64,000 bases of DNA from Stentor roeselii. Lineage: Eukaryota > Ciliophora > Heterotrichea > Heterotrichida > Stentoridae. The notes below the pieces were generated by a model. That model was not told where the DNA came from. It saw only the letters and a program-made list of their open reading frames with translations, and ran no database searches. Position numbers and translations under genes: made by a program. Of this stretch, positions 1 to 64,000 are shown in pieces. The stretch is taken from contig RSEH01000150.1 in NCBI GenBank assembly GCA_006503475.1, forward strand, positions 1 to 64,000. The letters are read 5' to 3'. Within the stretch, counting starts at the first letter, position 1. Each line of letters opens with the position of its first letter.

Positions 1-63
1 CTGGAGATGAAAAAAGCTGGAAAAAAGCGTCCGAAGTTTCTCAGACGCCAAAGTTCTCCATAG
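1..63 (+). CDS. 3' end of a gene entering from the left edge (partial, unidentified)
   Basis: From base 1 the frame reads a lysine/arginine-rich tail (LEMKKAGKKRPKFLRRQSSP) and ends with TAG at 61-63. This stretch is clearly richer in G+C than the following 2 kb, as coding DNA is elsewhere in this window. Only 20 codons are visible, so no function can be proposed. It could be chance; the basic tail resembles those of several coiled-coil and LRR proteins here. Confidence 0.3.
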   Translation: MEMKKAGKKRPKFLRRQSSP

Positions 64-2037
64 AAGATTACTCTAAGCTGCTAGTAATATCAAATATATT
101 CTTTAATTATAAAATGAACCACCATCATAATCATCCCAGGAAAATTTTTTATTTAAAATGAAATACGAGATTCAACTTAGGGAATCGATCAAATAATAAA
201 AAAAAAGATTCTTGTAATAGAATCTGCTGAAAAATCTGCCCAAAAGCTTCAGTATAGAAGCTATCTTAGAAGAAGAAAAACTTTACAGAAGCTTCTCTTG
301 TTACATAAGAAAAGTCTATAGCCAATATTAAAATTACTCTATATTAGGTACTAGTTTGAAATAATTCGGAGTTTATGGAATTTGTTTGATCTTTATTCAT
401 TTTAATCCACTATCTAAGTATGTTTTTTGTAACCATTCTATTATTTTATTAAGGCCAATAGTAATAAACTTGAAAGATTATAGGCTAGAATACAATTTGC
501 TGACAAAGGCTTTACTTGTGCTTTTCGCCATCACCCTTGATATATTTTGGATGAAGAATTAGATATTAAAAGCAAAATTTTTAAGGGTAATCAAGATATT
601 TTTACTCATCTTTAGGCGGCTGATGCTCTATATAGTATTTCTTCTTTATTTATATTGTATTTCTCAGACAAAATCTCACTTTGCGGAGAAAAAACCTAAC
701 TAAAAACTTAACAATAACTGATTTTTCAGTTGAAGATAAAGGTCTTCATAAAAATGTGAGAATCAAATAATTCGTTAATTTTTCAAGATATATACAATTA
801 ATCACTATAATTTTGTTTGTTTATTATTATTCAAATAATAAACCACAGCAGCTGTAAATAGACACTAAGAACAATTAGACCAGTTCAAAGTCTGTCTTGC
901 CAGGAAATAGAATAATCTTGTGAAAGTTTACTTAGCTAGTAATTAAATTTCTCTTTATTTCGATTTTACGAACTTGCAGAAGGCTTACGGCCAAAATGTT
1001 ATAAAAAAATAGAAAAACTTGAGGTAAAGACGGGAGATTTGAATTATAAAGTAAAACCTGTAACAATTTTTAAAAATTTTCATGTTGAAAGAAGAATCAT
1101 CCGAGTTGTTATTGTGTACAAATTTTGAAAAGAAGTAAATACTATTGATAACAAATTTAATGCCATTAAATTTTATCTTGAATTTCAAGATTGCAGAAGA
1201 TATTCAGTTATTCAAAGTTGAAGTATCACAGATTTATGAAAAACTTGCTAAGTTTTATTACTCTATTGATAATCATCACAAGCGAAAAGAATTTTTTTCA
1301 AATGTTTAGAGTTTAGAAAACAAACCTGAGATTATTTGATCTCAGATCATAAAACTATTATAGAGATGATAATTAAGTTATATAATTAGATAATTAATTT
1401 ATATAATTAGGTTTATTATGAAAGAAATGCTAGTTTATATGTTATACAATTCAATCAAATAAATAATTCAAAAAAAGTATTGAACTTAGAATATTTTTTA
1501 TAAAATTAGATAAACTAATTTTCATAAAATTTCCCAAAGCAAATCAAGTGAAGGTAATTCATCCAAAAATCGGGCTAGATTGGAAATTGTGATTTAGTTT
1601 ATTGATTACATGAATTTTTGACTTTATTAAAAATAAGAAATACACAATTCTGAATCAAATTATTATTAATTTACAAATATTTGGATTATTTTAAAAAACT
1701 CAAATTTATTTATATCTTGAATAATCACATAGGCACTTTGAACCTAAAGACTCTGAACAACAAAATATCTACATTAAATAAAGTTCAATCAGAAATGATC
1801 TTTCAATTTTAACCTTATAAAAATGAGTTGCCATATATGCATCGAAGACATCAACTACACAAGCAACCGCTCAAATATTGATCTAAGCAAGAATCATTCT
1901 GGAGAGCACTTTCCTGATAGTAATAATTAAATATAAATAAAAATAATAATTATAAACGCTTACCTGAATATCAAGACCTCCACCCTATAACAAAAAAAAA
2001 TTTCCTTGAAATCATGAAACATTCGAGTCTAGCAGAA
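64..2037. other. AT-rich stretch with no intact gene; fragments of degraded-looking coding sequence
   Basis: No frame stays open for a convincing length. Short open runs look protein-like (around 440-680, 720-800 and 950-1190 on the plus strand), but they change frame and are broken by TAA, TAG and TGA. In AT-rich DNA such runs also arise by chance. The longest minus-strand frame (985-1188) is low-complexity and lacks family features. The simplest readings are intergenic DNA or an old pseudogene. An isolated short frame from ATG 1823 (starting MSCHICIEDINY) might be the remains of the RING-like start of the following WD40 gene. Confidence 0.4.
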
Positions 2038-2349
2038 TAACTTAAAAAAAGAATTAAAGCATTGAAAAATCTAAGCAAAACCTTAGCCCAACAGACTGAG
2101 TACTGTATTGAAACCATCAGAACTCTTTACTTTTCAACTTACACCAACATCACTAAAACCATAAAATACTACAAAAATATTCTAGTCAAAAAAATAAACT
2201 CTACATCAGAAATCGAAGAAATCAGAAAAACATTAAAAACTGAAATAACCATCAGCATTCCAGATTGCTATGACTTAATCACAGAAATAAAAAAGTTCTT
2301 CCTGCATAATTTCATTAGATTTGATTCTGATACTCAGAAAAAGAAGGAA

Positions 2350-3942
2350 ATGAAAGATCAGTTTATTCAAGGCCATAATTCTGGATTTACCTGTCTGGCG
2401 ATTTCAAATAATACCAGAACTCTACTTACCGGGTCTGAAGATGCCACTGTTCGAGTTTGGGACTTGCTTAAAATGGAGCAAGTTGTATGTTTTGCTAAGC
2501 ATAATAAAGAAGTTAAATGTTTGGCTATTTCAAAAAATAGCTTTACGGCTATCAGTGGGTCTCTTGATAAAAAAGTCATTTTGTGGGACTTGAAAAATCG
2601 TTGCTTGAAAAATATTTATACCGGGCACTTAGGGCCTGTGCTTTGTGTTAAATTTAGTTATGATGAAAAGGTTATTATTTCAGGAAGCTCTGCATATGAA
2701 ATTAGAATTTGGAGTATTAACTCTTTTAAATGTTTGAAGAAAATAGTCACTAATTATGGAACTTTTGATGGATTGATATTTTTAGAAAATCAGTTTATTT
2801 CGGCAAGTTATGATCATTTAGAAAAATGGGATTTAATTGACTATATAAAGCTAAATTCAATACAAGCTCACACCCAAGTCATTAACTCAATATCAATAAC
2901 TAAAAACAATCAGTATATAATAACCGGATCCAAAGACAAGTCGGTAAAAATTTGGAATACTGGTTCACTGACCCTATTCGTGTCATATATTGAGCATACT
3001 TCTGGAGTTCTTTCAGTTTCCTCAACATTAAACAATAACAACATAATATCAGGCTCCGAAGACAAAACAATAGTAATCTGGAGCCTAATCACGAAATTAA
3101 TAGTCTTCCGAATAACAGACCACAAAGGGCCTATAAACGGTGTAATTTCAACAGAAACTAAAATAATTTCAGTCTCAGGTGATTCAAGAATCGGGCTTTT
3201 CAACCTAATATCTCAACAACTCGAATCTTTTTTAAATTTGAAACCTTTTCGCCTCGGCTCTGAAACTATCAAAGACAACCTGATAGCCTTCGGAAGGGGA
3301 AATAATGTAATAATATATGACTCTAACAACAACTGCGAAATCGTTTTAACTGGACATTCTGGAATAGTCAATGCCCTTAGTTTCTCCTCCAAAAAGGAAT
3401 TTTTGATCAGCTCTGCTTGTTGCAATGAAAAAAATTTAATCATTTGGGATCTTAAAAATCATTCTTGCTTATCACAGTTAAATGGTCATTGGTCTTCAGT
3501 TTTTTGTGTCGATGTTTCTGCTGATGAGTTGCATGCGATCTCTGGGGATGCTAATTCAAAGGTGAGGTACTGGAATCTGAAAAGTTTTACAGAGATATTC
3601 GTTTTTGAAGGGCATATTGGGCATGTTTATTCTGTGAAATTCACTAAAAGTGGAGAATTTGCAGCTTCTGGAGGAAATGACTTGAAAGTTATGATTTGGA
3701 ATCTTATAAATAGAGATTTGCATGCTAGTTTAGACGGACATTGTCAAAGTATTATGAAAGTTTTGATTACTTGTGATGATAAATTTGTAGTATCTGTTAG
3801 TGAAATTGATGGAATATTTGTATGGAATATAAATAGAAAGACACGAAAACATTGTTTTCGTAGATTAGATGAGGCTGAGAAATGGCTTGTCAACTATAAG
3901 GATATAAGAGATGAAATAGTTAGCTTTTTAGTTAGAAATTAG
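2350..3942 (+). CDS. WD40-repeat protein (beta-propeller scaffold), 5' end uncertain
   Basis: The product is a chain of about 12 WD40 repeats, enough for roughly two seven-bladed propellers. GH, S-D and WD/WN signatures recur, for example in GHNSGFTCLAIS, SGSLDKKVILWDL and GHIGHVYSVKF. Such proteins are protein-interaction platforms; no catalytic domain is visible. The frame is open from 2041, but the first in-frame ATG is at 2350, which gives 530 aa. The roughly 96 codons upstream look coding (helical, Lys/Glu/Ile-rich). Further upstream the same frame still looks coding but carries a TAA at 2038-2040. The true start may therefore lie upstream, in a damaged or unusual 5' region. The stop is TAG. 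The partner is unknown. Confidence 0.85.
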   Translation: MKDQFIQGHNSGFTCLAISNNTRTLLTGSEDATVRVWDLLKMEQVVCFAKHNKEVKCLAISKNSFTAISGSLDKKVILWDLKNRCLKNIYTGHLGPVLCVKFSYDEKVIISGSSAYEIRIWSINSFKCLKKIVTNYGTFDGLIFLENQFISASYDHLEKWDLIDYIKLNSIQAHTQVINSISITKNNQYIITGSKDKSVKIWNTGSLTLFVSYIEHTSGVLSVSSTLNNNNIISGSEDKTIVIWSLITKLIVFRITDHKGPINGVISTETKIISVSGDSRIGLFNLISQQLESFLNLKPFRLGSETIKDNLIAFGRGNNVIIYDSNNNCEIVLTGHSGIVNALSFSSKKEFLISSACCNEKNLIIWDLKNHSCLSQLNGHWSSVFCVDVSADELHAISGDANSKVRYWNLKSFTEIFVFEGHIGHVYSVKFTKSGEFAASGGNDLKVMIWNLINRDLHASLDGHCQSIMKVLITCDDKFVVSVSEIDGIFVWNINRKTRKHCFRRLDEAEKWLVNYKDIRDEIVSFLVRN

Positions 3943-4787
3943 AAAATATTTATACATTAATTAGAATTTTTTACATAAAATCGAACAGATTTCGGGCATG
4001 CTCCAAATTCATCAGAGAATCTAAGGATAATAAATTCAAAAGCTCAACAAATTAATAAATATGAGAATCTCTAATTAATTAACGATAAAAGAATCAAAAT
4101 CTATTAAGTTTTTTATTAATGAGGCATTCTAGTTTTAAAATCATCACACAATTACCAAGATTTAAGATACGAAAGCATAAAAAGTGGAGAAGTTATAAAA
4201 TATCTGTCATTAGTTCATAAAGATTCTAAACTAAACATTATTAAGCCTATTAAATTAGGCATGCAAAATAAGATATTTTTTTGAATTTTTACTCAAGAAG
4301 GAATTATCAATACAAAAATTACTTTCTCAATATTTCATAGACTTTCTAACTATTTGAATCAAGGAATGACATAAAGATGTACTTTCTATGTTTTTTACTT
4401 AGCCTCAGTAATAATATAAAAAAAATTCTGATTACTTGAAAGTTCTTTTTTTTCATATTCAATTGAGCCGTAAAACATCTGTTAATTTGCTGTAAAAATT
4501 AAGTTATTTCATTTCCATTAATTTTAAATGATCGAATTAAATATGTCTTGAACAAGTAGGTTTATTTTTTTGATAAAATTATAAAGTATATCAAGAGTAT
4601 CAATTTAAAATAATATTCTACAGTAATAAAATCATCAATTTTCTTTCCCAAACCAAAAATTAATACTAATCACATATTTATACTAATAATTCTAATATTG
4701 ATTATTGTGAATCAATTTAAATCCTTCCAAAACTCCAAAATTAACTCTAAATCTTAAAAATCTCATTATTAAGCGAACCATTCTAAA
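3943..4787. other. AT-rich intergenic region
   Basis: This lies between the stop of the plus-strand WD40 gene and the stop of the minus-strand helicase, so it is a convergent 3'-3' spacer. At 845 bp it is unusually long for this window. One plus-strand frame is open for about 50 codons near 4120-4280 but has no ATG and no recognisable motif. I see no RNA gene. Confidence 0.5.
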
Positions 4788-6872
4788 CTATTTATTAATC
4801 CTATCTCTAAAGAATTTTTTTACTCTGCAAAGTATATCTTCAGTATTCTTTATATCAACAGCCGATTGAATCATCCACTCTGGTCTACGACTAGCCCTAG
4901 TATTAAACCTACTATCAATTAAAACAACAGCAGCGAAGTCCTTTTGATGTCGAATAGCTCTTCCAATGCATTGATTGACAGCAACATCACAAGAGTTTTG
5001 ATAAAACTTATGTCCAGAGTACCAGTTAGTTTTATCATAGTTCTTTTTCTTAATAATAACTTCAGGATCATAAGGGTTCAAATAAGGCATCCCAACAACA
5101 ACAACACATCTTCCAAGTTTATCTGAAAAGTTTATACCCTCACTAAGCGATCCTCTAATAACTGCAAACAAAATCGCTCCTCTTCTCTCTGCTACTTCTG
5201 AGTAATCTTTCAATATTTTCTCATCTCGGCTGTCGAAAAAGATTTCCTTTCTGTTGCTGATTTTTTGAGTATTCTCCTCGCTTAGACTTTCTTTGAAAAT
5301 TTTCAGATAGGAATAGCATTGGAAAAATACTACTATTCCGTGAGGAACTACTTGGCATAAATTGCATAAAATTTCAGTTAAACTGGATAATGTTGAAGGA
5401 ATTTCACGATTTTTTAAACTGAACATGAGAGGGTCACCTGATAAAGATTTACTTATAGTTGTTAATAAAAGGTTTTCGGAAGGAGCTACGTGTTTACATG
5501 AAAAGTGTATCAGTTGTGAATGATCAAGATATGAAAACAAATGATTGAACTCCTCAATTGGTGACAAAGTTCCTCCAGTGAGAACAACGCAAGTAGCATC
5601 TTTAAGAGATTCTTTAAACTTTTTGTATGGATCTAAAATCATGAACTTAAGAACCATGCTTTTCAGCTCAACATCTTTTTTAATCAAAAAAACAGCATCA
5701 TCTTCTTCAAGGTTTAACAGAAATTCATGAAAAGCAATTAAAGCGTTTAGATCTTTGTTGCTTTCCGTTTTTCTTTTAACTTTGAGATTAGACATTAAAA
5801 TGGTTAAGTCGTTAGTTTCATAATAATTCCATAGCTCATAAAAGTTTATTTCTTGCAGGTTATAATGCAAGAAGACCGATTCTTTTGTTTCATAATGATA
5901 GTCTCTTTGTTTGTGTCTATCAATGAAATTTTTTAGATCATGTAGAATTTTTATACTTTTCTCAGCAACTTCAAGATGAGGATTATTTGAATCTCTTTCA
6001 ATTTTAAATCTTCTATAGGTCTCAATGCATTCAATACAAGAATTTATCTGTTTATAAGTAATTTTTCCTGAGTAACAGTCAGTGATTGAGTCAACAATAT
6101 TATGAGATTCATCTATAATCACATAACAATTCGTAAGATCCAAACTCAATGATTGCCTACTTCTATGATTTAAGATTGAATAATAAGTAGCAAGGATAAT
6201 ATCTGATCTCATCATAGCTATTCTTGATGCAAAGTAAGGACAAGCATTAAGTTCTTTTCCAAATTCAACCAAATCCTCAATATCACAAATATTTCCTTGA
6301 ATTACCTGACTCATACTTTCCTTCTCTAAGTAAAGTTTGCAAGTCTTTTTTTTTATCTTGTTAGGGTCTTCATCATCCAAAAGTTGATTATTTTTTGATT
6401 TTCTTAAAGGATCCGTTAGAAGTTTACACTTATAGTCGATTAGCTTCTTATCTCCTTTGATGTCTTCATTAATGCACAAGAATTTTCTTGAAGCTAGTCT
6501 TGCAAGCTTTACAAGATTATTCTTTCCCCATCTGGTCTTTTTGAGCTCCGCTGTAAATTGGTCTAACTGTAAATGAGTTCTTGTTAAATAAACTATTTTT
6601 GGTTTTGCTTGAGTGTTTGAATGATCTCGGCCAATTGGTTCAATCTTCATTCTTTTTGATGGACTCCCTTCACTGTCTATTGGGTTGGTTAAGGAATTCA
6701 AATGATCTCCAAAAAATGTTAATGATGCACATATTATACTCAAAGTCTTTCCAGTACCTGTTGGACTTTCGAATAAACCTCCTTTTGCAGCTGATAGGCA
6801 CATGTAAAGTTTGTTCATGTAGGCTAACTGAATCGAGTATGGAGTAAGTGGAAAATGAAAATCTCTCTGCAT
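4788..6872 (-). CDS. DDX11: DDX11/CHL1-type iron-sulphur DNA helicase
   Basis: This is a superfamily 2 helicase of the XPD/FANCJ/RTEL/DDX11 group, a 5'-3' DNA helicase. In other eukaryotes DDX11/Chl1 acts in sister-chromatid cohesion and replication-fork maintenance. The protein opens with the Q-motif-like FPLTPYSIQ and Walker A ESPTGTGKTLS. It has Walker B with IIDESHN (DEAH read as DESH) and cysteines in the region of the Fe-S cluster (FLCIN, TCKLY, ACPYFASR). Motifs V-VI follow: SEGINFSDKLGRCVVVVGMP and NQCIGRAIRHQKDFA. The DDX11 order matches FESPTGTGK followed by the ACPYFASR cluster. At 694 aa it is shorter than the animal protein (about 900 aa), mainly in the insert between motifs I and Ia. 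ATG is at 6872 and the frame has no intron breaks. Confidence 0.9.
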   Translation of the reverse strand: MQRDFHFPLTPYSIQLAYMNKLYMCLSAAKGGLFESPTGTGKTLSIICASLTFFGDHLNSLTNPIDSEGSPSKRMKIEPIGRDHSNTQAKPKIVYLTRTHLQLDQFTAELKKTRWGKNNLVKLARLASRKFLCINEDIKGDKKLIDYKCKLLTDPLRKSKNNQLLDDEDPNKIKKKTCKLYLEKESMSQVIQGNICDIEDLVEFGKELNACPYFASRIAMMRSDIILATYYSILNHRSRQSLSLDLTNCYVIIDESHNIVDSITDCYSGKITYKQINSCIECIETYRRFKIERDSNNPHLEVAEKSIKILHDLKNFIDRHKQRDYHYETKESVFLHYNLQEINFYELWNYYETNDLTILMSNLKVKRKTESNKDLNALIAFHEFLLNLEEDDAVFLIKKDVELKSMVLKFMILDPYKKFKESLKDATCVVLTGGTLSPIEEFNHLFSYLDHSQLIHFSCKHVAPSENLLLTTISKSLSGDPLMFSLKNREIPSTLSSLTEILCNLCQVVPHGIVVFFQCYSYLKIFKESLSEENTQKISNRKEIFFDSRDEKILKDYSEVAERRGAILFAVIRGSLSEGINFSDKLGRCVVVVGMPYLNPYDPEVIIKKKNYDKTNWYSGHKFYQNSCDVAVNQCIGRAIRHQKDFAAVVLIDSRFNTRASRRPEWMIQSAVDIKNTEDILCRVKKFFRDRINK

Positions 6873-7343
6873 CGAATGGATTTATTTATGAAGAATGATT
6901 ACTTATTTTAACTGAATCAAGATATCTATATTTTTTTTGGGATCTATTCAATTAAATTAGACTTCTCATCTAATAAAGTTCGGAAACAAATGATGGAATG
7001 ATATTTTCATTTTTCGCTAAACATTTCGAGTATTATCTAAAAACTCAAATCTTATTGCGTCGTCCAAATATATCTTAATCCTTAGAATCAGGTATTGTTA
7101 AAACCTGATTTCCAGCTTCTACTCACAAGTTTCATCCCATAGTTATTTTAATCATCCTCTAAAATTCTCAATTTTCAAGCGAATATCAAATACTCCTGAA
7201 AGTTTTCTACAATAATTTAATAGATCATAAAAATTTCCTAAAAACTAGTAATTTTTTACAAAAACATAAAAGATGTTCAAGTTAATTTTTTTAGATAGGC
7301 TAATTCAAAAAACTCAAATCATTAAATAAAAATCAGCTTATAA
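6873..7343. other. Intergenic region, nothing recognised
   Basis: This is 471 bp of AT-rich DNA between the start of the helicase gene and the stop of the TMEM43-like gene, both on the minus strand. It should hold the helicase promoter and the 3' end of the other transcript. No open frame, repeat or RNA gene stands out. Confidence 0.5.
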
Positions 7344-8195
7344 CTAAGATGAATATGTAAAGTTTTGACTTCCTAAATTATGATTATCCTTAGAACGATT
7401 TTTCCCATAAAAAATTCCAGCAGCCATGCTACAACAAACCAAAGCTCTATAAATCCAAAGTCCTTTTTTCTGATCATCAAGATACTCCTCAATAATCTTC
7501 TGATAATTATGAGTACCTTCTTTAGCTAAAAAAATCCCTCGATAATCTAAAACTCTTCCAGACCTGATTTGTCCAATAAGACTAACACATAAAAACTGAG
7601 GAATGACTTGATGAGTAATGCGATAACTTCCAACCTCAGCCTGTTTAAACTCCTTTTCTTTTTCATATAAAACAAGTTGCCCATCCACATCAACCTGATT
7701 AAATCCTTTTCCCATATAATTCCCTTTGACCTGTTCCCAAGATTTCACAATTTTCAGAATTCTTGGATTGACTTTAAAGCCATCAACGATCAGGTCTCCT
7801 CGAGCAAAGTTCTCAAACTCAAACAGTTTAAACTTAGGATTCTTGAATCCTTCTTCGAAGTCCTTACTTGGAATAGAAGAGTCAGACCAGACTTTTGAAT
7901 ACTGAGATTTTTCTTTGATCCATTGAAGCATTTCGACTTTTCTTACAAGTTTGAGGCCTGTGGTTGAAATGCCGAAAGTTTCATCTTTCACGACTGAAGA
8001 GCCGGAGCTTATCAGGTTTCCAGTCAAGAAGATGATGTCGCCATCTGAAGGCGATTTATAACCTTGACTGAGCTGTGATCTGATAAAGGATAAGTCTTTG
8101 TTTCTGAGGAAAAAACTCATTTCTGTGTAAAACCAGTGGAGTCCTACTAGGCCTGAGAAAAGGTACCCGAAGTTCATACGAGATTGAGATTCCAT
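7344..8195 (-). CDS. TMEM43: TMEM43 (LUMA) family membrane protein
   Basis: A 283-aa protein whose middle matches the TMEM43/DUF1625 pattern: GDIIFLTGNL, then VKDETFGISTTGLKLVRKVEMLQW, then KNPKF and FARGDLIVDGFKVN. In animals TMEM43 is an endoplasmic reticulum and inner nuclear membrane protein. Bacteria and protists have homologues of unknown role. A hydrophobic segment lies near the N-terminus (FGYLFSGLVGLHWFYTEMSFF) and another near the C-terminus (LWIYRALVCCSMAAGIFYG). The four-helix end of the animal protein appears reduced. ATG is at 8195. It lies 66 bp downstream of the MBOAT stop on the same strand. Confidence 0.7.
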   Translation of the reverse strand: MESQSRMNFGYLFSGLVGLHWFYTEMSFFLRNKDLSFIRSQLSQGYKSPSDGDIIFLTGNLISSGSSVVKDETFGISTTGLKLVRKVEMLQWIKEKSQYSKVWSDSSIPSKDFEEGFKNPKFKLFEFENFARGDLIVDGFKVNPRILKIVKSWEQVKGNYMGKGFNQVDVDGQLVLYEKEKEFKQAEVGSYRITHQVIPQFLCVSLIGQIRSGRVLDYRGIFLAKEGTHNYQKIIEEYLDDQKKGLWIYRALVCCSMAAGIFYGKNRSKDNHNLGSQNFTYSS

Positions 8196-8261
8196 TTTAA
8201 GTAATGAGATTAATGTAATTCAAGATTAGAATGAAGAATATCTAATAGAAAAATGAAATTT

Positions 8262-9878
8262 TTAAGGTTTAAGCTTGTTTGTCTTGAACCTTTCTTGAAT
8301 TGATCTAGAAAATTGGATACATGATGCTGTACCAAGAATTGCGAAAGTTTGATAGGGCCAAGATTGTATTCCAAATAGTCCTGCAAAAAATATATACAAT
8401 CCAGCACCTCCAAAGAAGTAGCAAACAATCAAACTTGAAAGAACTGTGCAAATGTAAAAAGCTTTACTAATTGAAATAATCAAAGAGAAAGTTATAGGTT
8501 TAAAACGCAGCCTTACCTTAAAGTTACTGAAAATTTTTTCAAATTTCTTTTCACAAAAAATCAAAAAGGATGAAGCTATTACTAAGGCAGTTAAATTCAA
8601 TGGAAAATCATTCCAAATCACTAAAAGTCCGATTAAACAAGATATTATCAAGATCTCACTTTTTCCTTGTCTTTTTAAGGGATTAACCAGATACCTCTTA
8701 ATCCATTTTCTGAAAGATCGAAACCAAAACATACAAAACCCGTGTAATGAAAAAATTTCAAAAATGAACCCAGAAAAATCATCAGTCGCTTTAATTTCAT
8801 CCAAAAAAGCCCAAATACGAAAAAATTGTAAAATTACTGAAAACTTTAGCCAAACCCAGAGAAAGTTAAAAAAACTAGCGATTAAAATTTCATTTGTCTT
8901 AAAGGTTTCAACAATTGATAAGTTTTTAGCATTGTTTGAAAGCGCTGAGAAACAAAAGTTGTGCATAAAAAAAAGAAGTAGAAGAAAAGTAACTAAAAAG
9001 CGGAAAATAATCAAAATTATTTTATTTTTCGAGGACTTTTTCTCAATTTCTACCTTTTGAGACATCCAATCATTAAAGGTAACAACAGGGCCTGCTACAA
9101 AAAGCGGAGAATAAAAGCAATAAGCCAAAAACCCTACAAAACTATAAACTTTCGCATTACCATCCCTTCTAAATCTCGAGCAAGTCCTATCAAAACTGCA
9201 TTTAAAGCATTTTTCCAGATGTTCTTGATAAATTCGAGTAGTACTCCCGTTAACCATCCAGTGATAGTCCATTCCAAAGCTAATAATCCTTAAAAACAAG
9301 AACTTTCCCGAGACCTGCCACCTGATAATAAACTGAAAAAGGTCTAAAAATTCAAGTTCATCCCAAATAACCGAAAAATAAAAATTTTTGAATCTTTCAG
9401 AGAAAAACAACAGAAAAATGTTAAAAGTCCAGAAAATTCCAGGAAAGATTTTTTTTCCAGCAAGAAAATTGATGAATAAATAATTTGTGAGAACTGAACT
9501 TATCAAAAAAAAAGAACCTGCACCATGGACGTATATTGCAAAGATGAGTCCTAGGACTAAATGAAATAAAAGAGTCAAGTTAAGTGATTTCGAATATTTT
9601 ATAAACTTCGAGAAAATAAGATAAAAAAAAGCAAACCAGAAAAGAAACTCGAGATTTGATAAAAAAAGTCTTATTTGAATGTCAGTCATATCTGCCTGTT
9701 GGCCAAGAAAGTAAGGACTAGGAAGAATTCCATGAACTTTATAGCTTTGAGTAACTCTTCCCGAGAGGTCCAAGCCTTGTCTAACTAAGTAAAGACTGCT
9801 AGAAATCACTAAAATCCCTAAAAAACCCACTTCGACATGATACCCTCTTTTATCCTGAACTCCTACAAGACAATCCAT
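8262..9878 (-). CDS. MBOAT-family protein of the GUP1/HHAT-like branch, catalytic His replaced
   Basis: A 538-aa polytopic membrane protein with about ten hydrophobic segments. The MBOAT signatures of the GUP1/HHATL/HHAT branch are present: YCFYSPLFVAGPVVTFNDW (GUP1-type LYLAGPI.TFND) and MFWFRSFRKWIKRYLVNPL (the W.RS...W..RY...PL motif). MBOAT proteins transfer acyl chains to lipids or proteins in the endoplasmic reticulum. The block that holds the conserved histidine (fungal GUP1 IWHD) reads VIWNDFPLNL here, so His has become Asn (near base 8613). Animal HHATL also lacks this His, so the protein may be non-catalytic. ATG is at 9878. The ES1 gene starts 77 bp away in the opposite direction. 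Confidence 0.75.
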   Translation of the reverse strand: MDCLVGVQDKRGYHVEVGFLGILVISSSLYLVRQGLDLSGRVTQSYKVHGILPSPYFLGQQADMTDIQIRLFLSNLEFLFWFAFFYLIFSKFIKYSKSLNLTLLFHLVLGLIFAIYVHGAGSFFLISSVLTNYLFINFLAGKKIFPGIFWTFNIFLLFFSERFKNFYFSVIWDELEFLDLFQFIIRWQVSGKFLFLRIISFGMDYHWMVNGSTTRIYQEHLEKCFKCSFDRTCSRFRRDGNAKVYSFVGFLAYCFYSPLFVAGPVVTFNDWMSQKVEIEKKSSKNKIILIIFRFLVTFLLLLFFMHNFCFSALSNNAKNLSIVETFKTNEILIASFFNFLWVWLKFSVILQFFRIWAFLDEIKATDDFSGFIFEIFSLHGFCMFWFRSFRKWIKRYLVNPLKRQGKSEILIISCLIGLLVIWNDFPLNLTALVIASSFLIFCEKKFEKIFSNFKVRLRFKPITFSLIISISKAFYICTVLSSLIVCYFFGGAGLYIFFAGLFGIQSWPYQTFAILGTASCIQFSRSIQERFKTNKLKP

Positions 9879-9955
9879 GATTTATAAGACAATCCTAAAA
9901 CCTCCTAAACATCCAAAACACTCTTATTCGAAAAATCCAAAAATCTATTTAATAA

Positions 9956-10693
9956 ATGCTATCCATCACGCTCAGAAACTATTCCAGGTCCAACCGTGTT
10001 GCAGTCCTTCTCTCAGGCTGCGGGGTGTTCGACGGCTCGTAATTTCCATTCAGCGAGATCCACGAAAGTGTTTCTCTTTTGATCCACCTCTCTCGCCTCA
10101 GCGTCGACTACGAGTGTTTCAGCCTGAACAAGCCATTCACATCAACAAATCACTTAACCGGGCAATCACATGAGTCCCCTCGAAACATGTTAGAAGAAAG
10201 TGCAAGAATTTCAAGAGGCTCCATCAGATCTTTGACAGATCTTGAAGTAAAGAACTTTGACGCTTTGTTTATTCCTGGAGGCTTCGGAATCGCGAAGAAT
10301 TTCAGTGATTTCGCAAGTAAGGGAACAAGTATGAATGTGGACAGTGATGTTTCTAGGGTTATTTTAAGCTTTTATAACGCGAAGAAACCGATTGGCGCTA
10401 CTTGCATCGCTCCTATTGTTCTTGCTAAGATATTTGGAACTACTGCTGCCAATCCTGGAATTGATCTTACTTTGGGAAAGAAGGGCGAGGACTGGCCTTA
10501 TGCTGATAGCATTGAAGCTGCGAGCAAACTTGGGAATAAAGTTATCAGTTGTGATGTTGATGAGGTTTGTAAGGATAGGTTTTCCAAGATTGTCACTACT
10601 CCGGCTTATATGAAAGGCACGGCTAAACCTTTTGAGGTGTTTGATGGCATTGAGAGACTTGTGAATGAGGTTATTAAATTAACTAAGGAGTAA
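9956..10693 (+). CDS. GATD3: ES1/ElbB-type DJ-1/PfpI-superfamily protein, probably mitochondrial
   Basis: Two exons, 9956-10038 and 10054-10693, are joined across a 15-nt intron (gtaatttccattcag). The spliced protein of 240 aa reads [28 protein letters not shown], then NHLTG, NMLEESARISRG, FDALFIPGGFGIAKNFSDFA, GATCIAPIVLA and VTTPAYM. This is the ES1/ElbB (GATD3) pattern of the class I glutamine-amidotransferase-like fold. Family members are linked to deglycation-type activity, though the function is debated. The N-terminus MLSITLRNYSRSNR is basic, rich in Ser/Arg and without acidic residues, as expected of a mitochondrial presequence. The start choice rests on the spliced frame. The last codons and the stop form the first unit of a 99-bp tandem repeat. 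Confidence 0.85.
10039..10053 (+). other. 15-nt spliceosomal intron in the ES1 gene
   Basis: The sequence is gtaatttccattcag. Removing it joins DGS to EIHE and restores the conserved ES1 N-terminal motif. It is one of nine 15-nt introns placed in this window, all with A at position 10. Confidence 0.9.
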
Positions 10694-11028
10694 ATATAGG
10701 ATAGGTTTATTTGTTTAGATGAGATCTTGATGGTGAGGGTAATTTGATTAGAGTGTATTTTTTAATTATTACTTAAATTAAGTAAGGAGTAACTATAGGA
10801 TAGGTTTATTTGTTTAGATGAAATCTTGATGGTGAGGGTAATTTGATTAGAGTGTATTTTTTAATTATTACTTAAATTAAGTAAGGAGTAAATATAGGAT
10901 AGGTTTATTTGTTTAGATGAAATCTTGATGGTGAGGGTAATTTGATTAGAGTGTATTTTTTAATTATTACTTAAATTAAGTAAGGAGTAAATATAGGATA
11001 GGTTTATTTGTTTAGATGAAATCTTGAA
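10684..11028 (+). repeat. 99-bp direct tandem repeat, about 3.5 copies, beginning at a stop codon
   Basis: Units start at about 10685, 10784, 10883 and 10982, exactly 99 bp apart and nearly identical. The fourth is cut off after about 45 bp. Each begins with aaggagtaa. In the first unit this is the last sense codons and TAA stop of the ES1 gene. The array is G/T-rich and C-poor. It ends at about 11028, where the composition switches sharply to C-rich and G-poor. Confidence 0.95.
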
Positions 11029-11337
11029 AAAACAAATCTCCTAAAAGCCACCCTTCCTCCCTAAAAATTCCACACTGCCACTTAGAACTTAACTCTCACA
11101 AAACCCAATATGAAAAATTCATTAAAACACAATTAAATACTATAATAAACCTCCACCACCACTCACCAATAAATCCAAACCAAAAATTCAAAAAAAAATT
11201 CAAAATCCCTCAAAATCCTTCCATATCTATTTTTCCAAAAACCTCCAAATCCACCTATTTCACGCCAACCCCACCCATTCAAACCATTCCTAAAAAGGCT
11301 AAGTTTTTTTCCATCAACTTTCATAATTTAAAGGAAA
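11029..11337. other. C/A-rich, G-poor 5' flank of the Kelch-phosphatase gene
   Basis: This stretch contains very few G on the plus strand and many runs of C and A. It lies between the end of the 99-bp repeat and ATG 11338 and must contain the promoter of the Kelch-phosphatase gene. No TATA-like or other known motif can be assigned with confidence. Confidence 0.5.
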
Positions 11338-13695
11338 ATGAAGGGTTTGAGACCAGAAAGAATAACTCAGCGAATAGAGACACAAGGAGCAGCTCCACAA
11401 GCTCGATTCGGCCACACGGTGACGGCGATCTCAAAGACAAAAGTGATCCTCTTCGGTGGAGCGATTGGCGATACAGGTAAATATTCAATCACAGGCGACA
11501 CCTATTGTTTCGACATCGCGACCAGAAGTTGGTCTCGAATCGACCGAGTGTCAGGAGTGGCTCCATCGGCGCGTGCAGCGCACGCGGCCTGCGCAGTTGA
11601 ATCCTTGCAACTCGTCATATACGGCGGAGCGACTGGAGGAGGCTCATTGGCTTCAGATGATTTGTACCTGCTCGACCTCAGAAAAGGCGAAAACGAAGGC
11701 TCTTGGATGATCGTGCCTGTTGTCGGCTCGACGCCTGGAAGACGATACGGCCACAGCTTGGTTTTCATTAAGCCGCACTTATTGGCCTTCGGAGGCAACA
11801 CCGGCAACGAGTCAGTGAACGACGTTTGGAGTTTAAATGTGGAAAAATCGCCTTTTAGCTGGAATAAACTTGAAATCACGGGAGACGTTCCAAAGCCCAG
11901 GGTGTATCACTCGGCTTGTCTTTGTACTACGGGAAGTGCCACAGGAATGATGGTTATTTTTGGAGGAAGGACTAATGACCAGAGCGCACTTAATGATACC
12001 TGGGGACTCAGAAGGCACCGGGATGGACGGTGGGACTGGGTGAGAGCGCCTTATAAGAACTCGAGTGAACAGGCCTTCGCTCGATATCAACATACCAGTC
12101 TTTTCATCGGCAGTAAAATGCTGGTTCTAGGAGGCAGGACTAATCAGGTCGGAGAAGTGGTTCCTGTGGAAGCTTATGATACTGAAAACAGCGAGTGGGT
12201 CAAGTACAGCTCTATTCAACGCTTTCGACATTCAAGCTGGACTCTCGACTCGGAAGTCTTCATTCATGGAGGCTTTGAAAATGAAACTCCCAACATACCG
12301 ACTGACAGCATCATCAAACTTGACTCGAATAAACTCTTCGGCAAGACTGAGCCGATGCAGAGACCTGCTCCTGAACCAAGAGTCAACCTCGACCAAAACC
12401 GCCCGATTCCAAGAGTCCCACGAGCGGCTAACAAGACCCCCGAAATCCGCCTCGCCTCGCAAGTGCTTGTTTCAATGGCAGGAGAAACCAACGACGACTA
12501 CGGCGAACTTGTGAAAAAAGTACCTTTGGACCGTTTGCAAGAAGAAGGGAAAAGAATTGGAGTCAAGCCGCTACCGCCGAGCATGATTAAAAATACTGCT
12601 GCTAATGAAAGCTCAAGTACGATTTTCCTTGATGTACTGTTCAAGTCACATGACTGGAGCAACCTGCAAGAAGTGAAGTTTGTGAAAACAGTGACAGATG
12701 TAAATAGAAGTCATATAAAAAAGGACTTGATTTATAACTTGATACAAGAATGTGAAGATATCTTGAAACTTGAGCCGAATGTTATAAGGATGAGACCACC
12801 TGTTAAGATTTTTGGAAGTCTTCATGGACAGTATGTTGATTTGCTGAGAGCCTTTGAGTCTTATGGAGAACCTTCAGAGAAACTTGTGGATGGAGATATT
12901 GAAAGCTTTGATTATCTCTTTTTGGGAGATTATGTTGATAGAGGGTCGAAAAGTCTTGAAACTATTTTGCTGCTTATGGCTTTGAAGGTCAAACACCCTG
13001 ATCAGATTATTTTGCTTAGAGGGCATCATGAAGACTCGCAGATTAATAGTTTGTATGGACTTGCACAGGAGTGCAGAACGAAACTGGAAGAAGATACAAA
13101 TGACCCTAATTCAGTCTTTGTTTGTTTGAATAGGATGTTTGAGTACCTACCGTTGTGTGCTGTCATCGATGATAAGATCTTATGTCTTCATGCAGGTATC
13201 TCTCAGAGCATCAGAACTGTCGACGATTTCGAAGCCATTCAGAAACCAATATCAATCAACCACATGGTTCAAACTCCTGAGCAGCAGGCTTTATTAGACC
13301 TTCTCTGGGCAGATCCCTGTGAAAATGACCGAGAAACCGGCTTCAAGCCACACACTTCTCGCAACATCTTCGGCAATATCTTCAAATACGGCCTTGACAG
13401 GGTGCAGAAGTTTTTGAGTGACAATAAATTGAGTTTAATGATAAGAAGTCATGAATGCGTGATGGAAGGTTTTGAAAGAAATGCAAGCAATGACCTTATC
13501 ACGCTTTTCTCAGCCACTGACTACTGCGGAAAGTTCAAAAATGCGGCGGCTATTCTTATTGTTAAGAGAAACTTCGAAATAGTGCCTAAAACTATTTATC
13601 CACTGAATGGATCTGTTGGAAGCTGGATTGATAATGATGAAGGACTTAGAATGAGACCTGCCACACCCCCCAAGTGGAAAAATAGTAGGAATTAG
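11338..13695 (+). CDS. PPKL: Kelch-repeat PP1-like phosphatase (PPKL/BSU1 family), probable pseudophosphatase
   Basis: A 785-aa protein. An N-terminal Kelch propeller (residues about 20-330) has repeats such as RFGHTVTAIS, VILFGGA, RYGHSLVFI and RVYHSACLC. A PP1-type phosphatase domain follows (about 450-770). This architecture is PPKL in Alveolata and BSU1 in plants, which controls signalling and, in apicomplexans, apical morphology. Family motifs GDYVDRG, SATDYCG, ADPCEND and IRSHECVMEGFER are present. Two metal-ligand motifs are changed: GDxHG reads GSLHG (Asp to Ser, near 12814) and RGNHE reads RGHHE (Asn to His, near 13020). Without these ligands normal two-metal catalysis is doubtful. 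The stop is TAG and no intron breaks the frame. Confidence 0.9.
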   Translation: MKGLRPERITQRIETQGAAPQARFGHTVTAISKTKVILFGGAIGDTGKYSITGDTYCFDIATRSWSRIDRVSGVAPSARAAHAACAVESLQLVIYGGATGGGSLASDDLYLLDLRKGENEGSWMIVPVVGSTPGRRYGHSLVFIKPHLLAFGGNTGNESVNDVWSLNVEKSPFSWNKLEITGDVPKPRVYHSACLCTTGSATGMMVIFGGRTNDQSALNDTWGLRRHRDGRWDWVRAPYKNSSEQAFARYQHTSLFIGSKMLVLGGRTNQVGEVVPVEAYDTENSEWVKYSSIQRFRHSSWTLDSEVFIHGGFENETPNIPTDSIIKLDSNKLFGKTEPMQRPAPEPRVNLDQNRPIPRVPRAANKTPEIRLASQVLVSMAGETNDDYGELVKKVPLDRLQEEGKRIGVKPLPPSMIKNTAANESSSTIFLDVLFKSHDWSNLQEVKFVKTVTDVNRSHIKKDLIYNLIQECEDILKLEPNVIRMRPPVKIFGSLHGQYVDLLRAFESYGEPSEKLVDGDIESFDYLFLGDYVDRGSKSLETILLLMALKVKHPDQIILLRGHHEDSQINSLYGLAQECRTKLEEDTNDPNSVFVCLNRMFEYLPLCAVIDDKILCLHAGISQSIRTVDDFEAIQKPISINHMVQTPEQQALLDLLWADPCENDRETGFKPHTSRNIFGNIFKYGLDRVQKFLSDNKLSLMIRSHECVMEGFERNASNDLITLFSATDYCGKFKNAAAILIVKRNFEIVPKTIYPLNGSVGSWIDNDEGLRMRPATPPKWKNSRN

Positions 13696-13733
13696 GTGTA
13701 GATTTAATAGAATTCAACTTATAATATGTACAA

Positions 13734-14192
13734 CTAGCCCAGCACGTTCTTTTCCAGTTGCTTTAGAAGGAGTTTGGACTTGGCTTGGAACTCAAAAAAG
13801 AAGTTTTGAATAGTCTGAAGGTCTACTTTAGTTCTATTTTTCACTTTTGAAGTAAATCTAGGACTTCGATCATTCAAGGTAAGGTATCGATTATTCGAGT
13901 AAGGACTTCTCTTTCTTGCTTTATCATGTTTTACGGTCTTTTGGACCTGAGATCGCAGAGTGTCTTGCAAGGACAAATACTGTTCGGCAGGACGATTAGG
14001 GTTTTCATTCAATTCACTTAAACTGCTTCCGAAAACCTTCCGTGGAAGTTCAGGTTCACAGGCTTTACGTGAATTCGTGCTGTTAAATCGTCTTGTATTG
14101 CTTTTTTGACGTGGCTGGTGAAGCTTTCGACGGGATTTCAGATCTGGAGGAGCGACTCTTGTCTTGCTTAAAGGACTTAAGGTTTTTTCCAT
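13734..14192 (-). CDS. Small basic hypothetical protein
   Basis: 152 aa, rich in Arg, Lys, Ser and Pro, with a helical Phe/Lys/Leu-rich C-terminus (QNFFFEFQAKSKLLLKQLEK). No family is recognised. ATG is at 14192. The base composition is coding-like and clearly different from the following spacer. It is convergent with the Kelch-phosphatase gene, with a 38-bp spacer between stop codons. Confidence 0.6.
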   Translation of the reverse strand: MEKTLSPLSKTRVAPPDLKSRRKLHQPRQKSNTRRFNSTNSRKACEPELPRKVFGSSLSELNENPNRPAEQYLSLQDTLRSQVQKTVKHDKARKRSPYSNNRYLTLNDRSPRFTSKVKNRTKVDLQTIQNFFFEFQAKSKLLLKQLEKNVLG

Positions 14193-14690
14193 ATGTTATT
14201 TATTGGGTTGAATTAGGATTTGAATGATTTGCAATAGTTGATAGATCAGCCCAAGGCGAATTTTTTGAATTTTATGTGTAGTTGAATTGATTGGGATAAG
14301 GAGGAAAATTTTTAATAGACTGGTTAAGGATAAATGTTTTAGTTAGATATGTTATTGAAATTAAAATAGAATTTATTGAATGGGTTGCTGGAAATAGTCA
14401 ATCTAGAATAATCATTGAATTTTAATCAGGATAATAAGAAATCTCAAAAGTTAGAGTATTAAAACTAATATAAGTTAAAGATTTAAACGAGATATTAAAA
14501 ACAGTCTTTGATATTTAAGAGATGTTTGACCTTAAAAAATATCTTAACCTGTTAAGTTCAAATCTAAGAAACTCTTTAGAAATTTCTAAATATTAAAATT
14601 TACTATTTATTTCTATAGTTTATAGAATTTACACATGCTATAAATAATCCTCATACCCTCAAAACTTTACACCCTTCACTCAATATCCAA
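14193..14690. other. Intergenic region, nothing recognised
   Basis: 498 bp of AT-rich DNA upstream of the small basic gene and downstream of the TBC gene, both on the minus strand. I see no open frame, RNA gene or repeat. Confidence 0.5.
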
Positions 14691-16352
14691 TTATATAAGA
14701 TCTTTAATATGACTCTTACGTCTTTTTATATCACTATAATTTCCTCTAACTCTATTCAAGAACTCTTTGACCTCAGCATGATCTAAAATCCAGACTCTTT
14801 TAACATTATCCTTGAAGCTAAAGCTAAGAACTTCAGCCTTATTCTTATTGCAAGTGATTTTCGACAGTCGTTCAATCCACAGTTCTTCAGTGACAGTTCG
14901 AGTGCGAGTATCAACAACAGCAATAATAATTCCAGTGACGACCAATCCAAGGCCGCTTTCATTGATATCATGTTCATCACTAATCTTGCATTTATAAATC
15001 TTTTCTCCAGTGATATCAACACCCTTCTTCCCTGTATCCAGTCTAAAAAACTTATCCAAAGTGCTTTCAATAGACCCCTTTTTTTCCTTATCACAACAAA
15101 TCGTGCAGTTTTTTTCCTTATGCTGCAAAATCGGGAGTTTATTCTCAATAGCGAAACCATGACACAAGACATACCCGCCTTCAACAGTGCTCACATAAGG
15201 AAACCCTTTATCAATAAAAGCTCTGAGAAGTTGGTTTAAGTAAGAATTTTCAGATTCAGTGCCTTTGCTGCCCATGAGCACGATATGCCGAGACCCTTTG
15301 ACAGTCATGAACTTATCAGGAAATTCGATTAATTTTGCAGGGTTTTTAATGGCGCCTTTGGGGATCGGGGTACTATTAACGAAACTTCCTAGTTTTACCT
15401 CATTCGGTGGGCGACAGTCGATCAGTTCATATCTTAAAGTCTGTACTTCACAGTTCTGCAAGTCGTTACACCCGCAGACCATTGAATGGTTAAAAAGTTG
15501 GCAAATTATTCCTCGAGGAAGGACTATCAAACAAGGCAGCTTTTCTAAAACATTTGAAAAATTTTCACTTTTTTCTAAGTCAAACACGTCGTATTGATTG
15601 AGTATCCAAAGTGAAGTATAAGGCATGTTCCTTATAAGTACTTCAGTTTGCGTTAAAAGTCTGTTCAAAGTGTCCCAGTCGTCAATTTTCAGTTCTTTAA
15701 AAACATTGGGAAGGGTAAGAGTATCATGACCAAGGATCAAAGAACGATAATGACCCATAAGTGCAACTCCAAAATAACTCAAATACAAAAAGTCATTTTT
15801 TTCATTCAAGTTTTGCCATAACTTGTAAAGTAAAGGCAGTTCTTTGATCTTCCCTGCGAACATCGTGATGAACCAACTTGTCATGTACATGTCTGGAGTG
15901 ATGTTGTTCATGTCGAAGCACTTCTGAAGTTCAGGGTAATGATACAAAAGGATTAGACGGGTCTTGTGAAATAGTCCTGCCAATGGTTTGAAGAACTAAG
16001 TTTTTCTTACGTCATCTCTGAATAAAGTCGAGATAAACTTTTCTATGAACTTGGAGAAACAAGTGTAAATTACGTGTCTTTCAACACCTTCTCGACCCAT
16101 CATCAAAAAAGGGACTAGAATTTCGTTCATACCTTGCTTGTAAGTGTGATTTTCTTTCTTGCAGTAAAATGTCAGCATAATTTCCAGCTCGTCTCTTTCT
16201 TCCTGCGTCAATATCCCTGACTTGGTTCTTAGTACGTCCACGTGCAAAGTTCTGTTGGCTGATGGGTTTCTTTCATCTGGAATTTCGAATGGTTGCAAGT
16301 CAGGTTCACAGAACCTATGAATAAACTCTTCAAGCGAAAAAGTAGTTTCCAT
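14691..16352 (-). CDS. TBC1D23: TBC-rhodanese protein, TBC1D23-like
   Basis: Two exons on the minus strand, 16352-16011 and 15995-14691, are joined over a 15-nt intron (gtaagaaaaacttag), giving 548 aa. The TBC Rab-GAP domain fills residues about 10-240: LHVDVLRT, YKQGMNE, and ELQKCFDMNNITPDMYMTSW followed by TMFA. A rhodanese-like domain follows (YELIDCRPPNEVKLGSF, HIVLMGSKGTESE, YVSTVEGGY). The C-terminus resembles the PH-like domain of TBC1D23, which tethers endosome-derived vesicles at the trans-Golgi. Unlike animal TBC1D23 as I recall it, the Arg finger (D..R) and Gln finger (YKQ) look intact, so GAP activity is possible. A small gene lies 22 bp upstream. Confidence 0.75.
15996..16010 (-). 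other. 15-nt spliceosomal intron in the TBC-rhodanese gene
   Basis: Sense sequence gtaagaaaaacttag, with an in-frame TAG at the acceptor. Splicing joins FRDD to FFKPLAGLFHK and continues the TBC domain. Confidence 0.9.
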
Positions 16353-16374
16353 TTATTTTCAGTTAAGCTAGATT

Positions 16375-16881
16375 CTAACTTCCAGGTCTGCGAGTCACGA
16401 TCATATTACCATAGTGTCCTAATGATCTATCAGAAAAAGAGTTCAAAGGGTTAGTCGAGACTACTTTTGGGTTTCTTTTCGTGAACTTAGGCTGCTGAAA
16501 AGCTGGATGTCTTGATATTTCAAAGATGTTGTAATCATAAGACGACCTCGAATTTCGATCTTCATTTCTTTTAGGAAGAGGCTCTTGGTACGATTTTCCC
16601 TGAGGAGAAGAATTCAGAGATTTGGGCCCTTCTGTCAATGATCTAAGGCGATCGATTTCTTGTTGTCTCATTAATAGCTGCTGTTTTAGCTTTAAGACTT
16701 CACTGCTAGCGGACTGTCCAGGATTGACATGTTGTGGTTGCGAGTCATTCACAACCAGGGGTCGAGGAATCGAAGGAAACTCATACGAGTTCATGTTTTT
16801 ATTAAAGCCGTATCTCTTGATGCCTTCCCTGAATTGTCCAGGTTCATATTCCAGCTGAGGGTTTTTAACCTGAAAGAACAT
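16375..16881 (-). CDS. Hypothetical protein with short coiled coil
   Basis: 168 aa from ATG 16881. An upstream Met at 16959 would overlap the divergent gene that starts at 16931, so the later ATG is preferred. The N-terminus is FREGIKRYGFN. A short helix follows (SSEVLKLKQQLLMRQQEIDRLRS), then a Ser/Asn/Pro-rich tail. No domain is recognised. The low-complexity tail and short helix resemble small cytoskeleton-associated proteins, which is only an impression. Confidence 0.55.
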   Translation of the reverse strand: MFFQVKNPQLEYEPGQFREGIKRYGFNKNMNSYEFPSIPRPLVVNDSQPQHVNPGQSASSEVLKLKQQLLMRQQEIDRLRSLTEGPKSLNSSPQGKSYQEPLPKRNEDRNSRSSYDYNIFEISRHPAFQQPKFTKRNPKVVSTNPLNSFSDRSLGHYGNMIVTRRPGS

Positions 16882-16930
16882 TTTCAATGTTTCGGTTATA
16901 ATGCTGAATAATCCAGTATAAATATAATAA

Positions 16931-18343
16931 ATGAAACAAAAGTCAAGAACGAGTTCCAAAAACCTTCCAGAACCTTCAAAATCCCGCTCATCCTTCTTGC
17001 AAAAAGACCTGGAAAGCCAAATAATCGGCCTGGAAAGCGAAAGACGTGAATCAGCTTACCTCGACGAGCAGATCAAGTTAATCCAATTCGAACTATCAAG
17101 TCTTCCCAAAAGCAAATCTTTTTTCCTTCTAAAAAACACGATTTCCGTGCAGGAGAAAAAATTAGAGCTTGAAACAAACCAGCTGAATCAGTTGAAATAT
17201 CGCAACAAACTACTCAGAGAACAGATAAACGACCACCGTCTTGAAAAATCAGCTCACAAACAGTCTTTAAACCAGATAAAGCAAAGTCTCGACCACACTG
17301 CTAAAGAAACTGAAGAGCAACAAGAAAAAATCACAAAAACCGACCTTGAAGCGAATTGGCAACAAGAAAAAATCGGACTGCTTCGAAGTAAAAGTGCAAG
17401 TCAACGGTCGAAGTTCGATGAAAGACTCAGCAACTTGGCGAGTTGTTTGAAAAACACGCTTGTTAAAGACACTTTTTATGAAGAAAGCAATTACTCGACT
17501 CAAGGTGTTGAAATCATCTCAGCACTTAAATCTGCAGTGAAGACCTTTGAATCTATCACGTTTAAGAAAAAGTCTGAACTTGATACTTACTTGAAATTTC
17601 TTCACAAGTTGCAAAACGGCTTTCAAGATATTAAAACAGCGACGGGACTTGCAGAGGTCTCAGAAGTTGTCACTTCTTGTATTAAAAGTGAAGAACAGAA
17701 CCAGGCTGTTTTGTTTTACTTGAACAACCTCAACACGGAAATTGACCTGCTCAGTGAGTCTCTTGAAAGGACTCAGAAAAAAATACAAGTTTTTGAAGAC
17801 TATAAAAATCAGGGCGTTCTTCGCATTCAAGAATGTCTTGACAAGGACAGGGACCAGAACCAGAGAATTCAAGGAAAAATCAAGAAAAAGATGCAGAAAA
17901 ATGAAGAACTTCAAAGTGTCTTTAAAGATTCACTTCCAGTCATTGTTCGTGTTTACAAACTTCTGCTAAAGGCTGAATTTCGCCTTATTGTCAATGAAAA
18001 AGTCGATTTGGACAACATGGAAAAACTCAACTTTGACTCTGCACGTGCACTTCTTGGGTCTATTGAAGAAATGGTCAATTGTCTCGCTCTTAGCCAGTTG
18101 AAAAAAAATGAAAAACCTCCTAAGGCTAAAAAAGTTTCTGCGAAAAGGAACAGACTGCAAGAAATGATTGAAGATGCTGACCTTTATGATGAGCCTGAGA
18201 TTGAAGAGCTCAAAGTCCCTATTTCTTTGGAGGAACTCAAAAGTCGGGCTGAAGTTATCGCGAAAAAAAGGAAAAATTTCATTAGGGGCAAGTCTAGCAA
18301 TCCTGAAGCTAGACATGCTGCGATTTATAACAAAGAAACTTAA
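16931..18343 (+). CDS. Long coiled-coil protein
   Basis: 470 aa, almost entirely predicted coiled coil by heptad appearance: Leu/Ile spaced among Glu/Lys/Gln. A basic Ser-rich N-terminus precedes it and a Lys/Arg-rich tail follows. No family is recognised. The shape suits a ciliary or basal-body structural protein, but that is inference. The stop is TAA. The WD40 gene starts 26 bp downstream on the same strand. The opposite-strand gene begins 49 bp upstream of ATG 16931. Confidence 0.75.
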   Translation: MKQKSRTSSKNLPEPSKSRSSFLQKDLESQIIGLESERRESAYLDEQIKLIQFELSSLPKSKSFFLLKNTISVQEKKLELETNQLNQLKYRNKLLREQINDHRLEKSAHKQSLNQIKQSLDHTAKETEEQQEKITKTDLEANWQQEKIGLLRSKSASQRSKFDERLSNLASCLKNTLVKDTFYEESNYSTQGVEIISALKSAVKTFESITFKKKSELDTYLKFLHKLQNGFQDIKTATGLAEVSEVVTSCIKSEEQNQAVLFYLNNLNTEIDLLSESLERTQKKIQVFEDYKNQGVLRIQECLDKDRDQNQRIQGKIKKKMQKNEELQSVFKDSLPVIVRVYKLLLKAEFRLIVNEKVDLDNMEKLNFDSARALLGSIEEMVNCLALSQLKKNEKPPKAKKVSAKRNRLQEMIEDADLYDEPEIEELKVPISLEELKSRAEVIAKKRKNFIRGKSSNPEARHAAIYNKET

Positions 18344-18369
18344 TTTATTCATAGTTTATAGTAAGTTCA

Positions 18370-20775
18370 ATGGAAGAAGATTGGGAAATTCTTGAATTGA
18401 CCGGACCTTATAATAGCGTTGCTGCACATTTACCTTCAAGTGGACTGGTTTACTCACTTGGGACAGTGATTGTAGTTTGGGACGTTTTGACAGACAAAAA
18501 AATTAACCTACGTTGTCACACAAGCCCGGTCACTTCCCTCAGTTTCTCAACGGACAACGAATACTTCATCTCAGTCGAGTTGTCCCCTCAGCCACTTCTC
18601 TGTCTATGGCGTTGGCGAAACCTTGAGCAGTTATCAGCGAAGTGGTTGCCATTCAAGCCCCGAGCATCGAACATCTCCTCAATCCACTCGTCCTTTTCCC
18701 ACAAAAAAATCATCATCATCGAGACAGAAGCCGAAGGAGGTTACCGTGCAAGTATCTGGGAAACATCTGAGAACTCTTTAAACATAAGACTCGTGGAAGA
18801 CCTCGAGTTAAATGAACCTTGTCTTGGAGTCGCGGTTCTTAACGACTTGCTTCAATTCGCGACCCTTGAACCCATTTGTTTAAAGCTGTGGTCGACTGAC
18901 ACCTGTACAGTCAACAAGCGATTTCACTTCAGAACAACGGTGAAAAGTTTTGAGTACTGCCGATCTCAGAGCATCTTCGCACTTTTACTAGAGAATAACT
19001 CAGTGCTTTTAATAAACCAACAAGGAAAGACCTTGTCACTTTTAGGACACTCGGGGTACGCCTTTGCCTCGATCAGCAATTCGAATGACTATGTTTATGT
19101 CGGGACTCGGGAAGGCAGTGTTTTGATTTATAACGTGAGGAACTACACCCTGTATAAAGAACTGCCTCAAACTCACGCTTGCCCTGTGAGGACTGTGAAG
19201 GTTAACAGTGGCAGTCTTATTTATGTGGTTTTTGATGATGCCACTGTTCAGGTCCTCAACCTCGCTGAAGGGCAGGTCTCGAATCAGAGCTCGGGCCATA
19301 ATTTGCCTTTGACCAGTGCAGCTTGGGCTGAAAGGCTCAATTTTTACTCAAGCAGCCTGGAAGGCTGCTTATATGTCTGGAGGTATATCGGGAAAGGATG
19401 GAATATGCAGGCGATGGACGTTTCAGGGGGAAAGGGAGATATTACTTCGTTAACTGTACACCCGAGTCACCGGCTGTTAGCAGTTGGGTTTAGTAAAGGA
19501 AGTTTGAAGTTATTTCAAACTGGTGAAAAGCCAAAGTTTTCTTCACTTTTGCAATTTGATAATTCTGCTATTAGAGGACTGAGCTACTCGCATTGTGGAC
19601 AGTTTCTTTCTGTTTTACATGAGTCTGGAGCGTGCTTTATTCTCAATCCTAAGCATGAGGTGGTCGCTGAACTGGAGCATAGCAGAACAAGGCCAAATCT
19701 TCTTCTTGCTAGTCATCAGATCTACTCGTCTCATGGTCTTCATTTGCTTACTGCCACGTGTAAGGAAGACTATCTGGTGAACTTGCAGGTATTCAAATGC
19801 TTGAAAGATCAAATTGAGAAACTTGATGAAAAGTCGTTGGAAATTGAAGGAGTTTGCACAGGAATCGCTTTTCACCCAAGTGGAAACTACCTCCTCGCTA
19901 CCAGCGACTTAGGGGGAATATTCATCTTCTCAGTCGAAAATGGCGATACGATGGGCGTGATAATCACTGAAAAAAACATCAGAGGATGTTTTATAGACCC
20001 TTCTGGACTTTACGTCGCCACTTTATCAGAAACCTTTGTCGACATTCACAATAAAATCCTAGTTTTCGAAGTGGGTACCGGCAAAAAATCATCAGAACTA
20101 GGAAGACTCGACAACATCATTCCTCAAACAGTGAAATGGAGCAACGATGGAAAATTTCTCCTTCTTGGAGGCATTTCCGGTATTTTATCAGTATGGAAAG
20201 TTCCTAAAATGATGATCAACACCATTCACGACATGTTATCAACAATGCAAAGCAACCCGTTCATCTGGCAAGAGTATCCAATCGAGTTAGAAATAAAGCA
20301 AATCCGCGGCGTGAAGCCTTCAAAGAAGCTAAAAGAAGTCCTCGTGATGCCCGAAGACGTCCAACGAGAACGCGGCGCTTTCGTCGACTCAGTCGTGGTA
20401 CTTGTGAACCGCCCTGAGAAGCCAAAAGAAAGAGTGAGCAGCAGGCCTCCACGAGTTTCTCGAATTCACGTTCCAGAAGAACCTTTTAAAACAAACTCCA
20501 GGTCAGAGACTCCAGTTTCCTTGAATCATCTTCAAAGAGACTACCGACCGACTTTAAAACACACTGTAAACGACTTTTATCATAAAAAAAGAGAAAATTT
20601 TCACCAAACCACGAAAAAATCGCCGATAATTGTAAAGTCAACACTTGTTGGCTCCAGTAGGACAGTTGAAAGCATCGACGTTGAATGTAACGGACCCAGT
20701 CACAACCCGGCTCATCGCCTTTACGAAAAAATTGAATCTAACCGTTCAGAGGACTCAGAAAGTAGATACCGATAA
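18370..20775 (+). CDS. WD40-repeat protein (about 12 repeats) with disordered tail
   Basis: 801 aa. Residues about 20-620 form WD40 repeats of irregular type (VIVVWDVLTDKK, SVLIYNVRNYTLY, GCLYVWRYIGKG, FIFSVENGDT). A basic Ser/Arg/Pro-rich tail follows. The arrangement resembles large ciliary and centrosomal WD proteins, but I cannot name the orthologue. It lies 26 bp after the coiled-coil gene and is convergent with the M14-like gene (15 bp between stops). Confidence 0.85.
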   Translation: MEEDWEILELTGPYNSVAAHLPSSGLVYSLGTVIVVWDVLTDKKINLRCHTSPVTSLSFSTDNEYFISVELSPQPLLCLWRWRNLEQLSAKWLPFKPRASNISSIHSSFSHKKIIIIETEAEGGYRASIWETSENSLNIRLVEDLELNEPCLGVAVLNDLLQFATLEPICLKLWSTDTCTVNKRFHFRTTVKSFEYCRSQSIFALLLENNSVLLINQQGKTLSLLGHSGYAFASISNSNDYVYVGTREGSVLIYNVRNYTLYKELPQTHACPVRTVKVNSGSLIYVVFDDATVQVLNLAEGQVSNQSSGHNLPLTSAAWAERLNFYSSSLEGCLYVWRYIGKGWNMQAMDVSGGKGDITSLTVHPSHRLLAVGFSKGSLKLFQTGEKPKFSSLLQFDNSAIRGLSYSHCGQFLSVLHESGACFILNPKHEVVAELEHSRTRPNLLLASHQIYSSHGLHLLTATCKEDYLVNLQVFKCLKDQIEKLDEKSLEIEGVCTGIAFHPSGNYLLATSDLGGIFIFSVENGDTMGVIITEKNIRGCFIDPSGLYVATLSETFVDIHNKILVFEVGTGKKSSELGRLDNIIPQTVKWSNDGKFLLLGGISGILSVWKVPKMMINTIHDMLSTMQSNPFIWQEYPIELEIKQIRGVKPSKKLKEVLVMPEDVQRERGAFVDSVVVLVNRPEKPKERVSSRPPRVSRIHVPEEPFKTNSRSETPVSLNHLQRDYRPTLKHTVNDFYHKKRENFHQTTKKSPIIVKSTLVGSSRTVESIDVECNGPSHNPAHRLYEKIESNRSEDSESRYR

Positions 20776-20790
20776 TATAATAAACTAGTT

Positions 20791-23277
20791 TTAAGAATTA
20801 GATGAAGAACTTGATGGTGAACTATCTGAAGATTTACTTGAGGAACTTTTCTTAGCTTTCACGATGGGGACTGAAGGAATCCCTGTGAATAAAGAAGGAT
20901 GTGACATGGGAGGACCTGGCTTTCTTTGGTTTGAACCAGTTGGTGTGAAACTGTCTTTTACAGTTTTAGACTCAGATACAGGCATTATTTCAAATTCGCC
21001 GTCATCGCTTTTTTCAGTGTGAGGTTTGTAAACAGGGGGAAAACCTGAAGCGCCGAAGATAGAAACGTTCGGAGCATGTAAGATTTCGATGTCGTCTTCA
21101 GACCCGCTGTCCTTCAGCACCACAGGTCCACTGGGTCTTTTATTTTCATTTCTGGGAGTTTCTTCCTTTGCCAAACTAGAAGGGGGGAGTCTAGGTTCTT
21201 CTTTGTTAAGATTAAAACCAGTCGGTTGTCTGACCTCGTTTTTCACGTTGAATTCAGGAGCACTTCCATAATCCATCGGCGCTAAAGGCCTTAAATTTGT
21301 TTCAGGCAAGTCGTTTTTTTTTATTTGAGGACCTGAGGATGTTGGAATTTCTTCTTTCGGGAATGATGGAGTCGAGTAATTTCCTTTAGGCGACCCTGGT
21401 CTTTTTATTATCTCGGGATCGGGACTTTTCACTGGAACTTTTGAACGATTTGGCACGTTGATCACAGGACTCGCTGATCGTTTCTCGTCGTCGTCAATTG
21501 CGAACTTCTGGGTGTTAATTGGAATTGAAACTGTTTTAATTGGCTCTGAGATTTTTCCTGTTCGCAGAGGACTTGACTCAGCTTTAAAGGCAGGTCTTTG
21601 TTCGAAGCTTTTTTCTGGAGTTTTTGCCTCTGGGGAGTGGTTTTCAGGGGATTTTACTGTTTTTACCTCGCGTTTCACGTATTCTGAGCTGTATTCTTCT
21701 TCATCGTCTTCTGATGGAAAGGTTTTGTAAAGTTTTATCAGGTATAAAATGGAAAGAATCAGAAAAAGTGAAATGAAAAAAGTCACAAGTCCTACTGCGA
21801 CTCCTTCGTGGTGACCTGCAGAGCGGTACCATGACCTGCAAGATAAGAAATTGCAAGAAACAAGTCCTGAACTTCCTGAGTCTTCTGAAGACGGAAGGAA
21901 ACCAGTGATGTTCTCGATTGTCATGATTTTTGATGAAAGTAGGGAATATGAGTTTGAATCACTTGAACCTGATAGAATTAGCTGAAAGTTCAGGTTTAAA
22001 CTGAAGAAGCCTGCTTCGCCTTTTAGTAGAAGAGTTGTTTTTATGGTCTTGCTGGATAGTTCTTTTAGATCAAATGAGTAGTTGCTTGAAGATAATGATC
22101 TGGAACGAGATGAGTTTTGATCTTGGTTTACTTCTGATAAGTCTACTTCTTCTACTGTCAGGTTGGCAGTAGTCGAATTATACTCCATAAACAAATCAAC
22201 CGAGTGATTCAATTTCGAAGGATTTCTCGCAACAAACACCACCTCCACAACAACACTAGACTCACCTTCCAAGTTCTCTCCCTCAGAAACATTCCAAGAC
22301 CCCTCTAAAATCTCCAAAGCTTTCAAACTCGCATTAAAAATCTTAACAACATTCTCATAATACTTCTTGCAACTCTTTAAAATTTCACTTCCATCCACAA
22401 CACTACTTTCAATTCCAAGCTGCATGGAATAAACTCCTAAACTCGCTCCATAATCAACAAAACTTCCTCCAAAACTTCCAAGTCCAAGACTTTCCGAATT
22501 TCCAACTTTAACACCCAGAGTCTTCAGTTCCTCATAACTCTGATTAAGATACTCACTTCCAAAGTCCTTCAACGACGAAGAGTAAGTCCAAGGAATGACA
22601 ATTTGATCTTGAAGTCCATCAAAGTGCATCCAAATAAAAACATTATTTTTCATAATCAAATCACGAATCACAGAAGTTTCTTTTTCTGAAAAAGCTTTTT
22701 TCCCTTGATAAGTATCATTGCAAGGGTTTTTCTCTTCATCTGTCGCATCCAGTCCGAATTTAAACTCGAAGTTTCTGTTCAAGTCAACACCCGGGTTGGT
22801 CCTACTTGATCTTTACCCGCATTCTTGTTGGAAGTTCTTGAGAAAGATGCTCAGGGTGTTATTTTCATTCGTCATGTTGTAAAAGGCGTCGATGTTTACC
22901 ATCGGCAAGATGATTATCGAGAAGTAGTTTCTTAGAAATTTTGATTGATCTGAACTTTCTTGGCTTAAGGACCCGGCAAGGTATAAAGCCATCGTTGTTG
23001 CAAGGGGTTGAGTCGTTGTGTGACTTGCAGTGATCAAAATCGTTGAATTCGATGATTTTGACCCACTTTTCGCTGTCAGAGAAAAACTATTCAGCTGGTT
23101 GTTGTTCACGGTCGTCCCCAGCAAGGCTTTTTTGAACTTGTTAGAAGAAAAAGAAGTCAGAAAACTCGAAGCGTTCTCAGGAGTCATGTAGCCTTCAATA
23201 GCGCCTTCTTCTAAAGCGTCGTACCAGGCTGACTTGCTGAGGAAAAAGAAGAAAAAGGCAAAAAGCAGGGTTTTCAT
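20791..23277 (-). CDS. Type I membrane protein with a degenerate M14 carboxypeptidase domain
   Basis: Exons 23277-22817 and 22801-20791 are joined over a 15-nt intron (gtaaagatcaagtag), giving 823 aa. A signal peptide (MKTLLFAFFFFFLSKSA) leads into an M14 metallocarboxypeptidase fold. Recognisable parts are IIILPMVNIDAFYN, then across the junction CGTNPGVDLNRNFEFKFG, the P-C-NDTYQGKKAFSEKET block, and MHFDGLQDQIVIPWTY. The catalytic set is missing. The usual HxxE Zn site aligns with HTTTQP, and the catalytic Glu segment aligns with YSMQLGIE. A linker and one transmembrane helix (FFISLFLILSILYLIKLY) follow. The cytosolic tail is about 330 aa, rich in Ser/Pro/Glu. It is probably a surface binding or adhesion protein rather than a peptidase. 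Confidence 0.85.
22802..22816 (-). other. 15-nt spliceosomal intron in the M14-like gene
   Basis: Sense sequence gtaaagatcaagtag. It splits a Gly codon. Removal links QECG to TNPGVDLNRNF, the diagnostic M14 motif, which strongly supports the junction. Confidence 0.92.
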
Positions 23278-23684
23278 TATTATTTGGGTTTAGATGATTG
23301 AAGTATTTTTTGAAGATTAAGGCAGTGAGTTGAAGATTTTAGAAGATGGTTTATTTTGATCGTAGGTTTTTTAAAGAAAGGTTTTGGGTTTAGTGTTTTG
23401 GGTATTGGACTTTGGGTTTTGGGTTTTGGGTTTTGGAAATATTGAAGTCAACATCGAGTTTCACCTGTTTTTCCATCAAGTCCTGAAAGCAAGATTTAAC
23501 CCGAGTGTCATGTCAGTCTTCAAACATTCAGCTTACAATATCTTTTGTCTTTATTCATTGGTCTATAATCAATATCAATACCCTTGACCCATGACTTAAA
23601 AAAGATCAATTCTCAGCCACAAACTATTCACTCCATTTTTATTGCTTTTTCGAAAATTCCAATTTACCTAATAAACAATTAAAA
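23278..23684. other. Spacer between two minus-strand genes, with a G-rich block
   Basis: 407 bp between the start of the M14-like gene and the stop of the inositol phosphatase gene. Next to the M14 start the plus strand is G/T-rich; next to the phosphatase stop it is C/A-rich. A run of TTTTGGG-like repeats lies at 23381-23436. No gene is supported. The 67-codon plus-strand frame here (23384-23587) runs through the repeat and looks fortuitous. Confidence 0.5.
23381..23436 (+). repeat. Short TTTTGGG-type repeat run (potential G-quadruplex)
   Basis: Several closely spaced GGG tracts are separated by TTT or TTTT (for example ttgggttttgggttttggg). Four such tracts could fold a G-quadruplex. It resembles spirotrich telomere repeats only superficially, and it is internal, short and imperfect. 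It lies about 100-160 bp upstream of the M14-like gene. Confidence 0.7.
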
Positions 23685-25805
23685 TTAAAACCTGTTCAAA
23701 TCACTCTTCTTACAAACATTAAAAGTCCACTGCCCTTCAATTTCACCCACAACACGACTTTCGAATTCCAAGTCAAACTTGAATCCAGTAGTAATATTAG
23801 TTTCAAAAGTTTGATTAAAATCGAATCCTTTCAACTTTCCAACAAATTCAACAACTTCCTTCAACAAAAGACTAGAATTTCCCTGCAAAACAACTTGACT
23901 TTCAACAATAATCAACAAAAGTGCCAAGTTAATCCTAAGTGTCTTTAAAATTTCAGGATCTGCAAAAATCAAAGTCAAAACCGGCAAACTTTGATGATCA
24001 AATCGAATAATTCCTGAATTTCCAATTAAAACCTGAGAAGACTTCGGAGAGCCTTCAAGAAAAAAAGAGTGAAAAGTGACCATCGCATGACTTGCTTGAG
24101 TTTCTTCGAAGTACCTGACAGTTAAATCTTGTATTTCAATGACTCCAAGAAGTGTCTCATTATTTTCTTGAGGTAAGTCAATAGGTACAAACCATTCTTT
24201 CGCAAATGTCTGAAAAAGACAAAAGACCGGTCGATGGTCAGAGCCATAACAAAGAGGAATCGAATCATAAAGTCCTGGAATGATTTCCTCAAAAGCCTTG
24301 AAAAGAATCCTGTCAGTCCAACTGGGTGTCTGTTCTCTTTTATTACTCCACTCTTGACTATTCTTAAAACAACGGTAAGTTGGTTTGAATTTTTTGACAG
24401 GTTCTTTAAAAATGCTTAAATTTTTATTCTCAGTCATCTGATGCCCCAGCTGGTCCTTTTCCATCAGGCCTTCCAATTCGCCAGTTTCAATGAGCTGCAC
24501 TGCTTTGAAGTAGTTTTCCTCAACGCGGTAGTTCAAGTCGCCCATCCAGAAGACGTAGTCGAACTCGACAGTGAACTCAAGGTGACCAGGTCGCATTGAA
24601 AGCAGGTCTCGGGTGTTCTGTGCTCGCATTTGGACTCGCGAGTGTCTCGCTGCCAGATGACAGGACAAAAAGCAGTAAGAAGTATCTTCCAAGCGAAAAG
24701 AAAGCAGAACTCCTCCTTTATTTCCGATGATATTCGCTATTCCTGTAGGCTTTTTCATTGTCTTGACCTCAGAAATACCTGGCAGTAAGACCGACCTGGT
24801 ATAAGAAACGATAAACATGTCCCACATAGAAATGTAAGAAATCAGGCAATATCCTCGATTTTCAAGGTAAAGACTTAATTCTTTCAGCCAAATGTTTATT
24901 TTTCCACATTCTTGGAAACCGAAAGTCATGATGTCTGATGTCCTTGCTTGTTCCAGCATCATGTCAAATGTGGAAGTGATTGGCTCTGCCTTCCTTCCCA
25001 GGTTCCATGTAAAGACGAAGACTGAAACTTGTGACTTTCGGATTTTTTCACTGTGAGTGACTCTTTCAGGAAATTTTTTGAGAAAAACGTGAGAAGTGAA
25101 ATGATATTTCATGTGAACTGATGCGAAAAGAACCTCAAGGCCGCCTTTTGGTGAAAGAAGTTCTAACTTGCAAGGCTCGTCACAGTAAAACTTAAGGCCG
25201 AGGTTTTCAATTGCGTACTTTTTTAACATCTTTCTTTCTCTGGTGAAGAGAAAGACCAAGTTTGAGTCGTTATCAAGGACAAGGTACCTCTTCTCCTGGG
25301 AAACCCTGCCAAGTACGAGGACGTTGTAGTTAAAAAGATGCTTTTCATTCAAAAGACTCGCTTCTTGAGAATTCTGCAGATTTAGCCAAGAGAATCTTCT
25401 TTTGGTCTTCAATCCTGCAACGTCCTGTGCGAAGATAACTGATTGTTTTGCTTGAAATTTCGATTCTCTTAAAGATCTCTGCAACTTCTGAGCGATTTCT
25501 AAGAATTCATTAAGTTCCTCATCATTTGCAAAGAGGATGTTTAATGTTTTATACTTGGCTTCAGGACATAACTCGATGTTTAAATGACTTAAGTTTGACT
25601 TTTTCAAGAACTTTTTGATGAATTTTATTGAAAAGTTTTTATGGTTTTTCTTATCCACCTTTGAGATGTGAAAAGAACAGTCTTCAAACTCAAACCAAAT
25701 CATTCTCTTTTGCTTGATTCCAAAGCGGTTTATTTTTTTCACATAGTAATTTCGACTTTCTTCCTCCACCGGGGCCGCCTGGGTGTTAATTTTTTTAATC
25801 ACCAT
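23685..25805 (-). CDS. Inositol polyphosphate 5-phosphatase
   Basis: 706 aa. The catalytic domain (residues about 265-560) carries the type II 5-phosphatase motifs in order: FVFTWNLG, FGFQECG, SCHLAARHSR, WMGDLNYR, TPSWTDRIL (usual P.WCDR, with Cys to Thr) and YGSDHRPVFC. The enzyme should remove the 5-phosphate from phosphoinositides or inositol phosphates at membranes. The first 250 aa have a PH-like look (ISKVDKKNH, LNILFANDEELNEFLE). About 140 residues after the catalytic domain could be a C2- or ASH-like domain. ATG is at 25805. The closest animal subfamily (OCRL/INPP5B versus SHIP) is not decided. Confidence 0.9.
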   Translation of the reverse strand: MVIKKINTQAAPVEEESRNYYVKKINRFGIKQKRMIWFEFEDCSFHISKVDKKNHKNFSIKFIKKFLKKSNLSHLNIELCPEAKYKTLNILFANDEELNEFLEIAQKLQRSLRESKFQAKQSVIFAQDVAGLKTKRRFSWLNLQNSQEASLLNEKHLFNYNVLVLGRVSQEKRYLVLDNDSNLVFLFTRERKMLKKYAIENLGLKFYCDEPCKLELLSPKGGLEVLFASVHMKYHFTSHVFLKKFPERVTHSEKIRKSQVSVFVFTWNLGRKAEPITSTFDMMLEQARTSDIMTFGFQECGKINIWLKELSLYLENRGYCLISYISMWDMFIVSYTRSVLLPGISEVKTMKKPTGIANIIGNKGGVLLSFRLEDTSYCFLSCHLAARHSRVQMRAQNTRDLLSMRPGHLEFTVEFDYVFWMGDLNYRVEENYFKAVQLIETGELEGLMEKDQLGHQMTENKNLSIFKEPVKKFKPTYRCFKNSQEWSNKREQTPSWTDRILFKAFEEIIPGLYDSIPLCYGSDHRPVFCLFQTFAKEWFVPIDLPQENNETLLGVIEIQDLTVRYFEETQASHAMVTFHSFFLEGSPKSSQVLIGNSGIIRFDHQSLPVLTLIFADPEILKTLRINLALLLIIVESQVVLQGNSSLLLKEVVEFVGKLKGFDFNQTFETNITTGFKFDLEFESRVVGEIEGQWTFNVCKKSDLNRF

Positions 25806-25889
25806 AAAAATGCAGTCTAAAGCGAAAAACTTCTTCTCAGAAGTTCTAAACTCAAGAAAAACATTAGCGAATTCAGCACTGATTAGAAA

Positions 25890-26525
25890 TTACTTGATTT
25901 TTTTATAAGAAAATTGAATCATTTTAAAAGCAATATCTTCCACTACCAGTTCTTTCAGCTTAAAAAGCCATTCTTCTTCACCTTGACTGTTCAAAATAGA
26001 AATTCCTGGCTCTGGGTCAATTTTCGCGATGATGATTTTTTGCTGTTTTTTGCTATTTGCTGAGTAAGCCACTTGAACGAACTCTCGAAGGATTTCGTTT
26101 GGATCTGGCGCCACAAACGTGTCATTTGGGTCTTCTTTGTTTAGGAAAATGTCGAGTTTTTCGTTGTGGATCAGATTTGCTAGTCCTTCCTGGTCGATCA
26201 GGTCTCGAATGGCAAGGGACTCGTCTTGATAGGAGATTAAGTGAATTTCGCCTTGTTGGAAGATGAAAAAACGAACTTCCTCGTTTTGGTCTAGGTTGAA
26301 TAAAGAGTTTTGTTGGAGTGTTCCTCGTCTTTTTGGGTTTAGTGAACGTCGGATTGATTCTAAAGAGTCTAGCTTTTCGTCGATTATTAGGGAATAGGTG
26401 AAGTTTTCTAGGTATTTTAGTTCTAGAACTCGGCAAAGAACTGACTCTTGGATGTTGGAAAGATGCTCTTCGTAGTCTTCTTCGTCTAGGTCGTCTTCTG
26501 ATTGATAATGGAATGATAAGTCCAT
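25890..26525 (-). CDS. Acidic hypothetical protein
   Basis: 211 aa. It begins with a very acidic stretch (SEDDLDEEDYEEHL). A mixed alpha/beta sequence follows with hydrophobic strands (VRFFIFQQGEIHLISY, KIIIAKIDPEPGISIL). No known domain is recognised. ATG is at 26525. It is followed 84 bp later by the inositol phosphatase on the same strand. The codon use is like that of its neighbours. Confidence 0.65.
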   Translation of the reverse strand: MDLSFHYQSEDDLDEEDYEEHLSNIQESVLCRVLELKYLENFTYSLIIDEKLDSLESIRRSLNPKRRGTLQQNSLFNLDQNEEVRFFIFQQGEIHLISYQDESLAIRDLIDQEGLANLIHNEKLDIFLNKEDPNDTFVAPDPNEILREFVQVAYSANSKKQQKIIIAKIDPEPGISILNSQGEEEWLFKLKELVVEDIAFKMIQFSYKKIK

Positions 26526-26821
26526 ATGAATATGAGGTAGGATGGATTATGGAGGATATTGATTTAAGATTTGAATTTTTATGTTTTTGAGGATTGGAGA
26601 TCTAGGAATAGATCGATGATAGACATTGATTTTCTGTAAGTGTTTTTGGTGAATATAAAACCTTTCTAAAATTTCCATCAATAATCAAAGCCAATCACTT
26701 ATTTACTCTTCCAACTATATTCTATATTCAATTATTAATACAGGAACCCTCTACCGATAAACCAGAATTAAGGAAAAACTTTCACAACCCGTACAAAATG
26801 TCCAACTGAAATAGTTTTACA

Positions 26822-27307
26822 ATGGAAGTAAGGAAAAAGGTGAAAAACCATTCATCAAAATTTAAAAAAACCCAGAAGCTCTTTACCGAAATTATAAAAT
26901 CAAATATAAAATACGGGAAAATCTTATCAAAAATAAAATCAGTCTACGAGCAAGAAATATCCAAGAAAAACTCTCAATTTTCAGACACTTTCGATAAAAA
27001 TTCCTCTGAAAAGTTCCTTAAAAAGTCAGAATATCCTCCCAAACGTTTTAAAATCCGAAGTATGGGCCACATAAAAGTCCCATCAGAAACAAACTCATCT
27101 TTACTAAGCCAAAACTCTTCAAATTCCCAAACAAGTCATCAATCAAATCAAAAATTTTCATCAAAGCAAGGCCACCACCGAATAAACCTGATATCAATGC
27201 CATCAGTTCTAACAGGTTTAAACCCAAGTAAATCAGGTCCATCATTAAAGCGAATCCAAAACCTAAACCCTTCTTTTTCTTCATTCTCCAAGCTGCCCCT
27301 TTCCTAA
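26822..27307 (+). CDS. Basic, Ser/Asn-rich hypothetical protein
   Basis: 161 aa from ATG 26822, rich in Lys, Ser, Asn and Gln and probably mostly disordered after a helical start (KTQKLFTEIIKSNIKYGKIL). No domain is seen. Its 5' flank is A/C-rich, as is usual here. The first of two secreted-protein genes begins 24 bp downstream. Confidence 0.5.
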   Translation: MEVRKKVKNHSSKFKKTQKLFTEIIKSNIKYGKILSKIKSVYEQEISKKNSQFSDTFDKNSSEKFLKKSEYPPKRFKIRSMGHIKVPSETNSSLLSQNSSNSQTSHQSNQKFSSKQGHHRINLISMPSVLTGLNPSKSGPSLKRIQNLNPSFSSFSKLPLS

Positions 27308-27331
27308 CTAAAATTAATAAATCTTAGATAA

Positions 27332-27766
27332 ATGGTGAAATCCCTTCTTTTGTTACTTATCATTTTCCAATCCCTCGGAGAAGACATGCAAGAAGAAAAA
27401 TGCTATAAAAAATTACGTGACTTAGAAAAAAGTGTTTATTATCTGAAGCCAAATAACGTCAGTCCAAGCAGTTCAGCTTTTGTTGAAGAGCGTCTTTCTG
27501 AATTCTTTTCACTTCTTCCAGATACTCTTATCAGCTGTGCTGGTGTTTTTGAATATAATCTGCAGGCATCGGTGTCAGGCTTGCAGCCTGACTTGTTCTT
27601 TATCACTGGGTGTGAGACTGGGTATAGTCAGTTCATTGATCAGGTGAGAAGAATTGCGAAGGTTTTTGCTAATGGAAGCATTGGAGAGGTTTCTATTGCT
27701 TGTGAAAGACTCTCTGTGATTAGAACGGCTTTGTTTGAGAAATGCTCTGCTTGTTTAGGACCTTAA
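27332..27766 (+). CDS. Small secreted Cys-containing protein, copy 1 of a tandem pair
   Basis: 144 aa with a clear signal peptide (MVKSLLLLLIIFQSLGED). The mature part has several cysteines and the segment FFSLLPDTLISCAGVF, which matches FWSLLPEWTTTCKGIF in the next gene. The two are therefore diverged tandem duplicates of a secreted helical family I do not recognise. The stop is only 11 bp before the ATG of copy 2. It probably acts outside the cell or in secretory granules; this is inferred from the signal peptide only. Confidence 0.75.
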   Translation: MVKSLLLLLIIFQSLGEDMQEEKCYKKLRDLEKSVYYLKPNNVSPSSSAFVEERLSEFFSLLPDTLISCAGVFEYNLQASVSGLQPDLFFITGCETGYSQFIDQVRRIAKVFANGSIGEVSIACERLSVIRTALFEKCSACLGP

Positions 27767-27777
27767 TGATAATATAA

Positions 27778-28335
27778 ATGGCTTTTTCTTGCAAGCTCGT
27801 CCTTTTTATTCTCCTCTCCTTCGCCTCGGCTAGGGAGGAGAATAACTTACAAGACATGAATAGCTTTGTTAATTGTCTTGCTGATGCTGTCGTACTTGAA
27901 GGGTATTTGTTGAGGTCAGCTGCTGAACTGGCCACTGGTATTTTCATTCCAAGTGCCATGAAAGACTTGAAGCATTTCTGGTCATTATTGCCAGAATGGA
28001 CAACGACCTGCAAAGGAATATTTTCAAGTAAATCAGAAATAAGCGAAGAGTCTCAACAGTTGCTGGCAGAGTTGGAGCAATTAATGTCTCAAGAGTTTCC
28101 TGCTCTGACTTCCGTGGACCTGATGAAGCTAAAAACAAGTTTAATGAAATCGGGCAGGTTCAAAGGAATGGAACAAGTGAATGTTCCTCAGGATTGTTTG
28201 GAAGGGTTTTTGTTCTCGGTTAAACAAGTCTTTCTTGTCAGCCAAGCTCTGAACAGAGAGGAATTTGAAGAGGCTAGTCGAATTATGAGTAGTCTTTCTT
28301 TTGTCTCTTCGAGTGTCCTTAAGTCATGTCAGTAG
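27778..28335 (+). CDS. Small secreted Cys-containing protein, copy 2
   Basis: 185 aa with a signal peptide (MAFSCKLVLFILLSFASA). It shares the core motif FWSLLPEW...CKGIF and the terminal Cys pattern with the preceding gene. Other cysteines (FVNCLADAV, PQDCLEGF, LKSCQ) suggest disulphide-stabilised helices. It is longer than copy 1 in the middle. The stop is TAG. The next gene starts 14 bp later on the same strand. Confidence 0.75.
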   Translation: MAFSCKLVLFILLSFASAREENNLQDMNSFVNCLADAVVLEGYLLRSAAELATGIFIPSAMKDLKHFWSLLPEWTTTCKGIFSSKSEISEESQQLLAELEQLMSQEFPALTSVDLMKLKTSLMKSGRFKGMEQVNVPQDCLEGFLFSVKQVFLVSQALNREEFEEASRIMSSLSFVSSSVLKSCQ

Positions 28336-28349
28336 TTAAGACCTTATAA

Positions 28350-29243
28350 ATGGAAGAGCGGGAGAACTTTATTGAATCTATGATGAATTATCTTGAACAG
28401 TTCAATATTCGTGTTGATGATCCACATGAAAAATCGGTTCAGGACTTCATGACTGATTGTTTGGCAGCCTGCATGGAAAGTATCAGAAAAGAGCAAAAAT
28501 CCAAAACCGATCTGCAGGAATCTTTGAAATATCTCGACCTTGATTCAAAGCAAAAGTCCTGCGAACTAGAAGAAAAAACTAATAAAATCCTTCAACTCGA
28601 GTCAGAAACCGCGCGTTTAGAAAACCTAATAAACATGAACAATTTGAAATTCAAGCAAGAACGAGAAAAACTAACTCAAGAGCGAGACCAGGCAAAAAAG
28701 GAGCATTCAAAAATGTCATCTCTCTGCAACCAATACGCTCACGAGATAAAAAAGCGAGAAACTGAATACCTCAAGCTTCAAGAGCAGATGCGAAAATGCT
28801 TAGGAGAAAAAGACTTGCTATATAAAAATTCAATTGAAATAATGAATTCTTTTCACAAGAATGGTCTGAATCTTTCACCTGTCAATGGAGATGAAGATTT
28901 CATTCATTACTTGAAACAAGGACATGTCAACTTTCAGAAGTCTTTTAAAGAGGTTTTCGACTTGCATAGTGAAAGTATTGAGAAGGTTTTCTTTGTCATT
29001 CGGAAAGAATTGGAAAGATTTGGGTTTCAGGTCGACTGGAAAAAACTTAACTTGAACTGTCCTCAGGAATTTAAAAACGAAGTTGACTTTAGGGTTAAAA
29101 ACTTTGAATGTTGTTTGAATAAATTGCAGAAAATCGAGGAGGATAAAGATTATCCTAAGGAAAAGGTTCCTGTGCTTAAGGAGTTACTTAATGACTACAG
29201 AGAAGTGTTTGATTCCGGGATTTTAGCATTACTTAAGTCCTGA
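28350..29243 (+). CDS. Coiled-coil protein resembling ADIP/SSX2IP (Msd1)
   Basis: 297 aa. The start FIESMMNYLEQFNIRVDDP precedes a coiled coil. Within it, NQYAHEIKKRETEYLKLQEQMRK resembles the hallmark HELKKKEREY.KL motif of ADIP/SSX2IP, a centriolar-satellite and microtubule-anchoring protein. The C-terminal part is helical. At about half the animal length it is a compact version, and the assignment is tentative. It ends with TGA followed by in-frame TAA two codons later. It lies 14 bp after the secreted-protein gene. Confidence 0.6.
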   Translation: MEERENFIESMMNYLEQFNIRVDDPHEKSVQDFMTDCLAACMESIRKEQKSKTDLQESLKYLDLDSKQKSCELEEKTNKILQLESETARLENLINMNNLKFKQEREKLTQERDQAKKEHSKMSSLCNQYAHEIKKRETEYLKLQEQMRKCLGEKDLLYKNSIEIMNSFHKNGLNLSPVNGDEDFIHYLKQGHVNFQKSFKEVFDLHSESIEKVFFVIRKELERFGFQVDWKKLNLNCPQEFKNEVDFRVKNFECCLNKLQKIEEDKDYPKEKVPVLKELLNDYREVFDSGILALLKS

Positions 29244-29306
29244 TTTAAATAAACGGTATTTTACATCTAATATTACCTTCAACAGTTGTAAAGTTTTACT
29301 AAAAGA

Positions 29307-31178
29307 ATGGCAAAACTCGCTTTAATAAGCAAACATTTAGTACTGACTGAAATCAACTCAGAAAGTGCTCGGTACCCAGTACCCGGAGTAATCTTAATAG
29401 ATTCAGGAAATATCAAAGATGTGGTGATAGTTCCCGAAAGTGACCTTCCAATCATGTTCCAAAGATACTCAGACTGGAACCCTTTAGACTACACAGACTA
29501 CTACATCTCTCCAGGCCTAATCGACCTGAACTGTCGAAAAGAATGGGAAACCTTAGAACAACTATCCTATCAAAGCCTATCAGGAGGTTTTACCTGCATA
29601 ACCCTCGAGCCAGGTCACTTTATATCCCAAGGCGAGGTAGAAGGTCTCTACTGCGACGTTTGCCAAGTGGAGATAATAAATGAATCTACCTCATTTTCAT
29701 CAATTCCAAGTTATATTCGAGTCCTTAAAGCTTATTTATTCCCTCCAAGTCCAGGAATCAAGTCAGTAAGTAACCTTGATCATGTAATAAAATCAGCCCT
29801 TTCAACAGGCCTTCCTCTGATGATAGACCCAAGCCTTCCAGACCCCCGAATGCTTTACATGGCCTCGCCATTACGACTTGAATCTCTCGATCAAAGAAAC
29901 AAACTCGAGGTCAATTCAGGGTCGACAGTCTTCGCTGCTGCCTTTCCAGAGCCGACAGATACTCACTCGGACTCAGAAAGTGGAAATTCAGAGACTGAAG
30001 ACCTGAAAAGACCGAAAACTCTTTCTCTTCAACCAAGTGAAATTTCAGCAATTTGTAAACTTCGAAGGTCGATTTCAAGTGAAAAGCTTTTAAATATGAC
30101 AGTTTTTGAAGCTACTATTCAAGAAGAAGAAGATTTAAAACAAAGTGAAATTGGGAAGAGTTTAAAGATAAATGATATTTATCAGGCACTTGATGCGAAG
30201 ATTAAGGAACAGCAGCAAAATATTGAAGATCTTTGCAAGGCTGAGAAGATTACTTATAATTGTTCTGGAGCTACAAGGTTCCAGTTTATTGACCCGCCGA
30301 AGAAATCAGCTTCCCTTCCGAGTATTATTTTTAATGTGAATAGTCCTGATCGTGATGAGAGAGAAGAAAGACCAGTTCGAAAAAGAAGACCTGCCCCGAT
30401 TGAAGTCAGGTCGCCAAATCGCTCTGACTTGTCAAGGGACTACCATTATTACCTCGCTAATTGCCCTGACCACTGGGAAACTGCGGGGATTGAAAAAGTT
30501 CTTGAATGTTTAACATCTTCTTCCAAAGTCCACTTTTTCAACCTTTCCTCTGCCACCTCGTTTAACTTGATAAGAAAATCAAAAAAACGTTTAAAAAGTC
30601 TCACTTGCGACGTGTCCTCAACGAACCTTTTCTTCCACAGCAGTCATATCTTGTCATCAGACACAAGATTCAAAAACTCTCCACCTATTCGAAATCAAGG
30701 AAATAACAGCTTATTATGGGAAATGCTTAAAATGAAATGTATTGATTGCATATCTTCTTCTCACTCTGCTATTGAACCAGGACTTAAACTATCAGGAAAC
30801 TTTTCACAAACAATTAATGGAATCCCCTCGTCAGGACTTTGTTTAAGTTCAGTTTGGACCAGGCTGAACTCGACTTCTTCAAGTCTTGAACAACTTGAAC
30901 ATTATATTGTAAGACTCGCGAAATGGTTCAGCGCGAAACCTGCTGAGGTCATCGGCATTGACCACCTTTTAGGAAAGATTGAAAAAGGAAAAAGAGCTGA
31001 TCTGGTCATTTGGAAACCTTGGGAAAAACAGCTTGTTGAGCATAAGGCTTATGAAAAAGTTTCACCTTTCGTTGGACAGAAAATGATGGGAAAAGTTTTA
31101 AAGGTTTATATGAAAGGAGTCCTTGTTTTTGACTTGGGTAAAGAAAAAGAGCCGATGGGTGAGGTGTTATTAAGATGA
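29307..31178 (+). CDS. Allantoinase/dihydropyrimidinase-like amidohydrolase without its metal ligands
   Basis: 623 aa. The cyclic amidohydrolase fold is recognisable at both ends: ISPGLIDLNCRKEWETL, SGGFTCITLEP, VLKAYLFPP, VHFFNLSSATSFNLIR, SPPIRNQGNNSLLWEML, IDCISSSHSAIEPGLKL, and LGKIEKGKRADLVIWKPW. In active enzymes the first metal site is HxH (here NxR), a later VHLSS His is Asn here, and the SDHSP Asp is Ser. A Lys in the VLKAYL block may correspond to the carboxylated Lys. An insert of about 170 residues, charged and Ser/Glu-rich, splits the barrel (residues about 215-380). It is probably a non-enzymatic relative, comparable in principle to animal CRMPs. It ends with TGA. Confidence 0.85.
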   Translation: MAKLALISKHLVLTEINSESARYPVPGVILIDSGNIKDVVIVPESDLPIMFQRYSDWNPLDYTDYYISPGLIDLNCRKEWETLEQLSYQSLSGGFTCITLEPGHFISQGEVEGLYCDVCQVEIINESTSFSSIPSYIRVLKAYLFPPSPGIKSVSNLDHVIKSALSTGLPLMIDPSLPDPRMLYMASPLRLESLDQRNKLEVNSGSTVFAAAFPEPTDTHSDSESGNSETEDLKRPKTLSLQPSEISAICKLRRSISSEKLLNMTVFEATIQEEEDLKQSEIGKSLKINDIYQALDAKIKEQQQNIEDLCKAEKITYNCSGATRFQFIDPPKKSASLPSIIFNVNSPDRDEREERPVRKRRPAPIEVRSPNRSDLSRDYHYYLANCPDHWETAGIEKVLECLTSSSKVHFFNLSSATSFNLIRKSKKRLKSLTCDVSSTNLFFHSSHILSSDTRFKNSPPIRNQGNNSLLWEMLKMKCIDCISSSHSAIEPGLKLSGNFSQTINGIPSSGLCLSSVWTRLNSTSSSLEQLEHYIVRLAKWFSAKPAEVIGIDHLLGKIEKGKRADLVIWKPWEKQLVEHKAYEKVSPFVGQKMMGKVLKVYMKGVLVFDLGKEKEPMGEVLLR

Positions 31179-31208
31179 TACCGTTGATATTCTAAATAAT
31201 TATATATA

Positions 31209-32078
31209 CTACTCCGCAAGTCTTTCCTTTTCGATGATCTTTCGCAGGTACCTGGAATCCGGTTCTCCCATAAAGCTGACGTAGTCTTTACGATTTGTAG
31301 TCACGTAATGATTATCAACACTCTTCATTCTCGGTACTTGTCCTTCAGGTTTATACCCCTTGTCCCTTACCACTTTTCTAGAATGATCGACAAATTCCTT
31401 CCGACTCGTGGTGACTTTATTAAATTTAGCAAGTGGGTCAATATGTGACTTGTGTCGATTGTTTACAGTTTCTTGTCTCATCCTTCTGATCTCATCTTCA
31501 TCAGGTGGTGAAAAATTTGCCTGATAAGAACTTTTCGCTTTCATTTTAACTTCATCAGTTGTATGCTTCTGATGACCCGGTTGCACCACTTGACTCCCGC
31601 CGACTCCCCAATTGACAAAGTTACTTGAATAACTCGACTGTGACACAAAGGGCGTCTTCGGAGGCGAGTTTGTAATTTTTCGAAAATTGTTAGAACTAGG
31701 TCCAACTGAATGCGGTTTAAAAGCTTCTGCATTTGTTGTCTCGAAGTCGAATGAAACAGAAGGTAAGAAATTTCCTCTGTTATGCGGAATTTGTGTCTTT
31801 AAAGGAGAGCGATTTGCATAGTTCGCCATGTATGAAGACTTAAATGTCGACACTGGGTAAGGGTCTTGAATTGCTGAAGAAGGACAGATGTGCTTACCAC
31901 ATGTACATGCTGGACAAAGGCACTTTCGGTTCAAATGGTCCATTTCTGAAATTATTCCTAAATTCTTGCTGTTTAATGGACAGTCCTTCGCCTGCGCAGG
32001 GCGACCTGCGCGCATTTGGCTTAGGACTTCTCGAAAGATCATGCCTCGTTCGAGGTGAGAGTTGGGAATAACTGACAT
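31209..32078 (-). CDS. SAXO: SAXO-type microtubule-stabilising protein (axonemal)
   Basis: 289 aa. The N-terminal Cys motif CLCPACTCGKHICP is the signature of SAXO/FAM154 proteins. It is followed by spaced FKSSYMANY-, KSSYQANF- and TTSRKEFVDH-like units that resemble the Mn-type microtubule-binding repeats. SAXO proteins bind and stabilise microtubules of axonemes and basal bodies. ATG is at 32078. The F-box gene starts on the other strand only 5 bp away, so the pair must share or interleave promoters. It is convergent with the amidohydrolase-like gene (30 bp). Confidence 0.8.
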   Translation of the reverse strand: MSVIPNSHLERGMIFREVLSQMRAGRPAQAKDCPLNSKNLGIISEMDHLNRKCLCPACTCGKHICPSSAIQDPYPVSTFKSSYMANYANRSPLKTQIPHNRGNFLPSVSFDFETTNAEAFKPHSVGPSSNNFRKITNSPPKTPFVSQSSYSSNFVNWGVGGSQVVQPGHQKHTTDEVKMKAKSSYQANFSPPDEDEIRRMRQETVNNRHKSHIDPLAKFNKVTTSRKEFVDHSRKVVRDKGYKPEGQVPRMKSVDNHYVTTNRKDYVSFMGEPDSRYLRKIIEKERLAE

Positions 32079-32083
32079 TTATA

Positions 32084-33381
32084 ATGAAAATTTCACGACT
32101 TTCTGCTAATGTCGTATCTGTTGTTTTCTTGTTTCTCCAGCCAAGGGAAATTGGAAGACTTTCAGTAGTTTGTAAGCTTTTTGCAAGAGCTTCGAATATG
32201 CAGTATATTTGGCAGGATTTTTGTGCAAGAAACTGGGTTTTTACTAGGGTTAAAAACAATTGGAAGTAAAAATAATTAGACTGACCTTTATCTCCAAATT
32301 TTTAGCTGGGGAAAAACTTTTAAGAGGAAATGCGAAAGACTTTAAAATGACCCCTTGTCGTGCGCATAGTGATTTTATCACGAAAGTTGACCTTTTTCAG
32401 CAGAAAGTTCTCAGCTTGTAAGAAAAATGAAGATCGAATCAAGGAGAAGTCATTCTTTGGACTGAGGTGAATTATGAGCCGAGAGTTTTGAATAGATTTG
32501 TTGTTTTCACTACTTTGCAGATACCTAAGGGACTTGTGATTGTTGGAGTTGAAGGCGAGGTGCAGGTTTTTAATGAAGACTTAGAAATTAGATTTGAGAG
32601 AAATACTTTGATGAAAAACATGAGAGTGGCTTATTCAGATGGAAAGTGATTTTTATTTAGACTTTTTTGTATTGGCACTCGTGATGTGGAAATTATTGGA
32701 ATGGTTTTTTCACTGGAAACTGATGAAATCCTTGAAATCAACTACAGCCTTCTTTCCTTCCCTGAAAGAATCATTTCAACGAAAATCGCAGTTTGTGGGG
32801 CAAGGGTTTTTTGTGGGTTTATCCATTCAACGATTACTTGGAACATCAAAACCATGAAACTCGAAGTTGAAACTCAGATGAATAATAGTTTCTGTGAGTT
32901 CTTTCAATTGAAAAATCATGTGATTTGCTTTAAAAACCAGTTGGTTCAGCTTTGGGATGATAAAGGAAGCCTTGTTAAGAATTTTGTTCATAATTCAAGG
33001 ACGGGTTTAACTGGAGTCCATGAATATATCGGAAATTTTGTAGGGTTTTACTGTGATTATAATAGACTCAATTTCTTCAATGCTGTTAGTTTTGAACTGG
33101 TTTCGAATATTAATCTTGGAGATACAAATGCAAGTTGTGTTTCTTTTAATGCTTATGTCGTTGCTGTAGGGTCTTTTAATGCCTCGGTACATGTTTTTGA
33201 TTGGAAAACAGGGCAGAAGAAGTACCTTTTGTTACTGGGAAGCACGAACCCGAAAACTGTGCCGAAGTCGTTTGTATTTCACCCGAGTAATCAGGGATGT
33301 TCTGAGGTTGTTATTGATAATGATCGGATTATCGCCTCGATAGGGAATCTGATTAGGGTTTATCATTTTGACTTTGAGTAG
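32084..33381 (+). CDS. F-box/WD40-like protein
   Basis: Four exons are inferred: 32084-32265, 32280-32417, 32433-32645 and 32661-33381, totalling 417 aa. The N-terminal F-box reads VVFLFLQPREIGRLSVVCKLF, then YIWQDFCARNW. The rest forms a degenerate propeller (CRAHSDFITKVDLF, GEVILW, GEVQVFNEDL, VAVGSFNASVHVFDWKTG). F-box/WD proteins recruit substrates to SCF ubiquitin ligases via Skp1. Introns 2 and 3 are 15 nt (gtaagaaaaatgaag, gtgatttttatttag). Intron 1 is only 14 nt as assembled. An alternative reading just after 32305 (SWGKTFKRKCERL) also looks F-box-like, so that junction is uncertain. Confidence 0.75.
32266..32279 (+). other. Apparent 14-nt intron in the F-box gene (possible lost base)
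   Basis: The sequence is gtaaaaataattag. A 14-nt removal is needed to keep the downstream WD40 frame. The candidate branch A sits at the same distance from the acceptor as in the 15-nt introns, so a single A missing from the A-run in the assembly would explain the length. Confidence 0.55.
32418..32432 (+). other. 15-nt intron in the F-box gene (second)
   Basis: The sequence is gtaagaaaaatgaag. It ends in aag rather than the common tag, but has A at position 10. Removal joins VLSL to SNQGEVILW. Confidence 0.8.
32646..32660 (+). other. 15-nt intron in the F-box gene (third)
   Basis: The sequence is gtgatttttatttag, a GTG-type donor. Removal joins YSDGK to LFCIGTRDVEIIG. Confidence 0.9.
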
Positions 33382-33528
33382 ATAAGGTAATAGAAAGGAT
33401 TTTATCAATGGAATTACTTCAATTTGATAAATATTCACAAATAGGACAGTTAAAAAGTGTGTCTTGTATAAAACACTACATTTTTTCGTTTGGTATAAGG
33501 CAATATATGTGAACTATATAATTACAGT

Positions 33529-33699
33529 ATGGAGGTCGAAAGCTTAATAAGCCTCGTAGATGCTGAGATTTTTCCGTTGTTACCAGCAGATGACAAGCTG
33601 CTAACATCTTATTGCATAATCGACCACTTCGACATAATCAACACAGAAGACTCAGAAGAAGACGAAAAAGAAATAATTGAAGAGAATTCTCTTCACTAG
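33529..33699 (+). CDS. Possible small acidic protein (56 aa)
   Basis: An ATG-started frame of 56 codons begins MEVESLISLVDAEIFPLLPA and becomes Asp/Glu-rich towards its TAG stop. It has a mixed, coding-like composition and sits in a 395-bp gap between the F-box and LRR genes. No relatives are recognised. It could be a genuine small gene or an upstream open frame of the LRR transcript, which starts 78 bp after its stop. Confidence 0.4.
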   Translation: MEVESLISLVDAEIFPLLPADDKLLTSYCIIDHFDIINTEDSEEDEKEIIEENSLH

Positions 33700-33777
33700 C
33701 TAATCAAACTTCAATCAAAATCATCATCATTTCTTATTCCAATCAATCATCCTCTTCAAATCATTTATTATTAACCT

Positions 33778-36231
33778 ATGGAAACCTCTTATCAGGTACT
33801 CGCCACTCAGGACATATGCAGGGCAAAGTCAGTATCTCCAAAGACAGAAATTTTAAAATTCCTTGAATCAAAATCAAGTACCTTGCAATTAAACTTTCCA
33901 ATCGTAACTTTTAACTAGTCCGAAAACGATTTTTTTTGCATTTTGTGTGTTTTACAAGAAAACCTGGAATATTTGACTACCCTTTCAATAGAAAATCAGG
34001 AATTTTCCTCTGTTCATTTAAATCTTCTTACGAAACTCTTTAAAGTTGCAACTCACATAAAAAGACTTTCAATAATAAACAGCATGTTTCCAACATCTGA
34101 ATCTTTTTGCTTGTTTTGCAACTCTTTACAAAACAACTCCTCTTTGCAAAGCGTAAATTTTTCAAGTAATGGACTGACTGATAATTACGGAATTTACATC
34201 TGCGACTTGATAATCCATTCAAGTTCTTTAAAAGAAATAATTTTGGACAGTAATTTATTTAAAAATACTGACTTTGGACAGTGTTTTGCAGTTTCAGCTG
34301 TTGAGACTGTTTCCATCTCTCAGAACCCTTTAGCTGAAACTGTTGTTTTTTCTGTCATTGCCTCAAGTAAAACTAATGTTTTTATGAAAAGTCTTGGAAT
34401 TCAGGGAAAAATGGCTCAGGGAAAGGCTTTTGAGGAAAAAGTCGCTGAAGTACTGGAATCTAATCGTCTTGTTAAACTTTCATTTGACTTGAGTTTGAAT
34501 TCGGAAGATGCTTTGAGGAAAATAGAAAAAGCTCTGGTTTTTAAGAATAAAACTCTTGTTGCGATTGAGTCGGAGTTTATTGATTGGATGAAAGTTATGG
34601 AAAATCATCCAGCTTTTAATATTAAAAAAGCACTTTTGGCGAATATGTGGTTTTATAGTCGGGATATGAAAAATTCTATCATTCCTGAAGATATTTTTAA
34701 AGAAGTTCAACTACTTATATTGAAAAAAATGAAAAATAATGAAAAAGGTTTGAATGTTGATCGAGAAATTGCAGGTACCCCTGATTTTAAGGAAAATACT
34801 GGAAAAAGTTCTTATGAGATTAGTAAACTTGTTTCTAACAGCGGGTCTTTTATTTATTCTGATAGCAGTTTCATAGAAACTAAAGAAAGGCCTTTGAACC
34901 TTGATGAAAAAAATAAATTTGAGACATGGAGAGATGTTAAAGACTTGATTAACTCTAAACTCGAAAAAATTTCTTCAAATTTTACTGAAAATGTTTCTCT
35001 TATCAGTCAACGAGTTGAAGAAATGGAAACTCTAAATCAGTCACTCCATCAAAACCTTGAAGAAAAATTAAAAATCTTTGAAAATCGTTTGCAAAAGTCA
35101 ATCGGAGTCCAAGAAACCTTAGAAAAAAATCTTGAAGAACTCGAAAAAAATCTATCAAAAAGTGACAAAAACACTGAAAATAAGGTAAAAAGTGACAAAA
35201 CTGAAAATATTGTAAAAATCGAAGAAATAATCTCGACTTTCCAAGAAAAAATCGACAAAAACTCAGACCATATCAACGAGCTAGAAATGAAGCTAGAAAA
35301 GCAATATTTTCACGTTAAAAGCACTTTCAAAAAACTCAACTCAATCTACGTCTCCCAAACCCAATTCCAAGTCCTCGAGTCCAAACAAGAAACCCTCTTC
35401 TCAAAACAAGAAGAACTCCTGGAAAAGCACCTTTCAAAAGAAGAATCTTTTCAAAACCTCTCAACTGAAATCCACTCATTCTCTAAAACTTTTCAAATCT
35501 TCCAAAAAACTCAAAACGAAAACGAAAAAAAACTAAAAGAAATAATTTCCACTCTTTCAATGAACGAAGAAAAGATGAACAACGCTTTAAAAATCCGAGA
35601 AATTCTTAAAACTCGAGATGAAGAACTTTACCAAAAGATCTTTTCATTAGAATGCGACATTTTAGAGCTGAAAAACCTTGAAAAATCTGAAAAAATCTTA
35701 AAAGATCTTCAAAGAATCGACTTGAAACTAGTCCAAATCGAAGAAATTTCTCAGAAAAACCAAGAAAACAACTTTTTTCAATTCACTGAACAAAACCTGC
35801 TGATAACTGAACTTCAACAGAAAATAATCAGTGAGGCTGTCAAAAGCCAGACAAGTGAAGACCGTCCTCAGACTTTGGAAGTTTCAGCTTCTGAAATGAA
35901 CTCGATTCTTCAAAAGCCTTCTGAAAAATTCGATTTTTCTAAAGGACTCATTGGAAGATTAGAAAAACTTGAAAAAATGAATATTCATAAAAAGGCTCTT
36001 GAGTTAACGAAAGACTTTGAAGATGATCTTGATTTTATTCCTGGACAGGCTGAAAACTTGGTTCGAAATGCGGTTTTAGATAAAGTTAGCAAACTTTCAG
36101 GGAAGAATAATAGCATGGTTTATAGGACACTTGCACCTGCTACTACGAAAAATATTAGTAGCTTTGATGAGGAGATTGGGTTTAGCAGGTCTTTTAAACG
36201 GGAGAATAATAGAAATTATTTTAATTATTAA
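33778..36231 (+). CDS. Leucine-rich-repeat protein with long coiled coil
   Basis: Exons 33778-33903 and 33919-36231 are joined over a 15-nt intron (gtaacttttaactag), giving 812 aa. After a short N-terminus (METSYQVLATQDICRAK), residues about 50-190 form ribonuclease-inhibitor-type LRRs (SLQSVNFSSNGLTDNYGIYI, SLKEIILDSNLF). Residues about 380-720 are coiled coil. A Ser-rich tail ends with TAA. The 5' boundary comes from splicing: the upstream ATG and intron extend the LRR frame naturally. A role as a ciliary or cortical scaffold is plausible but unproven. A 119-bp imperfect direct repeat starts at its stop. Confidence 0.8.
33904..33918 (+). other. 15-nt intron in the LRR-coiled-coil gene
   Basis: The sequence is gtaacttttaactag, with an in-frame TAG if unspliced. 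Removal joins LQLNFPI to SENDFFCILCVLQENL. Confidence 0.85.
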
Positions 36232-36429
36232 TTAGTATTAGGAGATGAGTGGTTTTAGTGAGGATAAGATTTGGGGTTTATTTTAAATTAAACTGTTTTA
36301 ATTAATGAGTTTAGAGGATTAGTTGATACTTAGTTTTTATTGATTATTAATTAGTCTTTGGAGATGAGTTAACATCTAATTTTATTACCTAATGATATTT
36401 TACTTTAATTTTAAATAAACTAATTTTAA
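36224..36429 (+). repeat. Imperfect direct duplication, period about 119 bp, starting at the LRR gene stop
   Basis: The block attattaattag followed by a ggagatgagt-containing stretch and a ttttaaat..aact..tttaat end occurs at 36224 and again at 36343. The first copy includes the stop codon of the LRR gene. The rest of the spacer to 36664 is AT-rich with no gene seen. Confidence 0.55.
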
Positions 36430-36664
36430 TGATTATGGGCTGGGTTAATTCCAGTTTTTCTAAAAATGATCTTTGGTTTTTTTTATTTGTGTTATAATAT
36501 AAATAAGTTTGTGTCTAATATATAGCTTTCTCTTAGAATAAGATATTTTGTAATAATTGAGCATAAATTTTTCATTTTATATTGATTCAAATTTTCCCCA
36601 ATCATGCTAAACATTAAAGATCATTAAACAATCCAAATCCCCTAAATCTTGATTAAATTACTAT
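36430..36664. other. Remainder of convergent 3'-3' spacer
   Basis: AT-rich DNA between the LRR gene and the acylated coiled-coil gene. The plus strand turns from G/T-rich to C/A-rich towards 36664, which follows the strand switch. Nothing else is recognised. Confidence 0.45.
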
Positions 36665-38440
36665 CTACTCACTTTTCCCAATACTCTCCCTCAATTCCTC
36701 AATTTCATACTCTTTATTCCTAAGCATTTTTTTACATTCCCTTAAATCCTTCTGCAAGTCATCAACTTCTTCCTGCAATTTTTCCTTATCTTCATTATTC
36801 TGCTGAAGTTTTTCTTCAAGTGAGGCGACATTATTTTTAAGACTCGCAACAAGTAAATCTTTTTCATTAGAACTTTTCATAAGTTCCTCTTTCATGCCAC
36901 TGACAAGTAAAAGTTGAGACTTGTTGGTATTCAAACTATTCATCATTAAAAGTCTTTCATTTTCAGCAGCATCAAGTTTATTGCTGATTTCATTAATTTT
37001 TTCCTGATTTTCCGCCTTGATCCTGGCGATTTCTTTATTTTGAAGATCCCTTGCCCAACTTTTCACTTTTTCCAGCTCCTCAGTCAGAAGTACTTTTTCT
37101 AAAAAACTCTTTAGTCTCTGCGAAAAGTCTTTCTGTGTCTCTTCAGAGTAACTTATCAATTTCTCATTAGTCTTCTCTAAAATCGCTTTAATTCCAACAT
37201 CAGCAGAGATCAAGGCTTTTCCAAGATCTTTCACTTCCGCTGCAACAAATTCTTGAAATTTTATTTCGATTTCATCAAGAACCTGATCAAAAAAAGCGAT
37301 TTTTTCAGTCATTTCTAAAACAAGTCTATCCTGCTGTTTGTTGATTTTTAAGTAGTTTTTCACCTTTTGCTCTAAAATTTCAATATTTTGTTTCAAAGAT
37401 TTTTGAGAAGAGTCGATTTCGAATATCACTGAACTTGACAAGTAAGAAAAGTCCGAAGAACTCCTGGAAAGTCTTTTAAGTCTAGAGCAGGCTTCTTCTT
37501 TATCTTTTTCTGATGATAAAAAGTGCGAGTTGAGCAGGTCGTCTATTGATTTGATCTGAATTGTCAAGGCCTGGGTTTCAATTATTTGAAATTTTGAAGT
37601 TTCGAGATTTTGAAGGGAAGTGAGTTGTTTTGATAAGGACTCGAAAAGGGACTGGTAAGTCTCGAAGTTAAGTTCTAATGATTTTAATGGTGACAGGTCA
37701 GGTTCAGTTGATTGGCCTAGGATTAAGTTGATCGAGTTGAAGGTCTGGATTGAGGATTTCGTGAAATTGTTTAAGGACCTGTCGATGTCTTTTAATTTTA
37801 AAGAGAAAAAAGGGTCCAGGTTGAGTCCAGGCAAGAAGCTCTCAATCAACCTTAAAGAAGACTCTAAATCTTCCAATCGATTTAAAATTCCTAAGATTTG
37901 GTTAAGGTCCTTTTTTGGAGTATTTGGAATATTTTTGAATATCTTTATCAGTTCTTGTCGTTCTTCAGCAAAATGACTGGAGTTAAGCAAGAGACTTTCT
38001 ACCTTTTCTATCCTTTCTTCAACAGAAGTCATTTTTTTATTTATAAGTTCTGAGAGCTCCTTCATGATATCCTGTAAATTCGCCATCATTTTCTTCTGGA
38101 TTTCAGTTTCTTGACATCTGACTTCAGCATACTTGATTAACTTTTCTTCATTATGTAAATCTCCAACACTTTGTACCTTTAAGTTCAATTCTTGATGCCC
38201 TTCAAAGTCCCCTCCAGTGACATTGACAGTAGATTCGATGATTTTGAGACTAGTGTAAAGATCATAGTCAATAAATTTTAAATTTTCAGAAAAGTTCTGA
38301 TTGCAGCTGGGTTCAGTATCAGAGCCTTTTTTGTAAACTTTCATTTCAAGAAGTCTTTTTTGGTTGACGATCATGTCAAGTTCATCTTCGAGTTCTTTTA
38401 ACTCTTTTGACTTTTTGCAGCAGCAACAACAGGCTCCCAT
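36665..38440 (-). CDS. Coiled-coil protein with N-terminal lipid-anchor motif (MGACCCCC)
   Basis: 591 aa. The start MGACCCCCKKSKE has Gly2 for N-myristoylation and five consecutive cysteines suited to S-palmitoylation, followed by lysines. This indicates stable attachment to the inner face of a membrane. The rest is largely coiled coil, densest at residues about 440-585 (repeated LEEKLQQNNEDKEKLQEEVD-type heptads). No known family. It may be a membrane-to-cytoskeleton linker of the cortex or cilium (inference). ATG is at 38440; the divergent CFAP97-like gene starts 16 bp away. Confidence 0.8.
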   Translation of the reverse strand: MGACCCCCKKSKELKELEDELDMIVNQKRLLEMKVYKKGSDTEPSCNQNFSENLKFIDYDLYTSLKIIESTVNVTGGDFEGHQELNLKVQSVGDLHNEEKLIKYAEVRCQETEIQKKMMANLQDIMKELSELINKKMTSVEERIEKVESLLLNSSHFAEERQELIKIFKNIPNTPKKDLNQILGILNRLEDLESSLRLIESFLPGLNLDPFFSLKLKDIDRSLNNFTKSSIQTFNSINLILGQSTEPDLSPLKSLELNFETYQSLFESLSKQLTSLQNLETSKFQIIETQALTIQIKSIDDLLNSHFLSSEKDKEEACSRLKRLSRSSSDFSYLSSSVIFEIDSSQKSLKQNIEILEQKVKNYLKINKQQDRLVLEMTEKIAFFDQVLDEIEIKFQEFVAAEVKDLGKALISADVGIKAILEKTNEKLISYSEETQKDFSQRLKSFLEKVLLTEELEKVKSWARDLQNKEIARIKAENQEKINEISNKLDAAENERLLMMNSLNTNKSQLLLVSGMKEELMKSSNEKDLLVASLKNNVASLEEKLQQNNEDKEKLQEEVDDLQKDLRECKKMLRNKEYEIEELRESIGKSE

Positions 38441-38456
38441 TATTATTTAACAACTT

Positions 38457-38873
38457 ATGGAATTGAGCAATGACCTGGCTTATCAAAGGGCGTATCAGTT
38501 GAAAAAACATCAGAAGAAACTTGAAGAGATACACAAAAGTCCCACTAAAAGACTTGATAATCGTCTGCCTGATATTTACTTGAATAAAAGGAAGCAGAAA
38601 GGATATGATTTGTTGTGGAGAGAATATGTTGTGAATAAGGAAAACTTGTTTTTACTTAATAGGCTTATTGAAATCAAGAAGAAAAATAATAGATTGCCAA
38701 GAGATGGATCGTTTGTGATGGATAGAAGTGAAAGGGCTGATAACGGAAAGAGAAATAGTGATAGTTTACCAGTTGATATCTCTTCTGCTAGTTCTAAAAC
38801 TATTCCTAAAGTTTTTAAGGGAAAATATACACCTGCTGCTAAATCGGTCCCTAGAAAATACATAAAATATTAG
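38457..38873 (+). CDS. CFAP97/Hemingway-domain-like small protein
   Basis: 138 aa. The region DNRLPDIYLNKRKQKGYDLL followed by NLFLLNRLIEIKKKNN resembles the CFAP97 (KIAA1430/Hemingway) domain: Pro-rich turn, Lys-rich helix, then a helix ending in NR.LL.... Members are small proteins of motile cilia. The tail is Ser/Lys-rich. The match is by pattern only, so the name is tentative. ATG is at 38457, 16 bp from the divergent gene. Confidence 0.5.
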   Translation: MELSNDLAYQRAYQLKKHQKKLEEIHKSPTKRLDNRLPDIYLNKRKQKGYDLLWREYVVNKENLFLLNRLIEIKKKNNRLPRDGSFVMDRSERADNGKRNSDSLPVDISSASSKTIPKVFKGKYTPAAKSVPRKYIKY

Positions 38874-38919
38874 AACCTTTAGTTCATTTAAATTTTTTTT
38901 AGTGGATCTTATAATTATT

Positions 38920-39945
38920 ATGTTGAGAAATTACTATTGCAATAAAATGACTGAAGTTTTCTTTAAAGATACTGAGGGGAATTTTCCTGTTTTTGAATTG
39001 TTTGACCAAGTTCAGGAGTTCAGTGGATTTGCTGTTGGGAAGTTTTTGGAGGATGGAGGAGGGACTGGCTTTGTTGTAAGAGTTGATAGAGAAATTTTGA
39101 TAGTCACAGCTGCTCATATATTTATACAAAACTTCAGATATGACCCATCCCCAAAAATGTTTTTAATTGGAAATCATGTTTATCTAGCAAAGCCAAAAAA
39201 ATCTTGCATAAACTGGAAAAATCCTAACAATTTCTTATCTGACCCCATATCACAAGCCCCTCTTTCTTTTCCAGAAGATTGGACTTTATGCACTCTGATC
39301 AAACTTCCTGGTGTATCTTACGCTAAAAATTTAATTCCCTTAAAGATTTTAAAAGATTCAATATGTTTAAATGTCGGTTCTCCTGTTAAAATAGTCGGAT
39401 TTCCCAGTAGTATCTCAAACCACAATATAAAATATTGTATCCCTTCAGCGACTATTGAAGAAGCTAGCAGGTTAATTTCTGATGGAAAAATTTCTAGAAG
39501 TCAATTAAAAGTGTTTACTGGGAAGGTCTTAGCTGCTGATGATGTTATTTGCGCTGACTGTTGCAGTTTAAATGGAATGTCTGGAGGTCCTTTGCTTATT
39601 CAAGAAAATGGCTCTTATTTTGTAGTTGGGCTGCTCCATGGTTCAAGGCCATCATTGTTGCATTCTTTAACTGGATGCATAATAAATGAGATTTCCAATC
39701 AAAAGATTGTAGAGTTGATTCAGATTTTAGAAGAGATATTTTGGCGAATTTCATCTTTTAAAATAAGAAAAATGTTAGACACATGTATGAAAACTTGCAA
39801 TAAATTTTTAGTGGGTCTTACATCAGAGTATAAGGTTATTAATGTGCTTGATTCCCTTTATGATCATACCGCTTATATTGAAGAAAAGTTAGGGAATCAT
39901 TTTCAGTATAATACTTTTATTTCATCAAGGTTGATTTTTAGTTAA
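38920..39945 (+). CDS. Trypsin-like (PA clan) serine protease
   Basis: 341 aa from ATG 38920. A second in-frame ATG at 38947 is equally possible. The triad is visible: His in LIVTAAHIF, Asp in PEDWTLCTL, Ser in SLNGMSGGPLLI. Gly-rich GGGTGFVVRV precedes the His strand. This is the chymotrypsin fold of HtrA/V8-like intracellular or organellar proteases. No signal peptide or PDZ domain is evident. About 90 residues follow the catalytic domain, including a Cys-containing helix. It is likely an active peptidase, because the triad and the oxyanion glycine are kept. Confidence 0.8.
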   Translation: MLRNYYCNKMTEVFFKDTEGNFPVFELFDQVQEFSGFAVGKFLEDGGGTGFVVRVDREILIVTAAHIFIQNFRYDPSPKMFLIGNHVYLAKPKKSCINWKNPNNFLSDPISQAPLSFPEDWTLCTLIKLPGVSYAKNLIPLKILKDSICLNVGSPVKIVGFPSSISNHNIKYCIPSATIEEASRLISDGKISRSQLKVFTGKVLAADDVICADCCSLNGMSGGPLLIQENGSYFVVGLLHGSRPSLLHSLTGCIINEISNQKIVELIQILEEIFWRISSFKIRKMLDTCMKTCNKFLVGLTSEYKVINVLDSLYDHTAYIEEKLGNHFQYNTFISSRLIFS

Positions 39946-40419
39946 TAGAGAATTTAGCTTTTTTATATTGGTTTGTGTTGAGTCTAATGCTACTTAATTG
40001 AATTATATGATTTTTTTTATCTGTAATTGACTAATGTGGTAATTATCCCGATTTTTTTATAAAAGCATGTCATGTTATAATTAGAAGGTGAAGATAACAT
40101 AAAAAAATCTATCTCATTAAAGATCTTATACTTCAAAAGAGATAATCTAGCCTTATTTACTAGTTTTGGTTTGCTGAAAGATTCAGTTATTTACTTATGG
40201 TATGATAATTAAAATTATTTAGTCTTGTTAAATTAAATAACTTTGCTTTATTTCAAAATTTTTTATGAAATTTTCGAAATTTTTCCATGGGATTTAAATT
40301 TGGCGTTAGTTCAAGCTTAATAAAGTTCGAAGTCTTACAATAACAAAAATAATCACATCCACCTCTACCCCTCCACCTCAATCCAAAATTCCAAAACTCC
40401 TAAAATCTCCCTCAAAAAT
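39946..40419. other. Convergent 3'-3' spacer, nothing recognised
   Basis: 474 bp. The left part is T-rich. The right part (about 40340-40419) is C/A-rich on the plus strand, which means G/T-rich on the sense strand of the ankyrin gene that ends at 40420. No gene or RNA is seen. Confidence 0.5.
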
Positions 40420-41157
40420 TTAATCTCTAGGTTTATAGTCAGCAAACTTACTCCCCCTTTCCTTAATAGCTCTTTCAAAATCCTCAATAAACTGATCAAC
40501 AGGTGCTTCATTAGTACTCTCCCTAATAAGTTTCCCAAAAGAAAGTAACCATTCTTCTAAATTGACCTGTCCTTCCCTACAAATACTAACTTCCCTCAAG
40601 AATTCCATAGCATCTCTCTTAGAAACATCTTCCGAAATTTCATCAACAAACCTATTAAACTTCGAACATTTTCCAAAATCAACAAATCCCCGATCATCCA
40701 AATCAATTTCCTCAAATATCTGAGTCAATTTTTTCCTATGAAACTCGCTCAACAAGCCATAAGCCGAGCGATCTTTGACGATGCCAGCAATGAGAGGCCT
40801 CATCAAAGGGTTGACGTCGTCACATCGGAAGCCGTTTAGGTTGTAAATGTTTGGATCTGCTCCATAAAGCAAAAGAATTAAAACGACTTCTGGATAACTT
40901 TTTTCACATGCGAGGTGAAGGGCTGTGTTGCCTCTGTTGTTGGCAAGGTTAGGGTTTAGTCCGGAGTTTAAAAGGAAACGGTAAAGCTTTAGGTTCTGAG
41001 GGTGGCAGCATAGAAATAAGGCTGTTGAACCACTCCGGTCACGGCTGTTTACGTCGATTCCGATTGAGATGAACTTTTTACAGTCGTCTAGGCTTCCTTT
41101 TTGAGCTGCTGAGAGGTATTGGTCTTCTTGGGCTTTATGTTTGGATTCTTCGAACAT
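40420..41157 (-). CDS. Ankyrin-repeat protein with EF-hand-like C-terminus
   Basis: 245 aa. Three ankyrin repeats occupy residues about 15-110 (DVNSRDRSGSTALFLCC, NPNLANNRGNTALHLACEKS, GADPNIYNLNG). An EF-hand-like region follows (KLTQIFEEIDLDDRGFVDFG, then a second helical pair QVNLEEWLLSFGKLI). The first loop DLDDRGFVDFGK keeps several Ca-coordinating positions; the second is degenerate. Ankyrin plus EF-hand combinations are common in ciliates, and the target is unknown. ATG is at 41157. Confidence 0.8.
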   Translation of the reverse strand: MFEESKHKAQEDQYLSAAQKGSLDDCKKFISIGIDVNSRDRSGSTALFLCCHPQNLKLYRFLLNSGLNPNLANNRGNTALHLACEKSYPEVVLILLLYGADPNIYNLNGFRCDDVNPLMRPLIAGIVKDRSAYGLLSEFHRKKLTQIFEEIDLDDRGFVDFGKCSKFNRFVDEISEDVSKRDAMEFLREVSICREGQVNLEEWLLSFGKLIRESTNEAPVDQFIEDFERAIKERGSKFADYKPRD

Positions 41158-41445
41158 TTTATCGGGTTGATTTGGGTTTTAAAGGAAGGAATTAGTTTTA
41201 GGGGTTTGAGTGGGTTTAGAGGGTTTTATAGCGCCCACAATCTAAATAAATTACCAAAGGAATTACGAATAAAGATTTTAAAATGAAAACTAAAGTATGC
41301 CAGAATATAAATAATAACTCAAATTACTTCAATTTAAAGTCAATTTCCTGACACTGAATATTTCAAATGTTTATTTTATAAACCTTTGTCCAATAAAATC
41401 CAGATCATCTCCATCTTAAACATTAAACTTTACATTAAACCTTCA
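41158..41445. other. Spacer between two minus-strand genes
   Basis: 288 bp. Next to the ankyrin gene start, the plus strand is G/T-rich (sense strand C/A-rich). No gene is supported. Confidence 0.4.
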
Positions 41446-43764
41446 TTATTTCTTTTTAGACTTTCTCGGAGTCTGACTTCCACTTTTCGCAGGAGGTTCA
41501 GTGCTGGTTCCTTTTTTAGTAGTGGCAAGTTTTTCAGAGGCCAGAAAAGTTTTCGACTCTTCAGTCTTCGGATTTTTCTTATTTTTCAATAATTCTAAAT
41601 TCTTTTTTGCAGTTTCAAGTTGAGCCTTTAAGTGTTGCAAATGACTAAAAGCGATATTTTTCTCAATCTCTGAGTTGTTCATTTTTTCCAGTAGTTCTTT
41701 ATTAATACTTAAATTCATCTGTTTTTTCATGGCGATATCTTCTCTAAGTTGTTTTTCTGTTTATTTTTTACTAATTTTTTCAGCGTTTTTCGTCTCGTTG
41801 ACGACAAATCCGATATCATCGCTAAGCTTAGAAATCCATTTTTCTTCATGATTTTTGTACTTCTATCTATAATTTACAGTATTTTCGTAAAGCATTTCTT
41901 CAAATTCTTTACTGATTTTCTCGTTTTTTTCTTTAACAGCGAGGTAATCTTTATGAACTACGTCATTTTTGACGTTTTCCTCTTGTCGAATAACTGAAAG
42001 TCTTTCAGAGTTTTTTTCAACTCTTTTAAAGAGTTCAGAAAATTCACTTTGGCGTTTTTCGAGGTCGTTGTTGACCTTTCCAAGTTTTTCAGAGTTTTGA
42101 CTCAAATACATGATTTTTCCCTTCAGTTCAGGCACAACCTTTTTTTTCTTCTGGTCCTTGTTTTTCTTTAAATTATGTTTAATATTGAAAACAAAACTCA
42201 AAGCAACCGAGTTCAAGTCCAAGTTAATATCAGTGATATTCCTATTCTTCCTACAGATATCATCAAGATGTTGCCCTGCCAAGTCATTGATATTATTTTC
42301 CTTCAAATTCAATTCTTCTAAAGTATGATTAATTTTTAAACAGTTCGCAAAAGCCCTTCCTCCTCGTTCCTTGATAAAATTTCCTGAAAGGTCCAACTTC
42401 TTCAACCCTAAATTCCGACTAAGTCCCAAACAAAGTGCCTCAGCTCCAACATCATCAATTTTATTTCTACTCAAGTCCAGATCCATCAAAAACCTATTCT
42501 TCGGAAATGCTTCAGGAAAAGCGCCGATTAAAGCACTAGACCGAATCTCGCTATGAGCGAGATTCAAAGAAAAAACTCCTGAATTTTCAATTAAAAATAC
42601 TGGAAAATTCGTAGAAAGTCCAGCAGAAAAGTCATTTTCACTTAAATCAAGATAGTTCAAGGTGTTGTTATTGGTCAAAGAATACAAAATCTTGCTGAGG
42701 CCTTTAGTCGTGATTTGGTTACTTGAAAGATTTAAAGACTCAACAGAGCAGGCTCTATGATCATGTCCCATAAGCATCTCAGCGATGGACAAGGCGCCTT
42801 CGAAGCCGAGTTTATTGTTGGCTAGTTCTAATTTAATGATTTTTGATGATAAAACACTTCGACCGAGTTCTTGAATCCTTTCCCAACCGAGACTATTGGA
42901 GGAAAGGTTTAGACTTAGAAGGTTTTTAGAAGAAGAAATTCCTGGAATGAGGAACTTTAGACCTTCTGAACCGATACCTGTTCCTGATAGGTTTAGAAAT
43001 TGAAGAATTTTACTGGATTGAAGGACTTTTCCGATACTTTCTGCACCTTTTGAACCGATGCGGTTTCGGTTTAAACCTTTGTGAGAGGATATGTCGATTG
43101 AGATTAAACCTTCGTTTCTGCAGAAGTAGTCAGTCATTTCTCGTACACCTATTTGGGATAACTCGTTGCTGCTTAGGTCTATGTGGGTTATGCTTGGGTT
43201 CTTGTAAATGCTTTTCAGGATTTCTACACAACCTTTATCGCCTAGGTTGTTTTTTCCTAGGCGGAGATAACTGAAATGGTTGGAATTTTGTAAAACCGCT
43301 CCAATAGCCTTAGCAGATTCAAATCCTAATCCAGATTCAATCATATCAAAATTCCTATGATAAAAGTGATGCAAACAATAAGAATTAAACCTTTTTTCCT
43401 GTTCACTAAAAGGCTGAATTCCTAGATCCGCACATTTAGCCTGATAAATACTTCTAATTTCAGTTGGATTTAACTCAGGAATAAAAACAGTAGTAGAACA
43501 ACTAACAGACCTGTAATGATTGGTGCTTTTATTAAGTGAAGTCTGTAAAAACGAGCTACTCAAGTCTTTCCTGGAATTTCTAATCGTTTCACAAAGACTA
43601 GAAGGAACATCTTGCGAAATATTCCGATGTCTGTTAATCCTGCCAGTCGACGGTCGGGTCTTTTTCGTGACGATTTCTCTTGGAGTAAAAGAAAGCAAAC
43701 TCGATTCCAGCTTGGTCCAGGTTGTTTCCAGTTGATTTTTCGAGTTTTTTTCCAAGTTTTTCAT
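41446..43764 (-). CDS. Leucine-rich-repeat (RNI-type) protein with coiled-coil tail
   Basis: Three exons (43764-41878, 41862-41772, 41756-41446) are joined over two 15-nt introns, giving 762 aa. Residues about 150-510 hold about 13 ribonuclease-inhibitor-type LRRs (HIDLSSNELSQIGVREM, FLNLSGTGIGSEGLKF, SLNLSSNQITTKGLSKI). A coiled coil follows, with a Lys/Ser/Pro-rich end (GSQTPRKSKKK). LRR-RNI plus coiled-coil proteins are frequent in ciliary and dynein-regulatory complexes; the orthologue is not determined. ATG overlaps the stop of the upstream phosphodiesterase by 4 nt (ATGA). No alternative Met exists until about residue 140. Confidence 0.85.
41757..41771 (-). other. 15-nt intron 2 of the LRR gene
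   Basis: Sense sequence gtaaaaaataaacag. Removal joins NAEKI to KKQLREDIAMKKQ and continues the coiled coil. Confidence 0.85.
41863..41877 (-). other. 15-nt intron 1 of the LRR gene
   Basis: Sense sequence gtaaattatagatag, containing in-frame TAG. Removal joins LYENT to KYKNHEEKW. Confidence 0.85.
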
Positions 43765-45362
43765 GAATTATTAGAATTATTAAGAAAAAGTGTCCAAAGT
43801 TCCAGATTATTCTGCAAGTTTTTCAATAATATCTGAAAATCAGAAGAAAATTGATGAAGGACGATTATAGTTGGAGTGACTATTGAGTTGATGAAAAAGA
43901 CTTGAGTAGCTGAAATCGTGACTGAATTTCTGTCACAAAGATGAGAAATAGGAAGACCTAAAGACTTTTCAGTATCGCCTTGTGCGAAGTACTCTTCAAA
44001 CAACAAGCTAGTCCATTTCTGGCAAGTCTCCCAGGGTCTAGCAGGGTTTAAAATATCACTGCTGTGCATGATGAGCTCAGCAAGAGCGATCTGGTCATCT
44101 AAAGTAAGTTCTTCATCACTTGAAATCGCTTTACACCTATTCAGATGCTGTGAATGAAAAGTAAAATCAGTAGCAAGTACAATTTTTATAATATCCCTTC
44201 GAAAGGACGTGAAAGACACAAGGTCCACATCTTGCAAAAAGTTGCAGTTTTGACTTGACTGCAGCAGGTCCAAGGCACTTGAAACATGAAAGTTTTCCAG
44301 GACTGAGATGTCATTATAAGTCATCGCAAGGCGGTCAGAAGTCTTCACTAAAAAGGCATTAGTCTTGCCAGGGTGTTGGAAATCATGAACTGCACCCCCC
44401 ACCAACAGAGCTGAGACAAGACCTGGACTAACCCGCAGTCTTAAATGAAAAGGCCCAAGCATCAGGTGAATCGATTGGACCACGTCAGCCGCATGAGTCG
44501 CGTTGTGGTAAGAGTTGCTTAGATACCCGTTTTGAACATGCAAAGAAAAACTTAAAAATTCAAAAAGTCTGAAAGAAAGACCTGAAAAATCATATGTTTC
44601 AAAAATAAACTTTTGAATTGTTAACAACTCGTTTTCACTTGTTTGAGATCGAAGGGTGAAAATGTTGAAAGTGATTAAGTCGATATTTTCAAGTTCTTTT
44701 ATTGTGGAGAGATTTGAAAAGGTCTCTGGAGGTTCTGATAAAAGATTTTCAGTCACTCGGAACTTTGCCTGGCTTGAAAGGTTTGATAGAAGTTTTGATA
44801 GGTCTGATAAAAAAGGCTTGTTGGACTTAAGAGACTTGTCATTTCGAAGGCTTGAAAGGATTTCTTCAGCTGAAGGGCTTGGGTGGACTTGTTTTAATGG
44901 TTTTCGGTTCGTTGAGAGGTAAAGTGACAGAACTATTCGACTTATGTTCAAACAGCCTGAGAACTGAGAATTGAATTGAGAGTGATTCGGGAGGAGAAGA
45001 GTTAGAAATAAAAGATTGCTTGAAAAAAGAAGAAATTTTAAACTTTCTCTTGAACATGAAGTCTGTTTTCGTGTTTTATACCAGAGGTAAAGCCCCAGGG
45101 TGAAGAGAATTGAAAGGAGAACTAGTTCTGCTATGTTTAGTTTTGGGTTTATTGAGATTAAGCCCCAGTCGAAACCGATTCGGATTGTGATGTTGGTGAT
45201 GTAGATTAGGAATAGAATGTGCTCTAGTCGTTTTAAGCTGCAGTTTAGAGATAGGCTTAGGTTTTTTTTTGTGTTGTAGTCTGGATCGAATATTGCTGTG
45301 TTGTCTACGTTTAACTGATTACCTTTGAAGTACTTAACAGTTTCTTTCATTTTAATTATCAA
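43761..45362 (-). CDS. Membrane-bound class I 3',5'-cyclic nucleotide phosphodiesterase
   Basis: 533 aa. The N-terminus has several hydrophobic segments (ILFLIYITNITIRIGF, AELVLLSILFTLGLYLWY, LKFLLFSSNLLFLTLLL). The catalytic domain (about 230-525) has HNATHAADVVQS, GGAVHDFQHPGKTNAFL, IMHSSDILNPARPW and a C-terminal helix. The two metal-binding His-Asp motifs (HNxxHAxD and HDxxHxxxxN) and the later HSSD are intact, so hydrolysis of cAMP or cGMP is expected. In ciliates such enzymes tune ciliary beating and channel activity. The stop TGA overlaps the start of the downstream LRR gene. This also shows that TGA is a stop in this genome. Confidence 0.9.
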   Translation of the reverse strand: MIIKMKETVKYFKGNQLNVDNTAIFDPDYNTKKNLSLSLNCSLKRLEHILFLIYITNITIRIGFDWGLISINPKLNIAELVLLSILFTLGLYLWYKTRKQTSCSRESLKFLLFSSNLLFLTLLLPNHSQFNSQFSGCLNISRIVLSLYLSTNRKPLKQVHPSPSAEEILSSLRNDKSLKSNKPFLSDLSKLLSNLSSQAKFRVTENLLSEPPETFSNLSTIKELENIDLITFNIFTLRSQTSENELLTIQKFIFETYDFSGLSFRLFEFLSFSLHVQNGYLSNSYHNATHAADVVQSIHLMLGPFHLRLRVSPGLVSALLVGGAVHDFQHPGKTNAFLVKTSDRLAMTYNDISVLENFHVSSALDLLQSSQNCNFLQDVDLVSFTSFRRDIIKIVLATDFTFHSQHLNRCKAISSDEELTLDDQIALAELIMHSSDILNPARPWETCQKWTSLLFEEYFAQGDTEKSLGLPISHLCDRNSVTISATQVFFINSIVTPTIIVLHQFSSDFQILLKNLQNNLELWTLFLNNSNNS

Positions 45363-45461
45363 TTAAATTTTATTTTGGTTTATTAGTCTTTGAAATAGGT
45401 TCTTGGATTCTTTTCATCTTCAAAAATCATAAAAACTACCTCTAATAACTTTACCTTAAAC

Positions 45462-46514
45462 CTATTCTTGACTTCTCGAATAACTTCTAATCCAAGGATG
45501 ACTTAAAAGTTCCCTAGCAGTAGGTCTAACTTCCCAAGGTTTAAGCATATCCTGAATGATTTGTTTACATTCACTACTCAAATAATGAGGGACACAAAAC
45601 TCTCCCTTCTTAACCTTTTCCAAGACCCTCTTTGAGCTCTGACTAAAAAACGGGAACTCTCCAGTGACCATGGCATACAAAAGGACTCCAGCAGCCCAGA
45701 CATCAACAGGAGGTCCAAAAGATTCACATTTGGAGGCGATTTCAGGAGCCATATAAAGTTCCGAGCCACAATAAACCAAACTTTTTTTACTATTCGAAAA
45801 GCAGGTGGCAAAGCTAAAGTCAATCAACTTGACGTTAAACTGAAGGTCAAGCATCACATTTTCCAGTCGAACATCACGATGAGTAATCGAATTTCGATGC
45901 AAATATTCAAGACCTTGAAGGATCTGAGTAAAAATCTCACATGCTTCATTTTCTTGAAGACGTTTTAAAGCTTTTCCGAAGACGTGGTCTGTTAAAGACA
46001 AGCCTCTTACAAATTCAGTTATAATGTAAAAGTTGTTCTTGCCTTGAATGTCTTCGAAATAATGAACGATATTTGGATGGTTTAATTTTTTTAGTATTTT
46101 CGCTTCTCGCATTACGCATTTACGGAGTTTCGGGTCGTCTAGTGCTCTTTTGTTGTAGATTTTAATAGCTCTTTTTTCACCTGTTGACTTTAAAACTCCT
46201 AACTTGACGACTGAGTAATCTCCTGAGCCTATGTCATGAAGAATTGAATATTTTTCCATTGCGTCAGTTTCAGGAGGTGCGATTTGTAAAGAGTTTCGAG
46301 TTTTCATTGAGAAACTTGTGGGAGAGACTAAAGATTTACTGGAAGGTGTCGAACTCCCTTTGACTGTTTTTGAAGTATGAAGTGAAATCGGGCTTAAAGC
46401 GCCTTTAATATCATCTTCTTCATGTGATGAGTGGCTCAAGTTTAGCTGAAGATTCGCTGGTCTCACATCTTTAACTGAAGATTTCGCTTGCATAGTTCTG
46501 ACCCTGCCGATCAT
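45462..46514 (-). CDS. Serine/threonine protein kinase (CAMK/SNF1-like) with altered catalytic motifs
   Basis: 350 aa. After a Ser-rich N-terminus of about 85 residues comes a kinase domain: glycine loop GSGDYSVVKLG, Lys in RAIKIYNK, E in CVMREAKIL, catalytic loop HRDVRLENVML, metal loop IDFSFAT, APE as MAPEIA, and DVWAAGVLLY. It resembles CAMK/AMPK-type kinases. Two departures stand out. The catalytic-loop Lys is Arg (HRDVR instead of HRDLK), and DFG is DFS. The Asp residues are kept, so weak or unusual activity is possible. ATG is at 46514. A divergent small acylated-protein gene starts 54 bp away. Confidence 0.88.
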   Translation of the reverse strand: MIGRVRTMQAKSSVKDVRPANLQLNLSHSSHEEDDIKGALSPISLHTSKTVKGSSTPSSKSLVSPTSFSMKTRNSLQIAPPETDAMEKYSILHDIGSGDYSVVKLGVLKSTGEKRAIKIYNKRALDDPKLRKCVMREAKILKKLNHPNIVHYFEDIQGKNNFYIITEFVRGLSLTDHVFGKALKRLQENEACEIFTQILQGLEYLHRNSITHRDVRLENVMLDLQFNVKLIDFSFATCFSNSKKSLVYCGSELYMAPEIASKCESFGPPVDVWAAGVLLYAMVTGEFPFFSQSSKRVLEKVKKGEFCVPHYLSSECKQIIQDMLKPWEVRPTARELLSHPWIRSYSRSQE

Positions 46515-46568
46515 TTATTAGTGGATTAGAGAAAAGATGAGAAATCATTAAAAGAAGTTAGCTATAAT

Positions 46569-46805
46569 ATGGGAAATTGTTTGAATTGCAACTGTGACGA
46601 TAGAGATAGTTTTGAAGTCACTTCTAATCATAGCAACTTTTTACCTCCGGAGTTTGTGACTGGCTCTCGCTTTTCGAACAGCACTGTTCATACTTTTTTA
46701 ACTGACACTTACAGACTTAATTTTTGCACTGATGAAAACCGCGGCATTCAATGCTCGGCGATTTTAGGACCTTCGGAATCTGCGAAAATTCCTAGTTTGT
46801 ATTGA
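46569..46805 (+). CDS. Small protein with MGNCLNCNC lipid-anchor motif
   Basis: 78 aa. The N-terminus MGNCLNCNCDD has Gly2 plus three nearby cysteines, as expected for N-myristoylation followed by palmitoylation. The rest is Ser/Thr/Asn-rich with no domain. It probably sits at the plasma or ciliary membrane. The next gene also starts with an MGC motif and begins 24 bp after this stop, so the two may be related in function. Confidence 0.6.
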   Translation: MGNCLNCNCDDRDSFEVTSNHSNFLPPEFVTGSRFSNSTVHTFLTDTYRLNFCTDENRGIQCSAILGPSESAKIPSLY

Positions 46806-46829
46806 ATAGAAAATAATGGTAATAAAGAA

Positions 46830-47675
46830 ATGGGATGTTCATCTAGTCGAGTTGATAAACCTTGTCATGAAGCGGCTTTGATTGCTGGAGAGAATAGCTT
46901 GATGTACTCTTTGCATGAGATTTCAACACTTTTTCCTTTGATTAAAGCGATTTCTAAGGATGGTAGAATTCGTAAAGGGGACTTTAAGGCTTTTTTGAAG
47001 AACAATAAATTGGCTGGTGATGAGAAGAGTTTTGAGTTTTATAAAAGGATTACTGTGGATAAAGGGTTTGAACTTACTATGGTTGCTACTTTGGCTGCTA
47101 TTTTGTGTAAAGGGTCTAATGAGCAGAAGATTTCTGCACTCATGGAGGCTTGGACTGCTCAAGACCTTAACAAAGAAAGAGCCTCTGAAATCTTCGACTG
47201 CATTTTTGACCTTGCAGTAGAGTTTCTTCCAATCCTAGTTGCTCCACCAACGATTGAAAACAACTACACGCCTGACGAGCTAAACCACTTTCTACAAAGA
47301 GCAAAGTCAGGAAGAGAAAGGGCGAAATTCGATATTTTGAAAGAGATATTCTCATCCGATACAGTAAATAAAAAAGATCTAATTGACTGGTTTAACAAAA
47401 ACACGAACAGTACGTGGCTCGTGTCTCATACTGTGAGAGAAAACTTAAAAGAAATAGGAAAAAAAGCAAGGAAAGAAAAAAAACACAAAAGCACTCAAGA
47501 TGCTGTTTTGACTGATAATAAGTCTTCAGGAATGCTTGGCAAGACAAGTCAGTCTCTTGATGTTCATGCTTCTCATGAAATCAACTCAGTGCCTATCAGT
47601 GAAGTGATAGAAAAACATCATTATAATCATCACCATCATGAACATCATGAAGGAATTGTTGATGCATCGGAATAG
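46830..47675 (+). CDS. Lipid-anchored EF-hand-like protein with His-rich tail
   Basis: 281 aa. The N-terminus MGCSSSRVDKPC is a classic myristoylation/palmitoylation signal. Residues about 25-200 are helical with degenerate EF-hand-like segments (LIKAISKDGRIRKGDFKAFL, FSSDTVNKKDLIDWFNKN), in the manner of calcineurin-B/NCS proteins. The loops lack most acidic Ca ligands. A Lys-rich linker leads to a histidine cluster (HHYNHHHHEHHEG) that could bind Zn or Ni. Function is unknown; a membrane-associated adaptor is likely. Confidence 0.7.
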   Translation: MGCSSSRVDKPCHEAALIAGENSLMYSLHEISTLFPLIKAISKDGRIRKGDFKAFLKNNKLAGDEKSFEFYKRITVDKGFELTMVATLAAILCKGSNEQKISALMEAWTAQDLNKERASEIFDCIFDLAVEFLPILVAPPTIENNYTPDELNHFLQRAKSGRERAKFDILKEIFSSDTVNKKDLIDWFNKNTNSTWLVSHTVRENLKEIGKKARKEKKHKSTQDAVLTDNKSSGMLGKTSQSLDVHASHEINSVPISEVIEKHHYNHHHHEHHEGIVDASE

Positions 47676-47740
47676 AAATAATTAATCTTGAGGTGAATTG
47701 GTTAGGTTTATTTATATTGAAATAGTAAGTTTTTTATATC

Positions 47741-49279
47741 TTAAGGATCTCTTAAGAGATTCAAACGGTCTTGGATATATATATTGAGAGTTTCAGACCA
47801 ACCGTTCAACGGTGAAAAATTTGGAGCATTGTTGAATGGTTTATAGGGGATTGGGCAGCAGGATTTCAATGATGGACAGAACTGCATCACGTTATTTTTC
47901 AAAGTATCACTAAAGCAAAAACCAGAAGCAGTCTCAACATCATTCTTCAATAAATCTTTTTCATCATCATCAATATTTCCAGTAATTTTTTTTGAAACTT
48001 GAATCGAGCTTGTCCAAGTTTCCATTTTAAATCTAGTAAAAAACTTTCTCCTATTAGATGAGCTAAAATTTTCAATTATCTCAAGACGAGAAGAGTCATT
48101 ACCAAAAACAGCTGTTTTAAAAGATCGATTTTTTAAAGGATTCGGTGAAAAACATGACTGAACTTTCGAGGTTTGCGAAGCCAAAGTCCAGTTATTCACA
48201 GGATTAATTTTAAACGATTCTTGTTTAGAAATCTTTAAAATCTTTGGTTTTGAAGGAAAAAACATTGAAAAAGTTTCAGTTTTCAGTTTTTCTTCAGATT
48301 TACAAGCAATTAAATAAATAGTGTTTTCTTTTCTGCTTACTTGAAGCATGTCGCTGCTTTCATCAGCGAGTTCAATATTAAAAGTGTTTAGACTGAGAGC
48401 TAAGGACTGTTCTTCTTCAAGTTCGAGTAAATCATTATTTTCCTCACAAGTCCAACTCTCACAAGCTTCTTCAGAGGTTTGAACAGCGATGTTTCTTGTG
48501 TTTTTATTGGAATTGAAACTGATGAGTTCTTTGTAAAGTTCTTTATAATTGTCTTTTTTCAGCTTGTTTTCACTTAACTTATTCTTCATCTCAAATAAAT
48601 CATTTTTTAATTTGTTGCATTCTTCTCTAAGACTTTCATGCATATCTTTCTGTATTTTCGCTTTTTTTTGAAAGATTTCAATTTTTTCTTCATGATCTTT
48701 CAGAGTCTTTTCTTTTATAAACAACTCTTTTTTAAGTTTTTCTAGTTTTTTAGAAGAAACAAGTTTTAGGTTTAAAAGATTTGACCTTTCTTCATTTAAC
48801 TCAGTTTCAAGTCGTGACTGATAAAGTTTCGCATTTGTCTTGGTTTGAATCAGATCATTTTTCAACGAATTTCTTTCAGAGATGACAAAATCTTGATTTT
48901 TCTCAAGAGTTTCAATGTAGCTGTTAAGACTTTCAAGTCTCTTTTCGTAGTCTTCTTCTGATTTCAGTAAAATCTCAATTTTTGACTCAAGTTCTTCAAT
49001 TTTGAACTCGGATTCAACTTTAAATGATTCGAGGTTTGAGAGACTTCTACTGTAATTTTCTATTAATTGTTGGAAAGTTTGAGTTATTTGAATCAGCTTC
49101 TGGGCTTTTGAGTTGTGTTCTTGTAAGTATTGTGAAAGAATTTCGTTGATTTCTGAAAGGTCTTTGAATGAGAACTTGAATGAAGGTAAAGGCTTTTCAA
49201 AGTAGTTGACTAGTGAGTCGATTTTTTGGCATAATGATGAAGGGATGCCTGAATATCGAGATGGGAAGATGGGGTTCAT
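47741..49279 (-). CDS. Coiled-coil protein with disordered C-terminal half
   Basis: 512 aa. The N-terminal 60 residues are followed by coiled coil from about 60 to 245 (KIEILLKSEEDYEKRLESLN, KLKKELFIKEKTLKDHEEKI). The remaining half is Ser/Asn/Phe-rich with scattered Cys and short repeated-looking motifs (NNWTLASQTSKVQSC, TWTSSIQVSKK). No known domain. It is convergent with the EF-hand-like gene (65 bp). Confidence 0.75.
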   Translation of the reverse strand: MNPIFPSRYSGIPSSLCQKIDSLVNYFEKPLPSFKFSFKDLSEINEILSQYLQEHNSKAQKLIQITQTFQQLIENYSRSLSNLESFKVESEFKIEELESKIEILLKSEEDYEKRLESLNSYIETLEKNQDFVISERNSLKNDLIQTKTNAKLYQSRLETELNEERSNLLNLKLVSSKKLEKLKKELFIKEKTLKDHEEKIEIFQKKAKIQKDMHESLREECNKLKNDLFEMKNKLSENKLKKDNYKELYKELISFNSNKNTRNIAVQTSEEACESWTCEENNDLLELEEEQSLALSLNTFNIELADESSDMLQVSRKENTIYLIACKSEEKLKTETFSMFFPSKPKILKISKQESFKINPVNNWTLASQTSKVQSCFSPNPLKNRSFKTAVFGNDSSRLEIIENFSSSNRRKFFTRFKMETWTSSIQVSKKITGNIDDDEKDLLKNDVETASGFCFSDTLKNNVMQFCPSLKSCCPIPYKPFNNAPNFSPLNGWSETLNIYIQDRLNLLRDP

Positions 49280-50146
49280 GGATGATTAGAATATATTAAA
49301 TTCAGATTTTTTTTTTTTTGAATGGAAATGGAGATGATTAGGAAGAAGTGGGGTTTAGTTGAGTTTGATTTTTTTTATTATTTTTTAGTTTGAGAGATGG
49401 GGTAGGGATCGTTAGCTTATTTATCATAGTTATTAAAATTATTTTCAATTAAAATTAGATTTAATTACAAATAGTTCCAAAGTGAATTATCTTTTCTTGG
49501 CTAAATAAAAGAATTATAAAAAAATTCTTTATCCTAATAAAAATTTTGGATTTTTTTATGAAAAGCTGTACTTTGGTTATAATCGGTAGACTAATATAAA
49601 TTTAATCTCTCTATAAAGAATTAAAAAAAGAAATGATTGTCTTAAGCAGGTATTAATATAAATAAAGACTATTAAAGTAATCAAGAATATTATAAGGACA
49701 ATCAATACTCTTAAGTAATCTTTTTTATATATAAAGCCTGGTAAGAGTATTCTTAATACGACACACAATAATCCAAAAATTCTCAAAAGAGCATAATTAC
49801 TCAATAACTATTTCCCAAGATTCTAAAAGTTCTCAATCCTCTTCAAACTTAAAGCAACTAAAAATCTATTATTATTCAAAAATCCCACTAATTCCCTAAA
49901 TCCAAAAATATTTATACAATCAGAAATCCTTAAGGAGTGTAAGAGGTGACAGGTTAAATCTTTGAAAGCAAGATCTAGTATATACCTCATTCAATATGTC
50001 AAAGTGACCCATCAGTATAGAAAGCTATCCCGAATACACTTTGAAACTCCGAGTTTCAACAAGAAAAAATCCATTAAATACGACATTTCTTGAAATTCCA
50101 TATGGGACTCACAAGTAAAATCCCCTTCTTCAACCCCGAGATATAA
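49280..50146. other. Divergent spacer without a supported gene
   Basis: 867 bp between divergently oriented genes, so it should hold both promoters. It begins with a T9-rich run and G/T-rich DNA and ends in C/A-rich DNA at the plus-strand gene. A minus-strand 75-codon hydrophobic frame (49577-49804) has only a TTG start and low-complexity content and is not accepted. No RNA gene is recognised. Confidence 0.5.
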
Positions 50147-50935
50147 ATGTCACTAGACAACTCAACCGTTCTCTTCCAAGAAGAAATGTCAAATCTCAAT
50201 GAAATCTCAAAGGTCCATGAAAATAACCTGAGACAAATCGAAAAAGACATAAACCATCAAATAGAAACTTTTAAAGCAAAGGTAAAAACCATTCATTCCT
50301 TATTCTCAGAAATGAGATCATTAACTTCAACCAGCTTCACCCTTTCAAACGCAAAAATCTCTTTGATTCGAACCCTGACAAGTGAAATAAACCCAGAACT
50401 TCAATCATTTCAAGAAAAAATAACCAAACTCCAAACAGAAATCAAAGAAAACTATGAAACTCAAAACATAATCCAATCAAGAAAAAATTTCTTCATCGAG
50501 AACCCAGAAGTCGAAAAATTGAAAAAACATCTCAAGGACTTAGAATCTGATTTTCAAGACCTTTTAACAACCCAGGAAGAAAACCTTTCAAAGCAAGACT
50601 CAGAGTTATCAACCCGTCTAAGAAAAGTTAAAAACGACTACAGAATCACGAAATACTTAAACCGTCTAACTTCAAGAAAGCTTTCAAAAGAAGCAAGTGT
50701 TCACATTTTCACAAATCGAGAAGAGTTCCAGTCCTTAATGTCATCAAGTCACCTGAAAGAACTGACCTATCAGTCCGAGTTGATAAAGTCTTCAAACAAC
50801 TACAAAAAATCACCAACACCTGAACCATTCCATCATCTTTCTCCTCCATCCAATATTTTCCTCTCCCACTTTCTTTATTTCCTGATCGGAGTTTCAATAT
50901 GTCTTATTTTCCTCAAGCTTTGTCCATTTCTTTAA
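50147..50935 (+). CDS. Tail-anchored coiled-coil membrane protein
   Basis: 262 aa. It is mostly coiled coil (EKDINHQIETFKAKVKTIHS, KITKLQTEIKENYETQN) with a C-terminal transmembrane segment (FLSHFLYFLIGVSICLIFLKLC) ending four residues later. This topology is typical of SNARE-like or organelle-tethering tail-anchored proteins. No clear SNARE zero-layer is identified, so the family stays open. The Lon gene begins 25 bp after the stop. Confidence 0.7.
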   Translation: MSLDNSTVLFQEEMSNLNEISKVHENNLRQIEKDINHQIETFKAKVKTIHSLFSEMRSLTSTSFTLSNAKISLIRTLTSEINPELQSFQEKITKLQTEIKENYETQNIIQSRKNFFIENPEVEKLKKHLKDLESDFQDLLTTQEENLSKQDSELSTRLRKVKNDYRITKYLNRLTSRKLSKEASVHIFTNREEFQSLMSSSHLKELTYQSELIKSSNNYKKSPTPEPFHHLSPPSNIFLSHFLYFLIGVSICLIFLKLCPFL

Positions 50936-50960
50936 CAATGATATCTAATCCTCATAAATA

Positions 50961-53342
50961 ATGTCAAAGACAAATATACCTCTAGTCACCTTGACCAACA
51001 AAGTCTTCCTGCCAGGTTCATCAATGACCTTAGCAATGAAAGACTACAATCTCTGTAAAAATCATTTAGTCTCCCGCGGGAAAAAGCTGAAGATGTTCGG
51101 AATTGTCACTTTTCGAGACCCAGGTAAAAAAATCTTCTACTCTTACGGAACACTTGTCGGGGTGGCTTCAGAGTCGCCCATCATCAACTCAGAAGGAATG
51201 TTTCCAGGCCTGAGCATGGGCCTGACCAACCAAAACAGCTGGAAACTTTTCGTGATAGGTGTTGAAAGATTTAAGATTCTCAACTTTTCAGAAGAAAACG
51301 GAACAGTCTATGCCAATATCCAGGTGGAAAAGGACCGAGATGCAAAAGTATCTGAAAAACTTTTAGATGAACTGAAAAACATTGGAAAAGCTTATATCCG
51401 GTCGTTACCGACTCCTGAGTATATCACTAATGAAAGAGAAAAAATTATTTCAGATGAACAGGATGTGTCTCAGTTAGGGTTTATTATTGCTGGACTTTTA
51501 GAAATTCCTTTTTCGGATAAACAAGCAATTTTAGAGAATTTTCGATTGGAAGATAGGACTCAAAAACTTATTCAACTTCTTAGTTCTTTCTTGGCTGAAG
51601 ACCAACTCAGTCAGGAAGTCTCGGAAAAGATGAAACAGGGCCTTTCGAAAAGACTGGAAATTAGGAAAAAGGAAATTGAAAGTAAACTTGAATCTACTGA
51701 TGACCACCAGGTTCTTGAGGAAAAACTTCAGTCTCTTGAAATTCCTGTTGAGTATAAAAAAGTCGTGTTTGAAGAGATGAAAAGATTGAAAAGTACCAGA
51801 AAGACTTCAGTTGAATATAACTCGTTAAGGAATTATTTGGATACTGTTGTTGCTTTACCTTGGAATGTCTCGTCGAAAGATAGTTATGATATTCACAAAG
51901 CACGTGAAAAACTTGATTCAGATCACTTTGGATTGGAAAAAGTGAAAAAAAGGATTCTTGAGTATATTGCGGTTAGGGCTCTTAGAGGGGATATGAATGG
52001 ATCTATTATTTGCTTTGTTGGACCTCCTGGAGTTGGAAAGACTAGTCTGGGAAAATCTGTTGCTGATGCCATTGGAAGGAAATTCGTTAGGATGGCACTT
52101 GGTGGCGTCAGGGATGAAGCTGAAATTAGGGGACATCGAAGGACTTATGTTGCTTCTATGCCGGGAAGTTTTATTAATGTGAGGTTTATTTAGGCTTTCA
52201 AGAGATGTGGAACAAATAATCCTGTTATACTTTTAGATGAAATTGATAAAGTTGGTACTGGCTCACGTGGCGACCCATCTTCAGCCCTCTTAGAAGTACT
52301 TGACCCAGCTCAAAACCATTCCTTCGTCGACCACTACCTAAGCATTCCATTCGACCTATCAAAAGTCCTCTTCATAGCAACAGCAAACAACCCAGAAGCC
52401 ATCCCGCACGCACTTCTAGACCGAATGGAAATGATAGAAATCACTGGTTACACAATCCACGAAAAGGTAAAAATCGCATCCAACTACTTACTTCCCAAGC
52501 AAATCTCTGAAAACGGTTTAAAACCCGGTTTTTTACAAGTCCCTGAAGAAGTCCTCAGCAAAATAGTTTTAGACTACACCAGAGAAGCCGGAGTAAGACA
52601 ACTAGAAAGAAGCATCAGTGCGATTTGTCGTTGGAACGCAATGAAAGTGATCACATCAGACAACCCAAAATCTTTCACCGTCAAAGAAGAGACTCTAGAA
52701 GAAGTACTTGGAGTTCCTATCTTTATCAATGATCTAAGTCAAAGAGTAGCTGTTCCAGGAGTCGTCATCGGCATGGCCTGGACTGCAGTGGGTGGAAAAA
52801 TCATGATAGTTGAAAGTTCCAAGTGCCCTGGGCAAGGGTCTTTGAAAATCACGGGGAAATTAGGAGAGGTTATGAAAGAATCAGTCAGTACTGCAGTGAG
52901 TTGGATTAAGGTGAACTTAAGAGATATTTTACCGAAGACTGAAAGTTTAACGAAATGTGAAGGTTTTGATGGAGTTGATCTTCATATTCATTTTCCTGCT
53001 GCCGCTGTGCCTAAAGATGGACCTTCTGCTGGAATTACGATTACTACTGCCTTGGTTAGCTTGCTCACAGGCATCAGGGCTAGGGGAGATGTTGCAATGA
53101 CTGGAGAAATATCACTTACTGGAAAAGTACTTCCTATTGGAGGTGTCAAGGAGAAGGTCTTAGGAGCTCATAGAATGGGAATCAAAACTATCATCTTGCC
53201 GAAACTCAATAAAAAAGATATTAAGGAAATACCGGAAATGGTTAAAAAAGAACTGAAATTTGTGCTTGTTGATCATGTCACTGAAGTTATTAAATGTGCT
53301 TTAGAAACCATTCCGTTGAGTCATTTGTGGACTAGGGTTTAA
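50961..53342 (+). CDS. LON: Lon ATP-dependent protease (LONP2-like N-terminus)
   Basis: Exons 50961-52178 and 52194-53342 are joined over a 15-nt intron (gtgaggtttatttag), giving 788 aa. The order is a Lon N-domain (PLVTLTNKVFLPGSSM), AAA+ module (Walker A GPPGVGKTSLGK, Walker B ILLDEIDKVG across exon 2, sensor ATANNPEAIP) and protease domain with catalytic Ser in KDGPSAGIT and Lys in GGVKEKVLG. The N-terminal LPGS and the 788-aa length favour the peroxisomal LONP2 type. However, the C-terminus WTRV is not an SKL-type signal, and no mitochondrial presequence is obvious. It degrades misfolded or oxidised proteins in its compartment. Confidence 0.95.
52179..52193 (+). other. 15-nt intron in the Lon gene
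   Basis: The sequence is gtgaggtttatttag. Splicing joins MPGSFIN to AFKRCGTNNPVILLDEID, a strictly conserved Lon region, so this junction is the best-proven in the window. Confidence 0.97.
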
Positions 53343-53417
53343 GTATGATAAGTTTATAGATTAAGAGAATGAGAGGTTTAGGGTTGATTTTTGGAGTGGG
53401 TTAGAGGATTTTTTTTT

Positions 53418-53572
53418 TTGAATTAGAGGAATTATTTGATGTGATAATTTTTAGAGTTTATTTAAGGTTTTAGCTTTTATCATCATTTTAAATTTAGATT
53501 TGAATTAGAGAGATTATTTGATGTGATATTTTTTTAGAGTTTTTTTAAGATTTTCAGCTTTCATAATCATTT
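53418..53572 (+). repeat. Two-copy direct repeat, period 82 bp, downstream of Lon
   Basis: A block beginning tttgaattagag with attatttgatgtgat recurs 82 bp later (copies at about 53418 and 53500) with roughly 85-90 percent identity by eye. It lies between the Lon stop and the next ATG at 53579 and ends just upstream of that gene. Confidence 0.8.
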
Positions 53573-53578
53573 CAAAAA

Positions 53579-54259
53579 ATGATCACAAATTATAAATTCC
53601 GGAAAAAGTTCTCATCCAAAAGTCCTTTCAACGAATATCTTGGTCAAGGCACAATGACTAGCTTTTACAATTCACATCAATCTTACAGGGAACCTTCAGC
53701 GCCGAAAAAAACTTATCTTTACTCAAACCGCAGATATCAAGTATTGACGACTCAGACCAAGTCAAAAGAAAGATCTTCAGCAATTAATACCAAGATAAAA
53801 ACTTTGATTCGACCTTCTAGTCAAGGGAATAACAGGATTTTTGAATCTTCAGTGTATTTAACTGATCCCATAAGTAATACTCCTTTCGAGTTTGAAGTCG
53901 ATTGGTTTAAAGCAGTGACTGAAAAAATCCATCAAGTAGGATCATCAAATTCATCAATTGATAAGTTTCATTATTCATTCCAAACAACTAAAGAAGAAAA
54001 AGGTACTCTTAGATTACAAAATTCCTCATTAAATCGTAAAATTGACATTGAAAAATTTAAGGAGACCGAAAACATTGCTGCAGTGATCATACAAGCCTGC
54101 TGGCGAGGTTTCAAAGCTCGAAAATTTTTCAAAAACCAAAAAAAATCCAATCTCCTCCAAAAAGCTGAACAAAAGGCCCGAAACGCAATAAAAGAATACG
54201 AAGAATTAAAATCCCAAATCCAACGTCTCCGCAAAAAACAAATCAACAATCCCGGGTGA
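53579..54259 (+). CDS. IQ-motif protein (probable calmodulin binder)
   Basis: 226 aa. A Ser/Tyr-rich N-terminal part leads to an IQ-like motif near residue 170 (AVIIQACWRGFKARKFF), which fits the IQxxxRGxxxR calmodulin or light-chain binding consensus. A basic coiled-coil end follows (EYEELKSQIQRLRKKQ). It is likely a Ca/calmodulin-regulated cytoskeletal protein. It ends with TGA; an in-frame TAA follows a few codons on. Confidence 0.7.
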   Translation: MITNYKFRKKFSSKSPFNEYLGQGTMTSFYNSHQSYREPSAPKKTYLYSNRRYQVLTTQTKSKERSSAINTKIKTLIRPSSQGNNRIFESSVYLTDPISNTPFEFEVDWFKAVTEKIHQVGSSNSSIDKFHYSFQTTKEEKGTLRLQNSSLNRKIDIEKFKETENIAAVIIQACWRGFKARKFFKNQKKSNLLQKAEQKARNAIKEYEELKSQIQRLRKKQINNPG

Positions 54260-54344
54260 TCCCGTAATCCTAAATTTTAACCGAAATTTAAATATTTTCG
54301 ATTTCCCTCAAACATTGAAGACTCTTCCAATCCCATAACAATAT

Positions 54345-55109
54345 ATGTCGACAATTGAAGATTTTGAAGAAGTTGACTGTTCAGAAGAAGCGAATCCATC
54401 AAACATCCTTCCAAAATCAAAGTCAAAAACAAAGCCTCTTCTAAACAAATCAAAAATTCCAGTGCTTGACAGCACTTGCATAAACTCAAACACTTACGAC
54501 TACGAGAAGCTGATGAGCCTGATATCGCCAAATCGCATCAAAGAGTCAATTGACTTCGAGTCAAAAAGACTTAACTCTTTAGCAACTCCTAAAAGAAAGG
54601 TATTCGAAGTTGCTGACCGACTTTTGTATTATCAGCAACTCTCTGATAACAGGACCAGGTTCAAGAAAATCGAGCAGGAACATAAAGAAATGGAAAATTG
54701 CACTTTTTCACCAAAGATCAACAATAGTAACCCAAGAAGAAGCTTCAGTAAGTTCATGGAACATCAAAACGATTATCAAAAAATCAAAAGAGTTAAAATT
54801 GATAAGAAAAAAGTAGTCTTGTCTAAAGAAAAACAAGGAAAAGATGATTTGAGTCCGAAAATTGAAATAAGTCCTGGATCACAGAAGATAAATAACTTCA
54901 AGAAAAATAAAAAATCGGTTCATGATCGACTTTATGAAGACTCGAAAACTTATAAAAAGAGTTTATCCGTCTTTGCAGCTGAGGGACTTACACAGTCTTT
55001 TAGTCCTGATTGCAAGTCGAATAAGCACTATTTAATTAAAGATGCTCTTGGTTCTGAGGTTTTCAGTCCCAAATCAACATCGGTTTGTATAGCATTGAAG
55101 AAGCCTTAG
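54345..55109 (+). CDS. Hypothetical basic protein
   Basis: 254 aa, rich in Lys, Ser and Asn. It contains a segment (ENCTFSPKINNSNPRRSFSK) of the type CTFxPxIN that recurs in many ciliary and cytoskeletal proteins of protists, with a second similar piece near the C-terminus (HDRLYEDSKTYKKSLSV). The repeated FxPxI motif with RLYxD hints at a common protist protein family of unknown function. ATG is at 54345. Confidence 0.65.
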   Translation: MSTIEDFEEVDCSEEANPSNILPKSKSKTKPLLNKSKIPVLDSTCINSNTYDYEKLMSLISPNRIKESIDFESKRLNSLATPKRKVFEVADRLLYYQQLSDNRTRFKKIEQEHKEMENCTFSPKINNSNPRRSFSKFMEHQNDYQKIKRVKIDKKKVVLSKEKQGKDDLSPKIEISPGSQKINNFKKNKKSVHDRLYEDSKTYKKSLSVFAAEGLTQSFSPDCKSNKHYLIKDALGSEVFSPKSTSVCIALKKP

Positions 55110-55188
55110 AGACAGAATAGTGTAATTAAGAGTTTCTTAAGGACAGCAACGGGTTCAGTTGGAGGAATTAGATTAGTATTGGTGGATG

Positions 55189-56178
55189 CTAACTAGTTAA
55201 ATCATGGGACTTTTGGATTGAAAAAACTCCTTTGGTGTCTTGAATTTTGCATATTTCTTGCTTTTCAGGAAGATAGATGTGAATTGAAGTTGATTCAGAG
55301 TTTTTCTTATAGACTAGATTGCTTGGAGTCCAGAAGTTTTCAGATTTCATTGCGAATCTGAAAATAGGATGATTTGAGATGTGACCATTATAGGAAGAGA
55401 GACTTTCAGTGTTTCTGGAGTTTAACTGTGTATTAAAAATCAAAACTTGTTTTTCGTTTTCTTTAGGGTTGAAAAAAAAAGTGAAGATTGAATCATTTTC
55501 TATGAAACTCAGAGGACTGACTATTTTACATAAAATATCTGAAAATTCTACATTTTCAGTTTGATTCATGGAAAGGTTTAAACTTTCGATAGTAAAATAC
55601 GACTTATACTTCAAAAGACCCCCAATCACAAATAGCACATCTCTATGAATGACAGCTGAATGAAAAAACCTTGGATTTGCAAGTTTCAACTTGAATCCCT
55701 TATCAAATAAATCGTCTACATCATCTAAAATTTTGTGAGATTTGTGCCCACCAGTCAAAATCAGGCGATTATTGAAAACATTCATCGTGAACCCAGCTCT
55801 TCCATTCAAGTTTTCCTTAACAATCTTAAAACTTTCCTTCACAAGGTCAACAAGCCAAACAGACCCATCTATAACAACAGGAATCACATCAGAATTTAAG
55901 TCTTCATCTTTTGCTTTATTCAAATAAACCCTCTTCCCATTTTCAATCCAAAAGGGCCTTAACCCCTTAGACCGATCATTTTCTAATTTTGTCAAGTTTT
56001 CTCTTGATTTTTCCATTACTTTTTTGTTAAACTCTTGAATTTGTTTAATATTTTCAGTCGTTTTGCAGATTAAGTAATGAGGAGGGCCGATATGTTCAAA
56101 AGAGTGAAATTTACATAAGACTTGTAAGTCATAAGCACAGTAAACATCAGCTTCTAAGCATTCATGGCAATCTGACAT
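55189..56178 (-). CDS. Kelch-type protein with B-box-like zinc motif
   Basis: 329 aa. The first 35 residues carry spaced Cys/His (CHECLEADVYCAYDLQVLCKFH, then EHIG), similar to a B-box-type zinc finger. The rest contains beta-propeller, kelch-like segments (NRLILTGGHKSH, RFFHSAVIHRDVLFVIGG, LIFNTQLNS). The roughly four visible blades suggest a small or degenerate propeller. The partner is unknown; zinc finger plus Kelch suggests a ubiquitin-related or scaffold role (inference). ATG is at 56178. The opposite-strand gene starts 8 bp away. Confidence 0.65.
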   Translation of the reverse strand: MSDCHECLEADVYCAYDLQVLCKFHSFEHIGPPHYLICKTTENIKQIQEFNKKVMEKSRENLTKLENDRSKGLRPFWIENGKRVYLNKAKDEDLNSDVIPVVIDGSVWLVDLVKESFKIVKENLNGRAGFTMNVFNNRLILTGGHKSHKILDDVDDLFDKGFKLKLANPRFFHSAVIHRDVLFVIGGLLKYKSYFTIESLNLSMNQTENVEFSDILCKIVSPLSFIENDSIFTFFFNPKENEKQVLIFNTQLNSRNTESLSSYNGHISNHPIFRFAMKSENFWTPSNLVYKKNSESTSIHIYLPEKQEICKIQDTKGVFSIQKSHDLTS

Positions 56179-56186
56179 TTATTATA

Positions 56187-56492
56187 ATGAAAAAGGTGGA
56201 ACATGAGAGCAGTTCTACAAGAAATGTGGAATTGGTTGATAGTTACGAGATCTCTCCTTATAGTTTCGCTCGTGAACAAGGAATTGACTTGCAAAAACTT
56301 GTGACTGGGGTCTTGGTCTGTGTCTTGGGTTTCGTGTTTTTAGGTGTTTCTATCCAGTATCAAGAAGAGAAATTTATAAGGGATAAGACTTTTAACTATT
56401 ATTGTGCTACTGTTGTTTGCTTGGTGATCGGAGCGTCACTTATTTATAAAGCTTATTATGACAGATATCGCCTTCTCGGAAATTTCGTTTAG
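56187..56492 (+). CDS. Small two-transmembrane protein (possibly TMEM230/134-like)
   Basis: 101 aa with two hydrophobic helices (LVTGVLVCVLGFVFLGVSI and YYCATVVCLVIGASLIY), a short loop between them and a short tail AYYDRYRLLGNF. The spacing resembles TMEM230/TMEM134 vesicle-membrane proteins, but the match is weak. The stop is TAG. It shares an 8-bp start-to-start spacer with the kelch gene. Confidence 0.6.
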   Translation: MKKVEHESSSTRNVELVDSYEISPYSFAREQGIDLQKLVTGVLVCVLGFVFLGVSIQYQEEKFIRDKTFNYYCATVVCLVIGASLIYKAYYDRYRLLGNFV

Positions 56493-56590
56493 TCAAGATT
56501 TAAATAAGATTTGATGATAGGATTAAATATTCACCGTTTAAGTCTTTTTAATCATTCATAATGAATATCATTGAAAAATTATTTATTCAA

Positions 56591-57970
56591 TCACATCAAA
56601 GGCTTGATCCTCGGCTTGGGTTTTCCTTCAACATCTAAATTTTTATACCGAGCACAAACTTCATCTAAACTTTCAACAGCCTGATCAAATCTTTCCTTTT
56701 CCATGAAGTTTGTGTAATGATGCACATTCGCCTTCCTCTTATAAAGTCTCATGAACTTAGTTTTAAGACTCGCGAAATGGTTAACAATGCAACTGTTATT
56801 AGAAAGACATAAAAGTGAATAAGGCATTCCAACAGGAGGAGTATTACAAAGTCCAATTTTATACCCTTCCTGATTCCAGCTGATCATTTTCATGTCATTT
56901 TTAATTCTACCGATATTTCGATGAATATCAGAAATTTTTGCATCGCCTCTTAAAATAAGTCCACAAGCCAAATAAGTAGAATGTTTCGGGTCGACTTTTA
57001 ACAACTGGAAGTCTTTATCAATAACATCATTAAAGATCTGATCAAGTCGTCTCGGTTCCATTTTCACGTCTAAAATCGAGTACAAGGGACTGATACTTGA
57101 AACTAGATAAGGCATCTTAGGAAAAGGCACAAGGTTCATTGTTATTTCGTTTAAGTCCACGTTTAACATTCCCTCGAAACGCATTGAACAGGTCAGGTTG
57201 TTTAACATGTGAGCGATTATGTTGTTCATTTTGGCGAAGGCTTCTTTTTTGTCGCTTGGCTGGGCGATGTCGTTTTTTATTTCTTTTTTAGATTTTCTTT
57301 TGCTTTCTTCTATCATTTCTAGCATACCGATTAGTGCTTGGTTGTCTACTGGAAGTACACAGTCTGCGAACTCTGTTAGAACACTCATTGCTAGGACTGA
57401 GTTGTATGGACCTGTCACTACATCGTCTTCTGGGAAGACAACTGTGGAAAAACGGAAGACTTCTGGGAAGTTGTCTGCGAGTAATGATAAAGTGTAAGTT
57501 CCAACTCCACTTCCAGTTCCCCCTCCCATACTATGTGTAAGAAAAAACGACTGAATAGAGTCACAATGTTCCACATTATACCTAACTTTCTCCAAAATAT
57601 CCTCATGATACTTCTGTCCATACTCATAATGTCCATGAGCCCAGTTATTTCCAGCTCCAGAAACATCCGAAATAAGCTGGCGGGAATCAAACAATTCGCC
57701 CAGGTCACTTCTAAGCATATTATTGATAACCCCTTCTTCCATATCAATAACAACCGACCTAGCCCTAAGATTACAAATAGGTTTTCCGACAGGTATATCA
57801 AGAGGTTCAGCATACCGAGTATCAACATTTCTAAAAAAGCTCGACAAAGCATCATCAAAAACTCCAGACTTGTTATACCTTGCATGTTCCTGCAAAGCAA
57901 GATCCCAGAACCTCATAGCGATTTGATTTCCACATTGACCAACCTGCACCGTGACGAGTTCTCTAGGCAT
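56591..57970 (-). CDS. TUBE1: Epsilon-tubulin
   Basis: 459 aa. The protein begins RELVTVQVGQCGNQIAMRFWDLALQEH, where FWDLAL is typical of epsilon-tubulin. It has FFRNVDTR, the GTP loop HSMGGGTGSGVGTY, FPEDDVVTGPYNSVLAM, SMRFEGMLNVDLNEI and a long match to the C-terminal domain (MISWNQEGYKIGLC, MRLYKRKANVHHYTNF). Epsilon-tubulin is required for triplet microtubules of centrioles and basal bodies, consistent with a heavily ciliated cell. ATG is at 57970. A selenoprotein gene lies upstream on the same strand, and its SECIS fills the spacer. Confidence 0.95.
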   Translation of the reverse strand: MPRELVTVQVGQCGNQIAMRFWDLALQEHARYNKSGVFDDALSSFFRNVDTRYAEPLDIPVGKPICNLRARSVVIDMEEGVINNMLRSDLGELFDSRQLISDVSGAGNNWAHGHYEYGQKYHEDILEKVRYNVEHCDSIQSFFLTHSMGGGTGSGVGTYTLSLLADNFPEVFRFSTVVFPEDDVVTGPYNSVLAMSVLTEFADCVLPVDNQALIGMLEMIEESKRKSKKEIKNDIAQPSDKKEAFAKMNNIIAHMLNNLTCSMRFEGMLNVDLNEITMNLVPFPKMPYLVSSISPLYSILDVKMEPRRLDQIFNDVIDKDFQLLKVDPKHSTYLACGLILRGDAKISDIHRNIGRIKNDMKMISWNQEGYKIGLCNTPPVGMPYSLLCLSNNSCIVNHFASLKTKFMRLYKRKANVHHYTNFMEKERFDQAVESLDEVCARYKNLDVEGKPKPRIKPLM

Positions 57971-57988
57971 TTATAAGATTAATACTTA

Positions 57989-58033
57989 AACCTCCGACAA
58001 CTGAATACTTTTCCAGCAGTCTTCACTTTGGTT
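57989..58033 (-). promoter_or_regulatory. Candidate SECIS element of glutathione peroxidase 1
   Basis: This is a 45-nt hairpin in the sense strand, starting 5 nt after the stop codon. The outer stem is AACC/GGTT. The 5' side then has AAA and the SECIS-type GTGA. A 10-pair helix follows (GACTGCTGGA pairing with TTCAGTTGTC, with two wobbles and one T-T). The apical loop is AAAGTA, with the A run expected there. The 3' partner of the quartet is GGA. This layout matches the eukaryotic SECIS consensus. The equivalent hairpin in copy 2 shows compensatory changes. Confidence 0.8.
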
Positions 58034-58038
58034 GTGTT

Positions 58039-58545
58039 TTATAAGAATTTCTTGAAATGCTGAACGACTTCTAAAGGATCTGTCCTTGGTCCGTAATACT
58101 CAATCTTGCTTCCGTCTCTGTTCACGATGAACTTTCCGAAGTTCCAACCGATTCGACCACCGTCAAGGTTACTGCGAAGACGGAGGTATTTGAAAAGGTC
58201 GCAGGCTTGCTTTCCGTTTACTTTTGTCTTGGAAAAGACGGGAAATTCTGCACCTTTTGAACGGACAAATGCGAGAATTTCTTGGTCTGAACCTGGCTCT
58301 TGTCTCATGAACTGGTTGCAGGGAAAGGCAAGGATTTGAAGACCTTGGGATGAGTATTCTTTTTCGATTTGGACCAATTCAGCGTAGTGCTGGTTGGTTA
58401 GACCTCACTTTGTCGCAACGTTTACTATCAATAGCACCTTGCCCCTGTAATCTGACATTGAGACAGATTCACCTCCCATCGCTCGTACGGAAATGTCGTA
58501 GATGGAGGTGAAGGGGTTGGCGCAGCTGGATTTAGCTCCACCCAT
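58039..58545 (-). CDS. Selenocysteine glutathione peroxidase 1 (in-frame TGA at residue 47)
   Basis: 168 aa from ATG 58545 to TAA 58039-58041. A TGA at 58405-58407 is read as selenocysteine. It sits in VNVATK-U-GLTNQHYAEL, exactly where GPx enzymes have catalytic Sec or Cys. The remaining tetrad is present: Gln in FPCNQF, Trp and Asn in GWNFGKF. The family reduces hydroperoxides with glutathione or thioredoxin. The absence of the oligomer loop makes it GPx4-like, so lipid hydroperoxides are possible substrates. The start MGGAKSSC could be myristoylated. An ordinary gene call would begin at GTG 58377 and miss the first third. It is tandem with copy 2 upstream. Confidence 0.92.
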
Positions 58546-59079
58546 TTTATTAGACCTAAATTTTTACTGATTTTATGTAATTTGCATGTTAAAAGCCAAC
58601 AGAAATCCAGTTTAAGTTGAATTTTCAAGTGATTTAAAGATAAATTTGTCAATATATGTATATCTAATAATTTAACTTATGAAATCGACTATAAATCCAA
58701 TTAATCTTTTCAAAGTTTCATTCATTTTTTTTCAAAAACTATTATCATCAGAAATCCTTTGAATTTTCAATTTTAAATTGAAAGTTGAGCTAAAGATTTT
58801 GGATAAAATTAATTTCAATGAAACACAAGTTGAAGTTTTCATTTTAACTAAATATCACAAATTTATATGAAATAACATACGACCCAAGACTAGATAATAT
58901 TCAGCATAAATTATTCTCAGAAATATCATATCTTGAAAGAGAAAATTAAAGGCCTTCCACTCATAACTCCTTATTCTCTCTCTAAAATATATTATAAGAT
59001 TCGAATAAAAAACCCTCCTCCAAAGAATTTCACCTTTTTCATCATCTTCAAAGATACCATTTCTTATATTAATTATATT
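58546..59079. other. AT-rich spacer between the two glutathione peroxidase genes
   Basis: 534 bp between the start of copy 1 and the SECIS hairpin of copy 2, both on the minus strand. It should contain the copy 1 promoter. The 67-codon plus-strand frame at 58933-59136 is low-complexity and overlaps the SECIS, so it is not accepted. Nothing else is seen. Confidence 0.5.
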
Positions 59080-59124
59080 AACCTCAGACAGCTGATTACT
59101 TTATCAGCAGTCTTCACTTTGGTT
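59080..59124 (-). promoter_or_regulatory. Candidate SECIS element of glutathione peroxidase 2
   Basis: A 45-nt hairpin starts 6 nt after the stop, homologous to that of copy 1. The outer stem is AACC/GGTT, then AAA, GTGA, and a helix of GACTGCTGAT pairing with ATCAGCTGTC (nine canonical pairs and one T-T). The loop is AAAGTA, and the 3' side of the quartet is TGA. The pairing here is stronger than in copy 1. At three helix positions the pairs differ between copies while pairing is kept. Confidence 0.85.
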
Positions 59125-59130
59125 GTTATT

Positions 59131-59636
59131 TTATAAGAATGGTGTAAAAAAAGGAACTACATCCAAAGGACAAGTTTTAGGTCCAAAGTACTGAATGAGG
59201 CTCCCATCTCTATTAACAAGAAACTTTGCAAAGTTCCAAGTAATTTCACCTCCATTCAAGTTGCTATTGAGTCTGAGATACTTGTAAAGATCAGAAGCTT
59301 CATTTCCATTCACCATAATTTTAGAAAAGACTGGAATTCTGCACCTTTGGAACGAACAAATGAAAGAACTACTTGATCCGAGTCTGGCTCTTGAGCTCCG
59401 AATTGATTGCAAGGAAAGGCAAGGATCTGAAGGCCGGAAGAAGAATATTGTCTTTCGATTTGGACTAACTCGTTGTAGTATTGACTTGTAAGTCCTCACT
59501 TTGATGCCACGTTTACTATTAAAAGCACCTTGTCCCGGTATTCTGACATTGAGACAGAACCTCCTCCGATCGCGTTCACTGAGATGTCGTAGACGGAGGT
59601 GAAGGGATTGGTGCAGCTAGAATTAGCTCCATCCAT
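59131..59636 (-). CDS. Selenocysteine glutathione peroxidase 2 (TGA at residue 47; one-base frameshift)
   Basis: ATG is at 59636 and TAA at 59131-59133. TGA at 59496-59498 occupies the catalytic position in VNVASK-U-GLTSQYYNEL, in register with copy 1. FPCNQF and the TWNFAKF block carry the rest of the tetrad. Between codons for SKGAEF and VFSK, near 59333-59336, one base is missing relative to copy 1. The two halves are therefore in different frames. This may be a recent inactivation or an assembly error, since everything else including the SECIS is preserved. The N-terminus is MDGANSSC, so Gly2 of copy 1 is lost. Confidence 0.8.
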
Positions 59637-59886
59637 TTTTTATTAGTGTGATGGTGAAATAATTAAGAGTTGACTTGAGAGGGTTTTTAGATAAATTTTT
59701 ATAGGAATGGGAAGATTGAGTGTTTTTTTATGGTGAAGAGAAAATATATTAGCTTTTTAAATTTATATTATGAGTCAAATGAGTGCAATTTTTGTTATAA
59801 AGGAGTTTTTCAATATTATATGGGATCATAAATTATTCATTAACTAAAACTGCTTTAACAACATATCAATGTTAACTTTCCTAATT
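59637..59886. other. Spacer between the glutathione peroxidase 2 gene and the channel gene
   Basis: 250 bp of AT-rich DNA upstream of the peroxidase start and downstream of the channel stop. No gene or repeat is recognised. Confidence 0.4.
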
Positions 59887-62800
59887 CTAACTATGATGTA
59901 AAGCCAGAAGTTTATCAAGTTTCTGCTCAATCCTCAAGTTATTCTCAAGTCCCTTCAGCTGATTTTTCTCAATTTCCCTAAACCTTCCATTAAAATCCTT
60001 TGAAATTTTTTCAATTTTCATTTCGATTTCCTTAATCTTCCCTCCCCAAGGTTCATCTTCATTTTCCTTAGTATCCAAATCACAAAGTTGTAAAAATCCC
60101 TTTTTTTTGACAGTTTTAACCAATAAAAACAAGCTTTCAACTTCTGAAATAACATCAAGTTTTTCTTTATAATCCAATTCCAGTGCCTCTATTTGAAACT
60201 TATCAAAAGAGTCACTGATAACAGCGATGAGTAGATTGAGCATCATGACGATATTCAGCAAAGAAGCTAAAACAAAATAAAGATACTCAATATTCGGCTT
60301 TGAACTTGCTTCAAATACTCCAAAGTTCAATTCATAAGGAATTTTCCAAAGCATGTTGAAAGCGTCTTCCCTGGGGCCGACTGAAGCAATATAAAGTCCT
60401 CCAAAGGCAAGCGTCGTGTAAAAGAAAATAATTAAAAAATACGCTGAGTCTGAAATGATCCGAGTCAACAAAGCGATGTAAAACCTTGTCCCGTCAAAAG
60501 CTTTAAAAATGTTCAGTCCTTTCATAAAGTTGAAAAAAGTCATCAACCATTGCACTCCCGGAGAATTAATATCATAAATCATGAAAATGCTCCAGATTAA
60601 AGTGAATATAATGCTGAGAATGTCGATGATGTTTCTTCTGCATATAAAGTAAACTTTCACTCCTTCATAAATAAACTGAAGGACTTCATGTAACAACATC
60701 ACCAAGTTCAACCCCATAAAAACCATCAAAATCCTCGAGTCCTTCCCTTCAGTCGACAAGTTTGCAAGCATCAAAACGATATTCAAACTCAAAACAGCAC
60801 TAAAAAATAAAACAATTTTATAAAAAACCCGAAATTTATAATCAAGAATCGTTCTAACCAGTTTCGTTGTAAAGATTTTCTGATTTTTCACAAAAGCCAG
60901 CGCTTTGATCATCTGAAAAAATCCAGAACTTCCATTAGTGAGATTGATTTGGAAAGGAGTCGTTCGAAATTCAACAAAACTTTCATATTTCAAGTTAATT
61001 TTCATTACCCCGCATTCACTTTTGAACTCTTCGAAGTTGATCTTGGTATGATGAGTGAACATGAGAACTGGCGGCTTTAAACATCTGATGCTGTTAGGAA
61101 GTCCTTTGTCTTTACTCACCTTGAAAACACTTTCAAGGTACACAGGGACTAAAGGCGAGGAAAGTTTAAGAATTTTAAAAAAATCATCTCTGATAGCAAA
61201 GTTGTATTCAAAGTACTGTGCAAGAGTTTTTTCAGTTTTACTCAAGTTTATCAAGAACTGTAAAATAATGTCTGTTGATTTCTGAGAGTCTTTCTGGATT
61301 GAGTAGAAAAGAGGAGAGTTTTTATAGGAATCTCGACGAATTGGGCATCCTAGTTGAAGGGCTTTTTCCAGGTTGGTGTAATACCCGAGGTAACTGTAAA
61401 GATGAGCTAGGTTCACCTGCCCCGGCATGATAATCTTACAGTCAGAAGCCACTGGCAGAAGCTTTTTATTGAACCTTTGCCTGAAACCATTATAAACAAG
61501 AGCAGGGTACAAATTCGAATTTCTTTCTAAAATTTCTGAGTGCTTCAAAGGCACCTTTTTCTTGATTTTCAAGTAGTCCCGGTCTAAAGACCTATCGGGC
61601 AGGTCAAAAGTCTCATCTCCTGATTTTGAGCGATTGATTCTGAGCAACTGAGAAAGTTTCCAGATCTTTATCGAAGTGTCACGTGAACCACTTATCAGGT
61701 ACTTATTTGAGTCAGTCAATTCGAGACTTTCTACTTGATCTGTGTGGCCTTTGAAAGTCATTTCAATCCGCTTTTCAGACATGTTGAAAATTTCGATGTT
61801 TCCTTCTTTGTTCCCCACGATGATGAAATTTCCACAACCGGTGACAACGCATTTTTTTATTGCTGAAGAACATCGAAAACAAGAAACTTCGAGTTTTTTG
61901 TTTATGTTGAAAACTTTTAACTCGACATCGTCTGAGACTATGGAAAAAACTGAGGAGGATAAAATGTTTAAGATTATTGGCCACTTGCTGTTTTGCTCTT
62001 TTAACACGCAGAATACTTCAAAATTGTCGAAATTTAAGATTTGAATTGTTGTGTCTGTTAAAATCACAACTAGTTTAGAATAATTTGCAATGAACTGAAA
62101 TCCGTGGATTGATGAATTAATTTTTTTCCTTTGTATGAAGACTTGCTTCTTCAAATTAAAAACGTCAAGACAGCCGTCAAGGGATGAAATCACTATAAGT
62201 CCTTGCCTGTTGAATTCTAGAGACGAAATCGCATCGTCGTATTTTAAGGAAGTGTAAAAGCTTAGGGTTTCGATTGAACAGAACCTGACGGTGTAGTCGC
62301 CTGAGGTGTACGCGAAAAAGTCATCTAAGTGATTCACAGCTAGACGATAAATATAACTCGAAGGACCTTCAAATGTATGAATCAAAGTCCCAGTGGAAAC
62401 CTCCCACATCTTCACTGTCGAGTCCCAAGAGCAACTTAAAACTTTTCCATCTTGAGTCTGACCAAGTCCACTAACATAATGAGAATGTGACTTGAGCACA
62501 TGTAAAGGTTTTGATTGTTTCATCTTCCAGATGATCACAAGTTTATCCCACCCTCCACTTATCAGGTGTTTGTTGTCGACTGCCATTAGTAAACAACTCA
62601 CGTAGTTTGAATGACCTGATAAGGAAATTTTAGTACTTTTGTCGTTGATGTCCCAAAATTTTAATGACTTGTCGAAACTACAGGATATTATTTTACTGTT
62701 GTTTTCGATGGTCTCGATGTCTGTGATTATTCCAGAATGACCTTCGAGTATCAGCTCGTGCCGGTTTTCTAACATGTTGTCTATCACGATGCTTCTGTAT

Positions 62801-63744
62801 GAGACACTTATTAAGAAGTTACTTTTGCCGATTAGACGAACATAGCTTATGTAGCTTAAGTGAGAGTCTTGAAGGAAAAGTAGAGATTTTAATTTGGTGT
62901 CCCAAACTCGCACTGTTTTATCTTGTGAACCGCTTGCTAAAATGGAATCGTCGTGGTTGAAGGCTGTTGAGTATATTTCTCCTACATGCCCAATGAAAGT
63001 AAATATCTCTTCACCCTTCCCAAAATTCCAAAGTTTCACCGAATAATCCCCTCCACCAGAAGCCATAAGCTCCTTTTTATTCCCAACAGAAAAGCAGTTA
63101 ATCCAACTTTTATGCCCTTCAAATTTCGCAGTATATTTAAAAGTATCCAAATCCCAAACAATCAAGCAAGCATCTTGCGAAGCCGAGACCAAAACATTCC
63201 CCTTAGCAATTTTAATCGAATTGACAGGTCCCTGATGCGCACTAAGTTTAATTTCCGGAAAATCCGTGAGAAACTTCCAGACCCTGACAGAAAAATCATC
63301 ACTTCCAACACAAGCCAAGTTTCCACCTTCATTAAAACAAATCGTTTCAGGCATGGCGGGTTCCAAGTTTAAAGACTTGAAGAACTTTGAACTAATCACA
63401 TCAAAAATCGCGATAGTTGAATCATGAGAAGCTGTTAAAATAAACTGATCACAGGCAGAGATTTTAATTCCAATGATACTTTTCGAGTGATATTTGAATG
63501 TTTCAACGATTTGATTAGAAGTGATGTCGAATTTTATCACAAGGCCTCCTTCACAGCCGATGAAGAGTTCTTTTGAGGTTTTTGTTGGGGCAAGGTTGTA
63601 AAGAACTACTTCTGAGTTGAAAGTTTGGTAGTAAAGAGGGTAGTCTTCTTTTAGTCGCTCGGAAAGAATTTTAAGTGAGTTGGACTTGGAGCATTTTTCT
63701 TCGAGAACTGTCGCGTCGTGAGGGATGTAGTCGGGAATAATCAT
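59887..63744 (-). CDS. WD40-TRP/polycystin-like ion channel fusion protein
   Basis: 1285 aa in one frame. Residues about 50-740 carry about 14 WD40 repeats (ASHDSTIAIFDV, ASGGGDYSVKLWNFGKGEEI, ASGSQDKTVRVWDTKLKSL, SGSRDTSIKIWKL), which would form two propellers. A linker follows with one or two ankyrin-like helices (LYSYLGYYTNLEKALQLG). Residues about 965-1200 form a six-helix ion-transport domain: S1 FYKIVLFFSAVLSLNIVLML, S5 AYFLIIFFYTTLAFGGLYIA, a pore segment with LWKIPYELNFGVFE, and S6 with VMMLNLLIAVISDSFDKF, typical of TRP-like channels. A coiled-coil tail ends the protein. It is likely a cation channel whose large cytosolic propellers bind regulators. ATG is at 63744. Confidence 0.9.
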   Translation of the reverse strand: MIIPDYIPHDATVLEEKCSKSNSLKILSERLKEDYPLYYQTFNSEVVLYNLAPTKTSKELFIGCEGGLVIKFDITSNQIVETFKYHSKSIIGIKISACDQFILTASHDSTIAIFDVISSKFFKSLNLEPAMPETICFNEGGNLACVGSDDFSVRVWKFLTDFPEIKLSAHQGPVNSIKIAKGNVLVSASQDACLIVWDLDTFKYTAKFEGHKSWINCFSVGNKKELMASGGGDYSVKLWNFGKGEEIFTFIGHVGEIYSTAFNHDDSILASGSQDKTVRVWDTKLKSLLFLQDSHLSYISYVRLIGKSNFLISVSYRSIVIDNMLENRHELILEGHSGIITDIETIENNSKIISCSFDKSLKFWDINDKSTKISLSGHSNYVSCLLMAVDNKHLISGGWDKLVIIWKMKQSKPLHVLKSHSHYVSGLGQTQDGKVLSCSWDSTVKMWEVSTGTLIHTFEGPSSYIYRLAVNHLDDFFAYTSGDYTVRFCSIETLSFYTSLKYDDAISSLEFNRQGLIVISSLDGCLDVFNLKKQVFIQRKKINSSIHGFQFIANYSKLVVILTDTTIQILNFDNFEVFCVLKEQNSKWPIILNILSSSVFSIVSDDVELKVFNINKKLEVSCFRCSSAIKKCVVTGCGNFIIVGNKEGNIEIFNMSEKRIEMTFKGHTDQVESLELTDSNKYLISGSRDTSIKIWKLSQLLRINRSKSGDETFDLPDRSLDRDYLKIKKKVPLKHSEILERNSNLYPALVYNGFRQRFNKKLLPVASDCKIIMPGQVNLAHLYSYLGYYTNLEKALQLGCPIRRDSYKNSPLFYSIQKDSQKSTDIILQFLINLSKTEKTLAQYFEYNFAIRDDFFKILKLSSPLVPVYLESVFKVSKDKGLPNSIRCLKPPVLMFTHHTKINFEEFKSECGVMKINLKYESFVEFRTTPFQINLTNGSSGFFQMIKALAFVKNQKIFTTKLVRTILDYKFRVFYKIVLFFSAVLSLNIVLMLANLSTEGKDSRILMVFMGLNLVMLLHEVLQFIYEGVKVYFICRRNIIDILSIIFTLIWSIFMIYDINSPGVQWLMTFFNFMKGLNIFKAFDGTRFYIALLTRIISDSAYFLIIFFYTTLAFGGLYIASVGPREDAFNMLWKIPYELNFGVFEASSKPNIEYLYFVLASLLNIVMMLNLLIAVISDSFDKFQIEALELDYKEKLDVISEVESLFLLVKTVKKKGFLQLCDLDTKENEDEPWGGKIKEIEMKIEKISKDFNGRFREIEKNQLKGLENNLRIEQKLDKLLALHHS

Positions 63745-63768
63745 TTACAGTAAATTATATTAAAAATA

Positions 63769-64000
63769 ATGATTGAAAGATGCTTCAAAATTAATCCTGA
63801 AGGATTAACACTCAAACATGGAAATTCTTCAGGATTCTCTGCGAAAAGCTTTAGTTCGGTTAAAAGTTCTAATTTGGTATTTCCTAAAAGTGAATGGAAA
63901 AATAAGTCCTGCTCTTTTCAGGGATCTCAGTCGGCTTCTAAAGTTGTTGTCAAGATTCCTTGTGTGAAGAAAATTAGTTTGTTTGTGGAAAAACAAGAAA
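63769..64000 (+). CDS. 5' part of an unidentified gene running off the right edge
   Basis: ATG 63769 opens a frame that stays open to the window end (77 codons), beginning MIERCFKINPEGLTLKHGNS and rich in Ser and Lys. Coding-like composition and the typical short divergent spacer (24 bp from the channel gene start) support it. No domain is visible yet. Confidence 0.6.
   Translation, partial: MIERCFKINPEGLTLKHGNSSGFSAKSFSSVKSSNLVFPKSEWKNKSCSFQGSQSASKVVVKIPCVKKISLFVEKQE

Follow-up and report, generated by a model that had tools for sequence, protein, structure and literature searches.

The locus analysed here raises the question of how an in-frame TGA codon is read in two neighbouring genes for glutathione peroxidase (GPx). 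Within the window, by which we mean the whole 64,000-nucleotide stretch of DNA, both genes (copies A and B) lie on the minus strand with a spacing of 585 nucleotides, each starting with ATG. As shown in Table 1, both carry TGA as codon 47, in the contexts VNVATK-TGA-GLT (A) and VNVASK-TGA-GLT (B), so that the frames and positions given in the original prediction were borne out. We consider it very likely that this is a tandem pair of phospholipid hydroperoxide-type GPx (PHGPx) genes from a Stentor-like heterotrich, in which UGA-47 is recoded as selenocysteine (Sec) by means of a compact SECIS element situated past the UAA stop codon.

Table 1. Positions of the features identified in the window (numbered from its first letter).
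Feature	Position	Strand	Details and basis
GPx copy A, coding sequence	58039..58545	-	507 nt, 168 aa plus TAA; in-frame TGA; Pfam, PDB, A/B alignment
GPx copy B, coding sequence	59131..59636	-	506 nt; in-frame TGA and one-base frameshift; ends with TAA; Pfam, A/B alignment
TGA codon 47, copy A (Sec position)	58405..58407	-	A/B, bacterial and PDB alignments
TGA codon 47, copy B (Sec position)	59496..59498	-	A/B alignment
Frame break, copy B (one base shorter than A)	about 59336..59337	-	A/B alignment
SECIS-like hairpin, copy A	57991..58026	-	GTGA core 58023-58026, 12 nt past TAA
SECIS-like hairpin, copy B	59082..59117	-	GTGA core 59114-59117, 13 nt past TAA
Conserved post-stop block, copy A	57989..58040	-	First two bases are part of the stop codon
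Conserved post-stop block, copy B	59080..59131	-	Starts at the stop codon
Candidate 15-nt GT-AG introns, rejoining open frames	32646, 46795, 52179	+	Short-intron scan
Candidate 15-nt GT-AG introns, rejoining open frames	25893, 22816, 16010	-	Short-intron scan

The Pfam family GSHPx (PF00255) matched copy A with 124 bits over residues 15-122 (cut-off of 27) and the N-terminal part of copy B with 92.3 bits; the C-terminal 70-aa piece of B searched alone gave no Pfam match. When copy A was compared with PDB sequences, U being passed as C, 41 distinct sequences were matched at E ≤ 0.001 (best value, 1.6e-44). The TGA residue of A stood opposite a Cys, which we take to be the catalytic Cys of GPx, in all four PDB alignments shown, and the codon aligned to it encoded Cys in 43 of the 43 bacterial homologues fetched (TGC in 28, TGT in 15), a count biased because KCGLTNQH, a member of the set of six search peptides, was written with Cys for U. 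These alignments place the TGA at the catalytic Sec/Cys position of the family, as had been claimed, and the proposed alignment to GPx4-type enzymes gave matches of A to PDB 2obi and 7l8k over residues 13-162. U47, Q82 (read from FPCNQFMRQEP), W134 and N135 of A are what we take to be its catalytic tetrad, and the tetrad motifs are also present in B, spread over its two frames. A GPx tetrad of U or C, Q, W and N is described in the available portion of PMC7409322. A search of viral contigs with the GPx protein and with a 22-base piece of the post-stop block described below returned no relative.

The differences between A and B at the first, second and third codon positions amounted to 5, 4 and 15 before the TGA, 8, 8 and 25 from the TGA to a single-base indel, and 13, 16 and 40 after the indel, third positions accounting for 25 of 41 and 40 of 69 changes in the two segments after the TGA. 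Values of dN/dS (Nei-Gojobori, A vs B) were 0.243 before the TGA and 0.084 from the TGA to the indel, where dS was 1.8; after the indel, pN was 0.21 compared to a pS of 0.86, and dN/dS was not computable because synonymous sites were saturated. Shifted-frame controls for the two segments after the TGA gave ratios of 1.6-2.1. Constraint on the protein beyond the TGA, despite near-saturation of synonymous sites, indicates that translation passes this codon, and thus both genes were translated past it for most of their history. Fourfold degenerate sites were identical between the copies at 13 of 20 positions before the TGA and at 16 of 38 after it; gene conversion or an extra constraint might lie behind the excess before the TGA, the numbers being small.

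Copy B departs from A in that its frame breaks 53 codons after the TGA. Past the break the old frame meets stop codons, and the conserved C-terminal part continues in a different frame as far as TAA. An intron was ruled out as the source of the length difference, since the whole-gene alignment of A and B contained one single-base gap. We give a substantial, though minor, share of our belief to a copy B that is truly broken in the organism, with A as the sole working copy of the pair. The one-base length difference within the coding sequence and the stops that follow it in the old frame speak for such a copy, whereas the downstream frame is constrained (with the pN and pS values given above), the SECIS-like element of B keeps its pairs, so that any break would be recent, and an assembly error accounts for the length difference equally well. 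Since the frame downstream of the indel is still constrained, the indel is either recent or an error; a mistake in sequencing or assembly, with the gene itself intact, is more likely than a recent break in copy B. We think programmed frameshifting in B unlikely. Sec had been predicted in both copies, which is well supported for A and, in B, as far as the TGA and the SECIS-like element go, but not as to an intact frame, the break having been overlooked.

By repeat search alone, a conserved block of 52 nucleotides, 87% identical between the copies and in each starting at the stop codon, was found after both genes. The original prediction, sound as to the tandem GPx genes and their TGA, had missed it. 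The block consists of AACC-AAA-GTGA, an 11-nt arm, the loop AAAGTA, the 3' arm and then GA-GGTT, and its hairpin agrees with the core of a eukaryotic SECIS element in having NTGA/GA and, at a distance of about 11 nt, AA in the apical loop. Positions identical between A and B after the stops numbered 43 of 50 in the block compared to 16 of 38 among the fourfold sites past the TGA (Fisher p of 1.6e-5), and identity just beyond the block was 13 of 40. Helix II comprises nine standard pairs common to A and B and one U.U mismatch, with a closing pair that is A.G in A and A-U in B. Four substitutions fell within the nine common pairs, changing one pair two-sidedly and two one-sidedly and breaking none, a pattern of covariation drawn from two sequences; the chance of four random substitutions keeping all nine pairs is about 0.007-0.009. 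Sliding the partners by 1-3 columns lowered the proportion of paired cells from 96.4% to 7-50%, and column shuffles (256 of 500) were uninformative with two rows. Helix II appeared in all four predicted folds, and the hairpin of B was unusually stable in folding energy (z of −3.28 and −3.79), unlike that of A (z of −0.71 and −0.67).

A hairpin descriptor, fixed after the hairpins had been seen and with ranges in line with the SECIS literature, matched the 150-nt post-stop flanks of 2 of 40 open reading frames (ORFs), which were exactly GPx A and B. Applied to the whole window on both strands, it produced 8 matches compared to a mean of 1.5 in 30 simulated sequences, from which it follows that the simulated null understates chance matches; when at least seven Watson-Crick pairs were demanded, three matches were obtained (GPx A, GPx B and one at 56204 on the plus strand) compared to 0.4 in the simulations. 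The quartet is UGAA/GGAG in A and UGAA/UGAG in B, compared to the usual UGAN/KGAW, the last place being G and not A/U; the pair beside the G.A tandem is U with G, off the UGAN/KGAW pattern, and the other end of the quartet of A is A.G. The same quartet departure is given, in the accessible text of PMC7409322, for one lower-grade predicted ciliate element in a gene without Sec. Rfam searches, performed over the whole window at the gathering threshold and over three stretches at E ≤ 10, matched no SECIS family. The lower stem of the hairpin is 4 bp long. An outer stem of 8 bp that includes some of the stop-codon bases was predicted in B (59060-59145, minus strand) and not in A. The tubulin-like ORF that follows GPx A starts 68 nt past its stop codon, and the SECIS-like hairpin fills much of this gap.

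Ribosomes might also insert a standard amino acid at UGA-47, or read through it only rarely, with the hairpin serving, for instance, in mRNA stability or 3'-end formation. Sec insertion is something we infer from sequence, Rfam does not class the hairpin as SECIS, and neither SECIS nor tRNA-Sec was found for Stentor coeruleus according to the sections of PMC7409322 at hand. Against this, the hairpin follows none of the 38 other ORFs scanned and carries GTGA_AA_GA, the SECIS class II pattern and the quartet of another Sec-GPx, found in one flatworm (PMC2679728, in excerpt), and S. coeruleus is stated to have tRNA-Sec, with the genome paper as source, in the part of PMC6879139 available. Such readthrough is improbable in our view. 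It is more improbable still that both genes are pseudogenes with a common old nonsense mutation: although B has a second lesion in its one-base frameshift, third-position changes dominate after the TGA, dN/dS from the TGA to the indel is as low as reported above, the TGA falls exactly on the Sec/Cys codon, and the hairpin is conserved after both stops.

Genetic codes in which UGA is a sense codon exist in ciliates, Euplotes reading it as Cys and Blepharisma as Trp. The window contains 39 ORFs of at least 150 aa, of which 38 were counted, one nested in the tubulin gene being dropped; they end with TAG (17), TAA (16) or TGA (5). Genes had been predicted to end with TGA at 29243, 31178, 43761 and 54259, as all of them do; the TGA of the tubulin-like ORF (56591), the fifth such gene, had been overlooked. 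The next TAA or TAG was only 2-6 codons past the TGA in four of these five ORFs; in the remaining one it was 96 codons away because this stretch overlaps the next gene. The ORFs ending at 52193, 25890 and 22813, none of which is TGA-ended, end in or beside candidate introns, and the real gene ends may lie elsewhere than at the TAA or TAG. A host in which TGA is a sense codon for Trp or Cys is scarcely credible, with 5 of 38 ORFs ending in TGA, mostly with a TAA or TAG nearby, and with TGG (154), TGT (170) and TGC (113; TGT and TGC together, 283) all in use in these ORFs. The genetic code of the host is the standard one, with TGA as a stop codon. Among heterotrichs' published codes, UGA is Trp in Blepharisma stoltei (PMC9942806) and the standard code is reported for S. 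coeruleus (PMC10553269), both according to the available excerpts.

A scan for short introns with lengths of 10-30 nt yielded six candidates of 15 nt, compared to three or fewer at any other length. One of them splits a Lon protease gene; with the candidate taken out, the frame is open and, by its motif, looks like Lon. An A was present at position 10 in five of the six candidates (read by eye), the position of the branch point in most 15-nt introns of S. coeruleus according to the excerpted text of PMC9505925. The six candidates and their A at position 10 point to a Stentor-like host. The suggestion that a heterotrich pair might be unannotated agreed with the 15-nt introns as to the heterotrich, and is not supported as to the annotation, seven Sec-GPx of S. 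coeruleus being listed in PMC7409322.

ARAGORN detected no tRNA in the window, and the Sec-machinery families EFSec, SBP2 and SPS were absent from the listed Pfam matches of 30 other window ORFs, the lists for three of these ORFs extending to 25 matches. Other genes of the window include an ORF of 1285 aa (59887-63744, minus strand) with many WD40 repeats and an Ion_trans domain in its C-terminal part (34.7 bits), and another (11338-13695, plus strand) in which Pfam placed Kelch repeats joined to a calcineurin-like phosphatase. The tubulin-like ORF (56591-57970, minus strand) is divergent, with about equal similarity to alpha and beta chains among the best 60 of 170 PDB matches, and we assume that it may be an epsilon-tubulin.

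For copy A, Sec at the TGA has good support from the family position, the standard code, selection on the sequence that follows this codon and the SECIS-like element of the 3' flank. Gene family, TGA position, post-TGA selection and the conservation of a hairpin in which substitutions preserve the pairs were seen directly. Those parts of eukaryotic Sec insertion that are visible in DNA are present, namely a UGA at the catalytic site and, in the 3' flank, a hairpin built around a GA core. It is very probable that copy A encodes a selenoprotein and has a SECIS of its own. From these features we infer Sec insertion itself, its trans-acting factors in the host, enzyme activity and mRNAs that extend past the hairpin. 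A SECIS-binding protein would hold the kink-turn-like GA core of the hairpin and deliver EFSec and its Sec-tRNA to a ribosome that has reached UGA-47, after which translation would go on to the UAA; the resulting enzyme would reduce peroxides via Sec47 with Gln82, Trp134 and Asn135.

Sec-GPx enzymes in Stentor are already published, and the SECIS-like signal is the new part of this work. In the literature on ciliate, heterotrich and Stentor selenoproteins, mostly open-access and partly in excerpt, we found no report of SECIS for heterotrich Sec-GPx, and the available parts of PMC10235951, PMC10946202 and PMC4561486 contain nothing on Stentor SECIS. We tentatively propose, as an idea that is possible rather than probable, that heterotrichs use an ultra-compact class of SECIS abutting the stop codon (12-13 nt), which in copy A fits the gap before the next gene. 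If this is true, a ribosome in the act of termination at UAA would cover part of the lower stem, SECIS folding may compete with termination, and the compact placement may be why earlier searches missed SECIS in Stentor Sec-GPx. A clear SECIS candidate that sits right past the stop codon and is shared in conserved form by two old paralogues provides a concrete search pattern for other genes. It is also an example of a recoding signal in the 3' flank that is fitted tightly between close genes. Ciliate Sec-GPx without a detectable SECIS, including all seven of Stentor, are called mysterious in the excerpts of PMC7409322, and this published puzzle becomes testable.

Copy A resembles GPX4, the phospholipid hydroperoxide GPx (PDB 2obi, 7l8k), over the span aligned above and in its catalytic tetrad and the spacing from Sec to Gln. 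At the place of the Cys in FVCTR of poplar GPX5, copy A has Arg. By sequence comparison, A would be a GPx of the phospholipid-hydroperoxide type. Among known enzymes, the seven GPx of S. coeruleus (SteGPx1-7), as far as the accessible sections of PMC7409322 describe them, are likewise heterotrich enzymes of this family, all seven having Sec as a member of the catalytic tetrad, and the mass computed for A (18.9 kDa) lies within their range of 18.4-21.5 kDa. Two residues before Sec, SteGPx1-7 have Ser or Cys (PMC7409322, Table 2), whereas A has Thr and B has Ser; the Thr suggests that A may be unlisted or belong to another species. SECIS was detected for none of SteGPx1-7 in that source, in contrast to A and B with their SECIS-like hairpin after the stop. 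The hairpin differs from usual eukaryotic SECIS elements in the G for A/U at the last quartet place, in its 4-bp lower stem and in having no Rfam match, and its core lies 12-13 nt from the stop codon compared to the 50-110 bases quoted in the available text of PMC7409322. It is like the eukaryotic class II SECIS (PMC2679728) in its GTGA, its 11 nt, the AAA that opens the apical loop, its 3' GA and its placement past the stop codon.
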